A stretch of 64,000 nucleotides of DNA from Alteromonas sp. RKMC-009 (GTDB lineage: Bacteria > Pseudomonadota > Gammaproteobacteria > Enterobacterales > Alteromonadaceae). Within the stretch, counting starts at the first letter, position 1; each line of letters begins with the position of its first letter. The notes under the pieces are model-generated. The model was given only the letters and a program-made list of their open reading frames with translations, searched no databases and had not been told where the DNA came from. The position numbers and the translations under genes were made by a program. Below, one piece after another: positions 1 to 64,000 of the stretch. The stretch is taken from NCBI RefSeq assembly GCF_003584565.2, contig NZ_CP031010.1, positions 3,968,001-4,032,000 on the forward strand. The letters run 5' to 3'.

Positions 1-307
1 ACGGTTTCGCCAGATAATCGTCAGCACCCAGTTCCAGCCCGAGTACTTTATCAAGGTCGTCTCCCCGGGCTGTCAGCATGAGCACCGGTAATTCACTTTT
101 CTGGCGGATGGCTTTAAGCACGTCCAGCCCGTTGAGACCGGGCAGCATTACATCCAGCAATACCAGCTCGATATCGCTGCGGGCCAGAGCTTCCGCAAGA
201 CCAGACTCGCCATCGGCACAGTGAGTCACGTCGTAGCCGGACATGCCGAGAAACTCAGTGAGTAACTCTGCCAGCCCTTTATCGTCTTCGATTAATAGAA
301 TGCTCAT
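1..307 (-). CDS. cpxR: CpxR-like response regulator, receiver domain (partial)
   Basis: This is the 5' part of an OmpR/PhoB-class response regulator; the gene runs off the left edge, so the DNA-binding domain is not visible. Translation of the reverse strand from the ATG at 307 begins MSILLIEDDKGLAELL and contains the acidic pocket (E-D-D near residue 8), the phospho-acceptor Asp in LVLLDVMLPG, the switch Thr in MLTARG and the Lys in YLAKP. The stretch LDKVLGLELGADDYL is very close to Escherichia coli CpxR. The divergent neighbour is a CpxP/Spy-like protein, which is the classic cpxRA/cpxP arrangement and supports the envelope-stress reading. The partner kinase would lie outside the window. 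Other OmpR-family members remain possible. Confidence 0.8.
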   Translation of the reverse strand, partial: MSILLIEDDKGLAELLTEFLGMSGYDVTHCADGESGLAEALARSDIELVLLDVMLPGLNGLDVLKAIRQKSELPVLMLTARGDDLDKVLGLELGADDYLAKP

Positions 308-338
308 GTCAATACGTCATCTGTCAATGCTATGTCAA
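308..338. promoter_or_regulatory. TGTCAA repeats in the cpxR/cpxP-like divergent promoter
   Basis: GTCAA occurs at 308-312, 323-327 and 334-338, with another copy at 354-358. The 323/334 pair has an 11-bp period, as in tandem 5-bp CpxR half-sites, although the E. coli half-site is GTAAA. On the reverse strand each TGTCAA reads TTGACA, a -35-like hexamer, so some copies could be promoter elements. Binding of CpxR is an inference. Confidence 0.35.
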
Positions 339-476
339 CTTGCTTGATACAGGGTCAATAATGCCTGACTTTTCATATGTTCACACCAGATTTGCACTTC
401 TTAACGTTACGTGACATTCAGCGCGATAGTATGTATTCGTCCTCATTGTGAGGTAGCAGATTTTCAGGAGAACTTT

Positions 477-899
477 ATGAAACGTTCGATTAAAAAATTA
501 AGCATTGTAAGCGTTGCCGCTCTTTTCATTGGTGCGGGTGTAACAGGCTTCGCGTTAGCAGCAACCGACGCAGCAGCGAAAACTGAGCGAATGGAGAAAA
601 TGGACTCCCCGCTGGTACCGCCGCAAATGCACAGAATGATGAAAGATGTTGAGTTAACGGCTGATCAGGAAGCAAAACTTGAAGCGCTGAAAGAAAAGCA
701 GAAAGCATTGCGTGATGAATTCTGGGCTGTATTCACAGAAGAACAGAAAACACAGATGCTGCAGGATATGATGCACAGACCGCATAAAGACATGCGCGGA
801 CCCCGCGGCGACAAACGAGGTGGGGACAAGTTTGACAGAGGCGACCGTAAAAAACGTGGCGATGGTAAAGAGGTTGAAGCACCGGCAGAGCCGCAATAA
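477..899 (+). CDS. CpxP/Spy-like periplasmic LTxxQ protein
   Basis: A small exported protein of 140 residues with a signal peptide ending near FALA (about residue 29). It carries an LTADQEAKLEAL segment, the LTxxQ signature of the CpxP/Spy chaperone family, and a second related FTEEQ segment. Spy/CpxP proteins are periplasmic helical chaperones, and CpxP restrains the Cpx kinase. The start at 477 is chosen because AGGAG lies at 466-470 and the signal peptide begins there; an upstream in-frame start at 411 would place unrelated residues before it. The last 40 or so residues are a highly charged Arg/Lys/Asp/Gly tail with RGD-like repeats, which is not typical of CpxP. A terminator follows at 922-943. 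Divergence from the CpxR-like gene supports Cpx-type regulation. Confidence 0.75.
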   Translation: MKRSIKKLSIVSVAALFIGAGVTGFALAATDAAAKTERMEKMDSPLVPPQMHRMMKDVELTADQEAKLEALKEKQKALRDEFWAVFTEEQKTQMLQDMMHRPHKDMRGPRGDKRGGDKFDRGDRKKRGDGKEVEAPAEPQ

Positions 900-921
900 A
901 TCCCCCTTTTATCATGTATTG

Positions 922-950
922 AGAGGTCGCGGTTGCGACCTCTTTCATTT
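922..950 (+). terminator. Rho-independent terminator after the CpxP-like gene
   Basis: A perfect 9-bp stem AGAGGTCGC / GCGACCTCT (922-930 / 935-943) with loop GGTT is followed by a T-rich stretch. Confidence 0.8.
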
Positions 951-1043
951 CAACTTCTTAAATAAGAATTATTCTCAACCTTTCACTTCATGCCCGGTGC
1001 AGGTAAACTGCACGTTCTTCATTTACAGAGTCCCGCCACTGAC

Positions 1044-1361
1044 ATGGAAAAAATCTTTATTATCGCAGCGCGCATTGAAGCATTTACCTGGTTCGGTCTG
1101 ATCACCGGTATGTACTTCAAATACAATCTTGAAGTCACCGACCTGGGTGTCTGGTTATTCGGCCGTCTTCACGGTATCGCCTTTCTGATTTATTTTGTGG
1201 TTGCCATTGTTGCAGCGGTCCGCCTTCGCTGGAGCGCGTTGCACAGTATCCTGGCCATTCTTGCTGCTATTCCGCCACTGGCCACTTTGCCGCTGGAAGT
1301 CTGGTTTACAAAAAAGGGGATTCTGTCCGCACCAGCAGCGAAACAATCTGAAACCGTCTGA
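1044..1361 (+). CDS. DUF3817 family membrane protein
   Basis: A small inner-membrane protein of about 105 residues. The sequence ARIEAFTWFGLITGM, followed by a conserved-looking GRLHGIAFLIYF helix, matches the DUF3817 (YdzA-like) family, which has three predicted membrane helices and no firmly assigned function. I chose the ATG at 1044 because the family usually begins just before the ARIEA segment; the reading frame is open further up to 990 but those residues look unrelated. No strong ribosome site is visible for either start. It stands alone between a terminator on the left and the convergent gloA gene on the right. Confidence 0.65.
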   Translation: MEKIFIIAARIEAFTWFGLITGMYFKYNLEVTDLGVWLFGRLHGIAFLIYFVVAIVAAVRLRWSALHSILAILAAIPPLATLPLEVWFTKKGILSAPAAKQSETV

Positions 1362-1379
1362 ATTTTAAAAACCGGGGTT

Positions 1380-1418
1380 CAAAAACAAAAACGCGCCGGA
1401 GCATTGCTGCACGGCGCG
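1380..1418 (-). terminator. Terminator of gloA
   Basis: CGCGCCG (1392-1398) pairs with CGGCGCG (1412-1418). On the reverse strand the hairpin is followed by a T-rich run (complement of the A-rich 1380-1391), so it terminates the leftward gene. Confidence 0.65.
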
Positions 1419-1444
1419 CCTGAAATGCGGTGAAGTGCTTTACA

Positions 1445-1972
1445 TCAGCCTCTAGCCACCCGCTCAGCGTCGAAAATTTCAATCCAGTATCCGTCCGGAT
1501 CTTTAATGAACGCGATATTGTTCATCTTTCCGTCAGACAACCGCTTCTGAAACGCAACACCCAGTGACTCAAAACGCTCGCAGGCAGCCTCCAGATCCGG
1601 TACGTGAAAGCCTATATGACCAAAACCGCGGGGATCGCTGTTACCATTGTGATAGGTGGTTTCTCCGGCGGTGTCGCCCCAGTTGTGTGTCAATTCGAGC
1701 ATGGCCGGACGACCGAAAGTTTGTGCTGTGCGTCTGGCGTCATCCTCGCTGATATCGGAGAAGTCTTCCCCGTGGGTCAGGAAGTACAGACTGAACTCCA
1801 TATCGGGAAAATCGAGCTTTTTGAGTAAAGTCATACCCATAACACGGGTATAAAAGTCCAGCGAACGTGCCGGATCCGCGATGCGCAACATGGTCTGATT
1901 AAATACAAATCCGTCAGTTGCGGGATCTTTACGTTCACACAATCCGTCTGCCTGTTCGAAATGTCGGCTCAT
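1445..1972 (-). CDS. gloA: Lactoylglutathione lyase (glyoxalase I)
   Basis: A cytoplasmic metalloenzyme that converts the methylglyoxal-glutathione hemithioacetal to S-lactoylglutathione. The 175-residue length and sequence fit the longer GloA type found in pseudomonads and eukaryotes rather than the roughly 135-residue E. coli type. The four expected metal ligands are visible: Gln26 in NQTMLR, Glu93 in MLELTHNWG, His119 in GFGHIGFH, and Glu165 in GYWIEIFD. The start at 1972 is preceded on the reverse strand by AAGGA at good spacing. The longer class is usually zinc-dependent; metal preference here is inferred. The gene appears to be monocistronic, with its own terminator. Confidence 0.9.
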
Positions 1973-2081
1973 AGCAGTATCCTTTATTTACCGGTAATTG
2001 AAGTATTCAAAAATGGGGCTGCGACACGGTTTACCAAGGGGCAGTCACCGCAATTTCAAGTGCATTCAGCATCACCACCAC

Positions 2082-2645
2082 TTACTGATTTACGGGATAA
2101 CTGGCCAACAGTTCACCTACGAGTTCGGTCAGGGATTGCTGAATAGAAATACTGTCACTTTTCTCCAGTTCGGCGCTGCCGGTGGCGCTGTAAATAAACT
2201 GCCCGTCTTTAATCACATCAATCTGCAAATTCTGATAAACAGACACCTGTTCACCTACAGGCACAGTAAAAATACTGCCCAGGGATATTCCCCCTGAACG
2301 GCCAAACGAACCGGTTCCCAATCCGAAACTCACAGACTTACCGTCCTCCTTTCTGGCTGTGGAAGGCAGAAACGCGACTTTGACGTCAGCTTCATCCGGG
2401 CTTGCCGGTGTCAGCCCTTTTGCGGTCATCACATCAGTAATAGTGGTACGCAGATAATTCTCTATAGTGGGATTCACAGTGTTCAGCGGCGGTTCAACAG
2501 AAAAAGTGCGGATAGCAGAAAAGTTCTGTGCTTCGTCCATGTTGATTTGCGGTTTATTGGATGCACAACCCGACACCATAAATACAAAAGCGGCACAAAG
2601 TAGAAAACGAAGTGCCGGATAACGACTTATTAAGGATTTATCCAT
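2082..2645 (-). CDS. DUF4136 family lipoprotein
   Basis: An exported lipoprotein of 187 residues. The N-terminus has a hydrophobic signal segment and a lipobox ending VSGC, with the lipidated Cys followed by ASNK. The NFSAIRTFSVEP segment and the overall layout resemble DUF4136, a family of envelope lipoproteins with no settled function. The Ser after the Cys+1 Ala does not suggest inner-membrane retention by the Asp+2 rule. I use the ATG at 2645 since a longer frame from 2672 adds residues before a complete signal peptide; neither start has a strong Shine-Dalgarno sequence. It diverges from the S9 peptidase gene at 2883, and the roughly 237 bases between them should hold both promoters. Confidence 0.65.
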   Translation of the reverse strand: MDKSLISRYPALRFLLCAAFVFMVSGCASNKPQINMDEAQNFSAIRTFSVEPPLNTVNPTIENYLRTTITDVMTAKGLTPASPDEADVKVAFLPSTARKEDGKSVSFGLGTGSFGRSGGISLGSIFTVPVGEQVSVYQNLQIDVIKDGQFIYSATGSAELEKSDSISIQQSLTELVGELLASYPVNQ

Positions 2646-2882
2646 AAGGACTCTGCCAGTTAACCATTTCAAATTTTAACGTGTGCGGTATAAAAACCGA
2701 TCGCTTTTACGACCCTGCTTGCCGGCAGCTGACTTAACACCGCCAGACGAAATCAAACAGAAACAAGATGAACGGTATCCGCTGACCGGCGTGATGCTGT
2801 ATGTTTTCATTAGCCCGGCAGACAACGAGCTTAAGGCTTGTACAGTTGCCGGTATAATCATAAGAACGACAAGGAACTCACT

Positions 2883-4934
2883 ATGCTCATTCGTCCACTC
2901 GCCCTCGCAGGCGGTCTGGTTTCGGCGTTGACCTTTACTGCACATGCAGCGCAACTGCCCGACACACTGCAATATAAAGACACCTTCAATCTTGAATACG
3001 CCGCGTCGCCGTTTTTCAGTAAAGACGGTAAATCAGTTTACTACGAACGCCGTGCTATGGATATTATGAAGGACCGCACACACAGCACACTGTGGCAGGT
3101 CAGCACTGACGGTAAAAAGCATCGTCCGGTGATTGCCGGCAGCGCGAATGTGCGTCAGGTTACATTGTCCCCTGACGGCACCATGCTGGCCTATCTTTCG
3201 GATGAAGATGGCAGCAATCAGCTTTATGTGCGCTATCTCGACTCCGGCCAGCAGGCCAGACTCACAGAAGTATCAAAGGCCCCCGGAAACCTTACCTGGT
3301 CCCATGACAGCAAACATCTGGCGTTTACTATGTTCACACCGGTAAAAAACAAACCGCTGTTTACTGCTATGCCGGAAAAACCCAAAGGTGCAGACTGGGC
3401 GCCCGCCGCCAGCATCATACAGAAAACAGGATACCGTGCTGACGGCAAGGGGTATTTACCGGACGGATTCAATCAGATTTATATTCTGCCGGTATCCGGC
3501 GGTACGCCCCGCCAGCTGACTACGGGCAATTACCCTAATGATGGTCGCCTGGCATTTACCCCTGACGACTCGGGGATTTATTTTTCTGCCAACCGTTCAG
3601 AAGACTATGAATTGTCTCCTTTTGACAGCGACATATACCGCGTTGATATTCAGTCTGCTGACGTCACAGCGGTTACAGATATGGCCGGGCCGGAAGAGTC
3701 ACCCATGCTCAGCCCCGACGGCAAATATCTGGCCTTCAAACAAATTAATGATAATAAAAAAGCTTACCAGTTCAGCGACATTGTAGTTTTGAATCTGGAA
3801 AGCGGAAAACTGAGCCGTCTGACGGGTTCTCTTGATCGCTCAGTACAACAGGTCGAATGGGCAGACAACAGCAAGTCACTGTATTTCTCTTACCTTGATC
3901 ACGGCGAAACCCGCCTGGCCAGTGTCAGCCTGAAAGGTGATGTGAGCCGTTTCGATGCCACCACCGGCGGTCAGTCTCTTGGCAGACCCTACACGTCGGG
4001 GGAATTCGCCGTTTCTGCCAACGGAGAGCTGGCGTTTACTCAGGATGACCCGCTAAAACCGGCGGATCTGGCACTGCTTAAGAAGAAAAAAATCACCCCC
4101 CTGACTAATCTGAACGATGATGCGCTGGGACATCTGAAGCTGGCGCAGGTAGAGGCATTACCGGTGAAGTCATCTGCTGATGGCCGTGATATTGATGCCT
4201 GGATAGCGTTGCCTCCGGATTTCGATGCAACCAAATCTTATCCACTGATCCTGGAAATTCACGGTGGCCCCCACGCTGCTTACGGCCCGCACTTCTCAAT
4301 GGAAATCCAGCTCATGGCAGCACAGGGTTACGTTGTTGTGTGGTCGAATCCCCGTGGAAGTTCGTCTTACGGTGCAGAGTTCGGCAACCTGATTCATCAC
4401 GACTACCCGTCTGACGACTTTACTGATCTGATGGATGTCACTGATGCTGCAATTGCAAAAGGTTTTATTGATGAAAAGAACCTGTTCATCACCGGTGGCT
4501 CCGGCGGCGGTGTACTTACGGCGTGGTCAGTAGGAAAAACCGATCGCTTTGCTGCAGCCGTGGTAGCTAAGCCGGTGATCAACTGGATCAGTTTCGGCCT
4601 GACTGCTGACGCGTATCCGTATTTCACTCAGTACTGGATGCCGGGCAAACCCTGGGAAGCATTTGACCATTTATGGGCACATTCACCGCTTTCTCTGGTG
4701 GGCAACGTGAAAACCCCCACTATGCTGCTCACCGGCGAATCAGACTACCGTACGCCTATCAGTGAATCAGAGCAGTTCTATCAGGCACTGCGCCTGCAAG
4801 GTGTAGACTCGGCGATGGTCAGGTTACCGGGGGCGTCTCACGGTATCGCTTCCCGTCCTTCACGCCTGATCCAGAAAGTGGGTAACATTCTGGCCTGGTT
4901 CGACAAATACCGTAGCGGCAAACCTCAGGAATAA
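2883..4934 (+). CDS. Exported S9 family peptidase (prolyl-oligopeptidase type)
   Basis: A 683-residue serine peptidase with a signal peptide ending at about AHAA (residue 23), so it is probably periplasmic. The middle of the protein is a beta-propeller-like region with repeated SPDG/SxDGK segments, and the C-terminal third is an alpha/beta hydrolase. The likely catalytic triad is Ser540 in GGSGGG, Asp621 in GESDYRTP and His653 in GASHGI. The Ser motif has Gly in place of the more usual Tyr after Ser. The start at 2883 follows AAGGAA with proper spacing. The gene ends at a strong terminator. Substrate is likely short peptides, but cleavage preference cannot be read from the sequence. Confidence 0.85.
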   Translation: MLIRPLALAGGLVSALTFTAHAAQLPDTLQYKDTFNLEYAASPFFSKDGKSVYYERRAMDIMKDRTHSTLWQVSTDGKKHRPVIAGSANVRQVTLSPDGTMLAYLSDEDGSNQLYVRYLDSGQQARLTEVSKAPGNLTWSHDSKHLAFTMFTPVKNKPLFTAMPEKPKGADWAPAASIIQKTGYRADGKGYLPDGFNQIYILPVSGGTPRQLTTGNYPNDGRLAFTPDDSGIYFSANRSEDYELSPFDSDIYRVDIQSADVTAVTDMAGPEESPMLSPDGKYLAFKQINDNKKAYQFSDIVVLNLESGKLSRLTGSLDRSVQQVEWADNSKSLYFSYLDHGETRLASVSLKGDVSRFDATTGGQSLGRPYTSGEFAVSANGELAFTQDDPLKPADLALLKKKKITPLTNLNDDALGHLKLAQVEALPVKSSADGRDIDAWIALPPDFDATKSYPLILEIHGGPHAAYGPHFSMEIQLMAAQGYVVVWSNPRGSSSYGAEFGNLIHHDYPSDDFTDLMDVTDAAIAKGFIDEKNLFITGGSGGGVLTAWSVGKTDRFAAAVVAKPVINWISFGLTADAYPYFTQYWMPGKPWEAFDHLWAHSPLSLVGNVKTPTMLLTGESDYRTPISESEQFYQALRLQGVDSAMVRLPGASHGIASRPSRLIQKVGNILAWFDKYRSGKPQE

Positions 4935-4959
4935 ACGCCTGCGGTTTCCTGTCAATCAC

Positions 4960-4988
4960 GCCCGGCTCGCCGGGCTTTTTTGTCTTTT
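4960..4988 (+). terminator. Terminator after the S9 peptidase
   Basis: GCCCGG (4960-4965) and CCGGGC (4970-4975) form a tight GC hairpin followed directly by a run of Ts. Confidence 0.85.
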
Positions 4989-5147
4989 TTTAGCCGCTTT
5001 TAAAGAACAATTTAACGGGAAATCACGTATTGTTATGTCTGATAGTCATAATGATGATTTATAAAGACTTATTACATTGATATGAAACATAGATTTAGTT
5101 AAATTCTGTGACACCCGACGTTTTCCTTTTTAGCCTCTGAGAGCACC

Positions 5148-6821
5148 ATGGCAGCAACAAAAGACTTACGCCGCACCAAAACACTTCTGTTTGATATTTT
5201 AAAGCCGGAAGCAGGCTTTTTTTACCTGGCTATCGCATATGGCCTGATGATTGGTTTACTGACCCTCGCCGTACCGTTTGCAGTACAAACCCTTATCAAC
5301 ACCGTGGTTTATACCGCTTCAGTCAGCGCGGTTCTGGTGATCAGTACAATCCTGTTCTGTACCCTGCTGCTGTACGGATTATTCAGTGCCCTGAGAACAC
5401 GGGTTATGGAATATTATGAGCGCCGGATCTATAGCCGGCTGACTGCCGATCTTGTACTGAAAACCATTCAGGCCCCTCATCAGTTTTTTGAAGGCCGGAA
5501 AAACAGCACGATAACTCATCGTTTTTTTGAGGTAATGACCTTTCAGAAAAATATGCCATCACTGATGGTAGACGGTTTCGCACTTCTGCTTCAGATGCTG
5601 GTAGGTATTACACTGGTTTCTTTCTATCACCCGTTCCTGTTTGTCTTTAACGTAGTAATCATCATTTCTATGTATTTTATCTGGCGGATGTTAAGTACAC
5701 CTGCGAAAAATACAGCTATCGATTTGTCTGATTCTAAATATGCCACCGCAAAATGGCTCAGTGAAATTTCCTCTGCTCACGTATTTTTCAAATCCAGCCG
5801 GCATCTTGACCATGCTGCTGAGAAAACGGAGGCTATCATCAGTCGTTATGTGAATTGTCACGCCGGACATTTCACTTTTACCTTTTCCCAGACCGTACTC
5901 TTCCTGATCGTCTATGCGCTGGCCAGCTCCGCCCTTCTGGGACTGGGTGGTGTGCTGGTTGTACAGGAGCAATTATCTGTTGGTCAGCTTGTTGCAGCCG
6001 AACTGATCATGTCTGCGGTATTTCTTGGTATTTCACGGTTCAGTGTATATCTGAACCTGTATTATGAATTGTATGGTGCGGCAGAGAAGCTTAATGCCGC
6101 ACTGAATATTCCTCAGGAAGATGTACAGTCTTCCGATAACGAAACCTTTACCCGTAACGATCTCCACTTCCGTCAGACTGTGCTGGTTCAGCAAAACGAG
6201 TCTGTGGAAATTGATATGGCCTTGCGGGAAAACGGTAAATACTACGTCGTTACCGGGCAGGCATGGCAACAACGTAAACTGATGACGGTTCTGAAACGTT
6301 ATGAAACGCCGGAGTCTGGCTGGGTAGAACTGGGAGGCCTTGCATTAGCGGATTACCAGACCAGCGAGCTGCGTCAGGCCATTGCCATTGTTGACCGCTC
6401 TCTCATTATTGAATGTTCAATTCTTGAATATTTGCGCATGGATGCCCCGGATGCTTCCGAAAAAGCGATTCAGGAAATCTTTCGCGAACTGCAACTGGAA
6501 CCGACACTGGCGAGACTGGAAGACGGCTTGCAAACCAGTCTGTCACAGTTGGGCCATCCCCTACAGCCGATGGAGTTTTTGTTATTGAAACTGGCTGCCG
6601 CCCTGTTGTCGAAACCGGGAGTAATTGTGCTGAACCAGCACTTTGATGCCATTCCCGAAGCATACAGATATAAAATTCTGAAATACCTCGATACCCAACC
6701 GGTCACGGTGATGTACTTCACCAGCAGTCCGATTCAGGAAGTCTTTGATGCCACCATTGTGTTAAATGGTGACTCACAACTGCTTTCCCATGATGTGCTC
6801 GCTGACAAGGAGGAATTGTGA
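5148..6821 (+). CDS. ABC exporter-like protein with a degenerate nucleotide-binding domain
   Basis: A 557-residue protein with an N-terminal ABC-exporter membrane domain (about residues 20-310, several hydrophobic segments) and a C-terminal ABC-ATPase-like region. The ATPase motifs are gone. Where the Walker A P-loop should lie the sequence reads TGQAWQQRK (369-377); where the LSGGQ signature should lie it reads LQPMEFLLLKL (about 473-483); and the Walker B acidic pair is replaced by Asn496-Gln497 in VIVLNQHFDAI. It is the first gene of an operon with HlyD- and TolC-like genes, the layout of a type I secretion system. ATP-driven export by this protein alone therefore seems unlikely; it might pair with another ATPase, work without ATP, or be a scaffold. 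The frame is intact, so this is not a simple pseudogene. Confidence 0.8.
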   Translation: MAATKDLRRTKTLLFDILKPEAGFFYLAIAYGLMIGLLTLAVPFAVQTLINTVVYTASVSAVLVISTILFCTLLLYGLFSALRTRVMEYYERRIYSRLTADLVLKTIQAPHQFFEGRKNSTITHRFFEVMTFQKNMPSLMVDGFALLLQMLVGITLVSFYHPFLFVFNVVIIISMYFIWRMLSTPAKNTAIDLSDSKYATAKWLSEISSAHVFFKSSRHLDHAAEKTEAIISRYVNCHAGHFTFTFSQTVLFLIVYALASSALLGLGGVLVVQEQLSVGQLVAAELIMSAVFLGISRFSVYLNLYYELYGAAEKLNAALNIPQEDVQSSDNETFTRNDLHFRQTVLVQQNESVEIDMALRENGKYYVVTGQAWQQRKLMTVLKRYETPESGWVELGGLALADYQTSELRQAIAIVDRSLIIECSILEYLRMDAPDASEKAIQEIFRELQLEPTLARLEDGLQTSLSQLGHPLQPMEFLLLKLAAALLSKPGVIVLNQHFDAIPEAYRYKILKYLDTQPVTVMYFTSSPIQEVFDATIVLNGDSQLLSHDVLADKEEL

Positions 6822-7855
6822 TGAATTACTCTGATCAGCAGGAATTCATGAGCAAAATGAAGACGCTTTCGCAGCAGACTGTGCCGACCTGGTACAGAAA
6901 AGTGGCGTATATGCTCTTTCTTCTTATCGCAGTCACCGCCGCAATATTGTACTTCGCGCCCTGGCAGCAAACGGCTTACGGCACGGGAACAGTAAGCACG
7001 CTTAATCCGGCTGACCGCGCTCAGCCCATCTCCGCACTGGTCCCCGGGCAAATAAAAACCTGGCATGTGCGGGAAGGACAAAAAGTAAAAGAAGGCGATC
7101 CCATTGTAACCCTGGTCGACACCGATAAAGCGCTGGTTGAACGCCTTCAGGCCCAGGTAAAAGCCGCGGAGCTGAAACTGGATGCTGACCTGATGGCAGT
7201 GGAAAATGCCCGCATAAACCTGGAGCGTCAGAAACGGCTAAATAAAGAAGGTCTGGTCTCGGTCCGCGACATTGAAGTGGCGGAAAACACGTTACAGGAA
7301 AGGCTGGCGACAGCCGCTCAGTCTGAGCAAAGCCGGAACTCGCTGAACTCGTCGCTGGCAAGGCAATCTACTCAGACCAAGTACGCACCTCAGGATGGTA
7401 CTGTGACCCAGTTGCACTCCGGTGGTTTATCCACGCTGGTCAGTGCGGGCGCAGTACTCGGGTATTTTATTCCTGACGGTGTCGAGCGCATGGTAAGGGT
7501 GAAAGTAAACGGACTGAATGCACCGCTGGTCACAACAGGCCGGAAGGTGCGGCTGCAATTTGAAGGCTGGCCAATCTTCCAGTTCAGCGGCTGGCCGGGC
7601 ACATCCATAGGTACATTCGGTGGCAGAGTGGCGATTGTTGAACCGGTAGCAGACCGCAACGGACTGTTTAATGTATGGATTGAACAGGATCCGCTGGAAA
7701 AGCCCTGGCCGGAAGAAAACTTTGCCCGTCTGGACAGCCGGGTCAATGCCTGGATCTTGCTGGAAGAAGTCAGTATTGGCTACGAACTCTGGCGACAGCT
7801 GAATAACTTCCCGCCTGAAAATGTCAGGTCAGATACAGAACAAACACCACGGTAA
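6821..7855 (+). CDS. HlyD-family membrane fusion protein
   Basis: A periplasmic adaptor of 344 residues with one N-terminal membrane segment (about residues 25-46) and a short cytoplasmic start. It has a lipoyl/barrel-sandwich half-motif around VPGQIKTWHVREGQKVKEGD, a coiled-coil hairpin rich in Glu/Gln/Leu, and a second half-motif around APQDGTVTQLHSG. It would bridge the inner-membrane partner and a TolC-like channel. The ATG at 6821 overlaps the stop of the upstream ABC-like gene (TGATG) and has AAGGAGGA at 6807-6814, which is a near-ideal ribosome site and indicates coupled translation; a GTG three bases upstream is less likely. The C-terminal part, with GWPIFQFSGWPG, resembles adaptors of peptide exporters. 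Confidence 0.85.
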   Translation: MNYSDQQEFMSKMKTLSQQTVPTWYRKVAYMLFLLIAVTAAILYFAPWQQTAYGTGTVSTLNPADRAQPISALVPGQIKTWHVREGQKVKEGDPIVTLVDTDKALVERLQAQVKAAELKLDADLMAVENARINLERQKRLNKEGLVSVRDIEVAENTLQERLATAAQSEQSRNSLNSSLARQSTQTKYAPQDGTVTQLHSGGLSTLVSAGAVLGYFIPDGVERMVRVKVNGLNAPLVTTGRKVRLQFEGWPIFQFSGWPGTSIGTFGGRVAIVEPVADRNGLFNVWIEQDPLEKPWPEENFARLDSRVNAWILLEEVSIGYELWRQLNNFPPENVRSDTEQTPR

Positions 7856-7861
7856 GTATGC

Positions 7862-9277
7862 ATGTTGAGGTATTTTTCTTTTTTTACTGCCATTTTTCTG
7901 CTGCTGTGCCTGAACGCTCAGGCGCAACAACAACCACCGACTGCAGAAACAGTACTGCAGTCTATTCTGCACAATCATCCTAAGCTGCTTGAGCTTGAAG
8001 CCAAAGGTGGTCAGCGCCGGCAGGTACTGGCTTACGCTGAAGCTGCATTTGATGTGCAACTTGAGCAGGATACAGCCCTGCGCACCAGTGGTTACTACAG
8101 CGGTGACTATCTGTCTCAGCGTGTTGTCAATCCGCTGGGAACCGCCAATGCTAAGGTGAAAGCCGAATACCGTATCGGTAACGGTACTTTCCCCTATTAC
8201 GAGCGTTACTATGAAACGCTGACCGGTGGTGAAGCCAGTATCGGTTTTGCCATGTCGTTGCTGCAAAACCGGGAGACGGATAAAAAACGGATGGCCATTG
8301 AAGATGCCAGAGTGAGTATGTCTCAATGGGATGCAGAAGCCGCCCTGGCCCTGAACGAACTGGTTTACAAAGGCTTATCGGCTTATCTGGACTGGTACGA
8401 AAGTCATCTGAATGAGCAGATATACGCAGCACTGGTGAAGACCACCGAGACCCGTGGAAACGCCATTAATACCAGGGTTGAAGAAGGGGATCTTGCGCGC
8501 ATCACCCAGACAGAATTTGAGGTCACAGTGATGCAGCGTAATCTGGCTTTACAGGATGCCAGAAGGAAGGCCGCACAGGCGAGAGAGAAGTTGGCTTACT
8601 ATTACCGCGATGAGCAATTCCGGCCGGTCAGCACAGCAACCCTGAATACTGTCCCCGGTGATATTCAATGGCCCTGGATGAGTGCTGCGGTTAAACCCGC
8701 GTTGCTGCAGAGCCTGATTGCACAGCACCCTGCTCTCACCAGTTTGCAGGCAGAAATGCAACTGGCGAAAAACAAGCTGCGACTGGCAAAGAACGCGCTC
8801 TTACCCACGCTGGATATTGAAGCAAAGCTGGCGCGGGATATCGGCAGCGGGCCGGAGAACCTGAACGGTACAGAAACAAAAGTCGGCCTGCAATTTTCCA
8901 TGCCGCTGGGCCGTCGCCAGGCGAAGGCTGATGAGGCAAAGGCTTCGTTAAAGTTGCGTGAAATTGAAGCCGTGGTTCAGACCACACAGGATGCACTTGA
9001 ACGGGATATGGCAGTGGGTTTACAGGCACTGCAGTACGGCAAGACCATGGCTGAACTGCAACAGCAGCAGGCGGTATTAACGGAAAAGCTGTTCAGTCAG
9101 GAGCAGAAACGGTTTGAGATGGGGGACAGTGACCTGTTCTTACTAAACAGCCGTGAATCACAGGCAATATCAGCGCGTCTTAACGCGGTGAAAGCAGAAA
9201 TAGAAATTAAGCGGATTGTACTGGGAATCTACTACCAGACCGGTTTGCTCGCCCAAACGCCTGATACATCGCTGTAA
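7862..9277 (+). CDS. TolC-like outer membrane efflux protein
   Basis: A 471-residue outer-membrane factor with a signal peptide ending near AQA (residue 21). The remainder is long amphipathic helices with repeated Leu/Gln/Glu/Ala heptads in two halves, as in TolC trimers that form a trans-periplasmic channel. It lies 6 bases after the HlyD-like gene and closes the three-gene export operon. The proximal ribosome site is weak, so translation is probably coupled. A hairpin terminator follows at 9284-9307 and is shared with the convergent GH3 gene. The exported substrate is not encoded in an obvious way next to the operon. Confidence 0.85.
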   Translation: MLRYFSFFTAIFLLLCLNAQAQQQPPTAETVLQSILHNHPKLLELEAKGGQRRQVLAYAEAAFDVQLEQDTALRTSGYYSGDYLSQRVVNPLGTANAKVKAEYRIGNGTFPYYERYYETLTGGEASIGFAMSLLQNRETDKKRMAIEDARVSMSQWDAEAALALNELVYKGLSAYLDWYESHLNEQIYAALVKTTETRGNAINTRVEEGDLARITQTEFEVTVMQRNLALQDARRKAAQAREKLAYYYRDEQFRPVSTATLNTVPGDIQWPWMSAAVKPALLQSLIAQHPALTSLQAEMQLAKNKLRLAKNALLPTLDIEAKLARDIGSGPENLNGTETKVGLQFSMPLGRRQAKADEAKASLKLREIEAVVQTTQDALERDMAVGLQALQYGKTMAELQQQQAVLTEKLFSQEQKRFEMGDSDLFLLNSRESQAISARLNAVKAEIEIKRIVLGIYYQTGLLAQTPDTSL

Positions 9278-9283
9278 AAAAGA

Positions 9284-9307
9284 AAAGCCACCCCGCAGGG
9301 TGGCTTT
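9284..9307. terminator. Bidirectional terminator between tolC-like and GH3 genes
   Basis: AAAGCCACCC (9284-9293) pairs perfectly with GGGTGGCTTT (9298-9307) around loop CGCA. The leftward strand has an extra T-rich tail, so it is strongest for the GH3 transcript. Confidence 0.85.
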
Positions 9308-9345
9308 GAGGTTGCAGGAAGAAGGGCATCACTTCCTGCAAGAGG

Positions 9346-11739
9346 TTACTGTACAGACAGCTCCCTCAACCGTGGTGCAGGATTCATCGCTACACTCACT
9401 TTTTCAGCCACTACAGGCGAGTCAAGGGAATAACTGGCACCAGACTGAATATTGTCAGAGGCAGCGCCAACGTGGATATTGTATTCACCCGCATCGGCCA
9501 CCCATGCCCGCTGTACTTCATTAAATGAAGCCAACAGCTTAGGTGTTACCGCAAACTCAAGGGTTTGCGACTGTCCCGGTGCAAGCTCGTTTGTTTTCTC
9601 AAATCCCTTGAGCTCTTTGACCGGTTTTTCACTGCCCGGCGCAGAGATATAAAGCTGAACCGCTTCCTTCCCTGCTACTTTTCCTGAATTAGTGATGGTC
9701 ACCGAAACGGTGAACTCACCAGCGTTCTTTCCGGCCTTCACAACGGCATCGCCATAGTCAAAACCGGTGTATGATAAGCCGTAACCGAAGGCATAAGCCG
9801 GTTTCACATTGAATGCATCGTAATAGCGGTAGCCGACATAAATGCCGTCGTTATAGTCGAGTTGTGACTCTTTACCCACGAACAGACCAATGTAAGGGTC
9901 TTTCACGTCGTCTTCAGATGTGGGGGAGCCCGGAAATGTGCTGGCTGATGCCAGGTCGGCATATTTAACCGGAAAGGTCGTTGCCAGTTTACCTGACGGA
10001 TTGACTTTACCGGTGAGCACATCAGCCAGTGCATTACCGGCTTCCTGACCGCCCTGCCAGGGCAACACAATCGCGTCGGCCTTGTCACGCCAGCTGGCCG
10101 TTTCAATAACGTTTCCGATATTCAGCGCGACAATCACTTTCTTGCCTTTAGCATGAAACGCAGCGGAAACACGGTTTATCAAATCCTGTTCGGTAGCATT
10201 CAGGTCAAAATCATTATCAACAATACGGTCCTGGAACTCACCGGAATTCCGGCCAATGGTGATAAGCGCCACGTCGTTTGACTCTGCCATGCTGGCAATC
10301 TGTGCATCAGACGGCGTGTATTCCGGTAACGGAGGTTGCAACTCGAAGAAATTCTTCTTCGGCGGACGTTTGGCGTCTTCCGCTTTCATGAACGCTTCGT
10401 AGTCTGCCTGTAATGCTGCATCTACTTTCAGGGAGCTGTTTGCCAGCCCTTCCACCAGCGATACGGTATACGCTTCGTTCACGTCGCCACTACCCGTGCC
10501 GCCGGCGATAAAGGCATAAGACGTGTTACCGAATGCGGCCACATTCTGAGCACCGGTAAGCGGTAAGGTTGCCTGCTCATTTTTAAGCAGAATAACCCCT
10601 TCTGCAGCAGCACGGCGGGCCACTTCTGCATGGGCTTTCAGATCAGGCTTATTGCTGTACTCATATTCATTAAAGGTGGGAGACGACAGCATTACAGTAA
10701 AAATTTTGCTGAGGTTGCGATCAAGCACGGCTTCTTCAAGCTGACCGCTTTCCACCGCCTGTTTAATGTTTTCACGCTGATCCGGCATGCCGGGCATAAT
10801 CAAATCATTGCCTGCCTGCATTTGCTCTGCAGCGTTATCACCGGCGAACCAGTCTGTCATAACCAGGCCTTGGAAGCCCCACTCTCCGCGCAGAATATCT
10901 GTCAGCAGCTTTTCGTCCTGAGAGGTATAGACGCCATTCAACTTGTTATAGGACGTCATGATCGCCCACGGCTGCGCCTGTTCAACGGCGATCTCAAATC
11001 CACGCAGATAAATTTCGCGTAATGCACGTTCATTGACGTGGGAGTCCATCCACATCCGGCTGGTTTCACCGCTGTTCGCCACAAAGTGCTTGATGGTTGC
11101 ACCTACACCATTCGACTCAATTCCGTTAACAATAGACGCGGCCATATTGCCGCTCAGATACGGATCTTCAGAATAATATTCAAAGTTCCGGCCACCCAGC
11201 GGGTTATAGTGAATGTTCATTCCCGGTGCGAGAAACAGGTCAATACCATATTCTTTAACTTCCTCCCCCATGGCCGTGCCAACGGCGTTCAGCAGCTCTT
11301 TGTCCCAGCTGGAAGCCAGCAGAGTTGCAATAGGAAAGGCAGTGGCGTAGTACTTATTTTCATCCCCTTCACGCTCAGGAGAAATACGTACACCGGCAGG
11401 TCCGTCAGCCAGTACCAGTGCGGGAATACCTAGTTCATCGATGGCGAACGTTGAACCGGCAGCGCCCGGCACTTTTTCCGATCCGCCAATATTGTCTACT
11501 CTGAAGCCCGTGCCGGTAACCAGCTTGATTTTCTGATCCAGCGTCAGCCTGCTGATTAAATCAGCCACACGCTGTTCAACGGGCAGACTGGTATTTTCAT
11601 AGACGTCCTTCTGACCGTTACCATTTAGATCACGGAATGCTGCCGTTGTTGATGCAGAATCTGCAGGTTGCTCATTTGCACAACCTGCTAAAGCCGCAAT
11701 TGCACATGCCAGCACAGTTTTCTTCAGATTTATCTTCAT
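9346..11739 (-). CDS. Glycoside hydrolase family 3 beta-glucosidase-like lipoprotein
   Basis: A 797-residue GH3 enzyme that would release terminal beta-linked sugars in the periplasm or at the outer membrane. The signal peptide ends in the lipobox LAGC. The N-terminal GH3 barrel carries KHFVANSGE and the nucleophile Asp296 in VMTDWFAG; the second GH3 domain and a C-terminal fibronectin III-like domain (about residues 680-770) follow. The ATG at 11739 is preferred, with GAGTGAG upstream; a GTG at 11748 is also in frame. It sits 53 bases behind the TonB receptor gene, with a terminator-like hairpin between them, so the two are probably co-transcribed with reduced GH3 output. Exact substrate (glucoside, galactoside or xyloside) cannot be fixed by eye. 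Confidence 0.88.
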   Translation of the reverse strand: MKINLKKTVLACAIAALAGCANEQPADSASTTAAFRDLNGNGQKDVYENTSLPVEQRVADLISRLTLDQKIKLVTGTGFRVDNIGGSEKVPGAAGSTFAIDELGIPALVLADGPAGVRISPEREGDENKYYATAFPIATLLASSWDKELLNAVGTAMGEEVKEYGIDLFLAPGMNIHYNPLGGRNFEYYSEDPYLSGNMAASIVNGIESNGVGATIKHFVANSGETSRMWMDSHVNERALREIYLRGFEIAVEQAQPWAIMTSYNKLNGVYTSQDEKLLTDILRGEWGFQGLVMTDWFAGDNAAEQMQAGNDLIMPGMPDQRENIKQAVESGQLEEAVLDRNLSKIFTVMLSSPTFNEYEYSNKPDLKAHAEVARRAAAEGVILLKNEQATLPLTGAQNVAAFGNTSYAFIAGGTGSGDVNEAYTVSLVEGLANSSLKVDAALQADYEAFMKAEDAKRPPKKNFFELQPPLPEYTPSDAQIASMAESNDVALITIGRNSGEFQDRIVDNDFDLNATEQDLINRVSAAFHAKGKKVIVALNIGNVIETASWRDKADAIVLPWQGGQEAGNALADVLTGKVNPSGKLATTFPVKYADLASASTFPGSPTSEDDVKDPYIGLFVGKESQLDYNDGIYVGYRYYDAFNVKPAYAFGYGLSYTGFDYGDAVVKAGKNAGEFTVSVTITNSGKVAGKEAVQLYISAPGSEKPVKELKGFEKTNELAPGQSQTLEFAVTPKLLASFNEVQRAWVADAGEYNIHVGAASDNIQSGASYSLDSPVVAEKVSVAMNPAPRLRELSVQ

Positions 11740-11756
11740 TTCACTCACTCATGGTT

Positions 11757-11783
11757 AAAAAAGGGAGCTGCGGAACAGCCCCC
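11757..11783 (-). terminator. Terminator/attenuator between TonB receptor and GH3 gene
   Basis: On the reverse strand GGGGGCTG (11783-11776) pairs with CAGCTCCC (11770-11763) with one G-U pair, loop TTCCG, and is followed directly by six Ts (11762-11757). It lies inside the short gap of a probable operon. Confidence 0.65.
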
Positions 11784-11792
11784 GGTTAGCCA

Positions 11793-14111
11793 TTACTGAA
11801 ACTTGTACCCGAAGCGGACACCAACAAGACGGGGATCAGCAAAGGTTGCTGTTCCTGTGTTGAAATCGCCGCTCGGGCCAACGTTTGACAAAGTAATGTT
11901 GTTTTCAAGATTCTTAACAAAAGCCTGTGCATACCAGTCTCTGTCAGGACTGTTGTACGTCATGGTCAGGTCTGTTTTGGTAAAGCCGGGCTGACGGAAA
12001 TTCGCGCGCAGTGCACTGCTTAAGATTTCATACTCTGCACTCCAGCGGGTGTTCAGAGCGAGACTCAGCTCACCACCGCTTTGCATTTCCATGGTGTACT
12101 GATAACCGGCAGTAACGGTCCATTCAGGAGAGCGCGACAAACGTTCGCCGGCGAAGCTCACACCGGCTTCCTCATCTAAAATCCACTCATCATAAGAAGC
12201 ATCCAGTAATGTCACTGCTGCATTAAAACGGTGATTTACATTTGGACGATAGAAAGTATCCAGTTCAGCACCGTTGATGGTGGCTTCTGCCGCGTTAGTG
12301 GTTACCTGACAAGGGCCGCCACATACATAACTTAACTGCGAAAGCTGCAGATCCTGATAGTCGTAACTGAACACGTTGGCGTTAATAGTCATCTTGTTGT
12401 TCAGTACGCGGGTTTTGATACCCAGCTCTGTAGACGTCAGCGTTTCCGGGTCATAGTAGACTGCGGCTTCAGGCAGCGGACTGTTACAACCTGTTGCGCC
12501 TTCCACACAGCCGTCATTAAATCCGCCGGCTTTGTAGCCTGTGGCAATACTGCCGTAGAGCATGGTGGCATCACTGATGTCGTAATCTACGCCAAGCTTC
12601 CAGGTAGTTTTTGAATACTCACGGTCTGCGTAATTAAGCGAATCAGGTAGCGGATTGTCGTCGCTGGCCTGGAAGTTCAGCTCTTCGCCTAGGTTTTTGT
12701 GGAAAATCGTGGCACCGGCACGGGACTTTTGATCCTTCGTTGTGCGGATACCGGCAGTCAGGCGTAAGTCATCAGACACGTTGTAAGTCGCCTGACTGAA
12801 AAAGCCCAGCGAATCAGCTTTGGTAGGGTTTTGCGGAAAGCCGAAAATATAGCCGTCTTCACCCGGTGTCGGGTTGATCAGACCGATAATGTCGAGGCGT
12901 ATTCCGGACTGTTCCTCAAAATAGTACAAACCCGCCTGCGCCAGCCACTTGTCGCTGTTATACGCTATACGAAATTCGTGAGACTGCTGCTCATAAGTAC
13001 CTGAGAAAGGCCCGTCAACCCAGTAATCGGTTTTGCTTGCCGCATCGCCACCCAGCAATAGAGGTAACATTTCGGCCCGGTCAAACTCGCGGTAGCTGCC
13101 AAGGTAGTTAAAGGTCAGCGCATCGTTTAACAGCCAGGTGAAATCCCCCATCACACCCCAGGTAGAGTTATCTGCATACACATCAGGGAAGTATCCGGCT
13201 GCCAGTGTTTGCTGATTATCTGTGCCGCGGTTTACATAGACAGGCGATACGCCCTCGCCGTTTTCTGTCGTCGACGGGTTGGTGAAGGGTGTTTCAAAAA
13301 AATTGTGTACCGGTACAGATGCCATGTTGTTGCCTTTCATCTGCGAGTAATCACCGCGAACCAGCAAGGTCATATCTTCGGTGAAGTTGAACAACCCTGA
13401 CAGACGGATTGACCGGTTATCTTTGAAATCGGAGATATCGACAGCCTCAGTACCATCAAATGCTTCGTATTCGACATAGTTGTCGCGTTGATCGATATTC
13501 ACTGCAGCACGGAAAGACACGCTGTCGTTTACCGGCATATTCACAATGCCGGTGAACTGGCGGGTATTGTAATTACCCAGTGTCATATCTGCAGAGGCCT
13601 CAAAAAACTCATGAGGTTTGGCCGAAATAACATTTACCAGACCAGCAGTGGTGTTCCGTCCGTAAAGCGTGCCCTGCGGACCACGCAGTACTTCTACGCG
13701 GTCTATATCGAAGAATGAAACCTCCTGAGCCTGAGGTCTGGCAATGTAAATGCCGTCAAGCATAAATGCTGCAGAAGGATCTCCCTTCTCGGTGTTATCG
13801 GTACTGGTAACACCACGAATAGTAATTTGAAGTCCGTTGGTCCGGTCAATAGAAACGTTCGGAACCGTTTCTGCGAGCTGTGTAGGGTTGGTTATCCCCT
13901 GGTCACGCAGTTGTTGCGTGCCTAATACCGACAACGCCACCGGCGTTTTCTCTGCGGCAGTGGCGGTACGGTTCGCAGTAACCATGATTTGTTCGTATTC
14001 AGGCTCTTCCTCAGCGGTTGCCGGCGCTTGCTGTGCAAACACCTGGGAATGGAATAAGCCGCCGGCTATAACTAGGCCAAGTGTTATTTTGTTTAATTGT
14101 TGTGGTTTCAT
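11793..14111 (-). CDS. TonB-dependent outer membrane receptor
   Basis: A 772-residue TonB-dependent transporter for energised uptake across the outer membrane. It has a signal peptide ending near QVFA (residue 25), a TonB-box-like segment EQIMVTA, a plug domain with VEVLRGPQGTLYGRNT, and a long beta-barrel ending in Phe-Gln after aromatic residues (GVRFGYKFQ). The ATG at 14111 is chosen because the signal peptide starts there and GAGGG lies at good distance; the frame remains open upstream without signal-like sequence. Its linkage to GH3, GH42 and a LacI regulator suggests an oligosaccharide ligand. Many family members carry siderophores, but no iron-related gene is nearby. Confidence 0.9.
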   Translation of the reverse strand: MKPQQLNKITLGLVIAGGLFHSQVFAQQAPATAEEEPEYEQIMVTANRTATAAEKTPVALSVLGTQQLRDQGITNPTQLAETVPNVSIDRTNGLQITIRGVTSTDNTEKGDPSAAFMLDGIYIARPQAQEVSFFDIDRVEVLRGPQGTLYGRNTTAGLVNVISAKPHEFFEASADMTLGNYNTRQFTGIVNMPVNDSVSFRAAVNIDQRDNYVEYEAFDGTEAVDISDFKDNRSIRLSGLFNFTEDMTLLVRGDYSQMKGNNMASVPVHNFFETPFTNPSTTENGEGVSPVYVNRGTDNQQTLAAGYFPDVYADNSTWGVMGDFTWLLNDALTFNYLGSYREFDRAEMLPLLLGGDAASKTDYWVDGPFSGTYEQQSHEFRIAYNSDKWLAQAGLYYFEEQSGIRLDIIGLINPTPGEDGYIFGFPQNPTKADSLGFFSQATYNVSDDLRLTAGIRTTKDQKSRAGATIFHKNLGEELNFQASDDNPLPDSLNYADREYSKTTWKLGVDYDISDATMLYGSIATGYKAGGFNDGCVEGATGCNSPLPEAAVYYDPETLTSTELGIKTRVLNNKMTINANVFSYDYQDLQLSQLSYVCGGPCQVTTNAAEATINGAELDTFYRPNVNHRFNAAVTLLDASYDEWILDEEAGVSFAGERLSRSPEWTVTAGYQYTMEMQSGGELSLALNTRWSAEYEILSSALRANFRQPGFTKTDLTMTYNSPDRDWYAQAFVKNLENNITLSNVGPSGDFNTGTATFADPRLVGVRFGYKFQ

Positions 14112-14286
14112 TGTGTGTCCCTCAATCCTGCAACGGTTGTTTGATTGAGCAACGGCAGGAACGCTGACCGGCAGTTTGACTACCCATAACACTTTGCCGG
14201 ATGAAATCACTGCTTTTCTGCACCCGATATCCGCAGACAGTGAACATTTCCCGAGTCGTTGCCCTGAATAAAATACCACCAAAAGA

Positions 14287-14298
14287 GACATCGATGTC
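14287..14298. promoter_or_regulatory. Perfect palindrome GACATCGATGTC upstream of the TonB receptor
   Basis: A perfect 12-bp palindrome with central CG, the symmetry favoured by LacI-family regulators, lies 176 bases upstream of the receptor start. Related ACATCG-containing words recur at 14391-14405 and 14471-14479. Confidence 0.35.
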
Positions 14299-14378
14299 AA
14301 CATTAAAAATAACATTTTTTTAACTAAAAACGATTGAATTAAACATTATTTATGTGCAATAAATAGCAGCATATCGCG

Positions 14379-14392
14379 TGAAAACGCTTATA
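14379..14392. promoter_or_regulatory. Candidate LacI-family operator (TGAAAACGCTTATA)
   Basis: The word fits the general LacI/GalR/CcpA pattern TGNAANCGNTNNCA with one mismatch. A similar word is found before the lacI gene at 18230-18243. It lies between the divergent TonB receptor and the small secreted-peptide gene, so it could control both directions. Confidence 0.45.
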
Positions 14393-14406
14393 CATCGCAG
14401 ATGTAT
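14390..14406. promoter_or_regulatory. Inverted repeat ATACATC-GCA-GATGTAT
   Basis: Seven-base arms around a 3-base centre, partly adjoining the LacI-like word at 14379-14392. It could be a second protein site or a small hairpin in the divergent promoter region. Confidence 0.35.
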
Positions 14407-14488
14407 GCAGTATTTTACATTCACATTCATTCTTTAAAAAATACGATTGTAAATTTTTTTAAAGAATTATGACATCGATAGACATTCA

Positions 14489-14510
14489 ACTTCCGGCTAA
14501 TACCGGAAGT
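14489..14510 (+). promoter_or_regulatory. Leader hairpin before the small secreted-peptide gene
   Basis: ACTTCCGG / CCGGAAGT with loop CTAATA forms a perfect 8-bp hairpin ending eight bases before the GGGAGAG ribosome site at about 14518-14524. There is no T-run, so it looks like a leader structure rather than a terminator. Confidence 0.4.
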
Positions 14511-14528
14511 AAGAAATAGGGAGAGTTC

Positions 14529-14657
14529 ATGTTAAACTGCATCTTATTGCTGGCATGTTTGCTGGTCATTCCCGCCGCACAGGCTGATGTACCTGAAGCC
14601 CTTAAGCAGGATGCTGGTATGACTCCCTTTGTCAACCCCGAACGAGCGCTTCCCTGA
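14529..14657 (+). pseudogene. Short secreted-protein fragment, probably cut off by the IS
   Basis: An ATG at 14529 with a good ribosome site (GGGAGAG) opens a 42-codon frame that begins with a clear signal peptide (MLNCILLLACLLVIPAAQA) and then only 23 further residues before TGA. A complete export signal with almost no mature protein suggests the 5' end of a longer gene whose remainder was lost when the IS110 element arrived; the IS-related repeats start about 46 bases downstream. It is oriented toward GH42, so it may have been the first gene of a GH42 operon. A genuine small secreted peptide remains possible. I do not recognise the family from the few residues left. Confidence 0.5.
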
Positions 14658-14702
14658 CACTCTTTCAGTCCATAAGCAGTTGTATTTCTCATTAAAATTA
14701 AA

Positions 14703-14921
14703 TGAGCTAACGCACCGGATGAGGCAGTAAATTCGTCGGTTGGTATGCTGGTATTCGTAGGTTACTTATTCGAGGAATAAGCAGAGCTGACCTTACTCAA
14801 TCCGCCGTGGCACCTTCTCATCAGTCTATGCGCGTGGGTCAATCACGGCTAAGTGATTGCCATCATAACACCCTCGTAGGTTGTGCCACTTTCCGCGGCC
14901 CGATCCGAATGCGTTAGCTCA
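14703..14921 (-). repeat. 219-bp region bounded by 12-bp inverted repeats; candidate bridge-RNA locus
   Basis: TGAGCTAACGCA (14703-14714) is the exact reverse complement of TGCGTTAGCTCA (14910-14921), and CGGAT/ATCCG just inside extends the pairing. Within it are GTGGCAC (14807-14813) with GTGCCAC (14883-14889), hairpin CTTATTC-GAG-GAATAAG (14765-14781), and hairpin CAATCAC-GGCTAA-GTGATTG (14840-14859). No convincing coding frame is present. The nested stems and loops directly 3' of an IS110-type transposase are what a bridge RNA of the IS1111 branch would look like; an unrelated MITE is the main alternative. Confidence 0.45.
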
Positions 14922-14931
14922 AACTCGTTTA

Positions 14932-16086
14932 TCATGTGGGTACTCTGCTTAATCTGAGTTTTGGATTAACCGGTGTGAGTACCACTTCTTTTGCGATTGC
15001 CCAGATGTAGGCAGCCATTTCTCTGGCTATCGCGGTAATAATCAGATTGTAGTGTTTGCCTCTTTTAATCATGCGCTGGTAGCGTTTGCACAGGCGAAGC
15101 TGGGCCTTCCAGGCAATATCAACGATGTCTTTGGGTAAGCCTTCCTGCCTTAATTGTAATTCGGTGGAGATGTTCGCTGGGTATCGGTAACTGTGTGCAC
15201 CTTCAATCAACAGGCGTCTGGCCCTGCCATTCCCGGCTTTCGTAATGGCCCCCAGGCGACGCTTGCCCCCGGAGGATTGTTCACCGGGGACTAACCCCAA
15301 ATACGCCATGAGTTTTCTGGGATGATCGAAGCGTTGTAAATCGCCAAGTTCTGCTACCACGCCCACCGCCACCAACAACCTGACACCCCGCATGGCCTGA
15401 ATAGCTTTCACTACCGGATAGTAACGCCACTGGTGAACGTGATGGGTCAATTCATTATCCAGCCTTTCTAACCGTCGAATGCGTTCGTCAATGGTCTGAA
15501 GTTGTTCCTGCAAAACTATCTGCTGGGCCGGATGGGGTAATATCAGTTCGGTCAGCCAGCGTAAGTGTTTCTTAGACCAGTTGGCCGTTCCTTCATAACG
15601 AATATTGTTGCGAAGTAGCAAGGCTTTCAGCTGATATTTAGCTTCTTTTAAATCTTTCATTGCTGCTTCGCGGGCGCGGGCTAAATCACGAATTGCTTCA
15701 TCTTCCGGTTCAGGCACATAGACAGGGGTGAGATCTTCAGACTTTAGTGACCTGACAAGTTTAAGCGCATCCCGACGGTCAGTTTTAATATGCTCACCGG
15801 GTTTCTTAGGAATGAGGGAAGGGGCGACAACATAGCAGCAATGACCCAGACTGGTGATGAGACGGTAAATCCAGTAACCACAGGGACCGGCTTCATAAAC
15901 AACGTGAAGTGTGGCACCGGGGTATTTCGATTCGAACTGACGGAGCAGCTTCTTAACGCTAACTTTGGAAGAGGGTATGCGGCCAAAGTGAACAGGACTC
16001 GCCCCGCGTTGTTCTTCACAATAAGCTACTTCATGGAATTCTTTGTGCGTATCCAAGCCGATAAAAATCATGCTATGTTTATTCAT
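14932..16086 (-). CDS. IS110-family transposase (DEDD recombinase)
   Basis: A 384-residue transposase. The N-terminal RuvC-like DEDD domain shows Asp12 in GLDTHKE, Glu65 in YEAGPCGYW, and Asp103/Asp106 in KTDRRDALKL; a helical middle region follows, and the C-terminal Tnp_20 domain has GLVPGEQSSGGKRR with the expected Ser (271 or 272). All the hallmarks of an active enzyme are present and the frame is intact. The ATG at 16086 is preferred because GGAGG lies six bases upstream; the frame also allows a TTG at 16098. The ribosome site and ATG form one arm of a 12-bp inverted repeat with 16159-16170, which may limit translation from outside transcripts. Confidence 0.92.
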   Translation of the reverse strand: MNKHSMIFIGLDTHKEFHEVAYCEEQRGASPVHFGRIPSSKVSVKKLLRQFESKYPGATLHVVYEAGPCGYWIYRLITSLGHCCYVVAPSLIPKKPGEHIKTDRRDALKLVRSLKSEDLTPVYVPEPEDEAIRDLARAREAAMKDLKEAKYQLKALLLRNNIRYEGTANWSKKHLRWLTELILPHPAQQIVLQEQLQTIDERIRRLERLDNELTHHVHQWRYYPVVKAIQAMRGVRLLVAVGVVAELGDLQRFDHPRKLMAYLGLVPGEQSSGGKRRLGAITKAGNGRARRLLIEGAHSYRYPANISTELQLRQEGLPKDIVDIAWKAQLRLCKRYQRMIKRGKHYNLIITAIAREMAAYIWAIAKEVVLTPVNPKLRLSRVPT

Positions 16087-16170
16087 GCTAGCCTCCAAAT
16101 GAATTAGTCTTAAGCAAACTAATTATGGCACTGGCTTTCAGCTAACCCACGAAAATGCGGAGGCTAGCAT
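16085..16170 (-). promoter_or_regulatory. Inverted repeat able to mask the transposase RBS and start codon
   Basis: ATGCTAGCCTCC (16085-16096) and GGAGGCTAGCAT (16159-16170) are exact reverse complements. In a leftward transcript entering from outside, the first arm would pair with the second, which holds the GGAGG ribosome site and the AT of the start codon. AATTAGT / ACTAATT (about 16102-16125) makes an inner stem. This matches the known strategy in IS10 and IS50 of blocking translation of read-through RNA. Confidence 0.55.
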
Positions 16171-16186
16171 TTCACAGGGAGTCATT

Positions 16187-18220
16187 GTGTCTATCTGGTA
16201 CGGGGTAGCATATTACGATGAGTACATGCCCTACGATCGTCTCGATAAAGACATTGCCATGATGAAAGCGGCCGGGATAAATATGGTGCGCATCGGCGAG
16301 TCGACCTGGGGCACCATGGAGCCAGGGGAGGGAGAATTTGATTTCAGTCATCTCGACAGGGTGCTCGATGCTATGCACAAAGCCGGTATCAGGGTGATTA
16401 TCGGTACACCGACTTATGCCATTCCCGCATGGATGGCAAAGCAATACCCTGATGTGCTTGCAACCACCGCAGCCGGTAAGAATAAGTATGGCGCACGGCA
16501 GAATATGGATATAACCCATCCTGATTTTCGCCGGCTGGCTGAGAGAATGATAAGGGCCATGCTGACCCATGTAAGCGATCATCCCGCGATTATTGGCTAT
16601 CAGGTCGATAATCAGACCAAGCATTATAATACCAGCGGAAAACATGTTCAGGCGGCATTCGTTGAGCACCTGAAACAAAAGTTCGGCACCCTTGAAGCAA
16701 TGAATGACGCCTTTGGCCTGAACTACTGGAGCAACCGCGTAAACAGCTGGGATGAATTCCCTGAGGTTCACGAATCGGTATACACCGCACCGGTAACATC
16801 AATCAACGGCAGTGTGACTGCCGCATTTGCTGCTTTTCAGCGCTCTCTGGTAACAGAGTATCTGGCCTGGCAGGCCGGTATCGTGAATGAATTTAAGAAA
16901 CCTGGGCAATTCGTTACACAGAACTTCGATCTCGACTGGCGCGGCTATTCTTATGGTATTCAGTCTTCTGTCGATCATTTTGAGGCAGCAGCAGCGATGG
17001 ACATTGCCGGTGTGGATATTTACCACCCCGGTCAGCATCAGCTCACGGGCAACGAAATTGCTCTCGGGGGTGATCTTGCCCGCAGCATGAAAGACGGACA
17101 AAACTACTTTGTCATCGAAACCCAGGCGCAGGGCTTCCCGCAGTGGACGCCCTATCCGGGGCAGCTAACTTTGCAGGCTTTCAGTCACATTGCCAGCGGT
17201 GCCAATATGGTGGCTTACTGGCACTGGGCTTCGACCCACAATGCCATTGAAACCTACTGGAAAGGTCTGCTAAGCCAGGACTATGCAGAAAACGCCACTT
17301 ACAACGAAGCCCGCACCGTGGGCAACACACTGGCAAAACTGGGCGACAAAATAACCTCACTGAATAAGCAAAACGAGGTTGCCGTCTTGTTCAGCAACGA
17401 AGCTCTCATCGCATTCAATGAGTTTTCCTTCGGCTGGGGCGCACCGCAAAAATACAATGACGTACTGCGCCCTTTCTATGACAGCCTTTACCGGGCCAAT
17501 ATCGAAACAGATTTTATTGATCCGTCAAACTTCGCAGACAAAGCCGCGAACTACAAAATGATTGTGATCCCCGCCCTGTATTCTGCCAGCGATACGCTGC
17601 TGGAAGCCATTTCGGACTACGTTAAAAATGGCGGTCATATTGTGGCGACGTTCAAACATGGCTTCACCGATGAAAATGTGAAAGTGCGTGCTTCGGTCCA
17701 GCCCGGCAACATGACTGATATTTTCGGCATCCGTTACTCGCAGTTTGTTCACCCTGAGTGCGCTTCGCTGAACACCGCCATCATGCCGGAAAGCATTGCC
17801 GCTGAACCACTGAAATGGTGGATGGAGCTGGTTACCGCTGACACAGCTGACGTACTGGCAACTTATGAACACCCTGTTTGGGGCGACTATGCGGCTGTCA
17901 CACGTAATCAGGCGGGAAAAGGAACGGCAACTTACATAGCAACGATGCCGTCAGACAACCAGATTGACGCTCTGTTACGCCAGGCGGCAAACGATGCCGG
18001 CGTCACTTTGTCAGACAACCAGTTCCCGGTTATCGAGAAAAAAGCAGTAAATTTGGCAGGCAACACGCTCCACTTTGTTTTTAATTATTCTGAAAACGAA
18101 AGGGAAGTGAAGATTGATAATCTGAAGGGTACGGATCTGCTGACCGGCTCTTCTGTGTCAGGTCAAAGCCCCGTTACCCTGCCCCCCTGGGGAGTTGTGA
18201 TAATCGAAGAAAAACGTTAA
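16187..18220 (+). CDS. Glycoside hydrolase family 42 protein with Gln at the acid/base site
   Basis: A 677-residue GH42-type enzyme, normally a cytoplasmic beta-galactosidase; there is no signal peptide. The N-terminal TIM barrel starts with YGVAYYDEYMP and contains MVRIGESTWGTMEP; the middle and C-terminal domains (trimerisation and beta domains) follow. The nucleophile Glu311 is present in FVIETQAQGFPQW. The acid/base position, which in GH42 normally reads DNE, is DNQ here (Gln143, codon CAG at 16613-16615). Either the enzyme is inactive or it uses another proton donor. Start is GTG at 16187 with CAGGGAG upstream. The IS110 element ends just before it, so its original promoter has probably been displaced. 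The LacI gene follows. Confidence 0.85.
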   Translation: MSIWYGVAYYDEYMPYDRLDKDIAMMKAAGINMVRIGESTWGTMEPGEGEFDFSHLDRVLDAMHKAGIRVIIGTPTYAIPAWMAKQYPDVLATTAAGKNKYGARQNMDITHPDFRRLAERMIRAMLTHVSDHPAIIGYQVDNQTKHYNTSGKHVQAAFVEHLKQKFGTLEAMNDAFGLNYWSNRVNSWDEFPEVHESVYTAPVTSINGSVTAAFAAFQRSLVTEYLAWQAGIVNEFKKPGQFVTQNFDLDWRGYSYGIQSSVDHFEAAAAMDIAGVDIYHPGQHQLTGNEIALGGDLARSMKDGQNYFVIETQAQGFPQWTPYPGQLTLQAFSHIASGANMVAYWHWASTHNAIETYWKGLLSQDYAENATYNEARTVGNTLAKLGDKITSLNKQNEVAVLFSNEALIAFNEFSFGWGAPQKYNDVLRPFYDSLYRANIETDFIDPSNFADKAANYKMIVIPALYSASDTLLEAISDYVKNGGHIVATFKHGFTDENVKVRASVQPGNMTDIFGIRYSQFVHPECASLNTAIMPESIAAEPLKWWMELVTADTADVLATYEHPVWGDYAAVTRNQAGKGTATYIATMPSDNQIDALLRQAANDAGVTLSDNQFPVIEKKAVNLAGNTLHFVFNYSENEREVKIDNLKGTDLLTGSSVSGQSPVTLPPWGVVIIEEKR

Positions 18221-18229
18221 ATTTTGCCC

Positions 18230-18243
18230 TGAATGCGCTTACA
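18230..18243. promoter_or_regulatory. Candidate LacI-family operator before the regulator gene
   Basis: TGAATGCGCTTACA matches the LacI-family pattern TGNAANCGNTNNCA with one mismatch and resembles the word at 14379. It lies between the GH42 stop and the lacI start, suggesting autoregulation. Confidence 0.45.
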
Positions 18244-18323
18244 ATTGCTCAGAACAATAAGAAAAGTGGTCGGGCGCATTGTTTACCGGGGCATCCCGTA
18301 CCCTACACGCGGAAGTGCAAAAG

Positions 18324-19346
18324 ATGAGTAAAGCAACAATTGGTGATGTGGCAAAAGCCGCCGGTGTTTCAAAGAAAACGGTCTCCCGGGTGTTAAATAA
18401 CGAACCCGGAGTGCGCAAAGAAACCCGTGATGCCGTTACCACCGCGATCAAAAAATTAGATTATATTCCTAACCTGAATGCCCGCAGGTTAAGAACCAAT
18501 CAATCTTATCTGATTGGTGTACTGTATATCGATTATCCTACCAACTTTTACGGCAGTCTTATCCTGAACGGCGCGATAAAAGCTTGCGATAAACTGGGCT
18601 ACGATTTATTGATTCGTCCCTTTGCATCAGAAAATCCCGCAGGTGAAATTGCCACTACCTTGCGGCACATGGTTGAACGTTCCAACGTTGACGGATTCAT
18701 TGTCGTACCGCCTTTGTGCGAAGATCAGGCTGTTATCGCAGCACTGGAAGAAACGGGCACGCCTATTGTCAAAATTGCATCTCTGGATGACACATCCTCG
18801 TATTGCCTGCACAGTGATGAGGTAGAGGGCGCGCAACTGGCTGTGGAACACCTGATTAATCTGGGTCACAGCAAAATCGGCTTTCTCAACTACCTGGTAG
18901 GTCACGCAGCCGGTAAATGGCGTTACGAGGGCTATCAGCAGGCGCTGACAAAATACGGCATCGAAGAAAATCCGGACTGGGTTGCACAGTTTGTATACGG
19001 TGAGAACACGTTGGAACAGGCCTGCCGGAAATTACTGTGTCAGGAAAACCGCCCCACCGCTATTTTTACCGCCAACGACGCTTCTGCAGCCGTGGTGTAC
19101 AGGATTGCCTCCCAACTGAAATTGCGTATCCCGTATGATTTGAGTGTGGTGGGTTTCGATGACGACCCTGCAGCCCTTAACCTGTGGCCACCGCTTACCA
19201 CTATTAAGCAACCTGTTGCCGAACTTGGCTACAATGCGGCGACCATACTGATTGAACAGATCATCCGTCACCAGGCGAAACGGGAATTACCCCTTTCACC
19301 TTCTGAACTGGTCGTCCGTAACTCAACCGGTCCGTTGCTGGAGTAA
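18324..19346 (+). CDS. LacI-family transcriptional regulator
   Basis: A 340-residue repressor-type regulator. Residues 4-25 form the classic helix-turn-helix and hinge start (TIGDVAKAAGVSKKTVSRVL), followed by a periplasmic-binding-protein-like sensor domain with FTANDASAAVVYRIA and VVGFDDDPAALNLWPPLTTI. Start at 18324 is the ATG directly before the HTH; an upstream in-frame TTG at 18279 would add residues not seen in the family. Being next to GH42 and near GH3 and a TonB receptor, it probably controls this glycan locus in response to a sugar released by the enzymes. Two candidate operators (14379-14392 and 18230-18243) fit this. Confidence 0.88.
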   Translation: MSKATIGDVAKAAGVSKKTVSRVLNNEPGVRKETRDAVTTAIKKLDYIPNLNARRLRTNQSYLIGVLYIDYPTNFYGSLILNGAIKACDKLGYDLLIRPFASENPAGEIATTLRHMVERSNVDGFIVVPPLCEDQAVIAALEETGTPIVKIASLDDTSSYCLHSDEVEGAQLAVEHLINLGHSKIGFLNYLVGHAAGKWRYEGYQQALTKYGIEENPDWVAQFVYGENTLEQACRKLLCQENRPTAIFTANDASAAVVYRIASQLKLRIPYDLSVVGFDDDPAALNLWPPLTTIKQPVAELGYNAATILIEQIIRHQAKRELPLSPSELVVRNSTGPLLE

Positions 19347-19351
19347 GCACA

Positions 19352-19849
19352 ATCAGACAACAACCTTCGGAACTGGAAAATGCATTAAGCCGCAAGTCCC
19401 GCTGTCAGTACCGGCTGATATGGATTCTGCTATTCACGTTACTGACTCTGGCGGTAGTGTTCGGTTACACCTGGCTGAATTTTGATGATTTGTATGTGCC
19501 TTACCGCAGCGCCTACCCCAATCTCAGCACGCTTTTTTCACCACTTAACATGGTGGTAATTACCCTGCTGGTTGTAGTAAACGGATTTGCTATCTATCAA
19601 ATCCGCCATGCCCGTGAGCAACTGGCGATCAGCGCTTATGTTTTACTTAATAAAATGGATGAACCGCAGCAATCGTCTCATCCCGACTGGCTGAATGCTT
19701 TTCTTGCCGCTGCAGGACTTCCCGCTGATTATTCCTTTGTTCTGCTCAAGAAAATGAAAATGCGGCATTTCATGACGATGTCCGGCGCTATCAATAAAGC
19801 GGTCAGCGAACACAAAGCCGCCTGGATTGCACTCAGCCGCCAATATTGA
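19352..19849 (+). CDS. Small two-helix membrane protein of unknown function, start uncertain
   Basis: The protein has two hydrophobic segments, one around LIWILLFTLLTLAVV and a second around MVVITLLVVVNGFAIY, then a soluble tail of about 80 residues. The only standard start in the frame, GTG at 19457, would cut off most of the first membrane segment. Reading upstream the frame is open into the lacI gene and contains no ATG, GTG or TTG. The best placed codon is ATC at 19352, eight bases after a GGAG that overlaps the end of lacI. Initiation at AUC would be unusual, so a sequence error or another rare start is possible. I recognise no family. It sits between lacI and the GTPase operon. Confidence 0.45.
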   Translation: MRQQPSELENALSRKSRCQYRLIWILLFTLLTLAVVFGYTWLNFDDLYVPYRSAYPNLSTLFSPLNMVVITLLVVVNGFAIYQIRHAREQLAISAYVLLNKMDEPQQSSHPDWLNAFLAAAGLPADYSFVLLKKMKMRHFMTMSGAINKAVSEHKAAWIALSRQY

Positions 19850-19984
19850 CGTCGCCTGACCGTCTCAAACTTATCCATTAGACCAATATATTGCTACCCG
19901 TGGGCGATGCTGCTGGATCAGGTTTTTCTTTCAGGGTACATTTGTACCAGGTAAGGACGCCGCACTGTCAGGAGGAGCGGACAA

Positions 19985-20518
19985 ATGGCGAAAGATAAGA
20001 ATAATGATGCACCTCAGGCATCAACAGCTGACAAATCAGAATTAGGTCAGCTACGTGAAATTTTGTTCGGCCAGTCCAGCCGGGATTTTCAGCAGCAACT
20101 CGCCTCTCTGGATGAAAAACTGGAAAGTAATTTTTCAGCATTGAATCAAAAGCTGGAAAATCATGTGGCTGCGCTGAATAAAACCATTGAAACACAGTTT
20201 GCTGCACTGTCTGAACAACTCTCAGCCGACAATACACAACACCAGCAAGCCCAGGAAAATCTGAAAGGCCTTCACGATACACTGAAATCTGAGCTGGAAA
20301 TGGCTGAAGCCGCCGCGCAGGATGACACCAGCAAACTGGAAAGCAAGCTATCCAAAGAAATGGATGCCATGGAAACCTTGTTCAACAAACGTCACGAAGC
20401 GCTGTTAGAGCGTTTGCAGCAAGTGACAGAAGAACTGTCTTCCAGCAAAACCGACCGCAAAACCCTGGCAAGCCTGCTGTCTACTATGGCCTCGAATCTT
20501 GCCACTGATCAACCCTGA
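19985..20518 (+). CDS. Coiled-coil protein, first gene of the GTPase operon
   Basis: A soluble, strongly charged protein of 177 residues with no signal peptide or membrane segment. Residues from about 20 to 160 are nearly continuous heptad-type coiled coil; LNQKLENHVAALNKTIETQ shows the pattern. SD sequence AGGAGG precedes the ATG at 19985. It lies five bases before the membrane OmpA-like gene and belongs to a tight block with a Ras-like GTPase. I recognise no named family. A scaffold or an effector/adaptor for the GTPase or the membrane protein is plausible, but that is inference from position and shape only. Confidence 0.75.
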   Translation: MAKDKNNDAPQASTADKSELGQLREILFGQSSRDFQQQLASLDEKLESNFSALNQKLENHVAALNKTIETQFAALSEQLSADNTQHQQAQENLKGLHDTLKSELEMAEAAAQDDTSKLESKLSKEMDAMETLFNKRHEALLERLQQVTEELSSSKTDRKTLASLLSTMASNLATDQP

Positions 20519-20523
20519 CGCCC

Positions 20524-22311
20524 ATGAGCAATTTTGTGCCGCCAACGGATGAGGATGCGCACACAATGGACGACGTCAGGTCGTTAATCATTGGTGGGGA
20601 TGAAAAATTCGTAGAAAATATTGTCAGACGCAATGCAAAAGGCATGGTGTCTGATGTGGTATCTGAAGCACTGAATGAGCGTGAGAGTCAGGATGGCTCA
20701 GTGAACAAAGTGCTGGTCCCCCTGATCGAAAAATCACTGCACCGCTCAGTGGAAGCCAACAGTGATAAGATTGTCGGCGCACTCTACCCTCTTGTCGGCT
20801 CGCTGATCAGAAAAGCCGTATCAGCGTTTCTCATCGAATTCATTGAGCGTACAAACACCCTTATTGAACACAGCTTTTCAGCTAAAAGTGTGAAGTGGCG
20901 CTTTAAAGCCTGGCGCTCAGGTGTCACCTATTCTGATTATGTTGCTTCGCAAATTTATCAATATCAGGTGCATCAGGTGCTGGCTATTCACCGTGAAACC
21001 GGCACCCTGTTAAATAGTGTCACCAGTCATCCGGGAAATGCGAAAGACGGTGACCTGATTTCTTCCATGCTGGTTGCTATCAGCGATTTTGTCGCTGATG
21101 CATTCAGTCAGGATATTCAGGCAGAAGAAACCGAACTGGGAGAAATTAAAACCGACGATTTTACCCTGCTTATCAAGGTCGGTCCCCAGGTGATCCTTGT
21201 CGCTGCCGTCAGCGGTCATGTGTCGCCACGCATGCGACATAAACTGCAGGACACTCTGGAAGAGTTTCATCACTTTTATCAGTCGCCTCTGCAAAAATAT
21301 CAGGGCGACAACGGGCCGTTCGCCACCAGCGATGCCATGCTGCAGGAATGCCTGATCAGTGAGCAAAAAACGACGCAGGAAAAGAAAAAACGGGCCGGTG
21401 CCGGTGTATTTATTCTCGCCGGACTATTGGTTGTTGCCGGCTATCTGGCATTTTTACGCATCGACCTTGCCATCACGTCATCCACCATCGCTAAGAGTGA
21501 GCCTCCGGCCGGCATTGTGATGCTGAACACACAAACAGACGGCAATCAGATTATTCTCTCGGTATTAAGAGATCCGGCTGCCACCGGTGTAGCGCAATGG
21601 CTTGCGGGGCTCGACATTGACTCATCCGTTGTCGACATTAAAGAAACGCCGTTTGAGTCAAAGGATGACCGTCTTATCCCGGCAAAGATACAACAGCTGA
21701 CCGCTCGTTTTCCTGCTCTGACGTTCACCAACGATGAACAGCCGGCCCTGTCCGGCACAATCAGCACTGGTGAATGGCAACGATTCCTCCGTGCTCTGCA
21801 CAGCATTGCGGGCATTGAAACCGTATTCCCGGATACCACCAAAGTAGTTCTGGAAGAAAGCACTCCTGTTAACGATGCATTAGCACTTAATGCTCTGGCC
21901 GGGTCTCTGGCAACTACACTGTCAGGTTACACGTTGTTCTTTGATATGAACCAGTCCCGGTGGTCGAAAGCGAATGATGCGACTATTGGCGATATTGCCC
22001 AAACCATCATTAACCTGCAAAATATCGCTGAACAATCAGGGCAAACCCTCAGTGTATTTATTCTCGGTGGCAGCGATAATTCGGGTACATCAGTCAAAAA
22101 TATGCTATTGAGTGAATCACGCGCCCAGTCAGTGAAACAAGCTCTGACTAAAGCAGGCGTGGAACACGCTGTGCTGCACACCAAAGGTTTGGGACAACTG
22201 GATTTAGCCCGCGGCAGTAATAGCCGGATGGTATTCTTTCATGCTCTGTTAACACCTGCAGAGGCTGGTAAAGGGAAGAAAACAGGATCAGAAGAAGGTA
22301 ACCGTCAGTGA
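20524..22311 (+). CDS. Membrane protein with large cytoplasmic region and C-terminal OmpA-like domain
   Basis: A 595-residue protein. Residues 1 to about 290 have no signal sequence and should be cytoplasmic; one membrane helix follows (GVFILAGLLVVAGYLAF, about 296-312); the rest is predicted periplasmic. The C-terminal roughly 120 residues look like an OmpA/MotB peptidoglycan-binding domain: SDNSGTS, then LLSESRAQSVKQAL, then KGLGQLD, matching TDxxG, LSxxRA and GxGE positions. Between helix and OmpA domain is a BON-like or other alpha/beta stretch. So the protein can link cell-wall contact to a large cytosolic region. Its stop overlaps the start of the GTPase gene, arguing for coupled production. 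The N-terminal region matches no family I recognise. Confidence 0.75.
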   Translation: MSNFVPPTDEDAHTMDDVRSLIIGGDEKFVENIVRRNAKGMVSDVVSEALNERESQDGSVNKVLVPLIEKSLHRSVEANSDKIVGALYPLVGSLIRKAVSAFLIEFIERTNTLIEHSFSAKSVKWRFKAWRSGVTYSDYVASQIYQYQVHQVLAIHRETGTLLNSVTSHPGNAKDGDLISSMLVAISDFVADAFSQDIQAEETELGEIKTDDFTLLIKVGPQVILVAAVSGHVSPRMRHKLQDTLEEFHHFYQSPLQKYQGDNGPFATSDAMLQECLISEQKTTQEKKKRAGAGVFILAGLLVVAGYLAFLRIDLAITSSTIAKSEPPAGIVMLNTQTDGNQIILSVLRDPAATGVAQWLAGLDIDSSVVDIKETPFESKDDRLIPAKIQQLTARFPALTFTNDEQPALSGTISTGEWQRFLRALHSIAGIETVFPDTTKVVLEESTPVNDALALNALAGSLATTLSGYTLFFDMNQSRWSKANDATIGDIAQTIINLQNIAEQSGQTLSVFILGGSDNSGTSVKNMLLSESRAQSVKQALTKAGVEHAVLHTKGLGQLDLARGSNSRMVFFHALLTPAEAGKGKKTGSEEGNRQ

Positions 22312-22799
22312 TACAAAAAAAGATCTGTCTGCTAGGCCCGACCGGAGTGGGTAAAACCAGCCTGGTAAGACAGTTCGTCGATGGCATTTTTTCAGAGAAA
22401 TATCTCACTACTATCGGCGTAAAAATCGACAAAAAAGAAGTCACCGCGGGCGATAAAACGGCCCAGCTGCTTATCTGGGATATTGAAGGGGTTGACCGCT
22501 ATTGTGGTTTTAATCCACGCTACCTGCGTGGTGCCGCAGCCTTTGTCATTGTGGTTGACCAGACCCGCTCCCAGTCGTTGCTTGAAGGTATGGATATTTA
22601 TGAGTCGGCGCGGGCAGAATTTCCTGATACGCCGGCCTTTTTTGTCGTCAATAAAGCAGACCTTCCCAGTGAATGGTACTGGAGTGAAGACGAAGTCGCT
22701 GAACGTGAAAATCTGTTCAGTGCCGCCATTAAAACCAGCGCCAAAACCGGCGAAAATGTTGAGCGACTCTTTCAGGAGTTAGCGGAACTTACGGTGTAA
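22308..22799 (+). CDS. Ras/Rab-like small GTPase
   Basis: A 163-residue single-domain GTPase. The G1 loop is GPTGVGKT (10-17), the G2 Thr is Thr35 in YLTTIGV, G3 is WDIEG (57-61), G4 is NKAD (115-118) and G5 is TSAK (143-146). The spacing is that of Rab/Ras proteins rather than of Era- or FtsY-type bacterial GTPases. The residue after the G3 Gly, the catalytic Gln61 of Ras, is Val62, so intrinsic hydrolysis may be slow and partner-dependent. There is no C-terminal Cys motif. The GTG start (22308) overlaps the stop of the OmpA-like gene by four bases and has GAAGAAGG upstream. Position suggests action at the membrane with that protein. It is akin to MglA or Rup-type prokaryotic GTPases, not assigned to either. 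Confidence 0.85.
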   Translation: MIQKKICLLGPTGVGKTSLVRQFVDGIFSEKYLTTIGVKIDKKEVTAGDKTAQLLIWDIEGVDRYCGFNPRYLRGAAAFVIVVDQTRSQSLLEGMDIYESARAEFPDTPAFFVVNKADLPSEWYWSEDEVAERENLFSAAIKTSAKTGENVERLFQELAELTV

Positions 22800-22801
22800 A
22801 T

Positions 22802-24913
22802 ATGGACATTTTCCACCTCAATGCACTTGGCATCACGGACTGTGCATTATTTGAGCTGAATGAGCGTGATGAGCTGAATTGCCTCACACCAACGGTGCAT
22901 TGGGTAACCGACCTTGTGAAGGTCAACGAACTGTCACTGGATATTGAATCCGTTCGCAGTCTGTTTCTCGAAGATTTTCTTATTGATGCCGGTGATTGCT
23001 GGGCGACTTCTCTCCCTGCAAACCTGACTTCAGGCTTCTGGACCGAAACCACAGAACATGAATCCCTGCGTCTTGAGGCTATCGCTATCAACGATGGAAA
23101 AGGCGGACGATTCCTGGCCATCAAGAACGTCAATAAAGAATTTGCCTACCGCCAGCAATCCCTGCAATCTGCCAGAGAATTACTGCTAACCCACCATGCG
23201 GTGATCAGCCAGCAGGATTACCTTACTGAAAAATTACAGAAAGCGCTGAAAGAAGCGCGGGAATGTAAGGGCCAGCAGCAGGCCATACGCCAGACTATCC
23301 ACCACCTCAGTACAGGCGTGGTGATACTGGACGCCAACAAACAACTGTTTCTGGATAATGGCGTGGCACGGCAGTTTTTCCGTGCACAGAATGCAGATGT
23401 CTGCGTTCACCGTTTGTTGCAACTGATAAAAGATGTTCAGCTGGATGAGATGTTTTTATCGACGCTGGAAGAAAGACAAACCGCCTGGCGCGGCGAAGTA
23501 TTCTGGATGAACTCTCCTGATGGTGGCCGGTGGCTGCAACTTACCATCGCACCGGTGATGCAGCATATTCATGTTTCTCACTGGGTATTTTTGCTGACCG
23601 ACATGTCACATATCCAGCACACCAGTCAGTACAGTCCGGTGCAGCTGGACAAAGATTCACTCACTCAAACCCTTTCCCGTCAGGCATTGAAAAAAGAAAT
23701 GACAGCCTGGGTCGAGAAGGACGAAAACTTTGGCCTGTTTGTGATTGATATCTGTGAATTCAGAAAGGTCAATGAAAGCCTGGGCTACCGCTCCGGCGAC
23801 GATATTTTAAAGAGTGTGGCAAAGCGTTTACACGGCTTTGTTGGTGAAGAAGGGCGTCTGGCCAGAATTGGCGGAAACGAATTTGCGGTGATGACACCGG
23901 TGAGTGCAGGTAATGAGACTGCATTGTACGATATCGCCAGAGGTATAACCGGTGTTCTCGAACACACCTACCTGTCTTTAGGCAGTATTCAAACCACCTT
24001 ATCCACCAACATTGGCATGGCGACGTTCCCTGAACATGCCAAATCGCCTGAAGGTTTGATGCAGAACGCCGGCTACGCCCTGCAATTCGCCAAATACGCA
24101 GGTAAGAATAAAGTCACACTGTTCCACCCCATGCACAAGCAGAAACAGGTTGAATTGGCCGAAATGGAAGCCGCGTTTGCCAGAGCGATTGCGGAAGATA
24201 CGCTGGATATTTACCTTCAGCCTATTGTCGACTTATCTTCCGGCAAGCTGCTTAAATATGAAGCCCTCGCCCGCTGGAAGAGAAACGATGAGTATGTGCC
24301 TCCGGATGTATTCATTTCGCTGGCGGAACGTTCTGAGCTTATTTTCCCCTTTGGTGAATGGTTGCTGGATAAAGTGTGCAGCACGGCCAGACGAATGATT
24401 CGCTATGTGCCTGATGTGCGAATTGCCATGAACATTTCCGGCCGCCAGATCATATCGCAGGATTTTACCGGCAATATTCAGGCAGCGATTAAAAGACACG
24501 GTATTTCAGCATCTAACCTGGCCATTGAAATTACTGAAACCTCGTTCATCAACAATTTAAATACTGTTGCGGCGGTGCTGAAAACGTTACGGAATATGGG
24601 TGTTACCATATCGATTGACGATTTTGGTACAGGATTCAGTTCGCTAGTTTACTTAAAACAGTTGCCTCTGGATGAGCTGAAAATTGACCGCTCATTTATT
24701 CAGGATGCTATGACCAGTGAAGGCGACCGGGCGATAATCAAAGCCATTTTAGGGCTTGCCGGCAATCTGAATTTGCAGGTGGTGGCTGAAGGTGTGGAAA
24801 CCGGCGAACAGCAACACTTCCTGATTGATGAACAGTGCGTGTCCGGTCAGGGTTATTTATTCGACCATCCCTTACCGGTAGAAGAGATTGAAAAGCGCTT
24901 CGCAGCCGGCTGA
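22802..24913 (+). CDS. PAS-like/GGDEF/EAL c-di-GMP protein with altered GGDEF motif
   Basis: A 703-residue cytoplasmic protein with no membrane segments. A non-conserved N-terminal region and coiled coil lead to a PAS-like domain (about 165-275), a GGDEF domain (about 285-445) and an EAL domain (about 455-700). The diguanylate cyclase motif reads GGNEF with Asn359 instead of Asp/Glu, which argues against cyclase activity. The EAL side looks complete: YEALARW (Glu487), MNISGRQ, EITET, DDFGTGFSS, LKIDRSF and VAEGVE. The protein is therefore predicted to degrade c-di-GMP, possibly with GTP sensed by the altered GGDEF domain. It begins two bases after the GTPase stop and closes that operon, suggesting that GTPase state feeds into c-di-GMP levels. 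Confidence 0.88.
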   Translation: MDIFHLNALGITDCALFELNERDELNCLTPTVHWVTDLVKVNELSLDIESVRSLFLEDFLIDAGDCWATSLPANLTSGFWTETTEHESLRLEAIAINDGKGGRFLAIKNVNKEFAYRQQSLQSARELLLTHHAVISQQDYLTEKLQKALKEARECKGQQQAIRQTIHHLSTGVVILDANKQLFLDNGVARQFFRAQNADVCVHRLLQLIKDVQLDEMFLSTLEERQTAWRGEVFWMNSPDGGRWLQLTIAPVMQHIHVSHWVFLLTDMSHIQHTSQYSPVQLDKDSLTQTLSRQALKKEMTAWVEKDENFGLFVIDICEFRKVNESLGYRSGDDILKSVAKRLHGFVGEEGRLARIGGNEFAVMTPVSAGNETALYDIARGITGVLEHTYLSLGSIQTTLSTNIGMATFPEHAKSPEGLMQNAGYALQFAKYAGKNKVTLFHPMHKQKQVELAEMEAAFARAIAEDTLDIYLQPIVDLSSGKLLKYEALARWKRNDEYVPPDVFISLAERSELIFPFGEWLLDKVCSTARRMIRYVPDVRIAMNISGRQIISQDFTGNIQAAIKRHGISASNLAIEITETSFINNLNTVAAVLKTLRNMGVTISIDDFGTGFSSLVYLKQLPLDELKIDRSFIQDAMTSEGDRAIIKAILGLAGNLNLQVVAEGVETGEQQHFLIDEQCVSGQGYLFDHPLPVEEIEKRFAAG

Positions 24914-24945
24914 TCTGCCTGCTGCGAAGAACTGACTTTAGCGCC

Positions 24946-25794
24946 TTATAACCCGCCTATGCCCAAATGGCTGGCATGAAATTGCAGGTGTTCTTCGATA
25001 AAAGAGGCAATGAAGAAATAGCTGTGGTCATAGCCTTCATGCATATTCAGCGTCAGTTGCGTATCACTCTTCTGAGCTGCATTAATCAGAGCCTGAGGCT
25101 TTAATTGTTCTTCAAGAAACTGATCGGCACGTCCCTGCTCCACCAGTAACGGAATGTAGTGTTGCTTCTCAGCGAGCAGAATGGCTGCATCATAAGCTTG
25201 CCATGCTGATTTATCGTCACCCAGATAGCCGCCCAGCGCCTTTTCACCCCATGGGCAATCTGACGGATTCGCAATCGGACTGAACGCTGATACTGACACA
25301 TACTGCTGCGGATTACGCAAGCCGATAACCAGTGCGCCATGTCCGCCCATGGAATGCCCGCTGATGGCCTTCTCACGGGTCACCGGCAGGTTTGCTTCAA
25401 TCAGAGCGGGTAACTCCTGCGTGACATAGTCATACATGTGATAATGTTCATTCCAGGGTGCCTGTGTCGCATTAACATAAAAGCCGGCCCCTTTACCCAT
25501 GTCATAGGCTTTGTCTGCATCGTCAGGCACATCATCTCCCCTGGGGCTTGTGTCCGGTGCCACGATCGCCATACCCAGCTCGGCAGCCATCTTCATTGCG
25601 CCGGCTTTCTGCATGAAGTTTTCATCAGTACAGGTTAATCCTGACAGCCAGTATAAAACCGGAACGGGATTTTCTGCGCTGGCAAAAGGCGGCAGATAAA
25701 CCGCAAAGGTCATTTCACAATTTGTTGTTTTTGCTGCATGGCGGTAGCGGCAATGACGTCCACCAAATGCACGATTTTCACTGATTAATTCCAT
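24946..25794 (-). CDS. fghA: S-formylglutathione hydrolase
   Basis: A 282-residue alpha/beta hydrolase that splits S-formylglutathione to formate and glutathione in formaldehyde detoxification. The triad is Ser148 in SGHSMGGHG, Asp224 in GRADQFL and His257 in GYDHSYFF; YWLSGLTCTDENF is a family hallmark. The start at 25794 has a modest GAGAAA ribosome site. The usual partner, a glutathione-dependent formaldehyde dehydrogenase, is not adjacent, so it may lie elsewhere or this may act as a general esterase. It is convergent with the GGDEF/EAL gene, with only 32 bases between the stops. Confidence 0.93.
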   Translation of the reverse strand: MELISENRAFGGRHCRYRHAAKTTNCEMTFAVYLPPFASAENPVPVLYWLSGLTCTDENFMQKAGAMKMAAELGMAIVAPDTSPRGDDVPDDADKAYDMGKGAGFYVNATQAPWNEHYHMYDYVTQELPALIEANLPVTREKAISGHSMGGHGALVIGLRNPQQYVSVSAFSPIANPSDCPWGEKALGGYLGDDKSAWQAYDAAILLAEKQHYIPLLVEQGRADQFLEEQLKPQALINAAQKSDTQLTLNMHEGYDHSYFFIASFIEEHLQFHASHLGIGGL

Positions 25795-25905
25795 ATTTTT
25801 CTCTATTGTGCTGCCAAATTACGTGTAAATCCTTATTTCCCGGTATAGGGTGTATCGGATTTTAGATCAACATCGTTTACACTAAGCACCAAAATTCAGA
25901 GGTGA

Positions 25906-26826
25906 ATGACGATGCTTAAAGCTGTTGGCTATCATTTGCGTGGCACTGTGTCAGTGCTGGGCTATTTTTTCAATACGGTTTTCTGGTTTATCCCTATTTT
26001 TATACTATCCCTGTTAAAACTGCCACCGGTGCAGTGGTGGCGGCGAATTGTGTCTTATCCTCTGGATGCCTGTGCGACAGCATGGATAACCGTGAATAAT
26101 CTCAACCAGCGTCTGCTCAGCCGCACCCGCTGGTCTGTTAACGGCATCAGCAGCCTGGCCCCTGACGACTGGTATCTGGTGATCGCCAATCATCAGTCCT
26201 GGGTCGACATTCTGGTGTTACAGCGTATTTTCAACCGTAAAATACCGTTTCTCAAATTCTTTCTGAAACAGGAACTTATCTGGGTACCAGTGCTTGGTCT
26301 GGCCTGGTGGGCGCTGGATTTTCCGTTTATGCGCCGCTACAGCAAATCGTTTCTGGCGAAAAACCCGCATCTTAAAGGCAAAGATATGGAAACCACCCGT
26401 AAAGCCTGCGAGAAGTTTAAGTCGAAGCCGGTAAGCATCATGAATTTTGTAGAAGGCACCCGTTTTACAAAAAGTAAGCATGACAGACAAGCCTCGCCCT
26501 TTACCCACCTGCTCAAGCCGAAAGCCGGCGGTGTTGCCTTCGTACTCAGCGCCATGGGCGAACAACTGCACAAGCTGATCGATGTCACTATCGACTACCC
26601 TGCAGGCGTACCAAGTTACTGGGATTTCGTGTGCGGTAAAGTAAAAGAAATTCGCGTAAATGTGTCGGTAATGCCTATCAAAGATATTGTGCAGGGCGGA
26701 TTTTTCAACGACACCTACTTCACTGATCCCGCGCAAAAAGCCCGTTTTCAGCAATGGCTGAATGAACGCTGGCAACAGAAAGACCAGCACCTGGCTGCAT
26801 TAAACTCAACACAGGCTCCGCTATGA
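25906..26826 (+). CDS. YihG-like lysophospholipid acyltransferase (first of tandem pair)
   Basis: An inner-membrane acyltransferase of about 306 residues related to PlsC. It has an N-terminal hydrophobic segment (FFNTVFWFIPIFILSLL), the catalytic HX4D motif NHQSWVD and the acceptor-site motif FVEGTRFT. Likely reaction is acyl transfer to a lysophospholipid. ATG codons at 25906 and 25912 are both in frame; AGAGG at about 25898 is better spaced for 25912. The stop overlaps the start of a close paralogue, and an MscS-family gene follows, so the three appear to be one operon. Substrate specificity is not readable by eye. Confidence 0.85.
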   Translation: MTMLKAVGYHLRGTVSVLGYFFNTVFWFIPIFILSLLKLPPVQWWRRIVSYPLDACATAWITVNNLNQRLLSRTRWSVNGISSLAPDDWYLVIANHQSWVDILVLQRIFNRKIPFLKFFLKQELIWVPVLGLAWWALDFPFMRRYSKSFLAKNPHLKGKDMETTRKACEKFKSKPVSIMNFVEGTRFTKSKHDRQASPFTHLLKPKAGGVAFVLSAMGEQLHKLIDVTIDYPAGVPSYWDFVCGKVKEIRVNVSVMPIKDIVQGGFFNDTYFTDPAQKARFQQWLNERWQQKDQHLAALNSTQAPL

Positions 26827-27713
26827 GAAAGTTACTGGCGCCCCTGATATTTGTTATTCACACGCCGTTGCAAATTATCAATCTGGGGTTCTGGGCGTCG
26901 ATTATTATCAGTTGCGGACTGCTTAAGCTGGTGCTTCCGGTACCGGCCATCCGTCATTTGCTGATGGGCTTTATGCATTTTGCTATGCAGTGTTTTGGTT
27001 GCATCAGTGTATTACTGATCAAATTGTTTAATCCGGTAAAAGTGATTTATCGCATCGACGGCTCATTATCTGTGGAGAACTGGTATCTGCTGATTGCTAA
27101 TCACTTAAGTTACCTCGATATCATTCTGCTTATCGACTTTTCCCGCAAACGTATTCCGCCGCCCAAGTTCTTTCTTAAACAGGAACTGATTTGGCTGCCT
27201 TTCGTCGGTCTGGGCGCATGGGCGCTGGATATGCCGTTTATGAAACGGTATTCGCGGTCTTATCTGGAGAAATATCCTCACAAAAAGGGGCAGGATATTG
27301 AAACCACCCGCCGCTCCTGTGAGAAGTATAAAACCTCGCCCACAACGGTCATCAATTTCGTCGAGGGCACACGCTTCACCCGCGCGAAACACCAGCTCAG
27401 AAAAAGCCAGTTTGCCCATTTACTGCCACCAAAAGCAGGGGGAATTGCCTTTACACTTGCTACCATGGGCGATCTTTTTACCAATCTGCTGGATATATCG
27501 TTATTGTACCCTGATAACGAAGCCCATCCGATGATGTCCATGCTGAGCGGCCAGATGACCCGCATCATTATAGACGTCAACGTACTGACCGTACCGGTGG
27601 AAGCGCAGGGAGATTACTTTGCCGACGATTCATTCCGGAGCCGGTTCCAGCACTGGCTGAATGAATTGTGGACAAATAAAGACAGCAGGATTAATCAGTT
27701 ACTGGAGCCCTGA
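26823..27713 (+). CDS. YihG-like lysophospholipid acyltransferase (second of tandem pair)
   Basis: A 296-residue paralogue of the preceding gene, sharing the KFFLKQELIW, FVEGTRFT and KAGG(V/I)AF blocks. The HX4D motif is NHLSYLD and the N-terminus carries a hydrophobic anchor (LGFWASIIISCGLLKLVL). Its ATG overlaps the previous stop by four bases (ATGA), indicating translational coupling. The pair probably arose by tandem duplication and has diverged considerably, so the two may prefer different acyl chains or head groups. The MscS-family gene begins two bases after the stop. Confidence 0.85.
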   Translation: MRKLLAPLIFVIHTPLQIINLGFWASIIISCGLLKLVLPVPAIRHLLMGFMHFAMQCFGCISVLLIKLFNPVKVIYRIDGSLSVENWYLLIANHLSYLDIILLIDFSRKRIPPPKFFLKQELIWLPFVGLGAWALDMPFMKRYSRSYLEKYPHKKGQDIETTRRSCEKYKTSPTTVINFVEGTRFTRAKHQLRKSQFAHLLPPKAGGIAFTLATMGDLFTNLLDISLLYPDNEAHPMMSMLSGQMTRIIIDVNVLTVPVEAQGDYFADDSFRSRFQHWLNELWTNKDSRINQLLEP

Positions 27714-27715
27714 AC

Positions 27716-29065
27716 GTGCAGATTGCATCTTCAATCAGAGACACCTTTGTACACACTGTAAAAGACATATTTCCGGACCTCACCACAGATACCCTTTTAT
27801 ACAACACCCTTGCGATCTCCGGCATTCTGCTGGTCGCAGCGGTGTTTTATATTGTCAGTCGTATACTGCTGAAAGTGCAGATCGCCATGCTGGTGAAACG
27901 CAGTAAAAACAGCTGGGACGACGCATTACTGAATCACGGTTTCTTCCGGCGGTTAACGCACCTTGTTCCGGCCATTGTGATTTTTCTGCTGACGCCGGTA
28001 CTTATCAATGAAGAAAACCTGTTACACGGGTTCATGATAAAAACCTCCATGCTGTACATGATGATTACAGCGCTTATCGGCTTATTTGCCTTGCTGAACA
28101 CGATTCAGGATGTGTATAACGCATCTTATCTGGCCAAACGGGCATCAATAACCGGCTTCATTCAGGTCGCCAAACTCTTCTTCTCAGTCATCGTATTGTT
28201 GCTGTGTGTTTCACTGATTGTCGACAAGAACCCGCTGCTGATCATGTCAGGCCTGACTGCACTGGCCGCGGTACTGTTACTCATTTTCCGTGACACCATT
28301 TTAGGCTTTGTGGCAGGTATTCAGATTGCAGCGAACCGGATGTTTAACACCGGAGACTGGATCCAAATCACCAAATTTGAGGTGGACGGAGAAATACTGG
28401 AAATCGGTCTGACAAACGTGAAAGTGCAGAACTGGGACAAGACCATTTCTACGCTGCCCAGCTATTCACTGACAACAGAAGCGGTCAAGAACTGGCGGGG
28501 TATGCAGGAGTCAGGAGGGCGTCGGATCAAGCGCTCGGTTTACATCGATATTCATTCCATCAAACTTTGCGACAGTAAGATGATGGCCCGCTTCAGTAAG
28601 ATTCGCTATATCTCAGAGTATATCGATAAGAAAGTAAAAGAACTGCAGGCGTACCACAAAGACTATTCCATTGATGAGTCCGATCTGCTGAACAGTCGCC
28701 GACTTACCAACATTGGCACTTTCCGCGCATATCTGGAAGCCTATTTACAGAAACACCCCAATATTAATCAGTCACTGACTTTGATGGTAAGACAAATGCC
28801 CCCTAACGAGCTGGGGTTACCACTGGAAGTTTACTGTTTCAGTGCGAAGAAAGAATGGGTTGCCTATGAGAAAGTTCAGGCAGATATCTTCGATCATATT
28901 ATGGCAATGCTGCCCATGTTCGATTTACGGGCTTACCAGCGGGACAGCCATTTAATGCTGGCCAGTCACTATGACGATGCCCCGGAAGCCGTGTATGAAG
29001 GCAAAAGGGAATCAAAGGATAACGCGGACGGAGAAGAAAGTTCAGCGGGAGACCGTCCGCAATAG
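27716..29065 (+). CDS. ybdG: MscS-family mechanosensitive channel, YbdG-like
   Basis: A 449-residue inner-membrane protein with about five hydrophobic segments and the MscS core that follows. The pore helix region reads LTALAAVLLLIFRDTILGFVAGIQI, then the beta domain NRMFNTGDWIQITKFEVDGEI. Arrangement and length match YbdG (MscM-type), which gates with osmotic down-shift. The GTG at 27716 lies two bases after the acyltransferase stop. Linkage to two phospholipid acyltransferases could tie lipid remodelling to membrane tension, though that is inference. The C-terminal 30 residues are acidic and low-complexity. A long hairpin follows the stop. Confidence 0.88.
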   Translation: MQIASSIRDTFVHTVKDIFPDLTTDTLLYNTLAISGILLVAAVFYIVSRILLKVQIAMLVKRSKNSWDDALLNHGFFRRLTHLVPAIVIFLLTPVLINEENLLHGFMIKTSMLYMMITALIGLFALLNTIQDVYNASYLAKRASITGFIQVAKLFFSVIVLLLCVSLIVDKNPLLIMSGLTALAAVLLLIFRDTILGFVAGIQIAANRMFNTGDWIQITKFEVDGEILEIGLTNVKVQNWDKTISTLPSYSLTTEAVKNWRGMQESGGRRIKRSVYIDIHSIKLCDSKMMARFSKIRYISEYIDKKVKELQAYHKDYSIDESDLLNSRRLTNIGTFRAYLEAYLQKHPNINQSLTLMVRQMPPNELGLPLEVYCFSAKKEWVAYEKVQADIFDHIMAMLPMFDLRAYQRDSHLMLASHYDDAPEAVYEGKRESKDNADGEESSAGDRPQ

Positions 29066-29074
29066 CAGAGACAG

Positions 29075-29104
29075 TTAAGGCTTGCCGTCACCGGCAAGCC
29101 TTAA
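29075..29104. terminator. Bidirectional hairpin terminator
   Basis: TTAAGGCTTGCCG (29075-29087) pairs perfectly with CGGCAAGCCTTAA (29092-29104) around TCAC, between the convergent YbdG-like and small membrane-protein genes. No long T-run is present. Confidence 0.7.
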
Positions 29105-29158
29105 TCAATGGGAATATCTGAAAGGATTTTCCGGCGCAGAGTAAATCTGCCGGAAACA

Positions 29159-29350
29159 TCAGGAAAGGGCGTATGCCATCAGTACGCAAACTACCAGGCC
29201 CGACACGCCGAAGAAACCATATTCAATTTTCTCCTGCATACCTTCCGCCCCGGCTTTAGCACTCATGAATCCCATGATAATACTGGACATACCCAGTACG
29301 AAAGCAATCAGGCCGGCGCCAAAACCAACAGCACTTATCCACTCACTCAT
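29159..29350 (-). CDS. Small two-helix membrane protein, hypothetical
   Basis: A 63-residue protein with two hydrophobic stretches (VGFGAGLIAFVLGMSSIIMGF and FFGVSGLVVCVLMAYAL) separated by a short charged loop. The start at 29350 has AAGGGT on the reverse strand at good distance; the frame is open further upstream to 29443 but those residues are polar and unlike an N-terminus. It stands alone and is convergent with the channel gene. I recognise no family. Confidence 0.55.
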   Translation of the reverse strand: MSEWISAVGFGAGLIAFVLGMSSIIMGFMSAKAGAEGMQEKIEYGFFGVSGLVVCVLMAYALS

Positions 29351-29718
29351 CACATTACCCTTCACTGTTCTTTTCATTTTTAAACCTGCCTGTCGTACAG
29401 AGGACAAAGAGCAGGCTTTCAGTCTGCTTGTATTATGCAACAAAATCCTGAAAATGCGTAATTAATCATCACTCTGTGCAAGGTCTGTTTGATCCTGGTC
29501 AATTGCGCCACTTTATCGGAATTTACACTAATCCACAGAGTAAAAATGCGATCTCACTCTATTCAAAATATAAGCAAACCATTGATAAATAATAATTTTT
29601 AAAGTTGGCCTCAGGGTTGCTATATCAGCACAAACGTTACTGAATAATTCAGGCTGTTTACCGGAACATCACCCGCCGGACGAACAGCCGCAACCGACAG
29701 ATTTAAAAAGGAAGAGAC
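29351..29718. other. Intergenic region, 368 bases, divergent promoters expected
   Basis: Region between two divergent genes. It contains an A+T-rich block at about 29555-29615 and a weak AGCAG/CTGCT hairpin near 29411-29428. I see no convincing coding frame, repeat or RNA gene. Confidence 0.4.
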
Positions 29719-30519
29719 ATGAAAACTTTAGCTGCCCTGACAATGACCGCTGCCCTCTGTGCATCACCCGCCTTCGCAGGCATGGACTCTGAGCACTGCG
29801 ATATGAACCTGCAGGGCGATGTTAACTGGCAAAAAGGCGTACTGACGCTCTTTACGGCCAACGACGAGCATGTGGTAATTAATGGTTCAGGCCAGATGAC
29901 TGTAAACAACCGCTCAGTGTCACTGACCAGCGAGCAGCAACAATGGGTGAATGACTATTACCACAACATTGAAACGGCAATTCCAATGACGCTGGAAATT
30001 ACCTACGACGCACTGGAACTTGCCGGCAACTCCATCAATGAAGCCTTCGGTGAACTGCTGGGAGAGGACAACGGCATCGTGACGGATTTAAATGAAATGT
30101 TTGCCGGTTTGCGTACTGAAATGGACAGCCATTTTTATGATGCTGACGGTGAAGTGCGTATGAACAGTGAAGATTTCGAAGAAGATGGCTGGATTTCAGA
30201 ACGCTGGGAAAACAAATTTGAAGATCAGGTAGAAAACATCATTGCCAATTCCACCGGTCGCCTGCTGATTGCTATCGGCAAGGCCATGCTAAGCGGTGAC
30301 GAAGACTTTGATAACTTTGAACAACACATGGAGAACTGGGAAGAAGATTTCGAACAGCGTGTTGAGGCAAAATCTGCGGCTATCGAAAAACGCGCTGACG
30401 CCCTGTGTGAAGTGCTGAAAAAAGCCGATTACGCCGAGCTTAAAATGCAAAAACATATTCCGGGCCTGGAAAACCTGAATGTGCTGACCATCAACAGTGA
30501 CTCTGATTTAAAGATGTAA
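29719..30519 (+). CDS. YggN-like periplasmic protein (DUF2884)
   Basis: A 266-residue exported protein with a signal peptide ending at PAFA (residue 20). Features fitting the YggN/DUF2884 family are the short Cys pair region (HCDMNL), a beta-rich start (VLTLFTANDEHVVINGSG) and a long acidic helical C-terminal half. Function is unknown in the family; it is periplasmic by prediction. The AAAAAGGAAGAG just upstream gives a strong ribosome site. A strong hairpin follows the stop, but its T-run runs directly into the next gene's start codon. Confidence 0.75.
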   Translation: MKTLAALTMTAALCASPAFAGMDSEHCDMNLQGDVNWQKGVLTLFTANDEHVVINGSGQMTVNNRSVSLTSEQQQWVNDYYHNIETAIPMTLEITYDALELAGNSINEAFGELLGEDNGIVTDLNEMFAGLRTEMDSHFYDADGEVRMNSEDFEEDGWISERWENKFEDQVENIIANSTGRLLIAIGKAMLSGDEDFDNFEQHMENWEEDFEQRVEAKSAAIEKRADALCEVLKKADYAELKMQKHIPGLENLNVLTINSDSDLKM

Positions 30520-30540
30520 AAAAACGTATCGTGCTACACT

Positions 30541-30567
30541 GCCGGAAACTTGTTTTCCGGCTTTTTT
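30541..30567 (+). terminator. Terminator whose T-run touches the next start codon
   Basis: GCCGGAAA (30541-30548) and TTTCCGGC (30554-30561) form an 8-bp stem followed by six Ts. The ATG of the YeeZ-like gene begins at 30568, immediately after. Confidence 0.75.
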
Positions 30568-31413
30568 ATGTCTGATATATCTGCAAACTCAATTCACTCC
30601 CTTAACCTCACACTGTGTGGTTGTGGCTGGCTGGGTCAGTTCCTGGTTGATGCATTGCCTGAAGCAACCATTACCGGTACCACCCGTTCACAGGAAAAGG
30701 CAGACGCGCTGCGCGAAAAAGGCGTGACCCCGGTGTTGTTCACGCTGGGTGATGATGCCACATCACTGATAAAACAGAGTGCTGACAACGCAGTAATACT
30801 GAATATTCCGCCGGGACGAAAAAAAGCGGTGGGTGATGACTTTACCCGCGCCATGACGGCTCTGGCGACTGACTTCCTGAACGCAGGGGCAAAGAAGCTT
30901 ATTTTCATCAGCACCACTTCTGTGTTCGGGAATGCTGAAGGAGATCTGACAGTCAACGCCCCTGTAGCGCCGGCTACAGATTCAGGCAAAGTGCATTGTG
31001 ATATCGAAAGGTTCTTACTGGCCGGGCAGGATCCCCGCGTTCATGTGGTTCGTCTGGCCGGACTGGTGGGAGGTTCCCGACATCCGGCAAAATTTCTGGC
31101 CGGAAAAGCACTGGATAAAGGCGAGCAGGCGGTTAACCTGGTGCATGTGTCTGATGTGGTTAACGCCCTGATTTGTATTCTGAAGGAAGATGACAGTACC
31201 TCAACCTTTCCCCCGTTGATGCAACTCTGCAGTCTGGTGCATCCCCGCAGGGATGACTACTACCGTTGGGCAGCAGAGGCTCTGGCGTTGCCTGCACCGC
31301 AATTCAGTGCTGAACATAATAATGCTGCAGACGGGAAGAAAATCTTCAGCAAGGACTGCTGGGAAGCTCTGGGACTGACGCCGGAATACGCCAGCCCCTT
31401 TGATATGCTTTGA
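30568..31413 (+). CDS. YeeZ-like NAD(P)-binding SDR protein
   Basis: A 281-residue extended-SDR protein with an N-terminal Rossmann motif (LTLCGCGWLGQFL), ILNIPPGRKK, and the FISTTSVFGN segment. This is the layout of E. coli YeeZ and related atypical SDR proteins; the reaction is unknown. The ATG at 30568 follows a terminator T-run directly and has no Shine-Dalgarno sequence; an in-frame TTG exists at 30550 inside the hairpin. Either the message is leaderless or the hairpin region is also a weak translation start. It is convergent with the NSS symporter gene, with four bases between the stops. Confidence 0.75.
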   Translation: MSDISANSIHSLNLTLCGCGWLGQFLVDALPEATITGTTRSQEKADALREKGVTPVLFTLGDDATSLIKQSADNAVILNIPPGRKKAVGDDFTRAMTALATDFLNAGAKKLIFISTTSVFGNAEGDLTVNAPVAPATDSGKVHCDIERFLLAGQDPRVHVVRLAGLVGGSRHPAKFLAGKALDKGEQAVNLVHVSDVVNALICILKEDDSTSTFPPLMQLCSLVHPRRDDYYRWAAEALALPAPQFSAEHNNAADGKKIFSKDCWEALGLTPEYASPFDML

Positions 31414-31417
31414 ACCG

Positions 31418-32839
31418 TTAGCCGAACAGGCTGTGACCGAAATACTTCACAGCCACGGTATTGATAAATACCAGCAACAAGATGACCGGAATGAAAGTGC
31501 CCACTGACACATCAACATACTTCTCGAAGAAGCTGCCTTTGTAATTCTCTGCACCTTCATCCAACGCTTTGTTGAAGTTATGTTTCTTCCAGCGATAGAT
31601 AACGAAGATACAAATTAAGAAGCCGTTCAGCGGCAGAATGGTGTCGTAAAACACGTCATACACCACATCAAAGAACGATTTCTTCGCACCGGCATAGCTG
31701 ACGAACTCAGTCAGAAACGCGTTGTAACCGAACGACAGTGCACACAGCACCGCAAGCACAACCATCAAAACACCCAGTACAAACAGTGCAGGCTTCCGCC
31801 CCATGTCTTTCTCGTCCATCAGCGCTGCCACAGGCACTTCAAAAATCGATACCAGTGAGGTGATAGCCGCAAAAAACACCTGCAGGAAGAAAATCGCTGC
31901 CACAATGCTGGCGCCAACGTAGCCAATGGAGTCCTGCAAAGCGAGGAATATCTTAGGCAAGAACGTGAAAATCATACCGATTGACGATTCGCTGAGTTCG
32001 TCCGGATTGGTATTCGGATCGAATGAGAAAATCGCCGGCAAAATCATCAGGCCTGCCGTAAACGCCACTGCCGTATCAGTCAGGGCCACCAGCTTGGCAG
32101 ACCCGGGCACATCAGCACGCTTATCGATATAGCTGCCGTAGGTGATCATGATCCCCATACCCAGTGACAGGGAGAAGAATGCCTGAGACAGCGCTCCGTT
32201 AATCACCGATGCATTGATTTTAGAAAAATCTGGCACCAGGTAGAACTCTACGCCTTTCATGGCGTTGTCCTGCATAAGTACGAAGCCCACCAGCAACAGC
32301 AGCATGATAAACAATGTTGGCATCAGCAGCTTAGCAGCTTTCTCGATACCTTCTTTGACACCACCCTGCAAAATCAGATAAACCACAGCCACAACACCGG
32401 CCATGTAGACAAAGATTTTTTCGCTGTTTATAAAAGTGCCGAAGGTATCCGGGTTAGCCAGAATATCTAAATCACCGGTGATGATTTCGTACAGATAGCC
32501 GAATATCCACACCGTGATCACCAGATAAAACACAGCAATCATAAACGGCGTAATAATCGATAACCAGCCGGCCAGCTTCCAGTGCGTGGCGTTATTACTC
32601 AAATCCCGGTATGCACCTAAGGGGTCTTTTCTGGCATGACGGCCCACTGACATTTCTGCCAGCATTACCGGCAAACAGATAGCCACAACGAAAATGGCGT
32701 ACATCAGCAAGAAAGCACCACCGCCATTTTTTGCAGCGCCCACCGGGAACCCTACCAGGTTACCGATACCTACCGCAGACCCGGCTGCGGCTAGAATGAA
32801 TCCGATGCGCGATCCGAACTGTTCTCTCGCCCCGCTCAT
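31418..32839 (-). CDS. Sodium-dependent neurotransmitter-symporter-family transporter
   Basis: A 473-residue inner-membrane transporter of the NSS (LeuT-type) family, with about 12 membrane helices. The signature near the N-terminus is GSRIGFILAAAGSAVGIGNL, in which the unwound helix 1 binds Na+ and substrate; the next helices include GGGAFLLMYAI. These carriers import amino acids or similar amines with Na+, consistent with a marine organism that maintains a sodium gradient. The ATG at 32839 is preferred because AGAGGA lies eight bases upstream; an in-frame GTG at 32857 also exists. Substrate is not assigned. Confidence 0.9.
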   Translation of the reverse strand: MSGAREQFGSRIGFILAAAGSAVGIGNLVGFPVGAAKNGGGAFLLMYAIFVVAICLPVMLAEMSVGRHARKDPLGAYRDLSNNATHWKLAGWLSIITPFMIAVFYLVITVWIFGYLYEIITGDLDILANPDTFGTFINSEKIFVYMAGVVAVVYLILQGGVKEGIEKAAKLLMPTLFIMLLLLVGFVLMQDNAMKGVEFYLVPDFSKINASVINGALSQAFFSLSLGMGIMITYGSYIDKRADVPGSAKLVALTDTAVAFTAGLMILPAIFSFDPNTNPDELSESSIGMIFTFLPKIFLALQDSIGYVGASIVAAIFFLQVFFAAITSLVSIFEVPVAALMDEKDMGRKPALFVLGVLMVVLAVLCALSFGYNAFLTEFVSYAGAKKSFFDVVYDVFYDTILPLNGFLICIFVIYRWKKHNFNKALDEGAENYKGSFFEKYVDVSVGTFIPVILLLVFINTVAVKYFGHSLFG

Positions 32840-32908
32840 ATCATCTTTCCTCTTCACTTATTGTTATAATCGGGTGGTGATGATTTTATATTCTTCCAAC
32901 GAAGATTA

Positions 32909-32930
32909 TTGTCGTTCACACGTGCGACAA
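32909..32930. promoter_or_regulatory. Inverted repeat in the NSS symporter upstream region
   Basis: TTGTCG (32909-32914) and CGACAA (32925-32930) flank a 10-base centre that itself holds CACGTG. It lies about 70-90 bases upstream of the symporter start and could be a regulator site. Confidence 0.3.
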
Positions 32931-33119
32931 CCGGATTACCCTAAGTCATTCCGGCTGTCACCTTCCCCACACTACCTGCACTTTTAGCTGTGCCTGGGCA
33001 GTTATATCGTTGTCATTTTCACGCGGATATAAGGGCGAATAGTATCAGCGTCCCTGCCGAATGTCCCGTATTTGAGCGCTGGAATGGCCTGTTCCGGCCC
33101 GGTTCAGTGTAGTGATCTC

Positions 33120-33854
33120 TTACCAGGGAACGGGTTTGTGCGCCCAGTCGATGAAATGCGGATTATTTTCCGGCGTCGCTTTGTCAATGAAATCAAGTAA
33201 CTGTGAAGCAGTAAAGGCAGGCGTAAAGAGTTTTCCCTCAGGTACGTTGCCCTGAAATGGTTCTGACAGCGCACTGTCCACTGTGCCCGGATGATAGCTG
33301 ATAAGTACCGTATTCTTACTCCGGCGGGAAAATTCTGCGGCGGCGGTTTTCAGCATCATATTCAGTGCCGCCTTTGAGGCCCGGTAGCCATACCAGCCGC
33401 CCAGTCTGTTATCACTGATGCTTCCAACCCGGGCGCTTAAGCATGCAATGGTACTTCTCTCTTTATCCAGCACATTCACCAGTGCTTTCAGCCAGATTGC
33501 CGGTACCACAGTATTCACCGAAAAGTATGCCAGCAGTTTGTCCGCACTGATGTCTTCGATTTTCTTTTCAGGACTCACCGCTGTCCCGCATGCGTCGCCA
33601 TGCAAGACCCCGGCGGTACAAATGACTGTCGAAAATACGATGCCACAAGTTTTCTGTTCAGCCGTCCATTGCAATACAGCTTCTTCATTTGCAGACTCCA
33701 GCGTGATTGCTGTCACGTTGTCGGCTTCAAAACTCTGCTGGTGTTGCCTTGCAACGGCAAATATACGGCTTTTAGGCTCCCTGGTGGCCAGTGCTTCTGT
33801 CACTGCCCGCCCGATAGCACCACCGGCGCCAACAATGAGGTGAGTATGTGCCAT
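33120..33854 (-). CDS. SDR family oxidoreductase (C-factor-like)
   Basis: A 244-residue classical short-chain dehydrogenase-like protein. It shows the nucleotide-binding GAGGAIGRAV motif, a Ser-containing segment (CLSARVGSISDNRLGG) and the catalytic YGYRASK. The shape resembles C-factor/CsgA-type SDRs. The ATG at 33854 is one base after the stop of the upstream DCC-family gene, so the two are co-transcribed. The coenzyme and substrate are not known. Confidence 0.85.
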   Translation of the reverse strand: MAHTHLIVGAGGAIGRAVTEALATREPKSRIFAVARQHQQSFEADNVTAITLESANEEAVLQWTAEQKTCGIVFSTVICTAGVLHGDACGTAVSPEKKIEDISADKLLAYFSVNTVVPAIWLKALVNVLDKERSTIACLSARVGSISDNRLGGWYGYRASKAALNMMLKTAAAEFSRRSKNTVLISYHPGTVDSALSEPFQGNVPEGKLFTPAFTASQLLDFIDKATPENNPHFIDWAHKPVPW

Positions 33855-33855
33855 A

Positions 33856-34251
33856 TTATTTGTCCGTCCTGTAACCGCACAGTCCATCATCACAGGTCCG
33901 GCGGCGGCCGGTGAGCAGATAGGAAATGGTATAACGGTTTCTGGCGAAAAGGTTGTAGGCCATGTCAGCAACAATGCGGATCACCGGCCAGCGAAGAGGC
34001 GCGTAAAGCCAGCCCCGCCCCACAGCCTGCCAGGCTGCGTGGGTAGCGTCCAGTCCGGTAACCATTTCACCGTTATCCAGTTCTACGTGAATTCTGGCAT
34101 CCAGTTGTGCTTTGTCCAGCCCTGGATAATGCTCACTGAAGGCAGGATCCTGAATATCTACCAGTTGGATCCTGTCATGCTGATCACGCTTTTTGATATG
34201 AGACATTTCAGCACAACATAATGGGCAGTAACTGTCATAGAAGATTTTCAT
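33856..34251 (-). CDS. DCC-family thiol-disulfide oxidoreductase-like protein (DUF393)
   Basis: A 131-residue protein that starts MKIFYDSYCPLCCAEM, in which the D-x-x-CPxC pattern defines the DCC/DUF393 family of putative thiol-disulfide oxidoreductases. GRGWLYAPLRWP and the C-terminal YLLTGRR region also fit. The ATG at 34251 is chosen because the DCC motif lies within the first residues in the family; the frame continues to 34329 with unrelated sequence. It is the first gene of a pair with the SDR. An extra Cys follows the motif (CPLCC). Confidence 0.85.
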   Translation of the reverse strand: MKIFYDSYCPLCCAEMSHIKKRDQHDRIQLVDIQDPAFSEHYPGLDKAQLDARIHVELDNGEMVTGLDATHAAWQAVGRGWLYAPLRWPVIRIVADMAYNLFARNRYTISYLLTGRRRTCDDGLCGYRTDK

Positions 34252-34421
34252 GATTTCTCCGTTTAACGGGGCCTGAACCACCGCCGGCCCGATGTACCAC
34301 TTTACTTGTATAATAGTACGCGGTTGCACATCATTCAGAGATTAAAAAAGCGTAACATGAGGTTGAAGTCAGCGACTAACGTAACCACATTACAGGAAAT
34401 CTGATAACAGGAGCTTTAATA

Positions 34422-34958
34422 ATGGCAACGACAGAAACTGCGACACTCGGCGGAGGATGCTTCTGGTGTATTGAATCGGCATTCAACAGTGTGGAAGGCG
34501 TAATAAGCGCTATTTCCGGATATGCCGGCGGACACGTTGAAAATCCTTCCTATGAGGCCGTTTGTAAAAAAGATACCGGGCATGCTGAAGTCGTGCGGGT
34601 TGAATTTGATCCGGCCAGCATTTCTTACCGTGAAATCCTCGAAATATTCTTTGCTTTGCATAATCCCACGCAAGTTGACCGTCAGGGGAACGACACTGGC
34701 CCGCAATATCGCAGCGCAATCTTTTATCATTCCGAAAGCCAGCGGGATGAGGCACAGAAAATTATTCAGGAAATTAATGACGATCAGATCTGGCCGGACC
34801 CCGTCGTCACTGAGGTAACGGAAGTTAATAATTACTATCCGGCAGAAGACTACCACCAGAATTACTTTAAAAATAATCCGCAGAATCAATACTGCGCCAT
34901 GGTAGTGGCACCTAAGCTGGCTAAGTTTAAAAAGACGTTTGCTGCCAGATTGCGTTAA
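34422..34958 (+). CDS. msrA: Peptide-methionine (S)-S-oxide reductase
   Basis: A 178-residue cytoplasmic repair enzyme that reduces methionine-S-sulfoxide. The catalytic motif GGGCFWCIES contains nucleophile Cys13, and GYAGGHVENPSYEAVC, YHQNYF and the TGHAEVV segments are family-typical. It follows TAACAGGAGCTT (good ribosome site). It is a free-standing gene with its own terminator; no msrB is adjacent. Oxidative stress or housekeeping control is likely. Confidence 0.95.
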   Translation: MATTETATLGGGCFWCIESAFNSVEGVISAISGYAGGHVENPSYEAVCKKDTGHAEVVRVEFDPASISYREILEIFFALHNPTQVDRQGNDTGPQYRSAIFYHSESQRDEAQKIIQEINDDQIWPDPVVTEVTEVNNYYPAEDYHQNYFKNNPQNQYCAMVVAPKLAKFKKTFAARLR

Positions 34959-34987
34959 CTCTGCATCCCGGCACATTCATTTATCAG

Positions 34988-35012
34988 GCAGCCTTCAGGG
35001 CTGCTTTTTTTT
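34988..35012 (+). terminator. Terminator of msrA
   Basis: GCAGCC (34988-34993) and GGCTGC (34999-35004) with loop TTCAG, followed by eight Ts. Confidence 0.9.
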
Positions 35013-35223
35013 GCACAATTTACAGATGTCTGCATGTTTTTCTTACCCGCCTGCCGTTTTGCCTCTGTCACGATCCGTTAAAAATCCTCTGCAGCCCGCT
35101 TTCTAAAAGGCGAAAAGAGAAAAATGTTACAGCCGGTACGTGGTTTGCAGCTGTTAATTCACTAACTTAAAGGCTGCCCGCTCAGAGAGTCTGCAGCCGT
35201 AAACGACTAAAGCAGGAGAAATC

Positions 35224-35736
35224 ATGAGTAAGAGTAATGTTGCTGCATTTACTGCACCGGGTATGAAAAAAGACGCTGCTAAAAAAGCTGTTGCTGTGCT
35301 TGAACAACGTCTGGTGGCACTGCTGGATTTACAGCTTACACTGAAGCATATTCACTGGAACGTGGTTGGCCCGAATTTTATCGGTGTGCATGAAATGCTG
35401 GACCCGCAGGTCGATGCCGTGCGCGATATGACAGATACCATTGCAGAACGGATTGCTACCCTTGGCGGAGTACCTCACGGTACGCCTAAAGCGATTGTTG
35501 AAGGTCGTTCATGGGACGATTACAAGATTGGCAAAGCACTGGTCACTGATCACCTGGTAGCGCTGGATGCCGTGTACAATGGCGTAAATGGCGACCACCG
35601 TAAGGCTATTGAAGAACTGGAAGAGCTGGATCCTGTATCAGAAGATATGATTACCGGCCAGCTGGCTGACCTTGAACAATTCCAGTGGTTCGTAAGAGCG
35701 CACATTGAATCTGCCAGTGGTGAACTGAAAAGTTAA
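35224..35736 (+). CDS. dps: Dps-family ferritin-like DNA-protection protein
   Basis: A 170-residue four-helix ferritin-like subunit that would form a dodecamer storing iron and protecting DNA. Ferroxidase ligands are in place: His44 in KHIHWNVVG, His56 and Asp60 in GVHEMLD, and Glu75 in TIAERIATLGG. The N-terminus has Lys residues (MKKDAAKK) that may contact DNA. Ribosome site GCAGGAGAA precedes the ATG. The 210 bases upstream hold no other gene and would contain the stress-responsive promoter; I cannot identify a regulator site with confidence. A strong terminator follows. Confidence 0.93.
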   Translation: MSKSNVAAFTAPGMKKDAAKKAVAVLEQRLVALLDLQLTLKHIHWNVVGPNFIGVHEMLDPQVDAVRDMTDTIAERIATLGGVPHGTPKAIVEGRSWDDYKIGKALVTDHLVALDAVYNGVNGDHRKAIEELEELDPVSEDMITGQLADLEQFQWFVRAHIESASGELKS

Positions 35737-35768
35737 AAAGCTTAAACACGTTGGACTTATTAATCAGG

Positions 35769-35799
35769 GTAGTGCCGCAGGACGCGGTACTGCTTTTTT
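35769..35799 (+). terminator. Terminator of dps
   Basis: GTAGTGCCGC (35769-35778) pairs with GCGGTACTGC (35784-35793) with two wobbles, then six Ts. Confidence 0.85.
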
Positions 35800-35808
35800 A
35801 TTTGTTAC

Positions 35809-36936
35809 TCAGTTAAACCATGCCGGATCTAACGGTAACGAAAACAGCAAAGGTGCCATCGCTTCATAACGGGCTTTGTTACTATCACACTGAATGTTCT
35901 TCAGATAGTTTTCCTTCCAGGGATCGTTAACCAGATAAAGTGTGTCTCCCAGAACCGTTAAACCTTCTATGGATGCATTGTCCATCCGCTCTTCCGAACT
36001 GCAGTTATCACCTGATGCCGGAGCGGTGAAATGTAACGGGATGCGTTTTGTTTCTTTTTCAGGATCAGTACTGATCACCCACAATTCATTATCATTACGC
36101 GCAGAAGCCAGCAAGTAACCCTGTTCACCTTCCCCGGTATACCATGCCAGACCATTCAGGGGATGATTTCCGCTATCAAAAACAGGTACAGCGAGTCCGG
36201 GATCCTCCACCGGCGCAAAATCTGTGGTATCCCAGAAGTCGTCATTCAGGGTTAATGAAAAGATACGGGGCTGTCCCGCTGCGTCCTTTTCCAGTCCGAG
36301 ATACAGAGTGTTATCTGCGCTCATCGCCAGTCCCTCAATGCCGTCGTTGGGATAGTCCCCCACTTTCAGAGACAGCGGAAATTGCAGCGGCCTGACACCT
36401 GTCATTGTGGTGCCGAACTCATGGCGCTCAAGCCGCACCAGCAATGACGGATAATCTGTCGAACCGGTATTCTGATAACGCTGCTGGCATCGTACCGACA
36501 ATGCGCCGGTGCGGGTGGCATCTTCGGTTACGGTATAGAAAACGCCTGGCTGAGCGGGATCAGCGACCAGCGCCTCAAGATCAGGCGCATCTGCAAGATA
36601 ACCTGAAAAACAACTGCGTCTGACAGTAGTGCCAATACGCATTTTTTCTTCATCACTGGTTACCGTGGCTGTTTGAGGGTCAATAAAATGCAACCGGCGC
36701 TGCATATCAGTGCCGGCACTGGCATCAGACAAGGACACCAATTTTCCTTCCCACACGGTAAGGGCAGATGTTTGCGGATCGGCCATTACATTCCCGCTTT
36801 CATCTTTTATCCACGTGCCCTTAGCCTCCATCGAGGTGACTTTAGTAGCCGTGGTGACTTCAACTTGCTCCGGCGCTTCGCTGCATGCACCCAGTGCAAA
36901 TACCGCCACACCGGCCAGGCCAATAATTTGTTTCAT
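35809..36936 (-). CDS. Lipoprotein with phytase-like/esterase-like propeller region
   Basis: A 375-residue lipoprotein with lipobox LGAC and a beta-propeller-like body. Segments such as DGIEGLAMSADNTLYLGLEKD and ASIEGLTVLGDTLYLVNDPW resemble the esterase-like activity of phytase family (phytase-like domain). Function is unassigned; binding or hydrolysis of a phosphorylated or ester ligand is one option. It is divergent from a PhoD-like phosphatase gene, with a 113-base gap, which may indicate a shared link to phosphorus use, but that is inference from position alone. Confidence 0.65.
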   Translation of the reverse strand: MKQIIGLAGVAVFALGACSEAPEQVEVTTATKVTSMEAKGTWIKDESGNVMADPQTSALTVWEGKLVSLSDASAGTDMQRRLHFIDPQTATVTSDEEKMRIGTTVRRSCFSGYLADAPDLEALVADPAQPGVFYTVTEDATRTGALSVRCQQRYQNTGSTDYPSLLVRLERHEFGTTMTGVRPLQFPLSLKVGDYPNDGIEGLAMSADNTLYLGLEKDAAGQPRIFSLTLNDDFWDTTDFAPVEDPGLAVPVFDSGNHPLNGLAWYTGEGEQGYLLASARNDNELWVISTDPEKETKRIPLHFTAPASGDNCSSEERMDNASIEGLTVLGDTLYLVNDPWKENYLKNIQCDSNKARYEAMAPLLFSLPLDPAWFN

Positions 36937-37049
36937 TCTTTTCCTTTAACCCGTTGAAGAATTGCGAAATAATTTAAAACGTTTATGAGTATATCACTGT
37001 AAGAAACTCACCCGCGAATCTCATCAAAACACAGGAGCTTTACATCGTC

Positions 37050-38915
37050 ATGTCATCTTTACCACTGGTAGTGGCGGGGCCGGTTCTCAGGCACACCCAC
37101 TCACAGGGCTTCACACTTTGGCTTGTTACCAGTGAACGGGTTGATGCACAACTGATATGTAATCAGCAGCAGACAGAATGCGCTCAGCATACTGTACAGG
37201 CCGGTGAACGGGCCTTCGTGACTTTGCTGGAAGCCAACCTGGCTTCACCACTCACCGCCGGCAGTTTAAACGAATACGAACTGCGGTTTGCATCGCAGGA
37301 CCAGCAAAGTCAGTGGGATAATGAAAAGCAAACAGTGCTGTTTGAAGGGCAATCAGCCCTGTCTTTTTACTGGCAACCGGCACTGACAAACGTATTACAC
37401 GGCTCCTGCCGGAAACCACATCATGATGAAAAAGATGCCCTTACCCGTGTTCACGGATTAATTGAAGAGGAATTCAAAGGCGGTGTCTGCCGGCCGGACA
37501 TGCTGCTGCTGACAGGGGATCAGGTATACAGCGACGATGTCGCCGGTCCAATGCTTCAGGCGATACAACAAGTCATTACTGCGCTGGGGCTTTTCGGTGA
37601 ATCCCTTGAAGGCGCAGTGGTGGACCACAGTGATGCACTGGCCTCTCACTCACTGAATTACTATCAGCGGGACGAAATCCTCCCCAAAATAGCCATGAAC
37701 ACGGCACTGTCGAAGCTATTTTTCGGCGCCAAGAAAAAACCGGTGTTTACTTCAGTGAATGCAAAAAACCATTTGATTTCATTTTCAGAAATCATGGCCA
37801 TGTATATCCTGGTGTGGTCGCCGGCGATGTGGCGCGACATCAAATTTTCAGACAGTGACATCCCTGAACCCTACAAAGCTCAGTTTAATCAGGAACTTAC
37901 AGTGATTCAGGCTTTCGCAGCCACCTTGCCGGAAGTACGCCGTTCCCTGGCACACCTGCCGGTCTATATGATATTCGATGATCACGACGTGACCGATGAC
38001 TGGAATCTGACCCGTGGATGGGAGCAGGAAGTGTATGGTCACCCCCTGTCAAAACGTATGGTGGGCAATGCACTGATGGGTTACTGGCTTTGCCAGGGCT
38101 GGGGTAACCAGCCGGATAAGTTTACAGACATTCTGGAAACTGCTGCCGGCGTTTTCACTCCCGCCGGCCTGAATGAACATGATGCTTTCATTGATACGCT
38201 GCTGGATTTTGAAGAATGGCACTACACCCTGGAGACGTCACCGCCGGTGTATGTGATGGATACCCGAACCCGCCGGTGGCGCTCTGAGTCCAGTCTGAAT
38301 AAGCCATCCGGTTTGATGGACTGGGAAGCACTTTGCGAATTCCAGCAGGCATTAATTGGAAAGGAAGCGGTGATTGTGGTGTCTGCCGCACCCATTTACG
38401 GCGTAAAGATGATTGAAGCCATCCAGAAAGTATTTACGTTTTTTGGCAAAGCCCTCACCGTAGATGCGGAAAACTGGATGGCCCACCGTGGCACGGCAAA
38501 TGTCATTCTGAATATTTTCCGCCATTATAAAACGCCGCCGGAATTTATTATTTTGTCCGGCGATGTGCACTACTCTTTCGTGTATGATGTGCGCCTGCGG
38601 TTCCGCCGGAACAGCCCCCATATCACCCAGTTTACCTGCAGCGGTATTAAAAATGCGTTTCCTGAAGGACTATTGCGCTGGCTGGAAAGATTAAACCGGT
38701 GGTTTTATGGTCATAAATCGCCGCTTAACGTGTTTACACGGCGCCGGAATATGTCGGTGAGATCGCGCTCTCCCGGTGGCATCGACGGTAAAACCTTGTT
38801 GAACCGCTCTGCAATCGGCCAGCTTGTTTTACACAAGAATGACACCACTGTAATTTGCAAAGCGTTGTGCAGTAACGGGGATACGGTAGAATTCCCGCCC
38901 CGGAAAGAAGAATAG
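37050..38915 (+). CDS. PhoD-like alkaline phosphatase/metallophosphoesterase
   Basis: A 621-residue metallophosphoesterase of the PhoD-like family. Metal- and phosphate-binding motifs appear in order: LHGSCRKP, LLLTGDQVYSDD, MIFDDHDVTDDW and LSGDVHYSFVYDV. An N-terminal beta region (residues 1-110) precedes the phosphatase. Unlike Bacillus PhoD there is no Tat or Sec signal peptide, so it is probably cytoplasmic. The ATG at 37050 has CAGGAG a little far upstream. The next gene, a flavodoxin, begins 11 bases after the stop, so the two may share a transcript. Confidence 0.85.
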   Translation: MSSLPLVVAGPVLRHTHSQGFTLWLVTSERVDAQLICNQQQTECAQHTVQAGERAFVTLLEANLASPLTAGSLNEYELRFASQDQQSQWDNEKQTVLFEGQSALSFYWQPALTNVLHGSCRKPHHDEKDALTRVHGLIEEEFKGGVCRPDMLLLTGDQVYSDDVAGPMLQAIQQVITALGLFGESLEGAVVDHSDALASHSLNYYQRDEILPKIAMNTALSKLFFGAKKKPVFTSVNAKNHLISFSEIMAMYILVWSPAMWRDIKFSDSDIPEPYKAQFNQELTVIQAFAATLPEVRRSLAHLPVYMIFDDHDVTDDWNLTRGWEQEVYGHPLSKRMVGNALMGYWLCQGWGNQPDKFTDILETAAGVFTPAGLNEHDAFIDTLLDFEEWHYTLETSPPVYVMDTRTRRWRSESSLNKPSGLMDWEALCEFQQALIGKEAVIVVSAAPIYGVKMIEAIQKVFTFFGKALTVDAENWMAHRGTANVILNIFRHYKTPPEFIILSGDVHYSFVYDVRLRFRRNSPHITQFTCSGIKNAFPEGLLRWLERLNRWFYGHKSPLNVFTRRRNMSVRSRSPGGIDGKTLLNRSAIGQLVLHKNDTTVICKALCSNGDTVEFPPRKEE

Positions 38916-38925
38916 AGGTAAAAGA

Positions 38926-39465
38926 ATGAGCGATGAAGCCCTGTCCATCGGTTTGTTTTATGGTTCCACCACCTGTTATACCGAAATGGCAGCCGAAAAA
39001 ATTCAGGCTCAGCTGAACAGTATTTTTGATGCGCAGGTCGTCAGCGTTTTTAATATCAAAGATACTGCGCTGCAACAGGCAGAAGCTTTCGACATTCTTA
39101 TATTCGGCATCTCCACCTGGGACTTTGGTGAGCTGCAGGAAGACTGGGAGTCCAGTTGGGAAGACGTGCACAAGCTGAACCTGGCCGGTAAAACTGTTGC
39201 CCTGTTCGGACTGGGTGATCAGTTCGGCTATGCCGACTGGTTCCAGGATGCGCTGGGCATGCTGCACGAAGCCCTTGAGCCGTCAGGTTGCCGCTTTATC
39301 GGTTTCTGGCCCAATCAGGGCTATGAGTTTGCCGAATCAAAGGGACTGACGGAAGATAAGTCACAATTCGTCGGCCTTAGCCTCGACGATGAAAATCAAT
39401 TTGATCAAACCGATGAGCGCATCAACACCTGGTGCCTTCAGCTGTTAGATGAACTCGCCGGCTAA
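38926..39465 (+). CDS. fldB: Flavodoxin, FldB-like
   Basis: A 179-residue FMN-binding electron carrier of the long-chain flavodoxin type. The phosphate loop is FYGSTTCYTEMAA, and STWDFGELQEDWE and GLGDQFGYADWFQDALG are typical of FldB. The ribosome site AGAGGTAAAAG precedes the ATG. The stop lies inside the following CLCA_X gene by 17 bases. The gene pairing fldB plus CLCA_X recurs, as far as I recall, in related marine gammaproteobacteria; that is memory rather than a search. Confidence 0.9.
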   Translation: MSDEALSIGLFYGSTTCYTEMAAEKIQAQLNSIFDAQVVSVFNIKDTALQQAEAFDILIFGISTWDFGELQEDWESSWEDVHKLNLAGKTVALFGLGDQFGYADWFQDALGMLHEALEPSGCRFIGFWPNQGYEFAESKGLTEDKSQFVGLSLDDENQFDQTDERINTWCLQLLDELAG

Positions 39466-40252
39466 CGCCTCTTCAGGCAGACTCCACCGCGAGTTCTACC
39501 GCAACGGTCCATCCCACCGCGACGGTGCGGACGTCAGCTTTAATGACATCCGCAAGTTATTTAATTTCTCTGCAATTACCATTGGCAAATGGGTCACGGC
39601 TGAAGAACAGCAGCTTGCTGCCAATTTGTTCTTCGATGCCCTGTACGATCTGATCGAAATATTACAAATAAACGAACAGGTGATCTCGCTGAACGGCACA
39701 TTATCACTGGCGTTTGGCAGTGGCGGCCAGAAACACGCCAGCGCCCACTATAACAGTGCTAAGCGGCAACTGGCTCTGGCAAAGAACGCCGGTGGCGGCG
39801 CACTTGCGCACGAATGGTTTCATGCCTTCGATCACTACATTGCATCCCGCGTTTTTAGCGATCTGCCGCCGGGATCATTTGCTTCCAAAGCCTGGCTGGA
39901 CAGCGCGCCAATGCGTGCTCACCCCTTGAATGATAAGCTCTGCGAGTGTTTTCAGGTTATGTTTCTGAACGATCAAAAAGCCCCGAATGATTATCTTTTG
40001 CGATCAATAGAGGCTGATCGCGCGTTAAAAATGTATTACTATGCTATGCCACAAGAGATGGCGGCGCGGGCATTCGAAGCTTGTATTCAGGATCATCCCG
40101 TGAAGAATGCGTTTCTTGTGCAGGGAACAAAAAAGTCTGCTGAGGCTAGACTTGGTATTTATCCTCATGGTAATTTGCGTAAACAGCTTAATGATGCATT
40201 AATGTTGTATTTTTACCAGTTGGGTAAGGCCCTGACTAAAAAATCATCGTAA
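39449..40252 (+). CDS. CLCA_X / LPD1-type protein with HExxH motif
   Basis: A 267-residue soluble protein resembling the CLCA_X family with an LPD1-type core. The segment ALAHEWFHAFDHYI includes HEWFH, a HExxH metal-binding signature, and GSGGQKHASAHYN and LALAKNAGGGALAHEW are other conserved-looking blocks. A zinc-dependent hydrolase role is possible but unproven. The ATG overlaps the fldB end by 17 bases. The C-terminus is basic and its last 80 codons look more A+T-rich than the rest. Confidence 0.7.
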   Translation: MNSPANASSGRLHREFYRNGPSHRDGADVSFNDIRKLFNFSAITIGKWVTAEEQQLAANLFFDALYDLIEILQINEQVISLNGTLSLAFGSGGQKHASAHYNSAKRQLALAKNAGGGALAHEWFHAFDHYIASRVFSDLPPGSFASKAWLDSAPMRAHPLNDKLCECFQVMFLNDQKAPNDYLLRSIEADRALKMYYYAMPQEMAARAFEACIQDHPVKNAFLVQGTKKSAEARLGIYPHGNLRKQLNDALMLYFYQLGKALTKKSS

Positions 40253-40393
40253 TAATATAACTCACCGGTGATTTTGGCTAAAAAGCCAGCAACAAGTGTT
40301 AAGAATGGTGTCTGTTTATTACAAAATGCTACCAGTTTTGATAACAAACAGTATACTAGGGTGCTCGAACTTAAAGAGAAGAATGACTACGAG

Positions 40394-40801
40394 ATGAAAA
40401 GAAAAAAGCATACCAGTGCCGATGACGAGGCTCAGATTGACATGACCCCCATGTTGGACATCGTGTTCATCATGTTGATCTTCTTCATTGTTACCACCTC
40501 TTTCGTGAAAGAGAAAGGTCTGGACGTAAACCGTCCTGATGACAGCCAGGCAAACAACAACAAGCCTTCTAAATCATTGTCTATCCGTATTGACGCGAAT
40601 GGCGTGATCACAATGGGTGGCCGTGAAGTTGATATCCGTCGTGTTGTTGCGAACGCGCAAACGTTCCTTGCAGAAAACAACACTGACTCTGCAGCGATTC
40701 AGGCAGAAGAAAATACTGAACACGGTATCGTTGTTGAAGTAATGAACCAGGTTAAAATTGCAGGTATCGAAAAAGTATCTGTTCTGGTGAAAGAATCCTG
40801 A
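40394..40801 (+). CDS. exbD: ExbD/TolR-family protein, standing alone
   Basis: A 135-residue proton-channel subunit-like protein with a single N-terminal membrane helix. IDMTPMLDIVFIMLIFFIV carries the essential membrane Asp (Asp20) of ExbD/TolR. A periplasmic domain follows. The ATG at 40394 gives the family length; the frame stays open upstream to 40268 with unrelated residues. ExbB, TonB or TolQ genes, normally adjacent, are absent here, so this subunit must join a partner encoded elsewhere. A TATACT hexamer at 40352-40357 could be its -10 box. A perfect terminator follows. Confidence 0.85.
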   Translation: MKRKKHTSADDEAQIDMTPMLDIVFIMLIFFIVTTSFVKEKGLDVNRPDDSQANNNKPSKSLSIRIDANGVITMGGREVDIRRVVANAQTFLAENNTDSAAIQAEENTEHGIVVEVMNQVKIAGIEKVSVLVKES

Positions 40802-40830
40802 TCATCAGTATTTCTTTTCTATCAAATTAA

Positions 40831-40855
40831 AAACGCGGCTTATGCCGCGTTTTTT
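40831..40855 (+). terminator. Terminator of exbD
   Basis: AAACGCGGC (40831-40839) and GCCGCGTTT (40844-40852) with loop TTAT, followed by Ts. Confidence 0.92.
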
Positions 40856-40986
40856 GCATCAGTATTGTTCAACATACCTTCCTTTGCTGGTGTTGACCGG
40901 CCAATTAACATACAATCTTTACGTTATCTTTATTCATGCCTGAAATCATAAAAGGGAAGTATTCGGGCAAGCTTAGCGGAGCGTTT

Positions 40987-41991
40987 ATGCGTCATTTACG
41001 TTTAAAACATCTTTTCATCGGATTGTTATTCGGCAGCCAACTGGCCAGTGCCGCGCCTGTGTATCTGAATGAAGCTTTTGATTTCAACGCGTACATCATG
41101 GAAAACATGACAGGCACTCAGTCTGATGTAGAGGGTACGCTGGCTGTAGGTGGCGACTTAAACCTGCAGCACTATGGTATTGGTCTCGAACTGCCGGAAA
41201 ATGGTCAACAAAACACCCTTACAGTGGGCGGCAACGTCACAATGCGGGATGCCCGTATTTACAATGGTGATGCCGTAGCCGGTGGCACCATTGATATCGA
41301 CAGTTCTGTTGGCCTGTATGGCGTTAATGCAACCAATAATACGCACAGTTTTTATAATGACAGCTCCTTTGATTTCACCAGTATCAATCAGGATCTGCTG
41401 ACCACGTCATCATTGTGGGGCGCTTTGTCAGACAATGCTACCACCACGGTAACCGGTAACGGCACAGACGTGTGGAGTATCAGCTTTGATGGCAACAGCG
41501 ATTTTAACGTGTTCTCTATTGATGCCTCGACCCTGTCTGCAGCAAACAAAAGCATTTATCTGAACGTTGATACAGACAGCTACAACATTATCAATGTGAC
41601 CGGTACAGATGTATCTCTGTTTAATACCGGTTTTTATGGCGCAGACGGCAGTAAGATTGCAGATAATCAGCCGGGGGTTTACCGTCACGACGGTACGTAC
41701 GCGAATAATGTGTTATTTAACTTTGTTGATGCCACATCACTGACCCTGAACGCCATTGGTTTTAAAGGCAGTATTCTGGCTCCGTTGGCAGACACCGTGT
41801 TCTATGACGGGCATATTGATGGCAACTTTATTGTGAAAAGCCTGACATCGCCTGTGGGCACGCTGACAGGCCAGATCAATAACTACCAGTTCGGTAACTT
41901 TACAGTCAGCGAGCCTGGTGGCGCGTTGTTTTTCGTCATCCTAATGGCATTTGGTCTCCGTCAGTATTTATTAAAAAGCAAAGCCTTTTAA
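40987..41991 (+). CDS. Choice-of-anchor A protein with PEP-CTERM-like tail
   Basis: A 334-residue secreted protein with signal peptide ending near ASA (residue 21). The body is a beta-rich choice-of-anchor A domain (FNAYIMENMTG, LAVGGDLNL, VGGNVTMRDARI, GSILAPLAD). The C-terminus reads SEPGGALFFVILMAFGLRQY followed by basic residues, which fits a PEP-CTERM sorting signal recognised by exosortase. Such proteins are usually linked to exopolysaccharide or biofilm matrix. Start at 40987 has GCGGAG upstream. Its last 21 bases overlap the 3' end of bcsC on the other strand. No exosortase gene is visible in this window. Confidence 0.78.
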   Translation: MRHLRLKHLFIGLLFGSQLASAAPVYLNEAFDFNAYIMENMTGTQSDVEGTLAVGGDLNLQHYGIGLELPENGQQNTLTVGGNVTMRDARIYNGDAVAGGTIDIDSSVGLYGVNATNNTHSFYNDSSFDFTSINQDLLTTSSLWGALSDNATTTVTGNGTDVWSISFDGNSDFNVFSIDASTLSAANKSIYLNVDTDSYNIINVTGTDVSLFNTGFYGADGSKIADNQPGVYRHDGTYANNVLFNFVDATSLTLNAIGFKGSILAPLADTVFYDGHIDGNFIVKSLTSPVGTLTGQINNYQFGNFTVSEPGGALFFVILMAFGLRQYLLKSKAF

Positions 41992-44274
41992 TTCCACAGA
42001 CGACCCTATCAGTGTTTCGCTGGTTACGCCCTTTCGCGGGGCGGCATACCAGCGAAGCTCAATACCAGCATACGTTGCCTGATACGCCACAGCATGTGAG
42101 CGGCTGACATAACCCGCCAGCGACCAGTGATTCCCAAACAGATACTGACCTTCAAGCAGCAACTCACCGTTGACGCCTGACACATTGGTTGACGGTAACA
42201 CCGTGACTGAGTCCTCAGTTAACGGAAAACGCGGCCCGCCATCCTGTTTGATAGAAGACCAGCCAAGACTGAAACGGCCTCTTAACTGCCACAATTTACC
42301 TTCAGCGGTCAGAAGGTCAGTGCTGACCCCGGTACTGAAGAATCCCTGCGGACTGAAATAGCCGCCATGTCCGGCCGTAAAACCGCTTAAATCGTGATCG
42401 TACTGCTGCCAGCCGAGATACGGTGCCACGCGGAAATAGTCCAGCCAGTCTTTCTTATCGCCGGATAATTCTCTGCTAACTTCAACCCGCAGGCTCTGCA
42501 TGGTGTTATCCTTCACCTGCTCCCCGTCAAGCATAGCGGTTTCTGCTGACAAAGATGCTGACCACACATCGTTCAAGGCCACTACACCCAGTCCACGCAG
42601 ACCTGATTGCATAACACCGCCCCACGCTGCGCTACTGTCACGTGATGAGGTATCAAACCAGGTGCCGGTTTGACTGAGAACACTGTCTTTTCTGCGTTCT
42701 CTGTAAGCCAGACCTGATACTAAGAAATCAGCCTGATACCAGGTAGCCCCTAAGGCACCGGTCAGACGGGTAGAGACAGGTTGATCAAGCAGCAAGTACC
42801 CGGCCTGACCGTACCAGGTCCAGTCCTGCTCCTGACGGGCTAAGAAAACATCGATGCCCTGCCCGGCCTGCTTTGCCTCACCGGCAAAGTCAGCATCAGA
42901 CAAGCCAGTCCCAAACCAGCTGCCGGCATCCGGTGTCCCGCTGAACACCTGTTCATGACGCACGCTGACATCGACACGGGTATCTTTATAGACATCAGTG
43001 AAGCCGGTATAACCGGCATGCTCGTCAAGATGACCAAGCCCCCTTTCACCGCTACGGTGACGGGCTGATAAGCCGGCATAAACCTGCACATCGCCGGCGG
43101 TGGATTCTTTTGCCGGATTTGCATTGTAACGGTCAGCCAGGTCGAACTGTTTTCTCCCGAATGCTTGTCCGCCTTCCTGACTGCTGATAAACGTGGCAAT
43201 AAAGGGATACTTTGCTGACAGCGGCATCAGCGCTTCGGCATCGTAATCAAAACTATGAATAACGGCAGACTGAACCTCTTCGTCAGCCGGGGAGTCTGCC
43301 AGCACAGACAGAAACACCTTCGAAGCGGCCGCTTTATTACCGCTTTCATCCAGTGCCCAGCCGTACAGCATTTCCTGGTCACGGCTGAGAAGGTTACGCT
43401 CTTTGAGGGATTCTGCAGCACGGATGCTGGCTGCATAATCTTTCGCTTCCCATGCAGCAGTTTGCTGTGAAGACAATCCGTCACGGCACCATGTTGTTAA
43501 TTCAGTCGTGGCAGGAGTAGTACAAGCCAGTGCAAGTGCGTCTTCACTGTGTCCCTGCCCGTCCAGGCTCAATACCTCACCGTAACGGTTACCGGTTATC
43601 CTGAATAAAGATCCCGAGCGGGTAAACTCACCGGCATCAAAAGCCTGCCAGGCAGCACCGTTTATCAGTGCGGCAACTTGCTGCGGCCATGCATCATAAA
43701 GCGCTTGCAACCCGTTAAGATCGTCTGCAGCCATGGCCTGAAAGCTGAGTGCATCCACAGCCGCACCAATGGCATCTTTTTTCTGTCCGGCACTGCCTTC
43801 ACTGACCAGAGAGAACAGAGTCATGGCTTCGTTATATTGCTGCCTGGCCATGTAAATCCAACCGGTCAGTAACAAGTCCGCGTCATTGCGTTTGCTGTTA
43901 GCGATGGTTGCAGCACGGGACACTGCAACGACAGAAAGCCTCTGCCACTGCTTTTCTTTCATCGCTGCCAGCCGGCCCATAAATACCGCATCGGGGTCTT
44001 CTTTAACGGTCTCTTTTTTCCTTTCGACAGGGACCACCGGCTTTACCGGTTTATTCAGCAAGCTGATAGCCTGCTTAAGAGATTCTTCCGGCTGCCAGTC
44101 AGGATAACGGTTTTGTAAACGCTGATATTCGGCGTTTGCCAGCGCCACCTGCTTATGTTTAATGTGATACCACACGCCGGTCAGATCCGGCGCTTCAGCC
44201 GCTTGAAGGGGCGCATTCAGGCCCAGAGTCGTCAGTACTGCTACGGTTAAAAGTGACAACCGCTTAACTGCCAT
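41971..44274 (-). CDS. bcsC: Cellulose synthase operon protein C-like (BcsC), shortened TPR region
   Basis: A 767-residue exported protein with signal peptide ending at LQA (about residue 25). The first half is TPR-like helical repeats, and the C-terminal about 370 residues form the BcsC outer-membrane barrel region (LGWQQYDHDLSGFTAGHGG, YFSPQGFFSTG, LLEGQYLFGNHWSLAGY). E. coli BcsC is about 1150 residues, so the periplasmic TPR part is much shorter here. It should form the outer-membrane exit for cellulose. Its start overlaps the bcsZ end by 11 bases. The 3' end overlaps the convergent PEP-CTERM-like gene. Confidence 0.82.
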   Translation of the reverse strand: MAVKRLSLLTVAVLTTLGLNAPLQAAEAPDLTGVWYHIKHKQVALANAEYQRLQNRYPDWQPEESLKQAISLLNKPVKPVVPVERKKETVKEDPDAVFMGRLAAMKEKQWQRLSVVAVSRAATIANSKRNDADLLLTGWIYMARQQYNEAMTLFSLVSEGSAGQKKDAIGAAVDALSFQAMAADDLNGLQALYDAWPQQVAALINGAAWQAFDAGEFTRSGSLFRITGNRYGEVLSLDGQGHSEDALALACTTPATTELTTWCRDGLSSQQTAAWEAKDYAASIRAAESLKERNLLSRDQEMLYGWALDESGNKAAASKVFLSVLADSPADEEVQSAVIHSFDYDAEALMPLSAKYPFIATFISSQEGGQAFGRKQFDLADRYNANPAKESTAGDVQVYAGLSARHRSGERGLGHLDEHAGYTGFTDVYKDTRVDVSVRHEQVFSGTPDAGSWFGTGLSDADFAGEAKQAGQGIDVFLARQEQDWTWYGQAGYLLLDQPVSTRLTGALGATWYQADFLVSGLAYRERRKDSVLSQTGTWFDTSSRDSSAAWGGVMQSGLRGLGVVALNDVWSASLSAETAMLDGEQVKDNTMQSLRVEVSRELSGDKKDWLDYFRVAPYLGWQQYDHDLSGFTAGHGGYFSPQGFFSTGVSTDLLTAEGKLWQLRGRFSLGWSSIKQDGGPRFPLTEDSVTVLPSTNVSGVNGELLLEGQYLFGNHWSLAGYVSRSHAVAYQATYAGIELRWYAAPRKGVTSETLIGSSVELKGFAF

Positions 44275-45310
44275 GCCGGTTTCCTTCTTGAATTGCCAGA
44301 CGGCTCAGCATAATGAGACTTGCTGAATAGTAATCAAGCTCATCGTTAAGGGTAAATACACCGGCGGCGTTATCCCCCTTCACAGACTCATCATAAAGCT
44401 GTGCCGTCGCGGCACTTGCCGCTTTCATGCCCGGTGTCAGGGGATATTCTGCCACCGCACCGGTAAGTAAGTTTTTGGTTGCCGGTGCAGCGGGATCTGA
44501 CCAGTAATCCAGAAAAGGTTTCGCTACCTGCTTATCGATATTTTGCCAGCCAAGTTGCAACGGAATGCGACAGGCATTGAACCCGAACTCAGGGTTTACT
44601 ACACCGTCAAGACTGATGCCGTCGTCTGTCACTCTTAACCAGTCCGGGGTTAATGACCACTGGTTATTACTCTGCTGTATCAGTGAAATGCCGGATACGG
44701 CCAGATCGTCCCAGGTTTCATCGCCGGTAGCATCAGCGGCAGCATTCAGCGCCGGAAATACCCAGTAGGATAAATTCACCTGCACGTCGCCGTTGGGGTA
44801 AATAAAACCATTTTCCCCCGGCAGCAACAGCACGTAAGGATGCTTAGCCACGACCATAGTGGCCCTTACAGCCTCCAGAATCGCCATGGCTGATTTACGG
44901 TACACCGGTTCCTGCCATTTATCTGCCGCTTTAATTAACGCCCAGGCGATAAGTAAATCCCCGTCCGAGGCGTTATTGGGATCATCCACACAGGTTCTGT
45001 CCTGTTGAGGACACGGCGTATACCGCCAGCTGAACAGCTTATCGGCCCGCTGTAAGGTAGTGGCTGTCCACTGCCATAATTCGTCAAACCGTGCCTTGTC
45101 GTCAGCCGCTACGGCGAACAACATACCGTACCCCTGCCCTTCACTATGAGACACATTGTTGTTACCGGTGTCGATAATACGACCCTGGTCGTAAAATCTG
45201 GCCGCGTAGGTGTCCCAGGCGAGGGCGAACTCACTTTTGCGGGCAGGTGAGCAAGCAGTCATCAGCACCACCACAGAGAATAAAACAAAGCCAAACCGTC
45301 TCATCACCAT
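44264..45310 (-). CDS. bcsZ: Endoglucanase, glycoside hydrolase family 8 (BcsZ)
   Basis: A 348-residue exported GH8 cellulase with a lipobox-like MTAC in its signal region. GH8 features include SEGQGYGMLFAVAADD with the acid Glu58, and ASDGDLLIAWALIKAADKW with the conserved Asp in the D-G-D segment. BcsZ trims or releases nascent cellulose in the periplasm. ATG codons at 45310 and 45304 are both in frame; the latter makes a TGATG overlap with the bcsB stop. Gene order bcsA-bcsB-bcsZ-bcsC is as in enterobacteria. Confidence 0.88.
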   Translation of the reverse strand: MVMRRFGFVLFSVVVLMTACSPARKSEFALAWDTYAARFYDQGRIIDTGNNNVSHSEGQGYGMLFAVAADDKARFDELWQWTATTLQRADKLFSWRYTPCPQQDRTCVDDPNNASDGDLLIAWALIKAADKWQEPVYRKSAMAILEAVRATMVVAKHPYVLLLPGENGFIYPNGDVQVNLSYWVFPALNAAADATGDETWDDLAVSGISLIQQSNNQWSLTPDWLRVTDDGISLDGVVNPEFGFNACRIPLQLGWQNIDKQVAKPFLDYWSDPAAPATKNLLTGAVAEYPLTPGMKAASAATAQLYDESVKGDNAAGVFTLNDELDYYSASLIMLSRLAIQEGNRHGS

Positions 45311-47574
45311 TGGTCCTGCATCTTGTTATTCCGGCGGCGCAGCAACCAGTAAGCAATGAATGAACAGAACAGCACCAGCACAATAAACGCAATTAGCCAA
45401 TACCAGGGATGGTTCGACAACCACATGCGGGTTTGCAGCCAGCTATCTTCAAATTCTCCGACCACGTAAACATCGGCAACCTGCATCACCAGCGCCGGCT
45501 GGTCAGGGTTTTCCCAGGCAAAGAAGTCTCCCCCCAGTTGCCCCCAGATGGACGGTGAAATCAGATCCTGCACACGGTCATTGAGTTGTGAGGGCGTATC
45601 AGCGGCCATCATAAATATTGTGCCGGTACCGTCACTCTGCGGGTTCTTTTGAGCAATCAGGACTGCCAGATCGCCCAGCCCGCTTTGCTGCACCGTCACA
45701 CCATGCATAATCAGATTCTTATGCTGTTTGTCTTCTGCCGCTTCCCGCAGACGGTTGTGCAGCATGTTTTGCAGGCGGTAGGGCCACTTTTTGACATTCT
45801 CCAGCGACGCACCAAACGCAGTGGCATAACCCTCCGGTACAGAGTCCGGTGTGGTCATCAAAAATGCAGTATCAGTAGTCGTGCCGGGCACGCCTTCAAT
45901 AACGTGAATATCGGGAAGCAGCGTACCCGCTGTCTGCGCCAGTTTACCGGCCAGTGTCAGTGCACCACCGGTCATGTCCGGCCGGGTCACGTAAATATCC
46001 GCAGACTTGCGCACAACAGATGCCATGGGGTAAGCGGTTTCTCCAAACAAGCGCAGATCAGGCTGCTTGGCAACATGCCCCGCTTCCGGCAGCTCGATAC
46101 GACTGTCAGGTAACAACTGGAAGTAAAGATGACGCCCTGCCACATCATCACACACCACATCAGTAATAGGTGCACGCATCGCCACGTCGAAATCGAGACG
46201 GTTGCGGCCTCCTTTCAGGTGCCTTGCAGGCACATTTAACTGATACTTGCGGAAGGAATCACCATTGGGATTTGATAACGGCAATCCATGCACCAGTTTG
46301 CCGTTTATCAGCACATTCATCATTGAACCCTGACCAAACTCAGCACCGTAGGCAAAATCCAGCAACAAGGTTACCGTGGCATTTTCAGGCACATAGAAAT
46401 CCGCCGGTAAATTGAATTCAACACGCTTGGTAGTAGCAGTTTCTCCGCGGTATTCCGCACCACCGTCGCCCATATCCTGAAATGAGTAACTTTCCCCGGG
46501 CGTCAGGGTGTCGGCCACCAGCGGTACCTGATTGCTGGCAGTCTGGAAGCCGTCAATAAGAATAAAGGGATCCGGATTCAGTGCATCATCCATCAGAGCC
46601 AGTGTGGTTGCAGCACGCTGCACCTGCCCCTCATTTGTACCGGACACAATCAGGCGCTGCCGCGCCGGCACCAGCACCTTGTCATCCACCACAATGGCGG
46701 GTGTGGACTCGATACCTAAATATGCATCTCCGATTTGATTGAAGGTTTGCTCAGATAAAAACGGACGCAAAGAAGACGCCGTTCCCACTACCACATGTAA
46801 AGCTTCCTTCGACCTGTTATCAAGATAAAAACTGCTGATGCGATAGCGTTCCGCCTGTTCATCACTCCACGGCGTCAGATCATCTCTGGCCGGCAGCGCA
46901 CGGGTATTGTCCAGCACGCCATGGCGGATTGCCAGATTCTGATAATCTGCACGTAGCGCCAGCGCCTGAGCAACCAATGGCAATGCAGTGGTGAGAGTAG
47001 ATTGTTCAGCTCCGGACGCAGTAAACAATGTGACGCCCTGTTGCCGGCCGATACCGGGATTAAACCGGTTCTTTAAATCAGCCAGCACGGCCGGGCCATT
47101 AACTGCCGAAGTTTCTACAGACAGCACCGAACGGTATAAATCGATTTCACTCCACAGTTCCGGCGCGGCGTTATCAACACACTGATTGGCATAATGCTGA
47201 CTCACAGCAAACGTCAGGGTATTGAATCCTTCACGCCAGAGCTCAGCAGGAATATCAATTTCAGGACGGAAATTCGGCGCATTAGGATCCAGCGCAATCT
47301 GACTGATGGTGGCATTGTTAAACCGGACCGCCAGAACCGAACGCTGCCGGATGAGAGCGATAGAATTCACCGCCCGCATGTCCAGTGTGGCTTTCTCCAC
47401 CTTCAGACCACCGGACAATGGCACAGATAATTCAAATTCCGCCACTGCCCCTTCCATTCTCAATGTACTGTCACCTGCATACAAATCAGACAGTCGCACT
47501 TTGTGGGTTTCTGCTGCTATTGCCTGACTCAGCAGACTCAGGCCAAATAACAGGACGAAAACCATTTTTTTCAT
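45304..47574 (-). CDS. bcsB: Cellulose synthase periplasmic subunit BcsB
   Basis: A 756-residue exported protein with a signal peptide ending near IAA (residue 20), carbohydrate-binding-like and flavodoxin-like domains in the periplasm, and one C-terminal membrane helix (WYWLIAFIVLVLFCSFIAYWLL) followed by basic residues. Conserved-looking blocks include ADIYVTRPDMTGGALTLAG and FFAWENPDQPALVMQVAD. The subunit is needed by BcsA for catalysis and guides the glucan across the periplasm. Start overlaps the bcsA stop by one base (TAATG). Confidence 0.9.
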   Translation of the reverse strand: MKKMVFVLLFGLSLLSQAIAAETHKVRLSDLYAGDSTLRMEGAVAEFELSVPLSGGLKVEKATLDMRAVNSIALIRQRSVLAVRFNNATISQIALDPNAPNFRPEIDIPAELWREGFNTLTFAVSQHYANQCVDNAAPELWSEIDLYRSVLSVETSAVNGPAVLADLKNRFNPGIGRQQGVTLFTASGAEQSTLTTALPLVAQALALRADYQNLAIRHGVLDNTRALPARDDLTPWSDEQAERYRISSFYLDNRSKEALHVVVGTASSLRPFLSEQTFNQIGDAYLGIESTPAIVVDDKVLVPARQRLIVSGTNEGQVQRAATTLALMDDALNPDPFILIDGFQTASNQVPLVADTLTPGESYSFQDMGDGGAEYRGETATTKRVEFNLPADFYVPENATVTLLLDFAYGAEFGQGSMMNVLINGKLVHGLPLSNPNGDSFRKYQLNVPARHLKGGRNRLDFDVAMRAPITDVVCDDVAGRHLYFQLLPDSRIELPEAGHVAKQPDLRLFGETAYPMASVVRKSADIYVTRPDMTGGALTLAGKLAQTAGTLLPDIHVIEGVPGTTTDTAFLMTTPDSVPEGYATAFGASLENVKKWPYRLQNMLHNRLREAAEDKQHKNLIMHGVTVQQSGLGDLAVLIAQKNPQSDGTGTIFMMAADTPSQLNDRVQDLISPSIWGQLGGDFFAWENPDQPALVMQVADVYVVGEFEDSWLQTRMWLSNHPWYWLIAFIVLVLFCSFIAYWLLRRRNNKMQDQW

Positions 47575-49781
47575 TATGTGCTTCCTTTAGCTGTGCGCAT
47601 CTTTTGCCAGTAGCGGCGGCTGTTCAGATACAAATGCTGAAATGCCGGTCTGACACTTACCCTCAGTACATGTTTAACACCGAACCAGTAGGACACCGGA
47701 CGGGTTCTGCGACGCTGGAAACTCTGCCAGCGCCGGCTGTCGCCCAGAACAAAACGGACGATCTGGTCAATATTACCTTCGTCCTGAACAAACTGAAATC
47801 GTACAAATTTATTGTCAGGAGATACAGACAGCACCTGACACGGCAGGCGGATCTTGCCTAAGTCCCCTTCTCTGTCTGTGATCAGCGTCACTTTTTCCGG
47901 CAATCCGGCAGTGTCGCCGCTCAGCCTGAGCTTTGCGCCCCCCAGAGACAAATCTATCAGGTGACCGGTCCAGGCATTTCCATCAGAGCCGATAAGGCTG
48001 ATGTAATCATTGGCCGGCAACCGGGCCTGTTCCCGCACTTGCTTACGCTCTACCAGCACACCCATTACACTGACAAGCAACAACAGATTAAATGCGTTCC
48101 AACCCAACACCACGGCGGTGAGTTCACGGGTAAGGGGTTCATTTACCATTTTCACCACACCGGCTACCATGGCAACGCCCACCAGCAACAGCAATGCATA
48201 AAATACACCGGAAAGAGGTGAAATAAAGGTTTGAGTCAGGTTCTCCCCTTTCGGAGTCACAACAAAGGACGGCGCCCGGGGATTCCTGAACACTTTAGTA
48301 AGTGCCCTGAGAGTAAAAATGCACTGCAGGATCTCGTAAAGCTCTGATACCAGCGGCCACCGGGTCTTACCGAACAACATGGTGGAAAGCATGTAAGTCG
48401 TAATGACGTGGGGCATGGTGTAAGCCATGATCTCAGTCATGGAGGCGTGATAAACCTGCATGCCGAAAACCAGATAGGCCAGCGGCATTAAAAGAAAAAT
48501 AATACGTGCGAAGGGAAACAGCCAGAACAGAATTGAGCTCATATAGCCCATACGCTGATGCCAGCTCAGCTTCTTTTCCTTAAACGGCTTTTTCAGCAAC
48601 AGGATCTGTGTCATACCCTGCGCCCAGCGCATACGCTGCGTCACAAAAGCGTCGAAAGTTTCCGGCGCCAGACCGCTGACCATCGGGCGGTCTACATAAA
48701 CGGACTCGTAACCCATGGCGTGCAAATCGAAAGCGGTCTCAGCATCCTCTGTGATCGACTCTCCGGACAACCCTCCGACCATTTCAAGGTGACTACGCCG
48801 GAGTACCGCCGCAGAGCCACAGAAGAAGGAGGCTGACCAGAAATCCAGCCCCCGCTGAATGGTGCCGTAAAACATGTCGTTTTCTGAAGGCATTCTGCTG
48901 AATGCAGAGAAATAGTTCCGCTCCACCGGGTCGGGGTTCGCCATAAAGTGTGGCGTTTGTACCAGAAAAACTTTTTCGTTTTCCACCAGCCAGGGCACGG
49001 TATGATCAAGAAAATCCATGGTCGGCACATGGTCAGCATCCAGCACAACGATGAGTTCACCATTGGTTTCCAGCAGAGCATCGTTGATGTTTCCGGCTTT
49101 AGCATGATGATTCAGTTTGCGGGCATGATAATGTACGCCAAGCCGTTCACACATGGCCGACAGTTCAGCTTTGCGTGCCCCGGCGCGGTTTGCCGCCGCG
49201 ACATCCTGCTGCGTGATTTTCTGCTCTGTACTGCCATCGTCAAGGAGATGCACAGCCAGTTTTTCCTGCGGATACTTCAACATCAGCGCCGCGCGCAGGG
49301 TCACCTCCAGCAGTTCCGCAGGCTCATTGTAAGTGGGAATAAGCACATCAACGGTGGGTAACTTTTCTTCAGGAATATTGCGGATGGTTTTGAGAGGACG
49401 GCTCAATGGCAACGAATTCACAATACATCCCATTACATGGGTAATGCCGGCGTAAATTTCAGCCAGATAAAGCAACCATACAGCCACCAGCGACAAAACG
49501 TCTGTTGCCGTAAGGGTATACAGCCCGCGCCAGATCAGGTACCGGACAGTAAGCGCCAGGCCGAGGAAAATAGCCACCATGCGAAAAAACTGCTGATACT
49601 TGTGATAGGCCCGTGACTCCTGGGAACAGAGATGCACGGCAATAAGGAGTACGACGGAAACCAGTAACTGAGACCAGGCATCCATAGGCACCAGTAACAG
49701 CAAACCCAGCAGGCTTAAACCGGCAATAAAAACAATCACCAGCCCCCCGGAACGGGAACCGGAAACAGAATTTGAAAACAA
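47574..49781 (-). CDS. bcsA: Cellulose synthase catalytic subunit BcsA with PilZ domain
   Basis: A 735-residue inner-membrane glycosyltransferase family 2 enzyme that polymerises UDP-glucose and extrudes cellulose. Catalytic residues are visible: LLDDGS (Asp181-182), VLDADHVP (DAD 248-250), ITED (344-346) and QRMRW (382-386). The C-terminal PilZ domain has RKQVR (579-583) and DLSLGG (610-615), the two c-di-GMP binding motifs, so allosteric activation by c-di-GMP is likely. The start appears to be TTG at 49781, with GGAG eight bases upstream and one base after the preceding stop; no ATG serves better. It is shorter than E. coli BcsA (872). Confidence 0.93.
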   Translation of the reverse strand: MFSNSVSGSRSGGLVIVFIAGLSLLGLLLLVPMDAWSQLLVSVVLLIAVHLCSQESRAYHKYQQFFRMVAIFLGLALTVRYLIWRGLYTLTATDVLSLVAVWLLYLAEIYAGITHVMGCIVNSLPLSRPLKTIRNIPEEKLPTVDVLIPTYNEPAELLEVTLRAALMLKYPQEKLAVHLLDDGSTEQKITQQDVAAANRAGARKAELSAMCERLGVHYHARKLNHHAKAGNINDALLETNGELIVVLDADHVPTMDFLDHTVPWLVENEKVFLVQTPHFMANPDPVERNYFSAFSRMPSENDMFYGTIQRGLDFWSASFFCGSAAVLRRSHLEMVGGLSGESITEDAETAFDLHAMGYESVYVDRPMVSGLAPETFDAFVTQRMRWAQGMTQILLLKKPFKEKKLSWHQRMGYMSSILFWLFPFARIIFLLMPLAYLVFGMQVYHASMTEIMAYTMPHVITTYMLSTMLFGKTRWPLVSELYEILQCIFTLRALTKVFRNPRAPSFVVTPKGENLTQTFISPLSGVFYALLLLVGVAMVAGVVKMVNEPLTRELTAVVLGWNAFNLLLLVSVMGVLVERKQVREQARLPANDYISLIGSDGNAWTGHLIDLSLGGAKLRLSGDTAGLPEKVTLITDREGDLGKIRLPCQVLSVSPDNKFVRFQFVQDEGNIDQIVRFVLGDSRRWQSFQRRRTRPVSYWFGVKHVLRVSVRPAFQHLYLNSRRYWQKMRTAKGST

Positions 49782-49782
49782 A

Positions 49783-50262
49783 TCAGCGCTCCAAAATGGG
49801 AACGCGGGTAACTGCTGAATAATTCCCGCGGTTAATCAGTACGAGGTGACTGTCAGTGACTTCAACTTCATGATTACTCTGGTAAAAACGTTTTGATAAA
49901 GCATCTCTGTGACGACGTTGCTCTTTAACCAGCAGATAGCATACCGGCTGCACCACACAACCACTGAAGAAAGCAATAAACTCCAGCGTAAACAGCCATA
50001 CCGTTGATACGGGCGAGATAAACAGTGAAAAACACAGCATACAAAAGCTGATCACCATGACGACCAGCCAGATTGCCATCATACGTTTTGCCCGTTGCAG
50101 GGCTTTCTCTGCTGCACAGAACTGCCGTAAACGGTTCTGCCACAAGTTCTCCAGTTGATAAACCGTGTTATCACCGAAGTGTTCTGTGCCGGAGAAACTC
50201 TCAGACTCACTGCTAAAAGCTTCGCCTTCACTGACCTGCAGCGGAAAATTATCAAACGACAT
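49783..50262 (-). CDS. Small membrane protein leading the bcs operon
   Basis: A 159-residue protein with two membrane helices in the middle (MMAIWLVVMVISFCMLCF and VWLFTLEFIAFFSGCVVQPVCYLLV), an acidic Ser/Glu-rich N-terminal region and a short C-terminal region ending VTRVPILER. No known Bcs accessory (BcsQ, R, E, F, G, D, N, O) is clearly matched. The ATG at 50262 has GGGAG a little far upstream; a longer frame from 50364 lacks such a signal. It abuts bcsA (stop and TTG start one base apart), so it should be made with the synthase. A structural or regulatory role in the synthase complex is inference from position. Confidence 0.6.
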   Translation of the reverse strand: MSFDNFPLQVSEGEAFSSESESFSGTEHFGDNTVYQLENLWQNRLRQFCAAEKALQRAKRMMAIWLVVMVISFCMLCFSLFISPVSTVWLFTLEFIAFFSGCVVQPVCYLLVKEQRRHRDALSKRFYQSNHEVEVTDSHLVLINRGNYSAVTRVPILER

Positions 50263-50421
50263 TACACAAGGCTCCCGGAAATGTAGCGCCTTTCCGGATA
50301 ACCGGAAAACGTGCTGATTTCTTAGATCATAGTTTAAAGCCGTGCCTTGGCAGGATAAATTCAACTTATGGCTGATACTTATATGAAGTTATAACACCAG
50401 AAAAATGGATTCAATGATGCG

Positions 50422-51147
50422 CTAAAATTTTAAGTAGAATTCACGACATAAGCGGCGAAATTCTGACGTGTACTCTCCGTTACCGTCCCGAATTGCCAGT
50501 TGCTTACTACCTAAGCAATTTCTTTGCCGTTTAAAACGCCAGGCGATCAGATAAGGCTGTTTATCCACCACCGCACTGACGTACAGCCTTTGACTGGCGT
50601 ACAGTCCGGCCTTTTCTGCAGTTTCAGTAATCAATGTTTCCCGGGAGGCCGGATATACGCAGTAGAAGATGCCGTCGTCAGTCAATTGACGGGAAACAAC
50701 ATCAAAAAGTGTAGCGGGCGACAAACTGTCGTCAATTCTGGCGGTTGCCCGCTCTGTGGTCAGCGTTGTGTATGCCCGCGAGTCCCCGGACACTGATTCA
50801 AAATAAGGCGGATTCGTTATAATCACATCAAAACGGCCGGACAATGTAAGGGAAGTGATGTCACCGGTTAATGCCTGTAACTGAGTTGACCAGGGGGATG
50901 CGGCAAAATTCTGTGCAGCCTGTGCCGCCGCCAGCCCGTCAATATCCACCGCAGTTATTTGTGCAGCAGAACTGGCCTTTTGCGCCATCATCAGAGCAAG
51001 TATGCCGCTGCCCGTACCAATATCCAGCACCCGCTTTGCATTGCCGGGCTGCGCCCAGCTTCCCAGCAACATACTGTCAGTATTTACTTTCATGGCGCAG
51101 TTATCCTGGACCACCCCGAACTGCTTACAGCGAAATCCCCTTCCCAT
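50422..51147 (-). CDS. trmN: tRNA1(Val) (adenine-37-N6)-methyltransferase
   Basis: A 241-residue SAM-dependent methyltransferase (YfiC/TrmN6). The SAM site is VLDIGTGSGILALM, and the adenine-N6 catalytic motif is NPPYF. FGVVQDNCAMKVNTDSMLLGSW and the basic C-terminus are family-typical. It modifies A37 of tRNA-Val. Its ATG overlaps the stop of the upstream NAD(P)-binding gene by one base, forming a two-gene operon. Confidence 0.93.
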   Translation of the reverse strand: MGRGFRCKQFGVVQDNCAMKVNTDSMLLGSWAQPGNAKRVLDIGTGSGILALMMAQKASSAAQITAVDIDGLAAAQAAQNFAASPWSTQLQALTGDITSLTLSGRFDVIITNPPYFESVSGDSRAYTTLTTERATARIDDSLSPATLFDVVSRQLTDDGIFYCVYPASRETLITETAEKAGLYASQRLYVSAVVDKQPYLIAWRFKRQRNCLGSKQLAIRDGNGEYTSEFRRLCREFYLKF

Positions 51148-51785
51148 TACTGGCTGTCAAACTCCTGCAGAGTAATCATTTTATGGGCCACTTCCGTGGC
51201 AGACACGGGCCGGTATTTCTTCAGTGGCCCGGCCATAAACGCACCCAGAGCAGGTGCTATCATCTGCCCGAAAGCTTCCAGCGGACGGCTTTCATTTCGC
51301 TCACCAAGCAGTAATGAAGGTCTGACCGCAGATGCGTTTGGTAGTTGGGGCATCCGCATTAACGCATCTTCCAGTTCTCCTTTTACGCGCAGGTAAAAGT
51401 TGCTGCTTTTCGCGTTTGCTCCCACTGAGGATATCCACACAAAACTGTCGGCGCGCTGCGCCCTGGTGAGCTGCGCGGCAACGTGGATATACTCGAAATC
51501 GACTTTACGGAAAGCCGCCTTTGAACCGGCCTGTTTAAGAGTTGTACCTAAACAACAATAAACATGGTTAACACTGAAATAGCCCTGATAATCCTGTAGC
51601 TGCTCAAAATCAATGACCAGCGGTGTCAGCTTACCCAGCGGATCGCTGAACAAGCTCGCCGGTACAGGCCGCCGGACCAGAATGGTAATAGAGTCATATC
51701 TGGGATCGAGCAATAGCTGGCGAACCAACGCCTTTCCCACCAATCCTGTCGCACCCAGCACTAAAGCGGTTTTATTGCTATTCAC
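51147..51785 (-). CDS. NAD(P)-binding atypical SDR protein
   Basis: A 212-residue Rossmann-fold protein with VLGATGLVGKALVRQLL near the N-terminus. VNHVYCCLGTTLKQAGSKAAF and the RVKGELEDALM segment fit the HTATIP2/YwnB-like atypical SDR group, which often lack the classical YxxxK pair. Function is not assigned. It is co-transcribed with trmN and divergent from the DPP-IV-like gene, 60 bases away. Confidence 0.8.
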   Translation of the reverse strand: MNSNKTALVLGATGLVGKALVRQLLLDPRYDSITILVRRPVPASLFSDPLGKLTPLVIDFEQLQDYQGYFSVNHVYCCLGTTLKQAGSKAAFRKVDFEYIHVAAQLTRAQRADSFVWISSVGANAKSSNFYLRVKGELEDALMRMPQLPNASAVRPSLLLGERNESRPLEAFGQMIAPALGAFMAGPLKKYRPVSATEVAHKMITLQEFDSQ

Positions 51786-51845
51786 CTTGTGTCATCCTTT
51801 AAATATCCGACAGACTTTTATAACTAACGATTGCCAAAGATAATA

Positions 51846-54059
51846 ATGAAAAAAACGTTACTACTCGGAGCCCTTATGCTCAGTTCACTCGTTCACGCCA
51901 AAGATCTATCCATCGAACGTATATTTGAATCACCGTCACTGGACGGAAACGCCCCGCGGAATTTACAGGTCTCCCCTGACGGACAGCGGGTCACCTTCCT
52001 GCGCGGAAAGCAGGAAGATTATGATCAGCTGGATTTGTGGGAATACCACATCCAGTCCGGCGAAACCCGCATGTTATTCGACTCAGCCACCCTTGCACAA
52101 GGCGACGGTGAACTGTCTGACGAAGAAAAGGCCCGCCGTGAACGTATGCGCTTATCCGGCAGCGGTATTGTCAGCTACCAGTGGTCAGCCGACGGCAAAG
52201 CCTTACTGTTTCCTTTAGGTGGTGACGTGTTTTATCACGAACTGGGAAAAGCGGGCGCCAGACAACTGCTTGATACGGACGCATTTGAAACAGATATCAC
52301 TTTGTCTCCGAAAGGCAATTTCATTGCTTACATCCGTGATCAGAACCTCTATGTAAAAAACATCGCCAGTGGCAAAGAAACCGCGATTACCCAGGGCGGT
52401 GGCGGCAACATCAAATATGGTATGGCCGAGTTTGTTGCACAGGAAGAAATGGGTCGTATGACCGGTTACTGGTGGTCACCCGATGAAAAATACATAGCTT
52501 TTACCCGTGTAGATGAAAAGCCGGTAGACATTATTACCCGCTCTGAAATTTATGCGGACAGCATAAAAATGATTGAGCAGAAATATCCCGCCGCCGGCAC
52601 CCCGAATGTGGAAGTGACGCTGGCAATTCAGGAAATTGGCAGCGGTGCCCGTCAATGGGTGGATTTGGGCAAAGATAAAGACATCTATCTGGCCCGCGGT
52701 GCCTGGATGCCATCCTCCGGCGTTTTCACCTATCAATGGCAAAACCGTACCCAGCAGGCGCTGGAGTTACGTGCTTATGATCTGAGCAGTAAAAAACAGA
52801 CCGTACTGATAGAAGAAAACAGTAATACCTGGGTGAACCTGAACGATGATTTGACCTTCCTGCCAGAGCGCAATCAGTTCATCTGGGCATCGGAGCGCGA
52901 CGGCTACAAACATCTTTACCTGTATAACAATGATGGTTCTCTGGTAAAGCAGCTGACTAAAGGCAAATGGGTCGTGGATGAGCTTGAAGCCATCGATCCT
53001 GAAACGGGCAACATTTACTTTACCGGCAGGAAAGACACGCCTCTTGAGCGTCACTTATACAGTGTTTCAATTGATGATGGTGACATTCAGCGTATCTCAG
53101 AGAAAGACGGCTACCACAGCATCACTTTCTCTTCCGACGCCTCGATTTATGTAGACAGCATGTCAACGGTGAATCACCCTGCACAGGTGAGTCTGCACAA
53201 AGCCGGTGGCGAACAAATTACCTGGCTTGAAGAGAATGCTGTAGACGAAAATCATCCTCTCAGTGCCTACATGGACAGCTGGACAAAACCCGAATTCGGC
53301 ACCATTACCACTGACGATGGCGCAGAGCTTTACTATCGTCTGTACAAGCCGGAAAACCTGGAAAAGAAGCACCCTGTCATTGTTTATCTTTACGGCGGAC
53401 CACATGCACAGGTTGTGACTAACAGCTGGGGCGGAAACCGCGGTCTGCTGATGCAATATTGGGTAGACCAGGGCTATGTGGTTTTCAGCATCGATAACCG
53501 TGGCTCAAACTACCGAGGTAAAGCCTTCGAAGATCCTATTTTCAAGAAAATGGGAACGGTAGAAGTGGATGACCAGGTGGCGGGTGTGAAATTCCTGCGT
53601 ACACTGCCGTATGTTGATGCAGACCGCATCGGTGTTCATGGCCACAGCTATGGCGGCTACATGACACTGATGTCGATGTTCAAAGCCGGTGACTACTTCG
53701 CTGCCGGTGTCTCCGGTGCGCCTGTCACCGACTGGCGCTTGTACGACACGCATTACACTGAACGCTACATGGGTAATCCGAAAACTGATGATGATGCTTA
53801 CACAGCCTCCAGCGTCTTTCCTTACGCGAAAGACTTAAAAGGCGATTTGCTGATTTACCACGGTATGGCAGACGACAACGTACTGTTTACCCACAGCACT
53901 AAACTGTACAAGCATCTTCAGGATATGGCTATCCCATTTGAAACCATGGATTACCCGGGTAAGAAACACAGTATCCGCGGCAAAGAAACCGGTATTCACC
54001 TGTACAAGACCATCACCAACTTCTTTAACCGTAATCTGCATCCTTCGAAAGCGGATTAA
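51846..54059 (+). CDS. Dipeptidyl-peptidase IV-like exported S9B peptidase
   Basis: A 737-residue periplasmic serine peptidase with a signal peptide ending at VHA (about residue 18). The N-terminal beta-propeller carries the double-Glu motif FVAQEEMGR that binds the substrate N-terminus in DPP-IV. The alpha/beta hydrolase domain has the triad Ser601 in GHSYGGY, Asp676 in MADDNVLF and His708 in GKKHSI. It should release N-terminal dipeptides, likely Xaa-Pro. The ATG at 51846 is preferred to an in-frame codon at 51831 outside the signal peptide. A perfect terminator follows. Confidence 0.93.
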   Translation: MKKTLLLGALMLSSLVHAKDLSIERIFESPSLDGNAPRNLQVSPDGQRVTFLRGKQEDYDQLDLWEYHIQSGETRMLFDSATLAQGDGELSDEEKARRERMRLSGSGIVSYQWSADGKALLFPLGGDVFYHELGKAGARQLLDTDAFETDITLSPKGNFIAYIRDQNLYVKNIASGKETAITQGGGGNIKYGMAEFVAQEEMGRMTGYWWSPDEKYIAFTRVDEKPVDIITRSEIYADSIKMIEQKYPAAGTPNVEVTLAIQEIGSGARQWVDLGKDKDIYLARGAWMPSSGVFTYQWQNRTQQALELRAYDLSSKKQTVLIEENSNTWVNLNDDLTFLPERNQFIWASERDGYKHLYLYNNDGSLVKQLTKGKWVVDELEAIDPETGNIYFTGRKDTPLERHLYSVSIDDGDIQRISEKDGYHSITFSSDASIYVDSMSTVNHPAQVSLHKAGGEQITWLEENAVDENHPLSAYMDSWTKPEFGTITTDDGAELYYRLYKPENLEKKHPVIVYLYGGPHAQVVTNSWGGNRGLLMQYWVDQGYVVFSIDNRGSNYRGKAFEDPIFKKMGTVEVDDQVAGVKFLRTLPYVDADRIGVHGHSYGGYMTLMSMFKAGDYFAAGVSGAPVTDWRLYDTHYTERYMGNPKTDDDAYTASSVFPYAKDLKGDLLIYHGMADDNVLFTHSTKLYKHLQDMAIPFETMDYPGKKHSIRGKETGIHLYKTITNFFNRNLHPSKAD

Positions 54060-54063
54060 ACGA

Positions 54064-54091
54064 AAAACGGGCTGCGATTGCAGCCCGTTTT
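54064..54091. terminator. Bidirectional terminator
   Basis: AAAACGGGCTGC (54064-54075) and GCAGCCCGTTTT (54080-54091), loop GATT, between convergent genes. Confidence 0.92.
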
Positions 54092-54111
54092 GATTTCCAT
54101 GCAGTCCGGAT

Positions 54112-54486
54112 TTAACCGAACATCTGATTAGCCAGTGCGTTCTGTACGCCCTGTGCGGCATTTTTGCTCAGCTCAATTTCAACTGGTGCATCCTGACCCG
54201 ACACCCAGATTTTCAATTCAGAATCCGTATCGAAGTGTCCCGCCGTTTCCACTACAAACTGGGTAATGGATTTGTAGGGAATTGAATGGTAATTCACTTT
54301 GCGGCCTGTCAGCCCTTGCTTATCAATAAGGATCATACGCCCTGATGTGAAGACGATTAAGTCTCTGACAAGTTTGTAAGCACTTACAACAGATTCACCT
54401 GCGCCCAGTACCGGTGCTAATTCTTCAGCCACAGCCTGCGCATCAGTTTCACTGGCATTACCTAACAACGCATCAAACAATCCCAT
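54112..54486 (-). CDS. Bacterial PH-domain protein
   Basis: A 124-residue soluble protein. Most of it is a bacterial pleckstrin-homology-like domain: ESVVSAYKLVRDLIVFTSGRMILIDKQG, then KVNYHSIPYKSITQF, then ELKIWVSG. The family (YvbH/DUF1696 type) has no settled role. Ribosome site AAGGAGAACC lies right before the ATG. It stands upstream of nothing else on its strand apart from the terminator, and downstream of the decayed EAL gene. Confidence 0.82.
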   Translation of the reverse strand: MGLFDALLGNASETDAQAVAEELAPVLGAGESVVSAYKLVRDLIVFTSGRMILIDKQGLTGRKVNYHSIPYKSITQFVVETAGHFDTDSELKIWVSGQDAPVEIELSKNAAQGVQNALANQMFG

Positions 54487-54507
54487 GGGTTCTCCTTAAA
54501 ATGACGT

Positions 54508-56345
54508 TTATGCCCGAAGCAGATTAACATTATCACGGGTATGCAGACGATTCATCAATGGTAGTGGTTTACCCAGAGCAAAACCCTGACCGTAATCGAC
54601 GTTCAGTTCCCGTAATGCATCACAGGTAGCCTGGTCAGTAACGAACTCAGCGATGGTTTTCTTGCCCATACTTTGCGCGATAGCACTGATCGCCTTCACC
54701 GTTTCATGATCGATACTGTCTCTGGCCATATTTTTCACGAAAGAGCCGTCAATTTTCACAAAATCGACTTCCAGATTTTTCAGATAGGTAAACGATGACA
54801 TCCCTGCACCGAAATCATCCAGTGCAAACAGGCAACCTTTACTACGTAAAGTCTCAATGAAATGTCTGGCTGCATTAATATTGGTTACTGCGGCAGTTTC
54901 CGTTATTTCAAAGCAGATTTTGTGTGCAGGTACGGATGAACATGTCACCCGGTCAACAATATTTGCCAGCCTTGAGGGATCACCTAGTGTTAACCCTGAT
55001 AAGTTAATCGCTACTTTCCCGAGTTTTTCGAGATGGGACGGATGCGCTTCGAGTATCGATAAAGTACGGTCAACCACCCAGCCGTCAACCTGATTCATCA
55101 GGCCATGTCTTTCAGCCAGCGGAATGAACAATGCGGGACTTATCAGCCCGCCTTTGCCATCCGGCAGCCTGAGCAATATTTCGTAGTGTTCAGCGCCTGC
55201 TCTTCTTTGTGCATTGGCACTATGGACTGACTGTGCAATTCAAACAGCCCGTGCTGGATTGCCCGTTGCAGTGCATGCAACACACTGCTTTCTTTATTCA
55301 GCCCGCTTCCGCAGCCATCAGGTTGATGCATCACATAGCGGTTACGGCCCTGATATTTTGCCTGATAGCAGGCGTTGTCTGCCGCTGTAGCATCTGTATC
55401 GACTTTTACGTAGGTCTCGTAAGGCACTCCCGAGTCAGACACTTTCTTTGCTGCGGTTGTCAGCTCAGGATGACCAAGAAATGCCATCAGGTAGTGCAGT
55501 GTGTGTGGCAATTGCCGGTTTTTCAGAGAGGGAAACAGTTCATAGCTAACGGTATTAGCTTCAAGCAGTACAAAGCCGCCGGACGCGGGCTGGTAAATCA
55601 TCAGTGCATCCAGACCGGCTTCGCTGGCTATCTGATACCGTTTCTGGCTGACAGATAACCTGACTGCACCTTTTAACTGTTTATGGAAAATCCAGCTGAC
55701 CAGTAAGGACATCAGCACACCCGCCGCGCCCAGCAACCATCCGGCGTCAAACCTGGCGGGCCTGCTCTGTATCTGCAGTGACCAGTTGCGGCCCAGAAAA
55801 GCAATATTGCCGGTTTCGACAATTGAACCGTCATCAGCAAAGTCACCGGCTTCCAGTAAGTGTGCATCGATATCGCGGATCATGAAATTAAACTGAGGCC
55901 CCACCAGCTCGCCGACCATGGCGTCAAGAATTTCACTGACATCGAAAGTGGCTACCAGGAAACCCAGTTCAGGCTCCTGCGTACTGATGGCGCGGGCGTA
56001 TACTAAGAAATAATGGCCACTTGTCTGCGACCGCACCAGCATACTATGAAAATCATCAGACAGGCGAAGTGAAGGGAGCCTTAGCGGCAACTCTTTCCTT
56101 TCAGGCTTTGAAAAGCCGGCAGCTTCTGCCCCCTGCCCTTCCGGAATAGTCATCCAGCTGATCTTTCCGTTTCTGTCTGTCACAGACAATGACGTATAGC
56201 CGTGCTGAATATTCATCAGCGACACAGCCTGAACGTTGAACCAGTCAATTTCATTGGGAGAGAAAGCAGGCCAGGTCTGCATCAGACTGATCATTGCCTG
56301 ACGACGCTCTGCAGAAAACAGCTCAAAACTGTTTTTCAGTTGACT
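54508..56345 (-). pseudogene. Decayed CHASE-like/PAS-like/GGDEF/EAL signalling gene
   Basis: A reverse-strand gene with several lesions. The 5' part encodes a CHASE-like sensor region (about FELFSAERRQAMISL to RPARF), a membrane helix (WLLGAAGVLMSLLVSWIF) and a PAS-like segment. It then jumps to ADNACYQAKYQGRNRY, the very end of a GGDEF domain, so about 130 residues including the GGDEF motif are missing. The EAL region begins (LFELHSQSIVPMHKEE) but shifts frame near 55200; the continuation in another frame reads EHYEILLRLPDGKGG and runs through FEITET, DDFGAGMSS and VKIDGSF to 54508. The N-terminus lacks an upstream membrane anchor and start, with stops at about 56350. One-base loss plus an internal deletion implies a dead gene. 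Confidence 0.8.
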
Positions 56346-56481
56346 GGCATCACATCACTACCCGGCTATGTTGAAACCGGGAAAAATACTACAAAAGTAT
56401 GAAGTTTTTATTAAGTCGCAGCATCACAGAAACAGTGATAGTGTAGAAGGTTGAAATAGCGAAGACTATCAAGGAACAAAA

Positions 56482-57498
56482 GTGACAGATATCCGCCTTC
56501 CCACCTTTGATGACGTGCATGCAGCGTCATTACGGCTTAAGGGAAAAGTAAGCCGCACACCTCTGCTGGAATCCTCATTATTAAACCGCTGGCTGGGTCA
56601 GCGTATTTTGTTTAAAGCAGAATGCCTGCAAACTACCGGCGCATTTAAAATGCGCGGTGCAACAAACTTTATCAGCAAGCTGGCAGAGCAAAATGCTCTC
56701 CCTTCAGGCATTGTGGCAAACAGTTCAGGTAACCATGCCCAGGCCGTGGCTTATGCTGCTGCACAACTAAATATTCCGGCAACGATTTACTCCACCGAAA
56801 ATATCTCTGCGGTAAAAGCCGCTGCGACTAAAAGCTATGGCGCGACACTGGCGTTGTACCCCACCCGGCCTGAAGCCGATGCAGCGGTGGCCGAAGCGGC
56901 AAAAGAAGAAGGAACTGTGTGGATCCCGCCCTTTGATCATCCGGATATTATCGCCGGTCAGGGCACAGCATGTATGGAAGCGCTGGAAGATGCCGGTAAA
57001 GTGGATGCCGTATTTGCGCCTTGCGGCGGCGGTGGCCTTATCAGCGGCACCTTGCTTGCTGCCAGAGCCCTGCAACCGGATGCCAAAGTCATCGGCGCTG
57101 AACCTCAGGCAGCCAACGATGCATCACGTTCTCTGCAAAGCGGTATTATTGAGTCACTACCGGGGCCGGCAAATACACTGGCAGACGGTGCGGCCACACC
57201 TTCAGTTGGCTTGCATACCTTCCCCCTTTTACAGCAACTGGATGACTTTTACGAAGTTGATGAAATCCAGATTGCCTACTGGACCCAGTGGTTACAACAT
57301 TTGCTGAAACTACATGTAGAACCCACCAGTGCCATGAGCATGGCAGCGGTAACCTCTTGGGCACTGGAAGCGCCAAAAGGCCAGACCGCCCTGGTAATAC
57401 TCACCGGCGGGAATATCAGCCAGCAGAGCATGCAAAAAATCTGGGCGACAGACTATTTACTTCAGCCACCTAATCTAACTGAACAGGAGCAGGACTAA
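56482..57498 (+). CDS. PLP-dependent threonine dehydratase/serine racemase-like enzyme
   Basis: A 338-residue fold-type II PLP enzyme. The PLP-binding Lys56 lies in TTGAFKMRGA, the substrate loop is SSGNHAQ (81-87), and the phosphate-binding loop is GGGGLISG. The protein lacks the C-terminal ACT-like regulatory domain of biosynthetic IlvA, so it fits catabolic threonine dehydratase or serine racemase types. GTG at 56482 is preceded by AAGGAACAAAA. The amidohydrolase gene starts three bases after its stop. Confidence 0.88.
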   Translation: MTDIRLPTFDDVHAASLRLKGKVSRTPLLESSLLNRWLGQRILFKAECLQTTGAFKMRGATNFISKLAEQNALPSGIVANSSGNHAQAVAYAAAQLNIPATIYSTENISAVKAAATKSYGATLALYPTRPEADAAVAEAAKEEGTVWIPPFDHPDIIAGQGTACMEALEDAGKVDAVFAPCGGGGLISGTLLAARALQPDAKVIGAEPQAANDASRSLQSGIIESLPGPANTLADGAATPSVGLHTFPLLQQLDDFYEVDEIQIAYWTQWLQHLLKLHVEPTSAMSMAAVTSWALEAPKGQTALVILTGGNISQQSMQKIWATDYLLQPPNLTEQEQD

Positions 57499-57501
57499 GC
57501 C

Positions 57502-59163
57502 ATGTCATTGTTTAAACGTTCATTACGGTGGAGTGCCGCCGTATTGCTTACTGCCTCATTTAACTCCCTTGCCGGCACGACATTAATCAATAATATCAGC
57601 GGCTATACCCTGAATAAAAAAGGCGAGCTGATCGCCTTTTCTTCTGTGCTGATAGAAAACGGCAAAGTGAAAAAACTGGACCCGGAATCTCCCCGCGCCG
57701 ACGCAGTAGTAGATGGTCACAACAATGTCTTACTGCCCGGTCTTATTGATGCCCACGGTCACCTGCTTGGCCTTGGCAGCAGTTTACTGGAAGTGGATGT
57801 ACGTGAGAGTAAAAGTGCGCAGGATGCGGCTAAGCTGGCTGCTGCCTACGCATTTGCCAATCCGGAACAGCACTGGATCACTGGCAGTGGCTGGAATCAG
57901 GAAATGTGGCCGGATCGCAGCTTCCCGGACGCAGGCATTCTGGATAAAGCGATCCCTCGTCGTCCGGTGTGGCTGACCAGAGTTGATGCCCATGCAGGCT
58001 GGGCCAATTCAGCCGCATTAAAACTGGCCGGTATTACCCGTGATACGCCAGACCCGGTGGGCGGAAAAATTATGCGTGATGCCGATGGTAATCCCTCTGG
58101 CGTGCTGATTGATAATGCCATGGGACTGATGGAAAAGGTGATGCCAGCCCCGGGCGCAGAACTTTACCATCAGCAGCTAAATGCCGCCGGTCAGCATTTG
58201 CTGTCCGTGGGTGTTACCGCCATGCATGACGCCGGTGTTCCTCATCAGGTTTACGATTTTTATCTGGCCCGTGCAGCAGAACAATCGTTGCCGGTACGTA
58301 TTTACGCCATGGTCAGTGCTACAGACAAGGACCTGGACGCCATGCTGGATAACGGACCGGTGCGCAGCAGTGATGATTTTCTGTTTATCCGCAGTGTAAA
58401 GGCTTATGGTGACGGCGCACTTGGAAGCCGTGGTGCAGCTCTGCTGGCCCCTTATACCGACGATCCGCATCAGACAGGTTTACTGCTTACCCAGCCTGAA
58501 GAAATGGCTCCCCTGTTCAGTAAAGTCATGAACGCCGGATTTCAGCTCAACTTTCACGCTATCGGCGACCGCGCAAACCGTATGGCGCTGGATCAATTTG
58601 AAAAGGAAATGAAAAAACATCCTGATGCTGACTTCAGAAACCGTATTGAACATGCTCAGGTGATTCATCCCGACGATCTGCCCCGGTTTGCGGAGCTGGG
58701 TGTACTGCCTTCCATGCAGCCCACCCACGCCACCAGCGATAAGAACATGGCAGAAGACCGCCTCGGAAAGGATCGCATGGCCGGTGCATATGCGTGGAAG
58801 ACTTTGCTGGATTCAGGGATCCCCATTCCGCTGGGTTCAGACTTTCCTGTAGAGCTGGCCAATCCGTTTTACGGTATTCATGCTGCCGTTACCCGTCAGG
58901 ACAGAAACAACCAGCCGGTAAAGGGCTGGTATGCTCACGAAGCGATGACCGTTCAGCAGGCTTTCAGAGGCTTTACGCTGGATGCTGCCTACGCCGCACA
59001 TATGGAAGACAGTCTGGGTACGCTGACCCCGGGGAAATGGGCTGACTTTATTCTTGTGGATCAGGACATCTTCGATGTAGATCCGAAAGATATCTGGCGC
59101 ACCCGGGTGCTGCAGACCTGGACAGCGGGAATTAAGGTATTTGATGCTGAGCGCAACCAGTAA
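57502..59163 (+). CDS. Exported amidohydrolase family 3 (YtcJ-like) protein
   Basis: A 553-residue metal-dependent amidohydrolase with a signal peptide ending at LAG (about residue 25). The metal motif HGH appears in LPGLIDAHGHLLGLG, and later FHAIGDRA, RIEHAQVI and GSDFPVE supply other ligands. The family is YtcJ-like; the substrate is unknown and could be an N-acyl or amide compound. A signal peptide places it in the periplasm. It lies three bases after the dehydratase and shares its operon. A perfect hairpin follows. Confidence 0.87.
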   Translation: MSLFKRSLRWSAAVLLTASFNSLAGTTLINNISGYTLNKKGELIAFSSVLIENGKVKKLDPESPRADAVVDGHNNVLLPGLIDAHGHLLGLGSSLLEVDVRESKSAQDAAKLAAAYAFANPEQHWITGSGWNQEMWPDRSFPDAGILDKAIPRRPVWLTRVDAHAGWANSAALKLAGITRDTPDPVGGKIMRDADGNPSGVLIDNAMGLMEKVMPAPGAELYHQQLNAAGQHLLSVGVTAMHDAGVPHQVYDFYLARAAEQSLPVRIYAMVSATDKDLDAMLDNGPVRSSDDFLFIRSVKAYGDGALGSRGAALLAPYTDDPHQTGLLLTQPEEMAPLFSKVMNAGFQLNFHAIGDRANRMALDQFEKEMKKHPDADFRNRIEHAQVIHPDDLPRFAELGVLPSMQPTHATSDKNMAEDRLGKDRMAGAYAWKTLLDSGIPIPLGSDFPVELANPFYGIHAAVTRQDRNNQPVKGWYAHEAMTVQQAFRGFTLDAAYAAHMEDSLGTLTPGKWADFILVDQDIFDVDPKDIWRTRVLQTWTAGIKVFDAERNQ

Positions 59164-59190
59164 CGGCAAAACAGCGGATACGAGTAATTT

Positions 59191-59215
59191 AAAAGGGGCG
59201 CTTTGCGCCCCTTTT
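59191..59215. terminator. Bidirectional terminator
   Basis: AAAAGGGGCGC (59191-59201) and GCGCCCCTTTT (59205-59215), loop TTT, between convergent genes. Confidence 0.92.
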
Positions 59216-59237
59216 ATGATTTTATTCTACCGGATGA

Positions 59238-59468
59238 TTAATCCCGGTCCTGCTCTTCAATATGTCTGAAACGGGGAACCGTTTCTCCGTTCACTTCCAC
59301 CTGCTCAGTGAACATGGTCAGCGGACGCACCCAAAGCCCTTTTTCACCATATTCCGGCCGGTACACCACCAGTTCCGATTCATCTTCTGAGTGCTTAGCC
59401 ACACCGATGACAGTATAAAAGTTGCCTTTGTAATGTTGATACGTTCCGGGCACAACCGACTTTGACAT
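59238..59468 (-). CDS. DUF1653 family protein
   Basis: A 76-residue protein typical of DUF1653 (PGTYQHYKGNFYTVIGVA, VVYRPEYGEKGLWVRPLTMF). The family has no confirmed function. The ATG at 59468 is preferred since GGAGG lies nine bases upstream; the ATG at 59477 leaves no spacing. It directly follows dinB on the same transcript and should share its LexA control. Confidence 0.85.
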   Translation of the reverse strand: MSKSVVPGTYQHYKGNFYTVIGVAKHSEDESELVVYRPEYGEKGLWVRPLTMFTEQVEVNGETVPRFRHIEEQDRD

Positions 59469-59469
59469 A

Positions 59470-60546
59470 TTATTCATCCTCCAGTGGCAATAGCAGCTGC
59501 TCTGCCGGCAAACCGCCGGCTAATCCAATGTGAATGCCCACCAGCCTGACACCCCTGCCTCTGGACCGTTGCCACGCTTCATCCAGCAATTCATAAAAAA
59601 ACGCTTCTTGGATATCGTGATGACGGTGCTCAACGGTGGTTTGCTGGAAGTCCTGAAACTTGAGCTTCACGCCCTGAGATTTTATCAGACATTTCCGCTC
59701 ACCGGTCTTTTTTAAATGCCCTTCAATGCGTTGCTGCATCTTCTCCCACAGTACAGGCAGTACCGCCTTGCATTCATCAAGCGTATGCAAATCGCTGCTG
59801 AAGGTACGTTCCACTCCGATTGATTTTCTTACCCGGCTGACATTAACATCCCGCTCATCCACACCGTGAGCACGGTTCCACAGCACTGAACCGAATTTCC
59901 CCAGCTCTTTCTGCAGACGTTCAAAGGGATATTGCCGGACATCATTACAGGTAGTCAGGCCCAGACGCTGCAACTTCTGCTGTGTGACTTTGCCCACGCC
60001 GGGAATTTTTGACAGCGACATATTTCTGACAAATGCATCCAGCTTATCCGGTGTGATCACACATAACCCGTCCGGTTTATTTTCGTCACTGGCTACCTTA
60101 GCCACGAATTTGCATGATGCCACACCAGCCGAGGCAGTCAGATTCAGTTCTTCTTTAATTCGCCGGCGGATATCCTGTGCTATGAGTGTGGCGCTGCCGT
60201 TAAACAAAGTGGTGTGAGTGACATCCAGATAGGCTTCATCCAGAGATAAAGGCTCGATGAGGTCGGTATAATCATTGAAAATTTCACGGATACGCTGACT
60301 CTCGCGGACGTACATATCCATTCTGCCGGGAACCAGAATAAGCTCAGGGCACAAACGCTTTGCGTATGCTGTTGCCATGGCAGAGCGCACGCCAAATTTT
60401 CTTGCCGGATAGTTACACGTTGATATCACGCCACGGCGATCGGCGCTGCCGCCAATCGCTATGGGCTTATTGATCAATGACGGATTGTCGCGCATTTCAA
60501 CTGCAGCGTAAAAGCAATCCATATCAACGTGAATAATCTTTCGCAC
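59470..60546 (-). CDS. dinB: DNA polymerase IV
   Basis: A 358-residue Y-family translesion polymerase. The N-terminal HVDMDCFYAAVE carries the metal-binding Asp8, and SLDEAYLDVT holds the second acidic pair. The helix-hairpin-helix KIPGVGKVTQQKLQRLG and the little-finger domain follow; the C-terminus ends LPLEDE, close to a beta-clamp binding peptide. A near-perfect LexA box lies 13 bases upstream of the ATG, so it is an SOS gene. DUF1653 is the next gene. Confidence 0.96.
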   Translation of the reverse strand: MRKIIHVDMDCFYAAVEMRDNPSLINKPIAIGGSADRRGVISTCNYPARKFGVRSAMATAYAKRLCPELILVPGRMDMYVRESQRIREIFNDYTDLIEPLSLDEAYLDVTHTTLFNGSATLIAQDIRRRIKEELNLTASAGVASCKFVAKVASDENKPDGLCVITPDKLDAFVRNMSLSKIPGVGKVTQQKLQRLGLTTCNDVRQYPFERLQKELGKFGSVLWNRAHGVDERDVNVSRVRKSIGVERTFSSDLHTLDECKAVLPVLWEKMQQRIEGHLKKTGERKCLIKSQGVKLKFQDFQQTTVEHRHHDIQEAFFYELLDEAWQRSRGRGVRLVGIHIGLAGGLPAEQLLLPLEDE

Positions 60547-60558
60547 TCTGCCACCACA

Positions 60559-60574
60559 CTGTATATATGAACAG
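60559..60574. promoter_or_regulatory. LexA (SOS) box before dinB
   Basis: CTGTATATATGAACAG matches the E. coli LexA consensus CTGT-N8-ACAG in full and lies 13 bases from the dinB start. Confidence 0.93.
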
Positions 60575-60732
60575 CATTTTAGCGGATTATGTCAACTATG
60601 CCAGTGCAAAGTTCAACACTGAATAAAAGGTCAAAATATTGCAAAAAGTTAATACAACAGGATTGTAAAACCTTATTGAAAAGATAAACTGGTAATAAGC
60701 GTAAAATTTAACCATTCATCAGGGAGGATGTC

Positions 60733-61245
60733 ATGGCTGCTTTTTTACCCGCCTTTGAAAAAATGATTGATAACGAAGGGGGCTATACACTTCATCGTGT
60801 GGAGGGTGACCGCGGTGGTGCTACCTACGCCGGCATAGCCCGCAATTTTCATCCTGACTGGGAAGGCTGGCCGCTACTTGATGCCGGCGTTCCCGACAGT
60901 CAACTGATGCCCCATGTCGCAGCGTTCTATCAACAGCACTTTTGGGAACGGATCCGCGGAGACTTTATTGATTCTCAACGTGTAGCTGAAACCCTCTTTG
61001 ACTTCGCTGTTAATGCCGGTCTGTCTGCAGCGTCGAAACTGGCTCAGGAAGTTGCTGATGTGTACGTTGACGGGATCATCGGTACAAAATCCTTAAAGGC
61101 CATCAACAACATGCCACCGGAAGTATTTCTGCATGGCTATGCACTCAAGAAAGTCGCCCGTTATGCGGAAATTGTTAATCATAATCCCTCGCAGGCAAAG
61201 TTCCTTCTTGGCTGGATAAACCGGACACTGAAAGGTATTGCATAG
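60733..61245 (+). CDS. GH108 N-acetylmuramidase (phage-type endolysin)
   Basis: A 170-residue muramidase of family GH108 (DUF847). The catalytic Glu is in DNEGGYTLHRVEGDRGGATYAGI, and the second half has the PG_binding_3-type FDFAVNAGLSAASKLAQ followed by DGIIGTKSLKAINN. There is no signal peptide, so cell-wall access would need a holin, none of which is visible nearby. No other phage gene surrounds it, so it is a lone or domesticated lysin. AGGGAGGA gives a strong ribosome site. Upstream it is divergent from dinB, and the LexA box lies about 160 bases from its start. Confidence 0.88.
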   Translation: MAAFLPAFEKMIDNEGGYTLHRVEGDRGGATYAGIARNFHPDWEGWPLLDAGVPDSQLMPHVAAFYQQHFWERIRGDFIDSQRVAETLFDFAVNAGLSAASKLAQEVADVYVDGIIGTKSLKAINNMPPEVFLHGYALKKVARYAEIVNHNPSQAKFLLGWINRTLKGIA

Positions 61246-61697
61246 CAAACCTTTCCGGCTCCGCCCCCGGATACGCTATCGCCCCTTTTCCTGATTACAT
61301 CTTTACACAAAATTTAAGTTGGATTTCGGGATAAATCTGTTTTTATTTATCTTTTCCTTAACTTAAATTTTAGTCAGTTTTTGTTTCTCCGCTGCCCGTC
61401 ATGCCTGGCCGGCATACCAATACCCCCGTTTTTTATACGTATTAAATGCCATTCATAGTTATACGGCTATATGCGTAACTCCCGATAGACTTAAGTAGTA
61501 TGGATTTCGAGCTGCAGAAAAAAGCAGCGTTTACAACGTTTGTGCATAGCCGGTTTATTTCTCCTGAATGACAAGCTGACGGAACAGTTTTTGTCATCAC
61601 TAAAGCAGATAAACCGATGTGTACAGACCCGGTAAAAATACCCCGTAGTAACACGCCACAGAGCGGGAGGGGATAACAACAAGACAGGAAAAAAATA
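61246..61697. other. Noncoding region of 452 bases with a long inverted repeat
   Basis: The A+T-rich region upstream of the subtilisin gene. AAAATTTAAGTT (61309-61320) and AACTTAAATTTT (61360-61371) form a perfect 12-bp inverted repeat with a 39-base loop. I see no convincing gene; the short reading frames here lack ribosome sites and recognisable sequence. Promoter elements for the protease should lie toward its right end. Confidence 0.5.
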
Positions 61698-63320
61698 ATG
61701 TCCATATTACGCACATTACCATCCAAATCGTTACTCGCTACATCGTTAAGTTTAATTACATTAACCGCTACTGCAGCGTCTGCCGGCAACGGGCCGGTCA
61801 GTGTTTCCCCTGAACCACTTACCTTTGAGCAGTTAAAGAACCTGCGCCAGGATCTGCGTTTACAGGAAAGCAATGAACGCTACATTGTCACCTTTAAAAA
61901 TGGTAAAGGCGCAATGGCGGGCAAAGGCAGCATTAATGCCAGTGACAAGGCGCTGGATGTGGCATCAGTGAAATCTGCCATACAACAGGCAGGTGGCAAG
62001 ACACTTAAAGTGATGGAACGCCATGGCATGGCTGTCGTCACATTAAATAAGAAAGCACTCAACGCCCTGCGCAAGAGTAAGGACGTTGATATCGCCCCTG
62101 ATCCGGTGCGGGAGTTAATGGCCCAGTCCACGCCATATGGTTACACCATGGTACAGGCGAATCAGCTGATCCAGTCTGATACCAGCGCCCGCAAAGTCTG
62201 TATTATTGATACCGGTTATAATCTGGGTCATCCGGATTTACCGGGCACCAATGACGGGGTTACCGGAATTGGCAATAACAGTGCAGTGGGTAACTGGTAT
62301 AACGATGGCAACGGCCACGGAACGCATGTTGCCGGTACGATTGCCGCCTATGACAATTCAGAGGGTGTGATCGGTGTCTATCCCGGTGCCAGCCTGCATA
62401 TTGTGAAAATATTCAACGACAACGGTGACTGGACTTACGCCTCTGACATCATTACTGCTATCGACCAGTGTCAGGATGCCGGCGCTGATGTGGTTAACAT
62501 GAGTTTAGGGGGCTCAGGCTCGTCTTCGGCAGAAGCGTCTGCCATGCAGGGTTTCACAGACGATAACATGCTGCTGGTCGCCGCAGCCGGTAACGCCGGC
62601 AACAGTTCACTGTCTTACCCTGCCTCCTACGATGCCGTAGTATCTGTTGCAGCCGTTGATTCCGGTAAAAACCGCGCCAGCTATTCACAGTACAACTCGC
62701 AGGTGGAAATTGCCGGCCCCGGCAGTTCAGTCTACTCCACCTATCCGGACAGCACCTACGCCACCCTCAGCGGCACATCTATGGCCACGCCACACGTTGT
62801 CGGTGCAGCGGCCCTGGTCTGGAGCTTTCATCCCCAGTGCAGCGCTACGCAGATTAGAAACGCGTTAAATGCCACCGCAGAAGATCGTGGCAGTTCAGGC
62901 AGAGATAACCAGTACGGTTACGGCATTGTGCGGGTAGCGGAAGCAAACAGCTACCTGAACAACAACGGTTGTGATGGCAGCGGTAACGGCGGTGGAGACC
63001 CGACCGATCCGGGTGTGGAACCGGTATCAGGACAATTAACAGGATTATCAGGTTCACGGTCATCCTGGGATCGCTACACCTGGGATATCCCGGCTGGCGT
63101 TTCCACGATGACAATTCAAATCTCCGGCGGCAGTGGTGATGCCGATCTGTATGTGAGATACGGCAGCCAGCCTTCCACATCGGCCTATGATTGTCGTCCT
63201 TACAAGAACGGCAACAGTGAGGTGTGCACGTTTACTGCACCGGCTGACGGCACCTGGCATATCGGCCTGAGAGCTTACAGCACTTACAGCAACGTAACGT
63301 TAAGTTACAGCTACGAGTAG
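61698..63320 (+). CDS. Secreted subtilisin-like serine protease (S8) with PPC domain
   Basis: A 540-residue extracellular protease. Signal peptide ends near ASA (residue 29); an inhibitor I9-like propeptide follows (about 55-140); the S8 domain has Asp171 in IDTGYNLGHPDL, His207 in NGHGTHVAG, oxyanion Asn299 in AAAGN and Ser361 in SGTSMATPHV. A Gly/Asp/Pro linker leads to a C-terminal pre-peptidase (PPC) domain (about 448-540), which is usually removed after secretion. The ribosome site AGGAAA precedes the ATG. The protein should supply peptides to the two periplasmic S9 peptidases, though this is inference. A perfect terminator follows. Confidence 0.93.
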   Translation: MSILRTLPSKSLLATSLSLITLTATAASAGNGPVSVSPEPLTFEQLKNLRQDLRLQESNERYIVTFKNGKGAMAGKGSINASDKALDVASVKSAIQQAGGKTLKVMERHGMAVVTLNKKALNALRKSKDVDIAPDPVRELMAQSTPYGYTMVQANQLIQSDTSARKVCIIDTGYNLGHPDLPGTNDGVTGIGNNSAVGNWYNDGNGHGTHVAGTIAAYDNSEGVIGVYPGASLHIVKIFNDNGDWTYASDIITAIDQCQDAGADVVNMSLGGSGSSSAEASAMQGFTDDNMLLVAAAGNAGNSSLSYPASYDAVVSVAAVDSGKNRASYSQYNSQVEIAGPGSSVYSTYPDSTYATLSGTSMATPHVVGAAALVWSFHPQCSATQIRNALNATAEDRGSSGRDNQYGYGIVRVAEANSYLNNNGCDGSGNGGGDPTDPGVEPVSGQLTGLSGSRSSWDRYTWDIPAGVSTMTIQISGGSGDADLYVRYGSQPSTSAYDCRPYKNGNSEVCTFTAPADGTWHIGLRAYSTYSNVTLSYSYE

Positions 63321-63326
63321 AAACAA

Positions 63327-63356
63327 AAATGGCCGGACATTCGTCCGGCCATTTTC
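63327..63356. terminator. Bidirectional terminator
   Basis: AAAATGGCCGGAC (63327-63339) and GTCCGGCCATTTT (63344-63356), loop ATTC, between convergent genes. Confidence 0.93.
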
Positions 63357-63391
63357 ATCATCACAGAGTGTATGCTGATAAACATGAGTAT

Positions 63392-63625
63392 TTACAGGAT
63401 CTGGTTATCCTTCCACTCAGCAATTTTCTTCTGTCTGGCTTCTTCACGTTCCAGGCGCATTTTCTTACGGTCACACGGCTCAGGACAATCACAGGCTTTC
63501 TCAATACCCAGTGCGCCTAAACCGCCACAACTGCCGGAAATGGACTTCTTCTGGATCAGATAACCCACAGCCATTGCCAGTACCATGGCAAGAAAAAACA
63601 CAAACGCGAGGATAAATGTAGACAT
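63392..63625 (-). CDS. nqrM: Na+-translocating NADH:quinone reductase maturation factor NqrM
   Basis: A 77-residue protein with one N-terminal membrane helix (STFILAFVFFLAMVLAMAVGY) and a Cys-rich motif (CGGLGALGIEKACDCPEPCD) typical of NqrM/DUF539. It delivers iron or assembles the Fe centre between NqrD and NqrE. The second ATG at 63625 has better spacing from AGGAG than the first (63628). It follows apbE, the standard end of the nqr operon. Confidence 0.92.
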   Translation of the reverse strand: MSTFILAFVFFLAMVLAMAVGYLIQKKSISGSCGGLGALGIEKACDCPEPCDRKKMRLEREEARQKKIAEWKDNQIL

Positions 63626-63634
63626 CATCGTCTC

Positions 63635-64000
63635 CTAATTCTTAACTTCAACCATAGTATCAAACTCAGGAGATGCATACTCCTCAAAGCCATCTGCTGT
63701 GCGACGAATTAAGAAAACGGCAAGATGTTCTTTCTCCGCCAGCGCTTTGGCTTCATCCCACCCCATCACATTAAACGCAGTGGCAAGGCCATCTGCAGTC
63801 ATAGACGACGGGTCCACCACCGTTACCGACACCAGATTATGAGTAATGGGTTTACCGGTACGGGGATCAATCAGATGCGAATAACGCTTACCGTCCATTT
63901 CATAGTAATTACGGTAATCCCCTGAGGTGGCAATGGCATTCGTACCAATAGAGACAATTTTCTGCACCGAGCGTTCCGTTGAGACCGGCTTCTCAATGGC
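63635..64000 (-). CDS. apbE: FAD:protein FMN transferase ApbE (partial)
   Basis: The C-terminal 121 residues of ApbE; the gene continues past the right edge. The motif [12 protein letters not shown] and the segments [10 protein letters not shown] and [14 protein letters not shown] are diagnostic. ApbE attaches FMN to NqrB and NqrC, consistent with its place before nqrM and, presumably, after nqrF outside the window. The protein normally has a signal peptide or lipobox not visible here. No lesion is seen. Confidence 0.92.

Follow-up and report, generated by a model that had tools for sequence, protein, structure and literature searches.

A Group 1 Rup GTPase operon in Alteromonas, with a predicted longin-type domain in its wall-anchored membrane protein

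A four-gene operon conserved in Alteromonas

The window is the 64,000-nt stretch analysed here, positions 3,968,001 to 4,032,000 of contig NZ_CP031010.1 in the 5.01-Mb genome of Alteromonas sp. RKMC-009. At 19985–24913 of the window the ORF list gives four forward-strand genes separated by 5, −4 and 2 bases, coordinates that agree exactly with those of an earlier sequence-only reading of this DNA. The operon has the following features.

19985..20518, +, gene 1, cytoplasmic coiled-coil protein (Rup-system component), 177 aa; ORF and heptad periodicity
20051..20071, +, LREILFG motif of gene 1 (residues 23–29)
20524..22311, +, gene 2, inner-membrane protein of 595 aa, N-terminus cytoplasmic, OmpA/Pal domain periplasmic; ORF, Pfam and model
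20575..20595, +, VRSLIIG motif of gene 2 (residues 18–24), resembling LREILFG of gene 1
20959..21363, +, predicted cytoplasmic longin-fold domain, residues 146–280; predicted structure
21400..21456, +, single transmembrane segment, residues ~293–311; hydropathy, with model helix 291–324
21862..22263, +, OmpA/Pal-type peptidoglycan-binding domain, residues ~447–580
22308..22799, +, gene 3, Rup-type small Ras-like GTPase, 163 aa, GTG start; Pfam Ras
22491..22493, +, residue 62 of the GTPase, Val at the Ras Gln61 position, catalytic Gln absent; G3 reads WDIEGVDR
22802..24913, +, gene 4, output protein: PAS-like domain, PAS-like region, degenerate GGDEF, EAL; 703 aa
22802..23281, +, PAS-like domain and signalling helix, residues 1–160, the constant module of Rup outputs
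23165..23167, +, Q122, sole invariant residue of the gene 4 N-terminal module
23654..24112, +, GGDEF domain, its motif degenerated to GGNEF; Pfam
24173..24871, +, EAL domain with catalytic residues intact; Pfam

Relatives were searched in 60 genomes: the host's own, 35 congeneric ones and 24 more from the order outside its family. A full-length gene 2 was present in the host and 15 of the 35 congeners and in none of the 24 genomes from other families, and the GTPase occurred in exactly those 16 genomes. The gene-order comparison called for by the sequence-only reading marks the operon as a conserved unit, with the complete four-gene order kept at 15 of the 16 Alteromonas loci, window included. 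The exception, G025, has genes 1–3 followed directly by the esterase gene found downstream of the operon; gene 4 is missing, and its Gln module was not found anywhere else in that genome. One further genome (G017) has a shortened GTPase ORF of 129 aa.

All 15 relatives examined have the esterase gene next after the operon, which points to a fixed locus that has been patchily lost or gained. In the window it lies at 24946–25794 and converges on the operon from downstream. Upstream, the interval 16187–19346 holds a LacI-family regulator (Pfam) and what we take to be a gene for a GH42-like beta-galactosidase. Just before the operon, at 19457–19849 (+), lies a 130-aa ORF with a predicted membrane segment; among 15 loci, homologues at the same place (∼50% identity) occurred only in the two closest relatives, L184 and L185.

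A coiled-coil protein and an element shared with gene 2

The product of gene 1 had been read as a long coiled coil, and periodicity analysis bears this out: hydrophobic heptad power over residues 34–165 was 3.25, against a shuffle mean of 0.52, a value matched by none of 5000 shuffles. No Pfam family scored above its cut-off. A homologue is present at all 16 Alteromonas loci, and relatives carry [VIL]R[DE]ILFG close to the N-terminus; the motif R[DE][IL]L[FVIL]G is seen again in the coiled-coil partners from different phyla. Of 88 longin-region proteins, the relatives of gene 2, 77 likewise have an LR.LL.G-like pattern in their N-terminal 140 residues. Judging from this common element, the products of genes 1 and 2 may dock on one partner. 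The coiled-coil proteins share a C-terminal element as well, KTDR..LA.L in the window and similar in a Mesorhizobium protein.

A wall-anchored membrane protein with a predicted longin domain

Gene 2 had been described as a single-pass protein with an OmpA-like C-terminus. Both features stand: it has one hydrophobic segment, from about residue 293, and a Pfam OmpA domain (E 1.9e-7). KKKR precedes the segment, which by the positive-inside rule places the N-terminus in the cytoplasm. D518 and R533, which we take to be the usual ligand positions of the OmpA domain, are both present. Structure comparison of the periplasmic domain ranked Pal/OmpA structures first and MotB lower; we found no pointer to the pole or flagellar site that had been suggested.

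The large cytoplasmic N-terminus, to which importance had rightly been attached, carries most of the conserved positions of the family and contains the predicted longin domain. In the predicted structure this domain has the element order bbabbbaa expected of a longin domain, and among the structures that match it most closely is that of Fuzzy, which forms part of a Rab GEF; the region was modelled only inside the whole 595-residue protein (pTM 0.43). Longin entries were 8 among the 50 VIA matches listed, and there was none among the 50 Foldseek matches listed. A longin-family profile search of 30 gene 2 members gave no significant match (the best, Fuz_longin_1, at E 0.17 in 1 of 30), and a sequence search of the PDB returned no longin chain among seven matches at E ≤ 10. 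What we claim is a fold, not membership of a named longin family, and on the model a longin-type fold is very probable. Longins are part of a wide PAS/GAF superfamily, according to the part of a 2016 review available to us (PMC4917890). The domain probably binds the GTPase; that it would also act as its GEF is a more tentative prediction, one we hold to be somewhat short of even.

A GTPase without the catalytic glutamine

Gene 3 was confirmed as a Rab/Ras-type GTPase, as first read: this single-domain protein of 163 aa scores 100 bits to Pfam Ras (cut-off 21.6) and falls inside the 150–240 aa range of Rup. The genome has no other single-domain match to the Ras family; three more matches lie in frames of 899, 608 and 333 codons. 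We compared it with GTPases from other loci, 106 unique sequences in all (113 loci with a GTPase ORF minus seven duplicates, the outliers L098, L099 and L100 included). At the Ras Gln61 position, Gln was found in none of the 105 GTPases having a residue there; Glu (57), Asn (16), Ser (9), Ala (6) and Thr (6) were among the residues used instead. The G3 Asp is kept, W-D being invariant in all 106, unlike the G3 region of MglA, which is without a conserved Asp in the text available of PMC4316618. One locus, L153 from Blastocatellia, has two consecutive Rup-type GTPase genes at 6001–7133.

The output protein and its invariant glutamine

Gene 4 had been called a GGDEF-like/EAL protein. The domain assignment stood (Pfam, GGDEF 84 bits and EAL 225 bits), with the correction that the GGDEF motif itself reads GGNEF. 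In 15 of 15 Alteromonas proteins (14 relatives and that of the window) the third position of this motif is Asn, a departure from GG[DE]EF, and all seven EAL active-site motifs are intact. From these motifs, the GGDEF domain is predicted to be inactive as a cyclase and the protein is in all likelihood an active c-di-GMP phosphodiesterase, so that the expected output in Alteromonas is c-di-GMP breakdown.

Residues 1–160 are modelled with high confidence (AlphaFold2 pLDDT 92.3) and match PAS-type folds. This module holds a Gln that was invariant in both output alignments (25 of 25 and 44 of 44 rows). We collected 138 copies at 100 loci, two of them truncated and without the Gln column; the residue was Gln in 136 of the 136 copies having one there, the next best column reaching 93%, with the reservation that the profiles were built from alignments in which Gln was already invariant, so that highly divergent copies lacking it may have escaped them. 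Clustered at 50% identity, the copies of 80 aa or longer fall into 49 groups. In a looser earlier alignment Gln stood in 107 of 108 rows; the exception, at the outlier GTPase locus L098, has Arg, and that protein does not match the Gln-module profile at 1e-3. By a crude pattern the Gln has two contexts, Q..N in 85 copies and Q..R in 53.

Rup loci across phyla

Partner genes were counted at the 83 unique loci with enough flank (at least 4.5 kb upstream and 1.5 kb downstream): a Gln module was present at 78, a longin-region protein at 70 and a motif-bearing coiled-coil ORF at 65. The GTPase has all three partner kinds at 63 of the 83, and 20 miss at least one; these counts are no census, since the 80 loci taken from the contig search, the best of 585 confirmed, come heavily from Nostocales and Thiotrichales.

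The enzyme attached to the module varies. A Gln-module ORF lies within 1.1 kb downstream of the GTPase at 100 of 106 unique loci, and by profiles made from Pfam-checked members the outputs are histidine kinases at 75, HD-GYP proteins at 11 and GGDEF-EAL proteins at two. Class III cyclase domains (Pfam) follow the module at L129, L132, L146, L154 and L156; at L129 (Desulfonema magnum, 6504–8811) two adjoining Gln-module genes encode one class III cyclase and one SpoIIE phosphatase. A Mesorhizobium plasmid carries coiled-coil, OmpA, 'Rab family GTPase' and cyclase genes consecutively; its coiled coil contains RDLLFG, its GTPase WDLAGEDD and its cyclase QQKAYE. With histidine kinases at most loci and cyclases at some, c-di-GMP turnover does not define the output of the system. 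Stand-alone module ORFs of 100–145 aa were found beside a module-bearing output at 27 loci (26 cyanobacterial by record title, one in Cloacimonadota), and six ORFs hold two module copies. Together, stand-alone modules and swapped enzymes favour a GTPase-binding part that is useful without an attached enzyme.

Histidine-kinase loci in Gammaproteobacteria (L079, L082, L084 and L090–L095) often include, under names given here from sequence, a response-regulator gene ahead of the coiled-coil gene, a ∼105-aa HPt-like gene downstream, or both. An operon with a histidine kinase output also appears in a record titled 'MAG: Klebsiella pneumoniae' (L174), a label that looks doubtful.

The co-occurrence comparison that had likewise been called for was run on 369 gammaproteobacterial genomes. 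The GTPase (E ≤ 1e-12) was found in 35, the longin region (E ≤ 1e-5) in 29, 28 of them within the GTPase set, and the Gln module (E ≤ 1e-5) in 25, 24 of them within it; all 25 Gln-module genomes also have the longin region. Fisher tests of partner co-occurrence with the GTPase gave 2e-34 and 3e-28, not corrected for relatedness. The one genome outside the set, G236, has both partners and no GTPase at E ≤ 1e-12. G342 has its longin gene and its GTPase on separate contigs, so the link is more than adjacency.

A system of a described kind

The sequence-only reading recognised no described system of this composition, and named a published account of the same operon as what would tell against novelty. 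PMC4316618 (Wuichet and Sogaard-Andersen 2014) is such an account, and we rejected novelty of the operon composition. In the part of that paper available to us, Group 1 Rup GTPases adjoin three conserved genes, encoding a cytoplasmic coiled-coil protein, a protein that combines a conserved domain, a TM helix and a C-terminal OmpA domain, and an output, either a GGDEF-EAL fusion or a histidine kinase, with an invariant Gln in its N-terminal region. Its authors propose that this Gln may replace the one missing from G3, liken the neighbourhood to conservons, and record no Group 1 member as characterised at that date. The Alteromonas operon is almost certainly a Group 1 Rup system, and Q122 presumably corresponds to the Gln column of their figure 4A logo. 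A search of open-licence literature found no later experimental paper on Rup operons; 'Rup' in this sense was otherwise only mentioned in PMC4915359, in the text available of it.

The operon is thus a real, widespread system of a described kind. Our main additions are the longin prediction, a much stronger case for the invariant Gln, the stand-alone module and a wider set of outputs. Set against the available text of PMC4316618, the new elements are the longin prediction for its domain of unknown function, the PAS-like fold of the Gln region, the HD-GYP, cyclase and SpoIIE outputs, the stand-alone Gln modules and the degenerate Alteromonas GGDEF, some of which may already stand in its supplementary table S2.

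Proposed mechanism and alternatives

One switch combining GTPase, wall-anchored receptor and c-di-GMP enzyme, as first proposed, is the natural reading of a conserved four-gene unit. Whether the small Ras-like GTPase relays a cell-envelope signal to a c-di-GMP phosphodiesterase we regard as evenly balanced; in the scheme that follows we infer every protein contact, the GEF and GAP activities, the direction of control and the nature of the signal. The gene 2 protein would span the inner membrane, its OmpA domain gripping peptidoglycan and its longin-type domain facing the cytoplasm. That domain, probably dimeric, would be the platform where the GTPase is captured and its loading with GTP stimulated, perhaps assisted by the coiled-coil protein through the common LR.LL.G element. 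Because the Ras Gln61 is missing, the GTPase alone would hydrolyse GTP poorly. GTP-bound Rup would bind the gene 4 protein at its PAS-like domain and signalling helix, where Gln122, supplied in trans, would complete the active site, making one protein both effector and GAP. Binding and release would shift the signalling helix and so set EAL phosphodiesterase activity, giving less c-di-GMP near the wall-bound complex.

We lean slightly towards Q122 supplying the missing Gln. Awkward for gene 4 as sole GAP is G025, which keeps coiled coil, OmpA protein and GTPase without it. In addition, Q122 sits in the long helix 111–159 of the AlphaFold2 model, ∼12 residues past the last strand, and a conserved residue in a signalling helix can be structural. 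PAS-helix linkers often bear conserved signalling motifs. The Gln might then serve dimer packing between PAS-like domain and output, with the PAS-like domain as a sensor and the GTPase target elsewhere. We judge this rather unlikely: no other residue of the PAS core or helix is nearly as conserved, the Gln persists in stand-alone copies that have no output to drive, and every GTPase examined is without the Gln that would be supplied.

It is comparably doubtful that the longin-type protein is a passive scaffold, positioning the GTPase at a wall-bound membrane site as a localisation tag for the output enzyme, with nucleotide exchange intrinsic or provided by the coiled-coil protein. Longin and roadblock domains also serve as platforms for binding that catalyse no exchange, in the parts available of PMC6864590 and PMC10933270, and the coiled-coil protein is conserved with the GTPase; the structural match to a Rab GEF subunit points the other way, the evidence otherwise agreeing with scaffold and GEF alike.

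An MglA/MglB-like polarity switch, which the sequence-only reading had in mind, is very improbable. The GTPases share a superfamily, and longin and roadblock folds are related (PMC10933270, available part), but the available text of PMC4316618 sets Rup apart from MglA as a separate family uncoupled from MglB. The operon has no polar or motility gene, and the genome has no match to Robl_LC7 (roadblock, MglB-type) at E ≤ 0.001, in a search whose control gave a match in 3 of 14 genomes. With the G3 Asp present too, we rejected MglA membership. Chance neighbours, or genes merely co-transcribed with unrelated functions, can be dismissed: the GGDEF-EAL gene is swapped elsewhere and missing in G025, but the Gln module stays as enzymes change, and gene order in Alteromonas, the loci with all partners and the co-occurrence across genomes speak against it.

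Returning to the relay with a longin platform and a Gln supplied in trans, we tentatively suggest that eukaryotic longin–Rab control has its bacterial, wall-anchored counterpart in the Group 1 Rup operons: a transmembrane longin GEF or platform, Rup as the nearest bacterial cousin of Rab and Ras, and swappable effector/GAP enzymes. The OmpA protein would be driven by peptidoglycan or envelope state, and the EAL, HD-GYP, histidine kinase, cyclase and SpoIIE enzymes would carry the PAS-like module that gives Gln in trans, as TBC-type Rab GAPs do. If so, a longin–GTPase partnership would exist in one operon across many bacterial phyla, beyond Asgard archaea and eukaryotes. If the longin prediction holds, this bacterial pair joins the debate on the origin of Rab machinery; in the available part of the 2016 review PMC4917890, an archaeon is named as the first prokaryote found with longin domains. 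For an operon class named in 2014, the locus in a fast-growing marine Alteromonas makes two matters of long standing directly testable, namely what turns off a Ras-type GTPase that lacks the catalytic Gln, and by what means second-messenger enzymes are coupled to a wall-anchored receptor in bacteria.

Comparison with known systems

The Alteromonas operon does not differ in composition from the Group 1 Rup neighbourhood, and both are without MglB. MglA/MglB and the actinobacterial conservons are alike in pairing a bacterial Ras-like GTPase with a dedicated operon or partner proteins. They differ in GTPase family; the Alteromonas operon has no roadblock protein, includes its output enzyme, and is proposed to use Gln rather than Arg-type completion. 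The eukaryotic longin Rab GEFs compared are Mon1-Ccz1, Hps1-Hps4 and Inturned-Fuzzy, whereas gene 2 encodes a single longin domain in a wall-anchored bacterial membrane protein; there is no significant sequence similarity, and the likeness is one of predicted fold. In RdcA/RdcB-DgcE of E. coli (PMC6510439, available part) a c-di-GMP enzyme is under the direct control of a GTPase, as proposed for the Alteromonas operon; RdcA, however, is a dynamin-like protein that targets the MASE1 membrane domain of a cyclase and has no OmpA or longin partner in that account.
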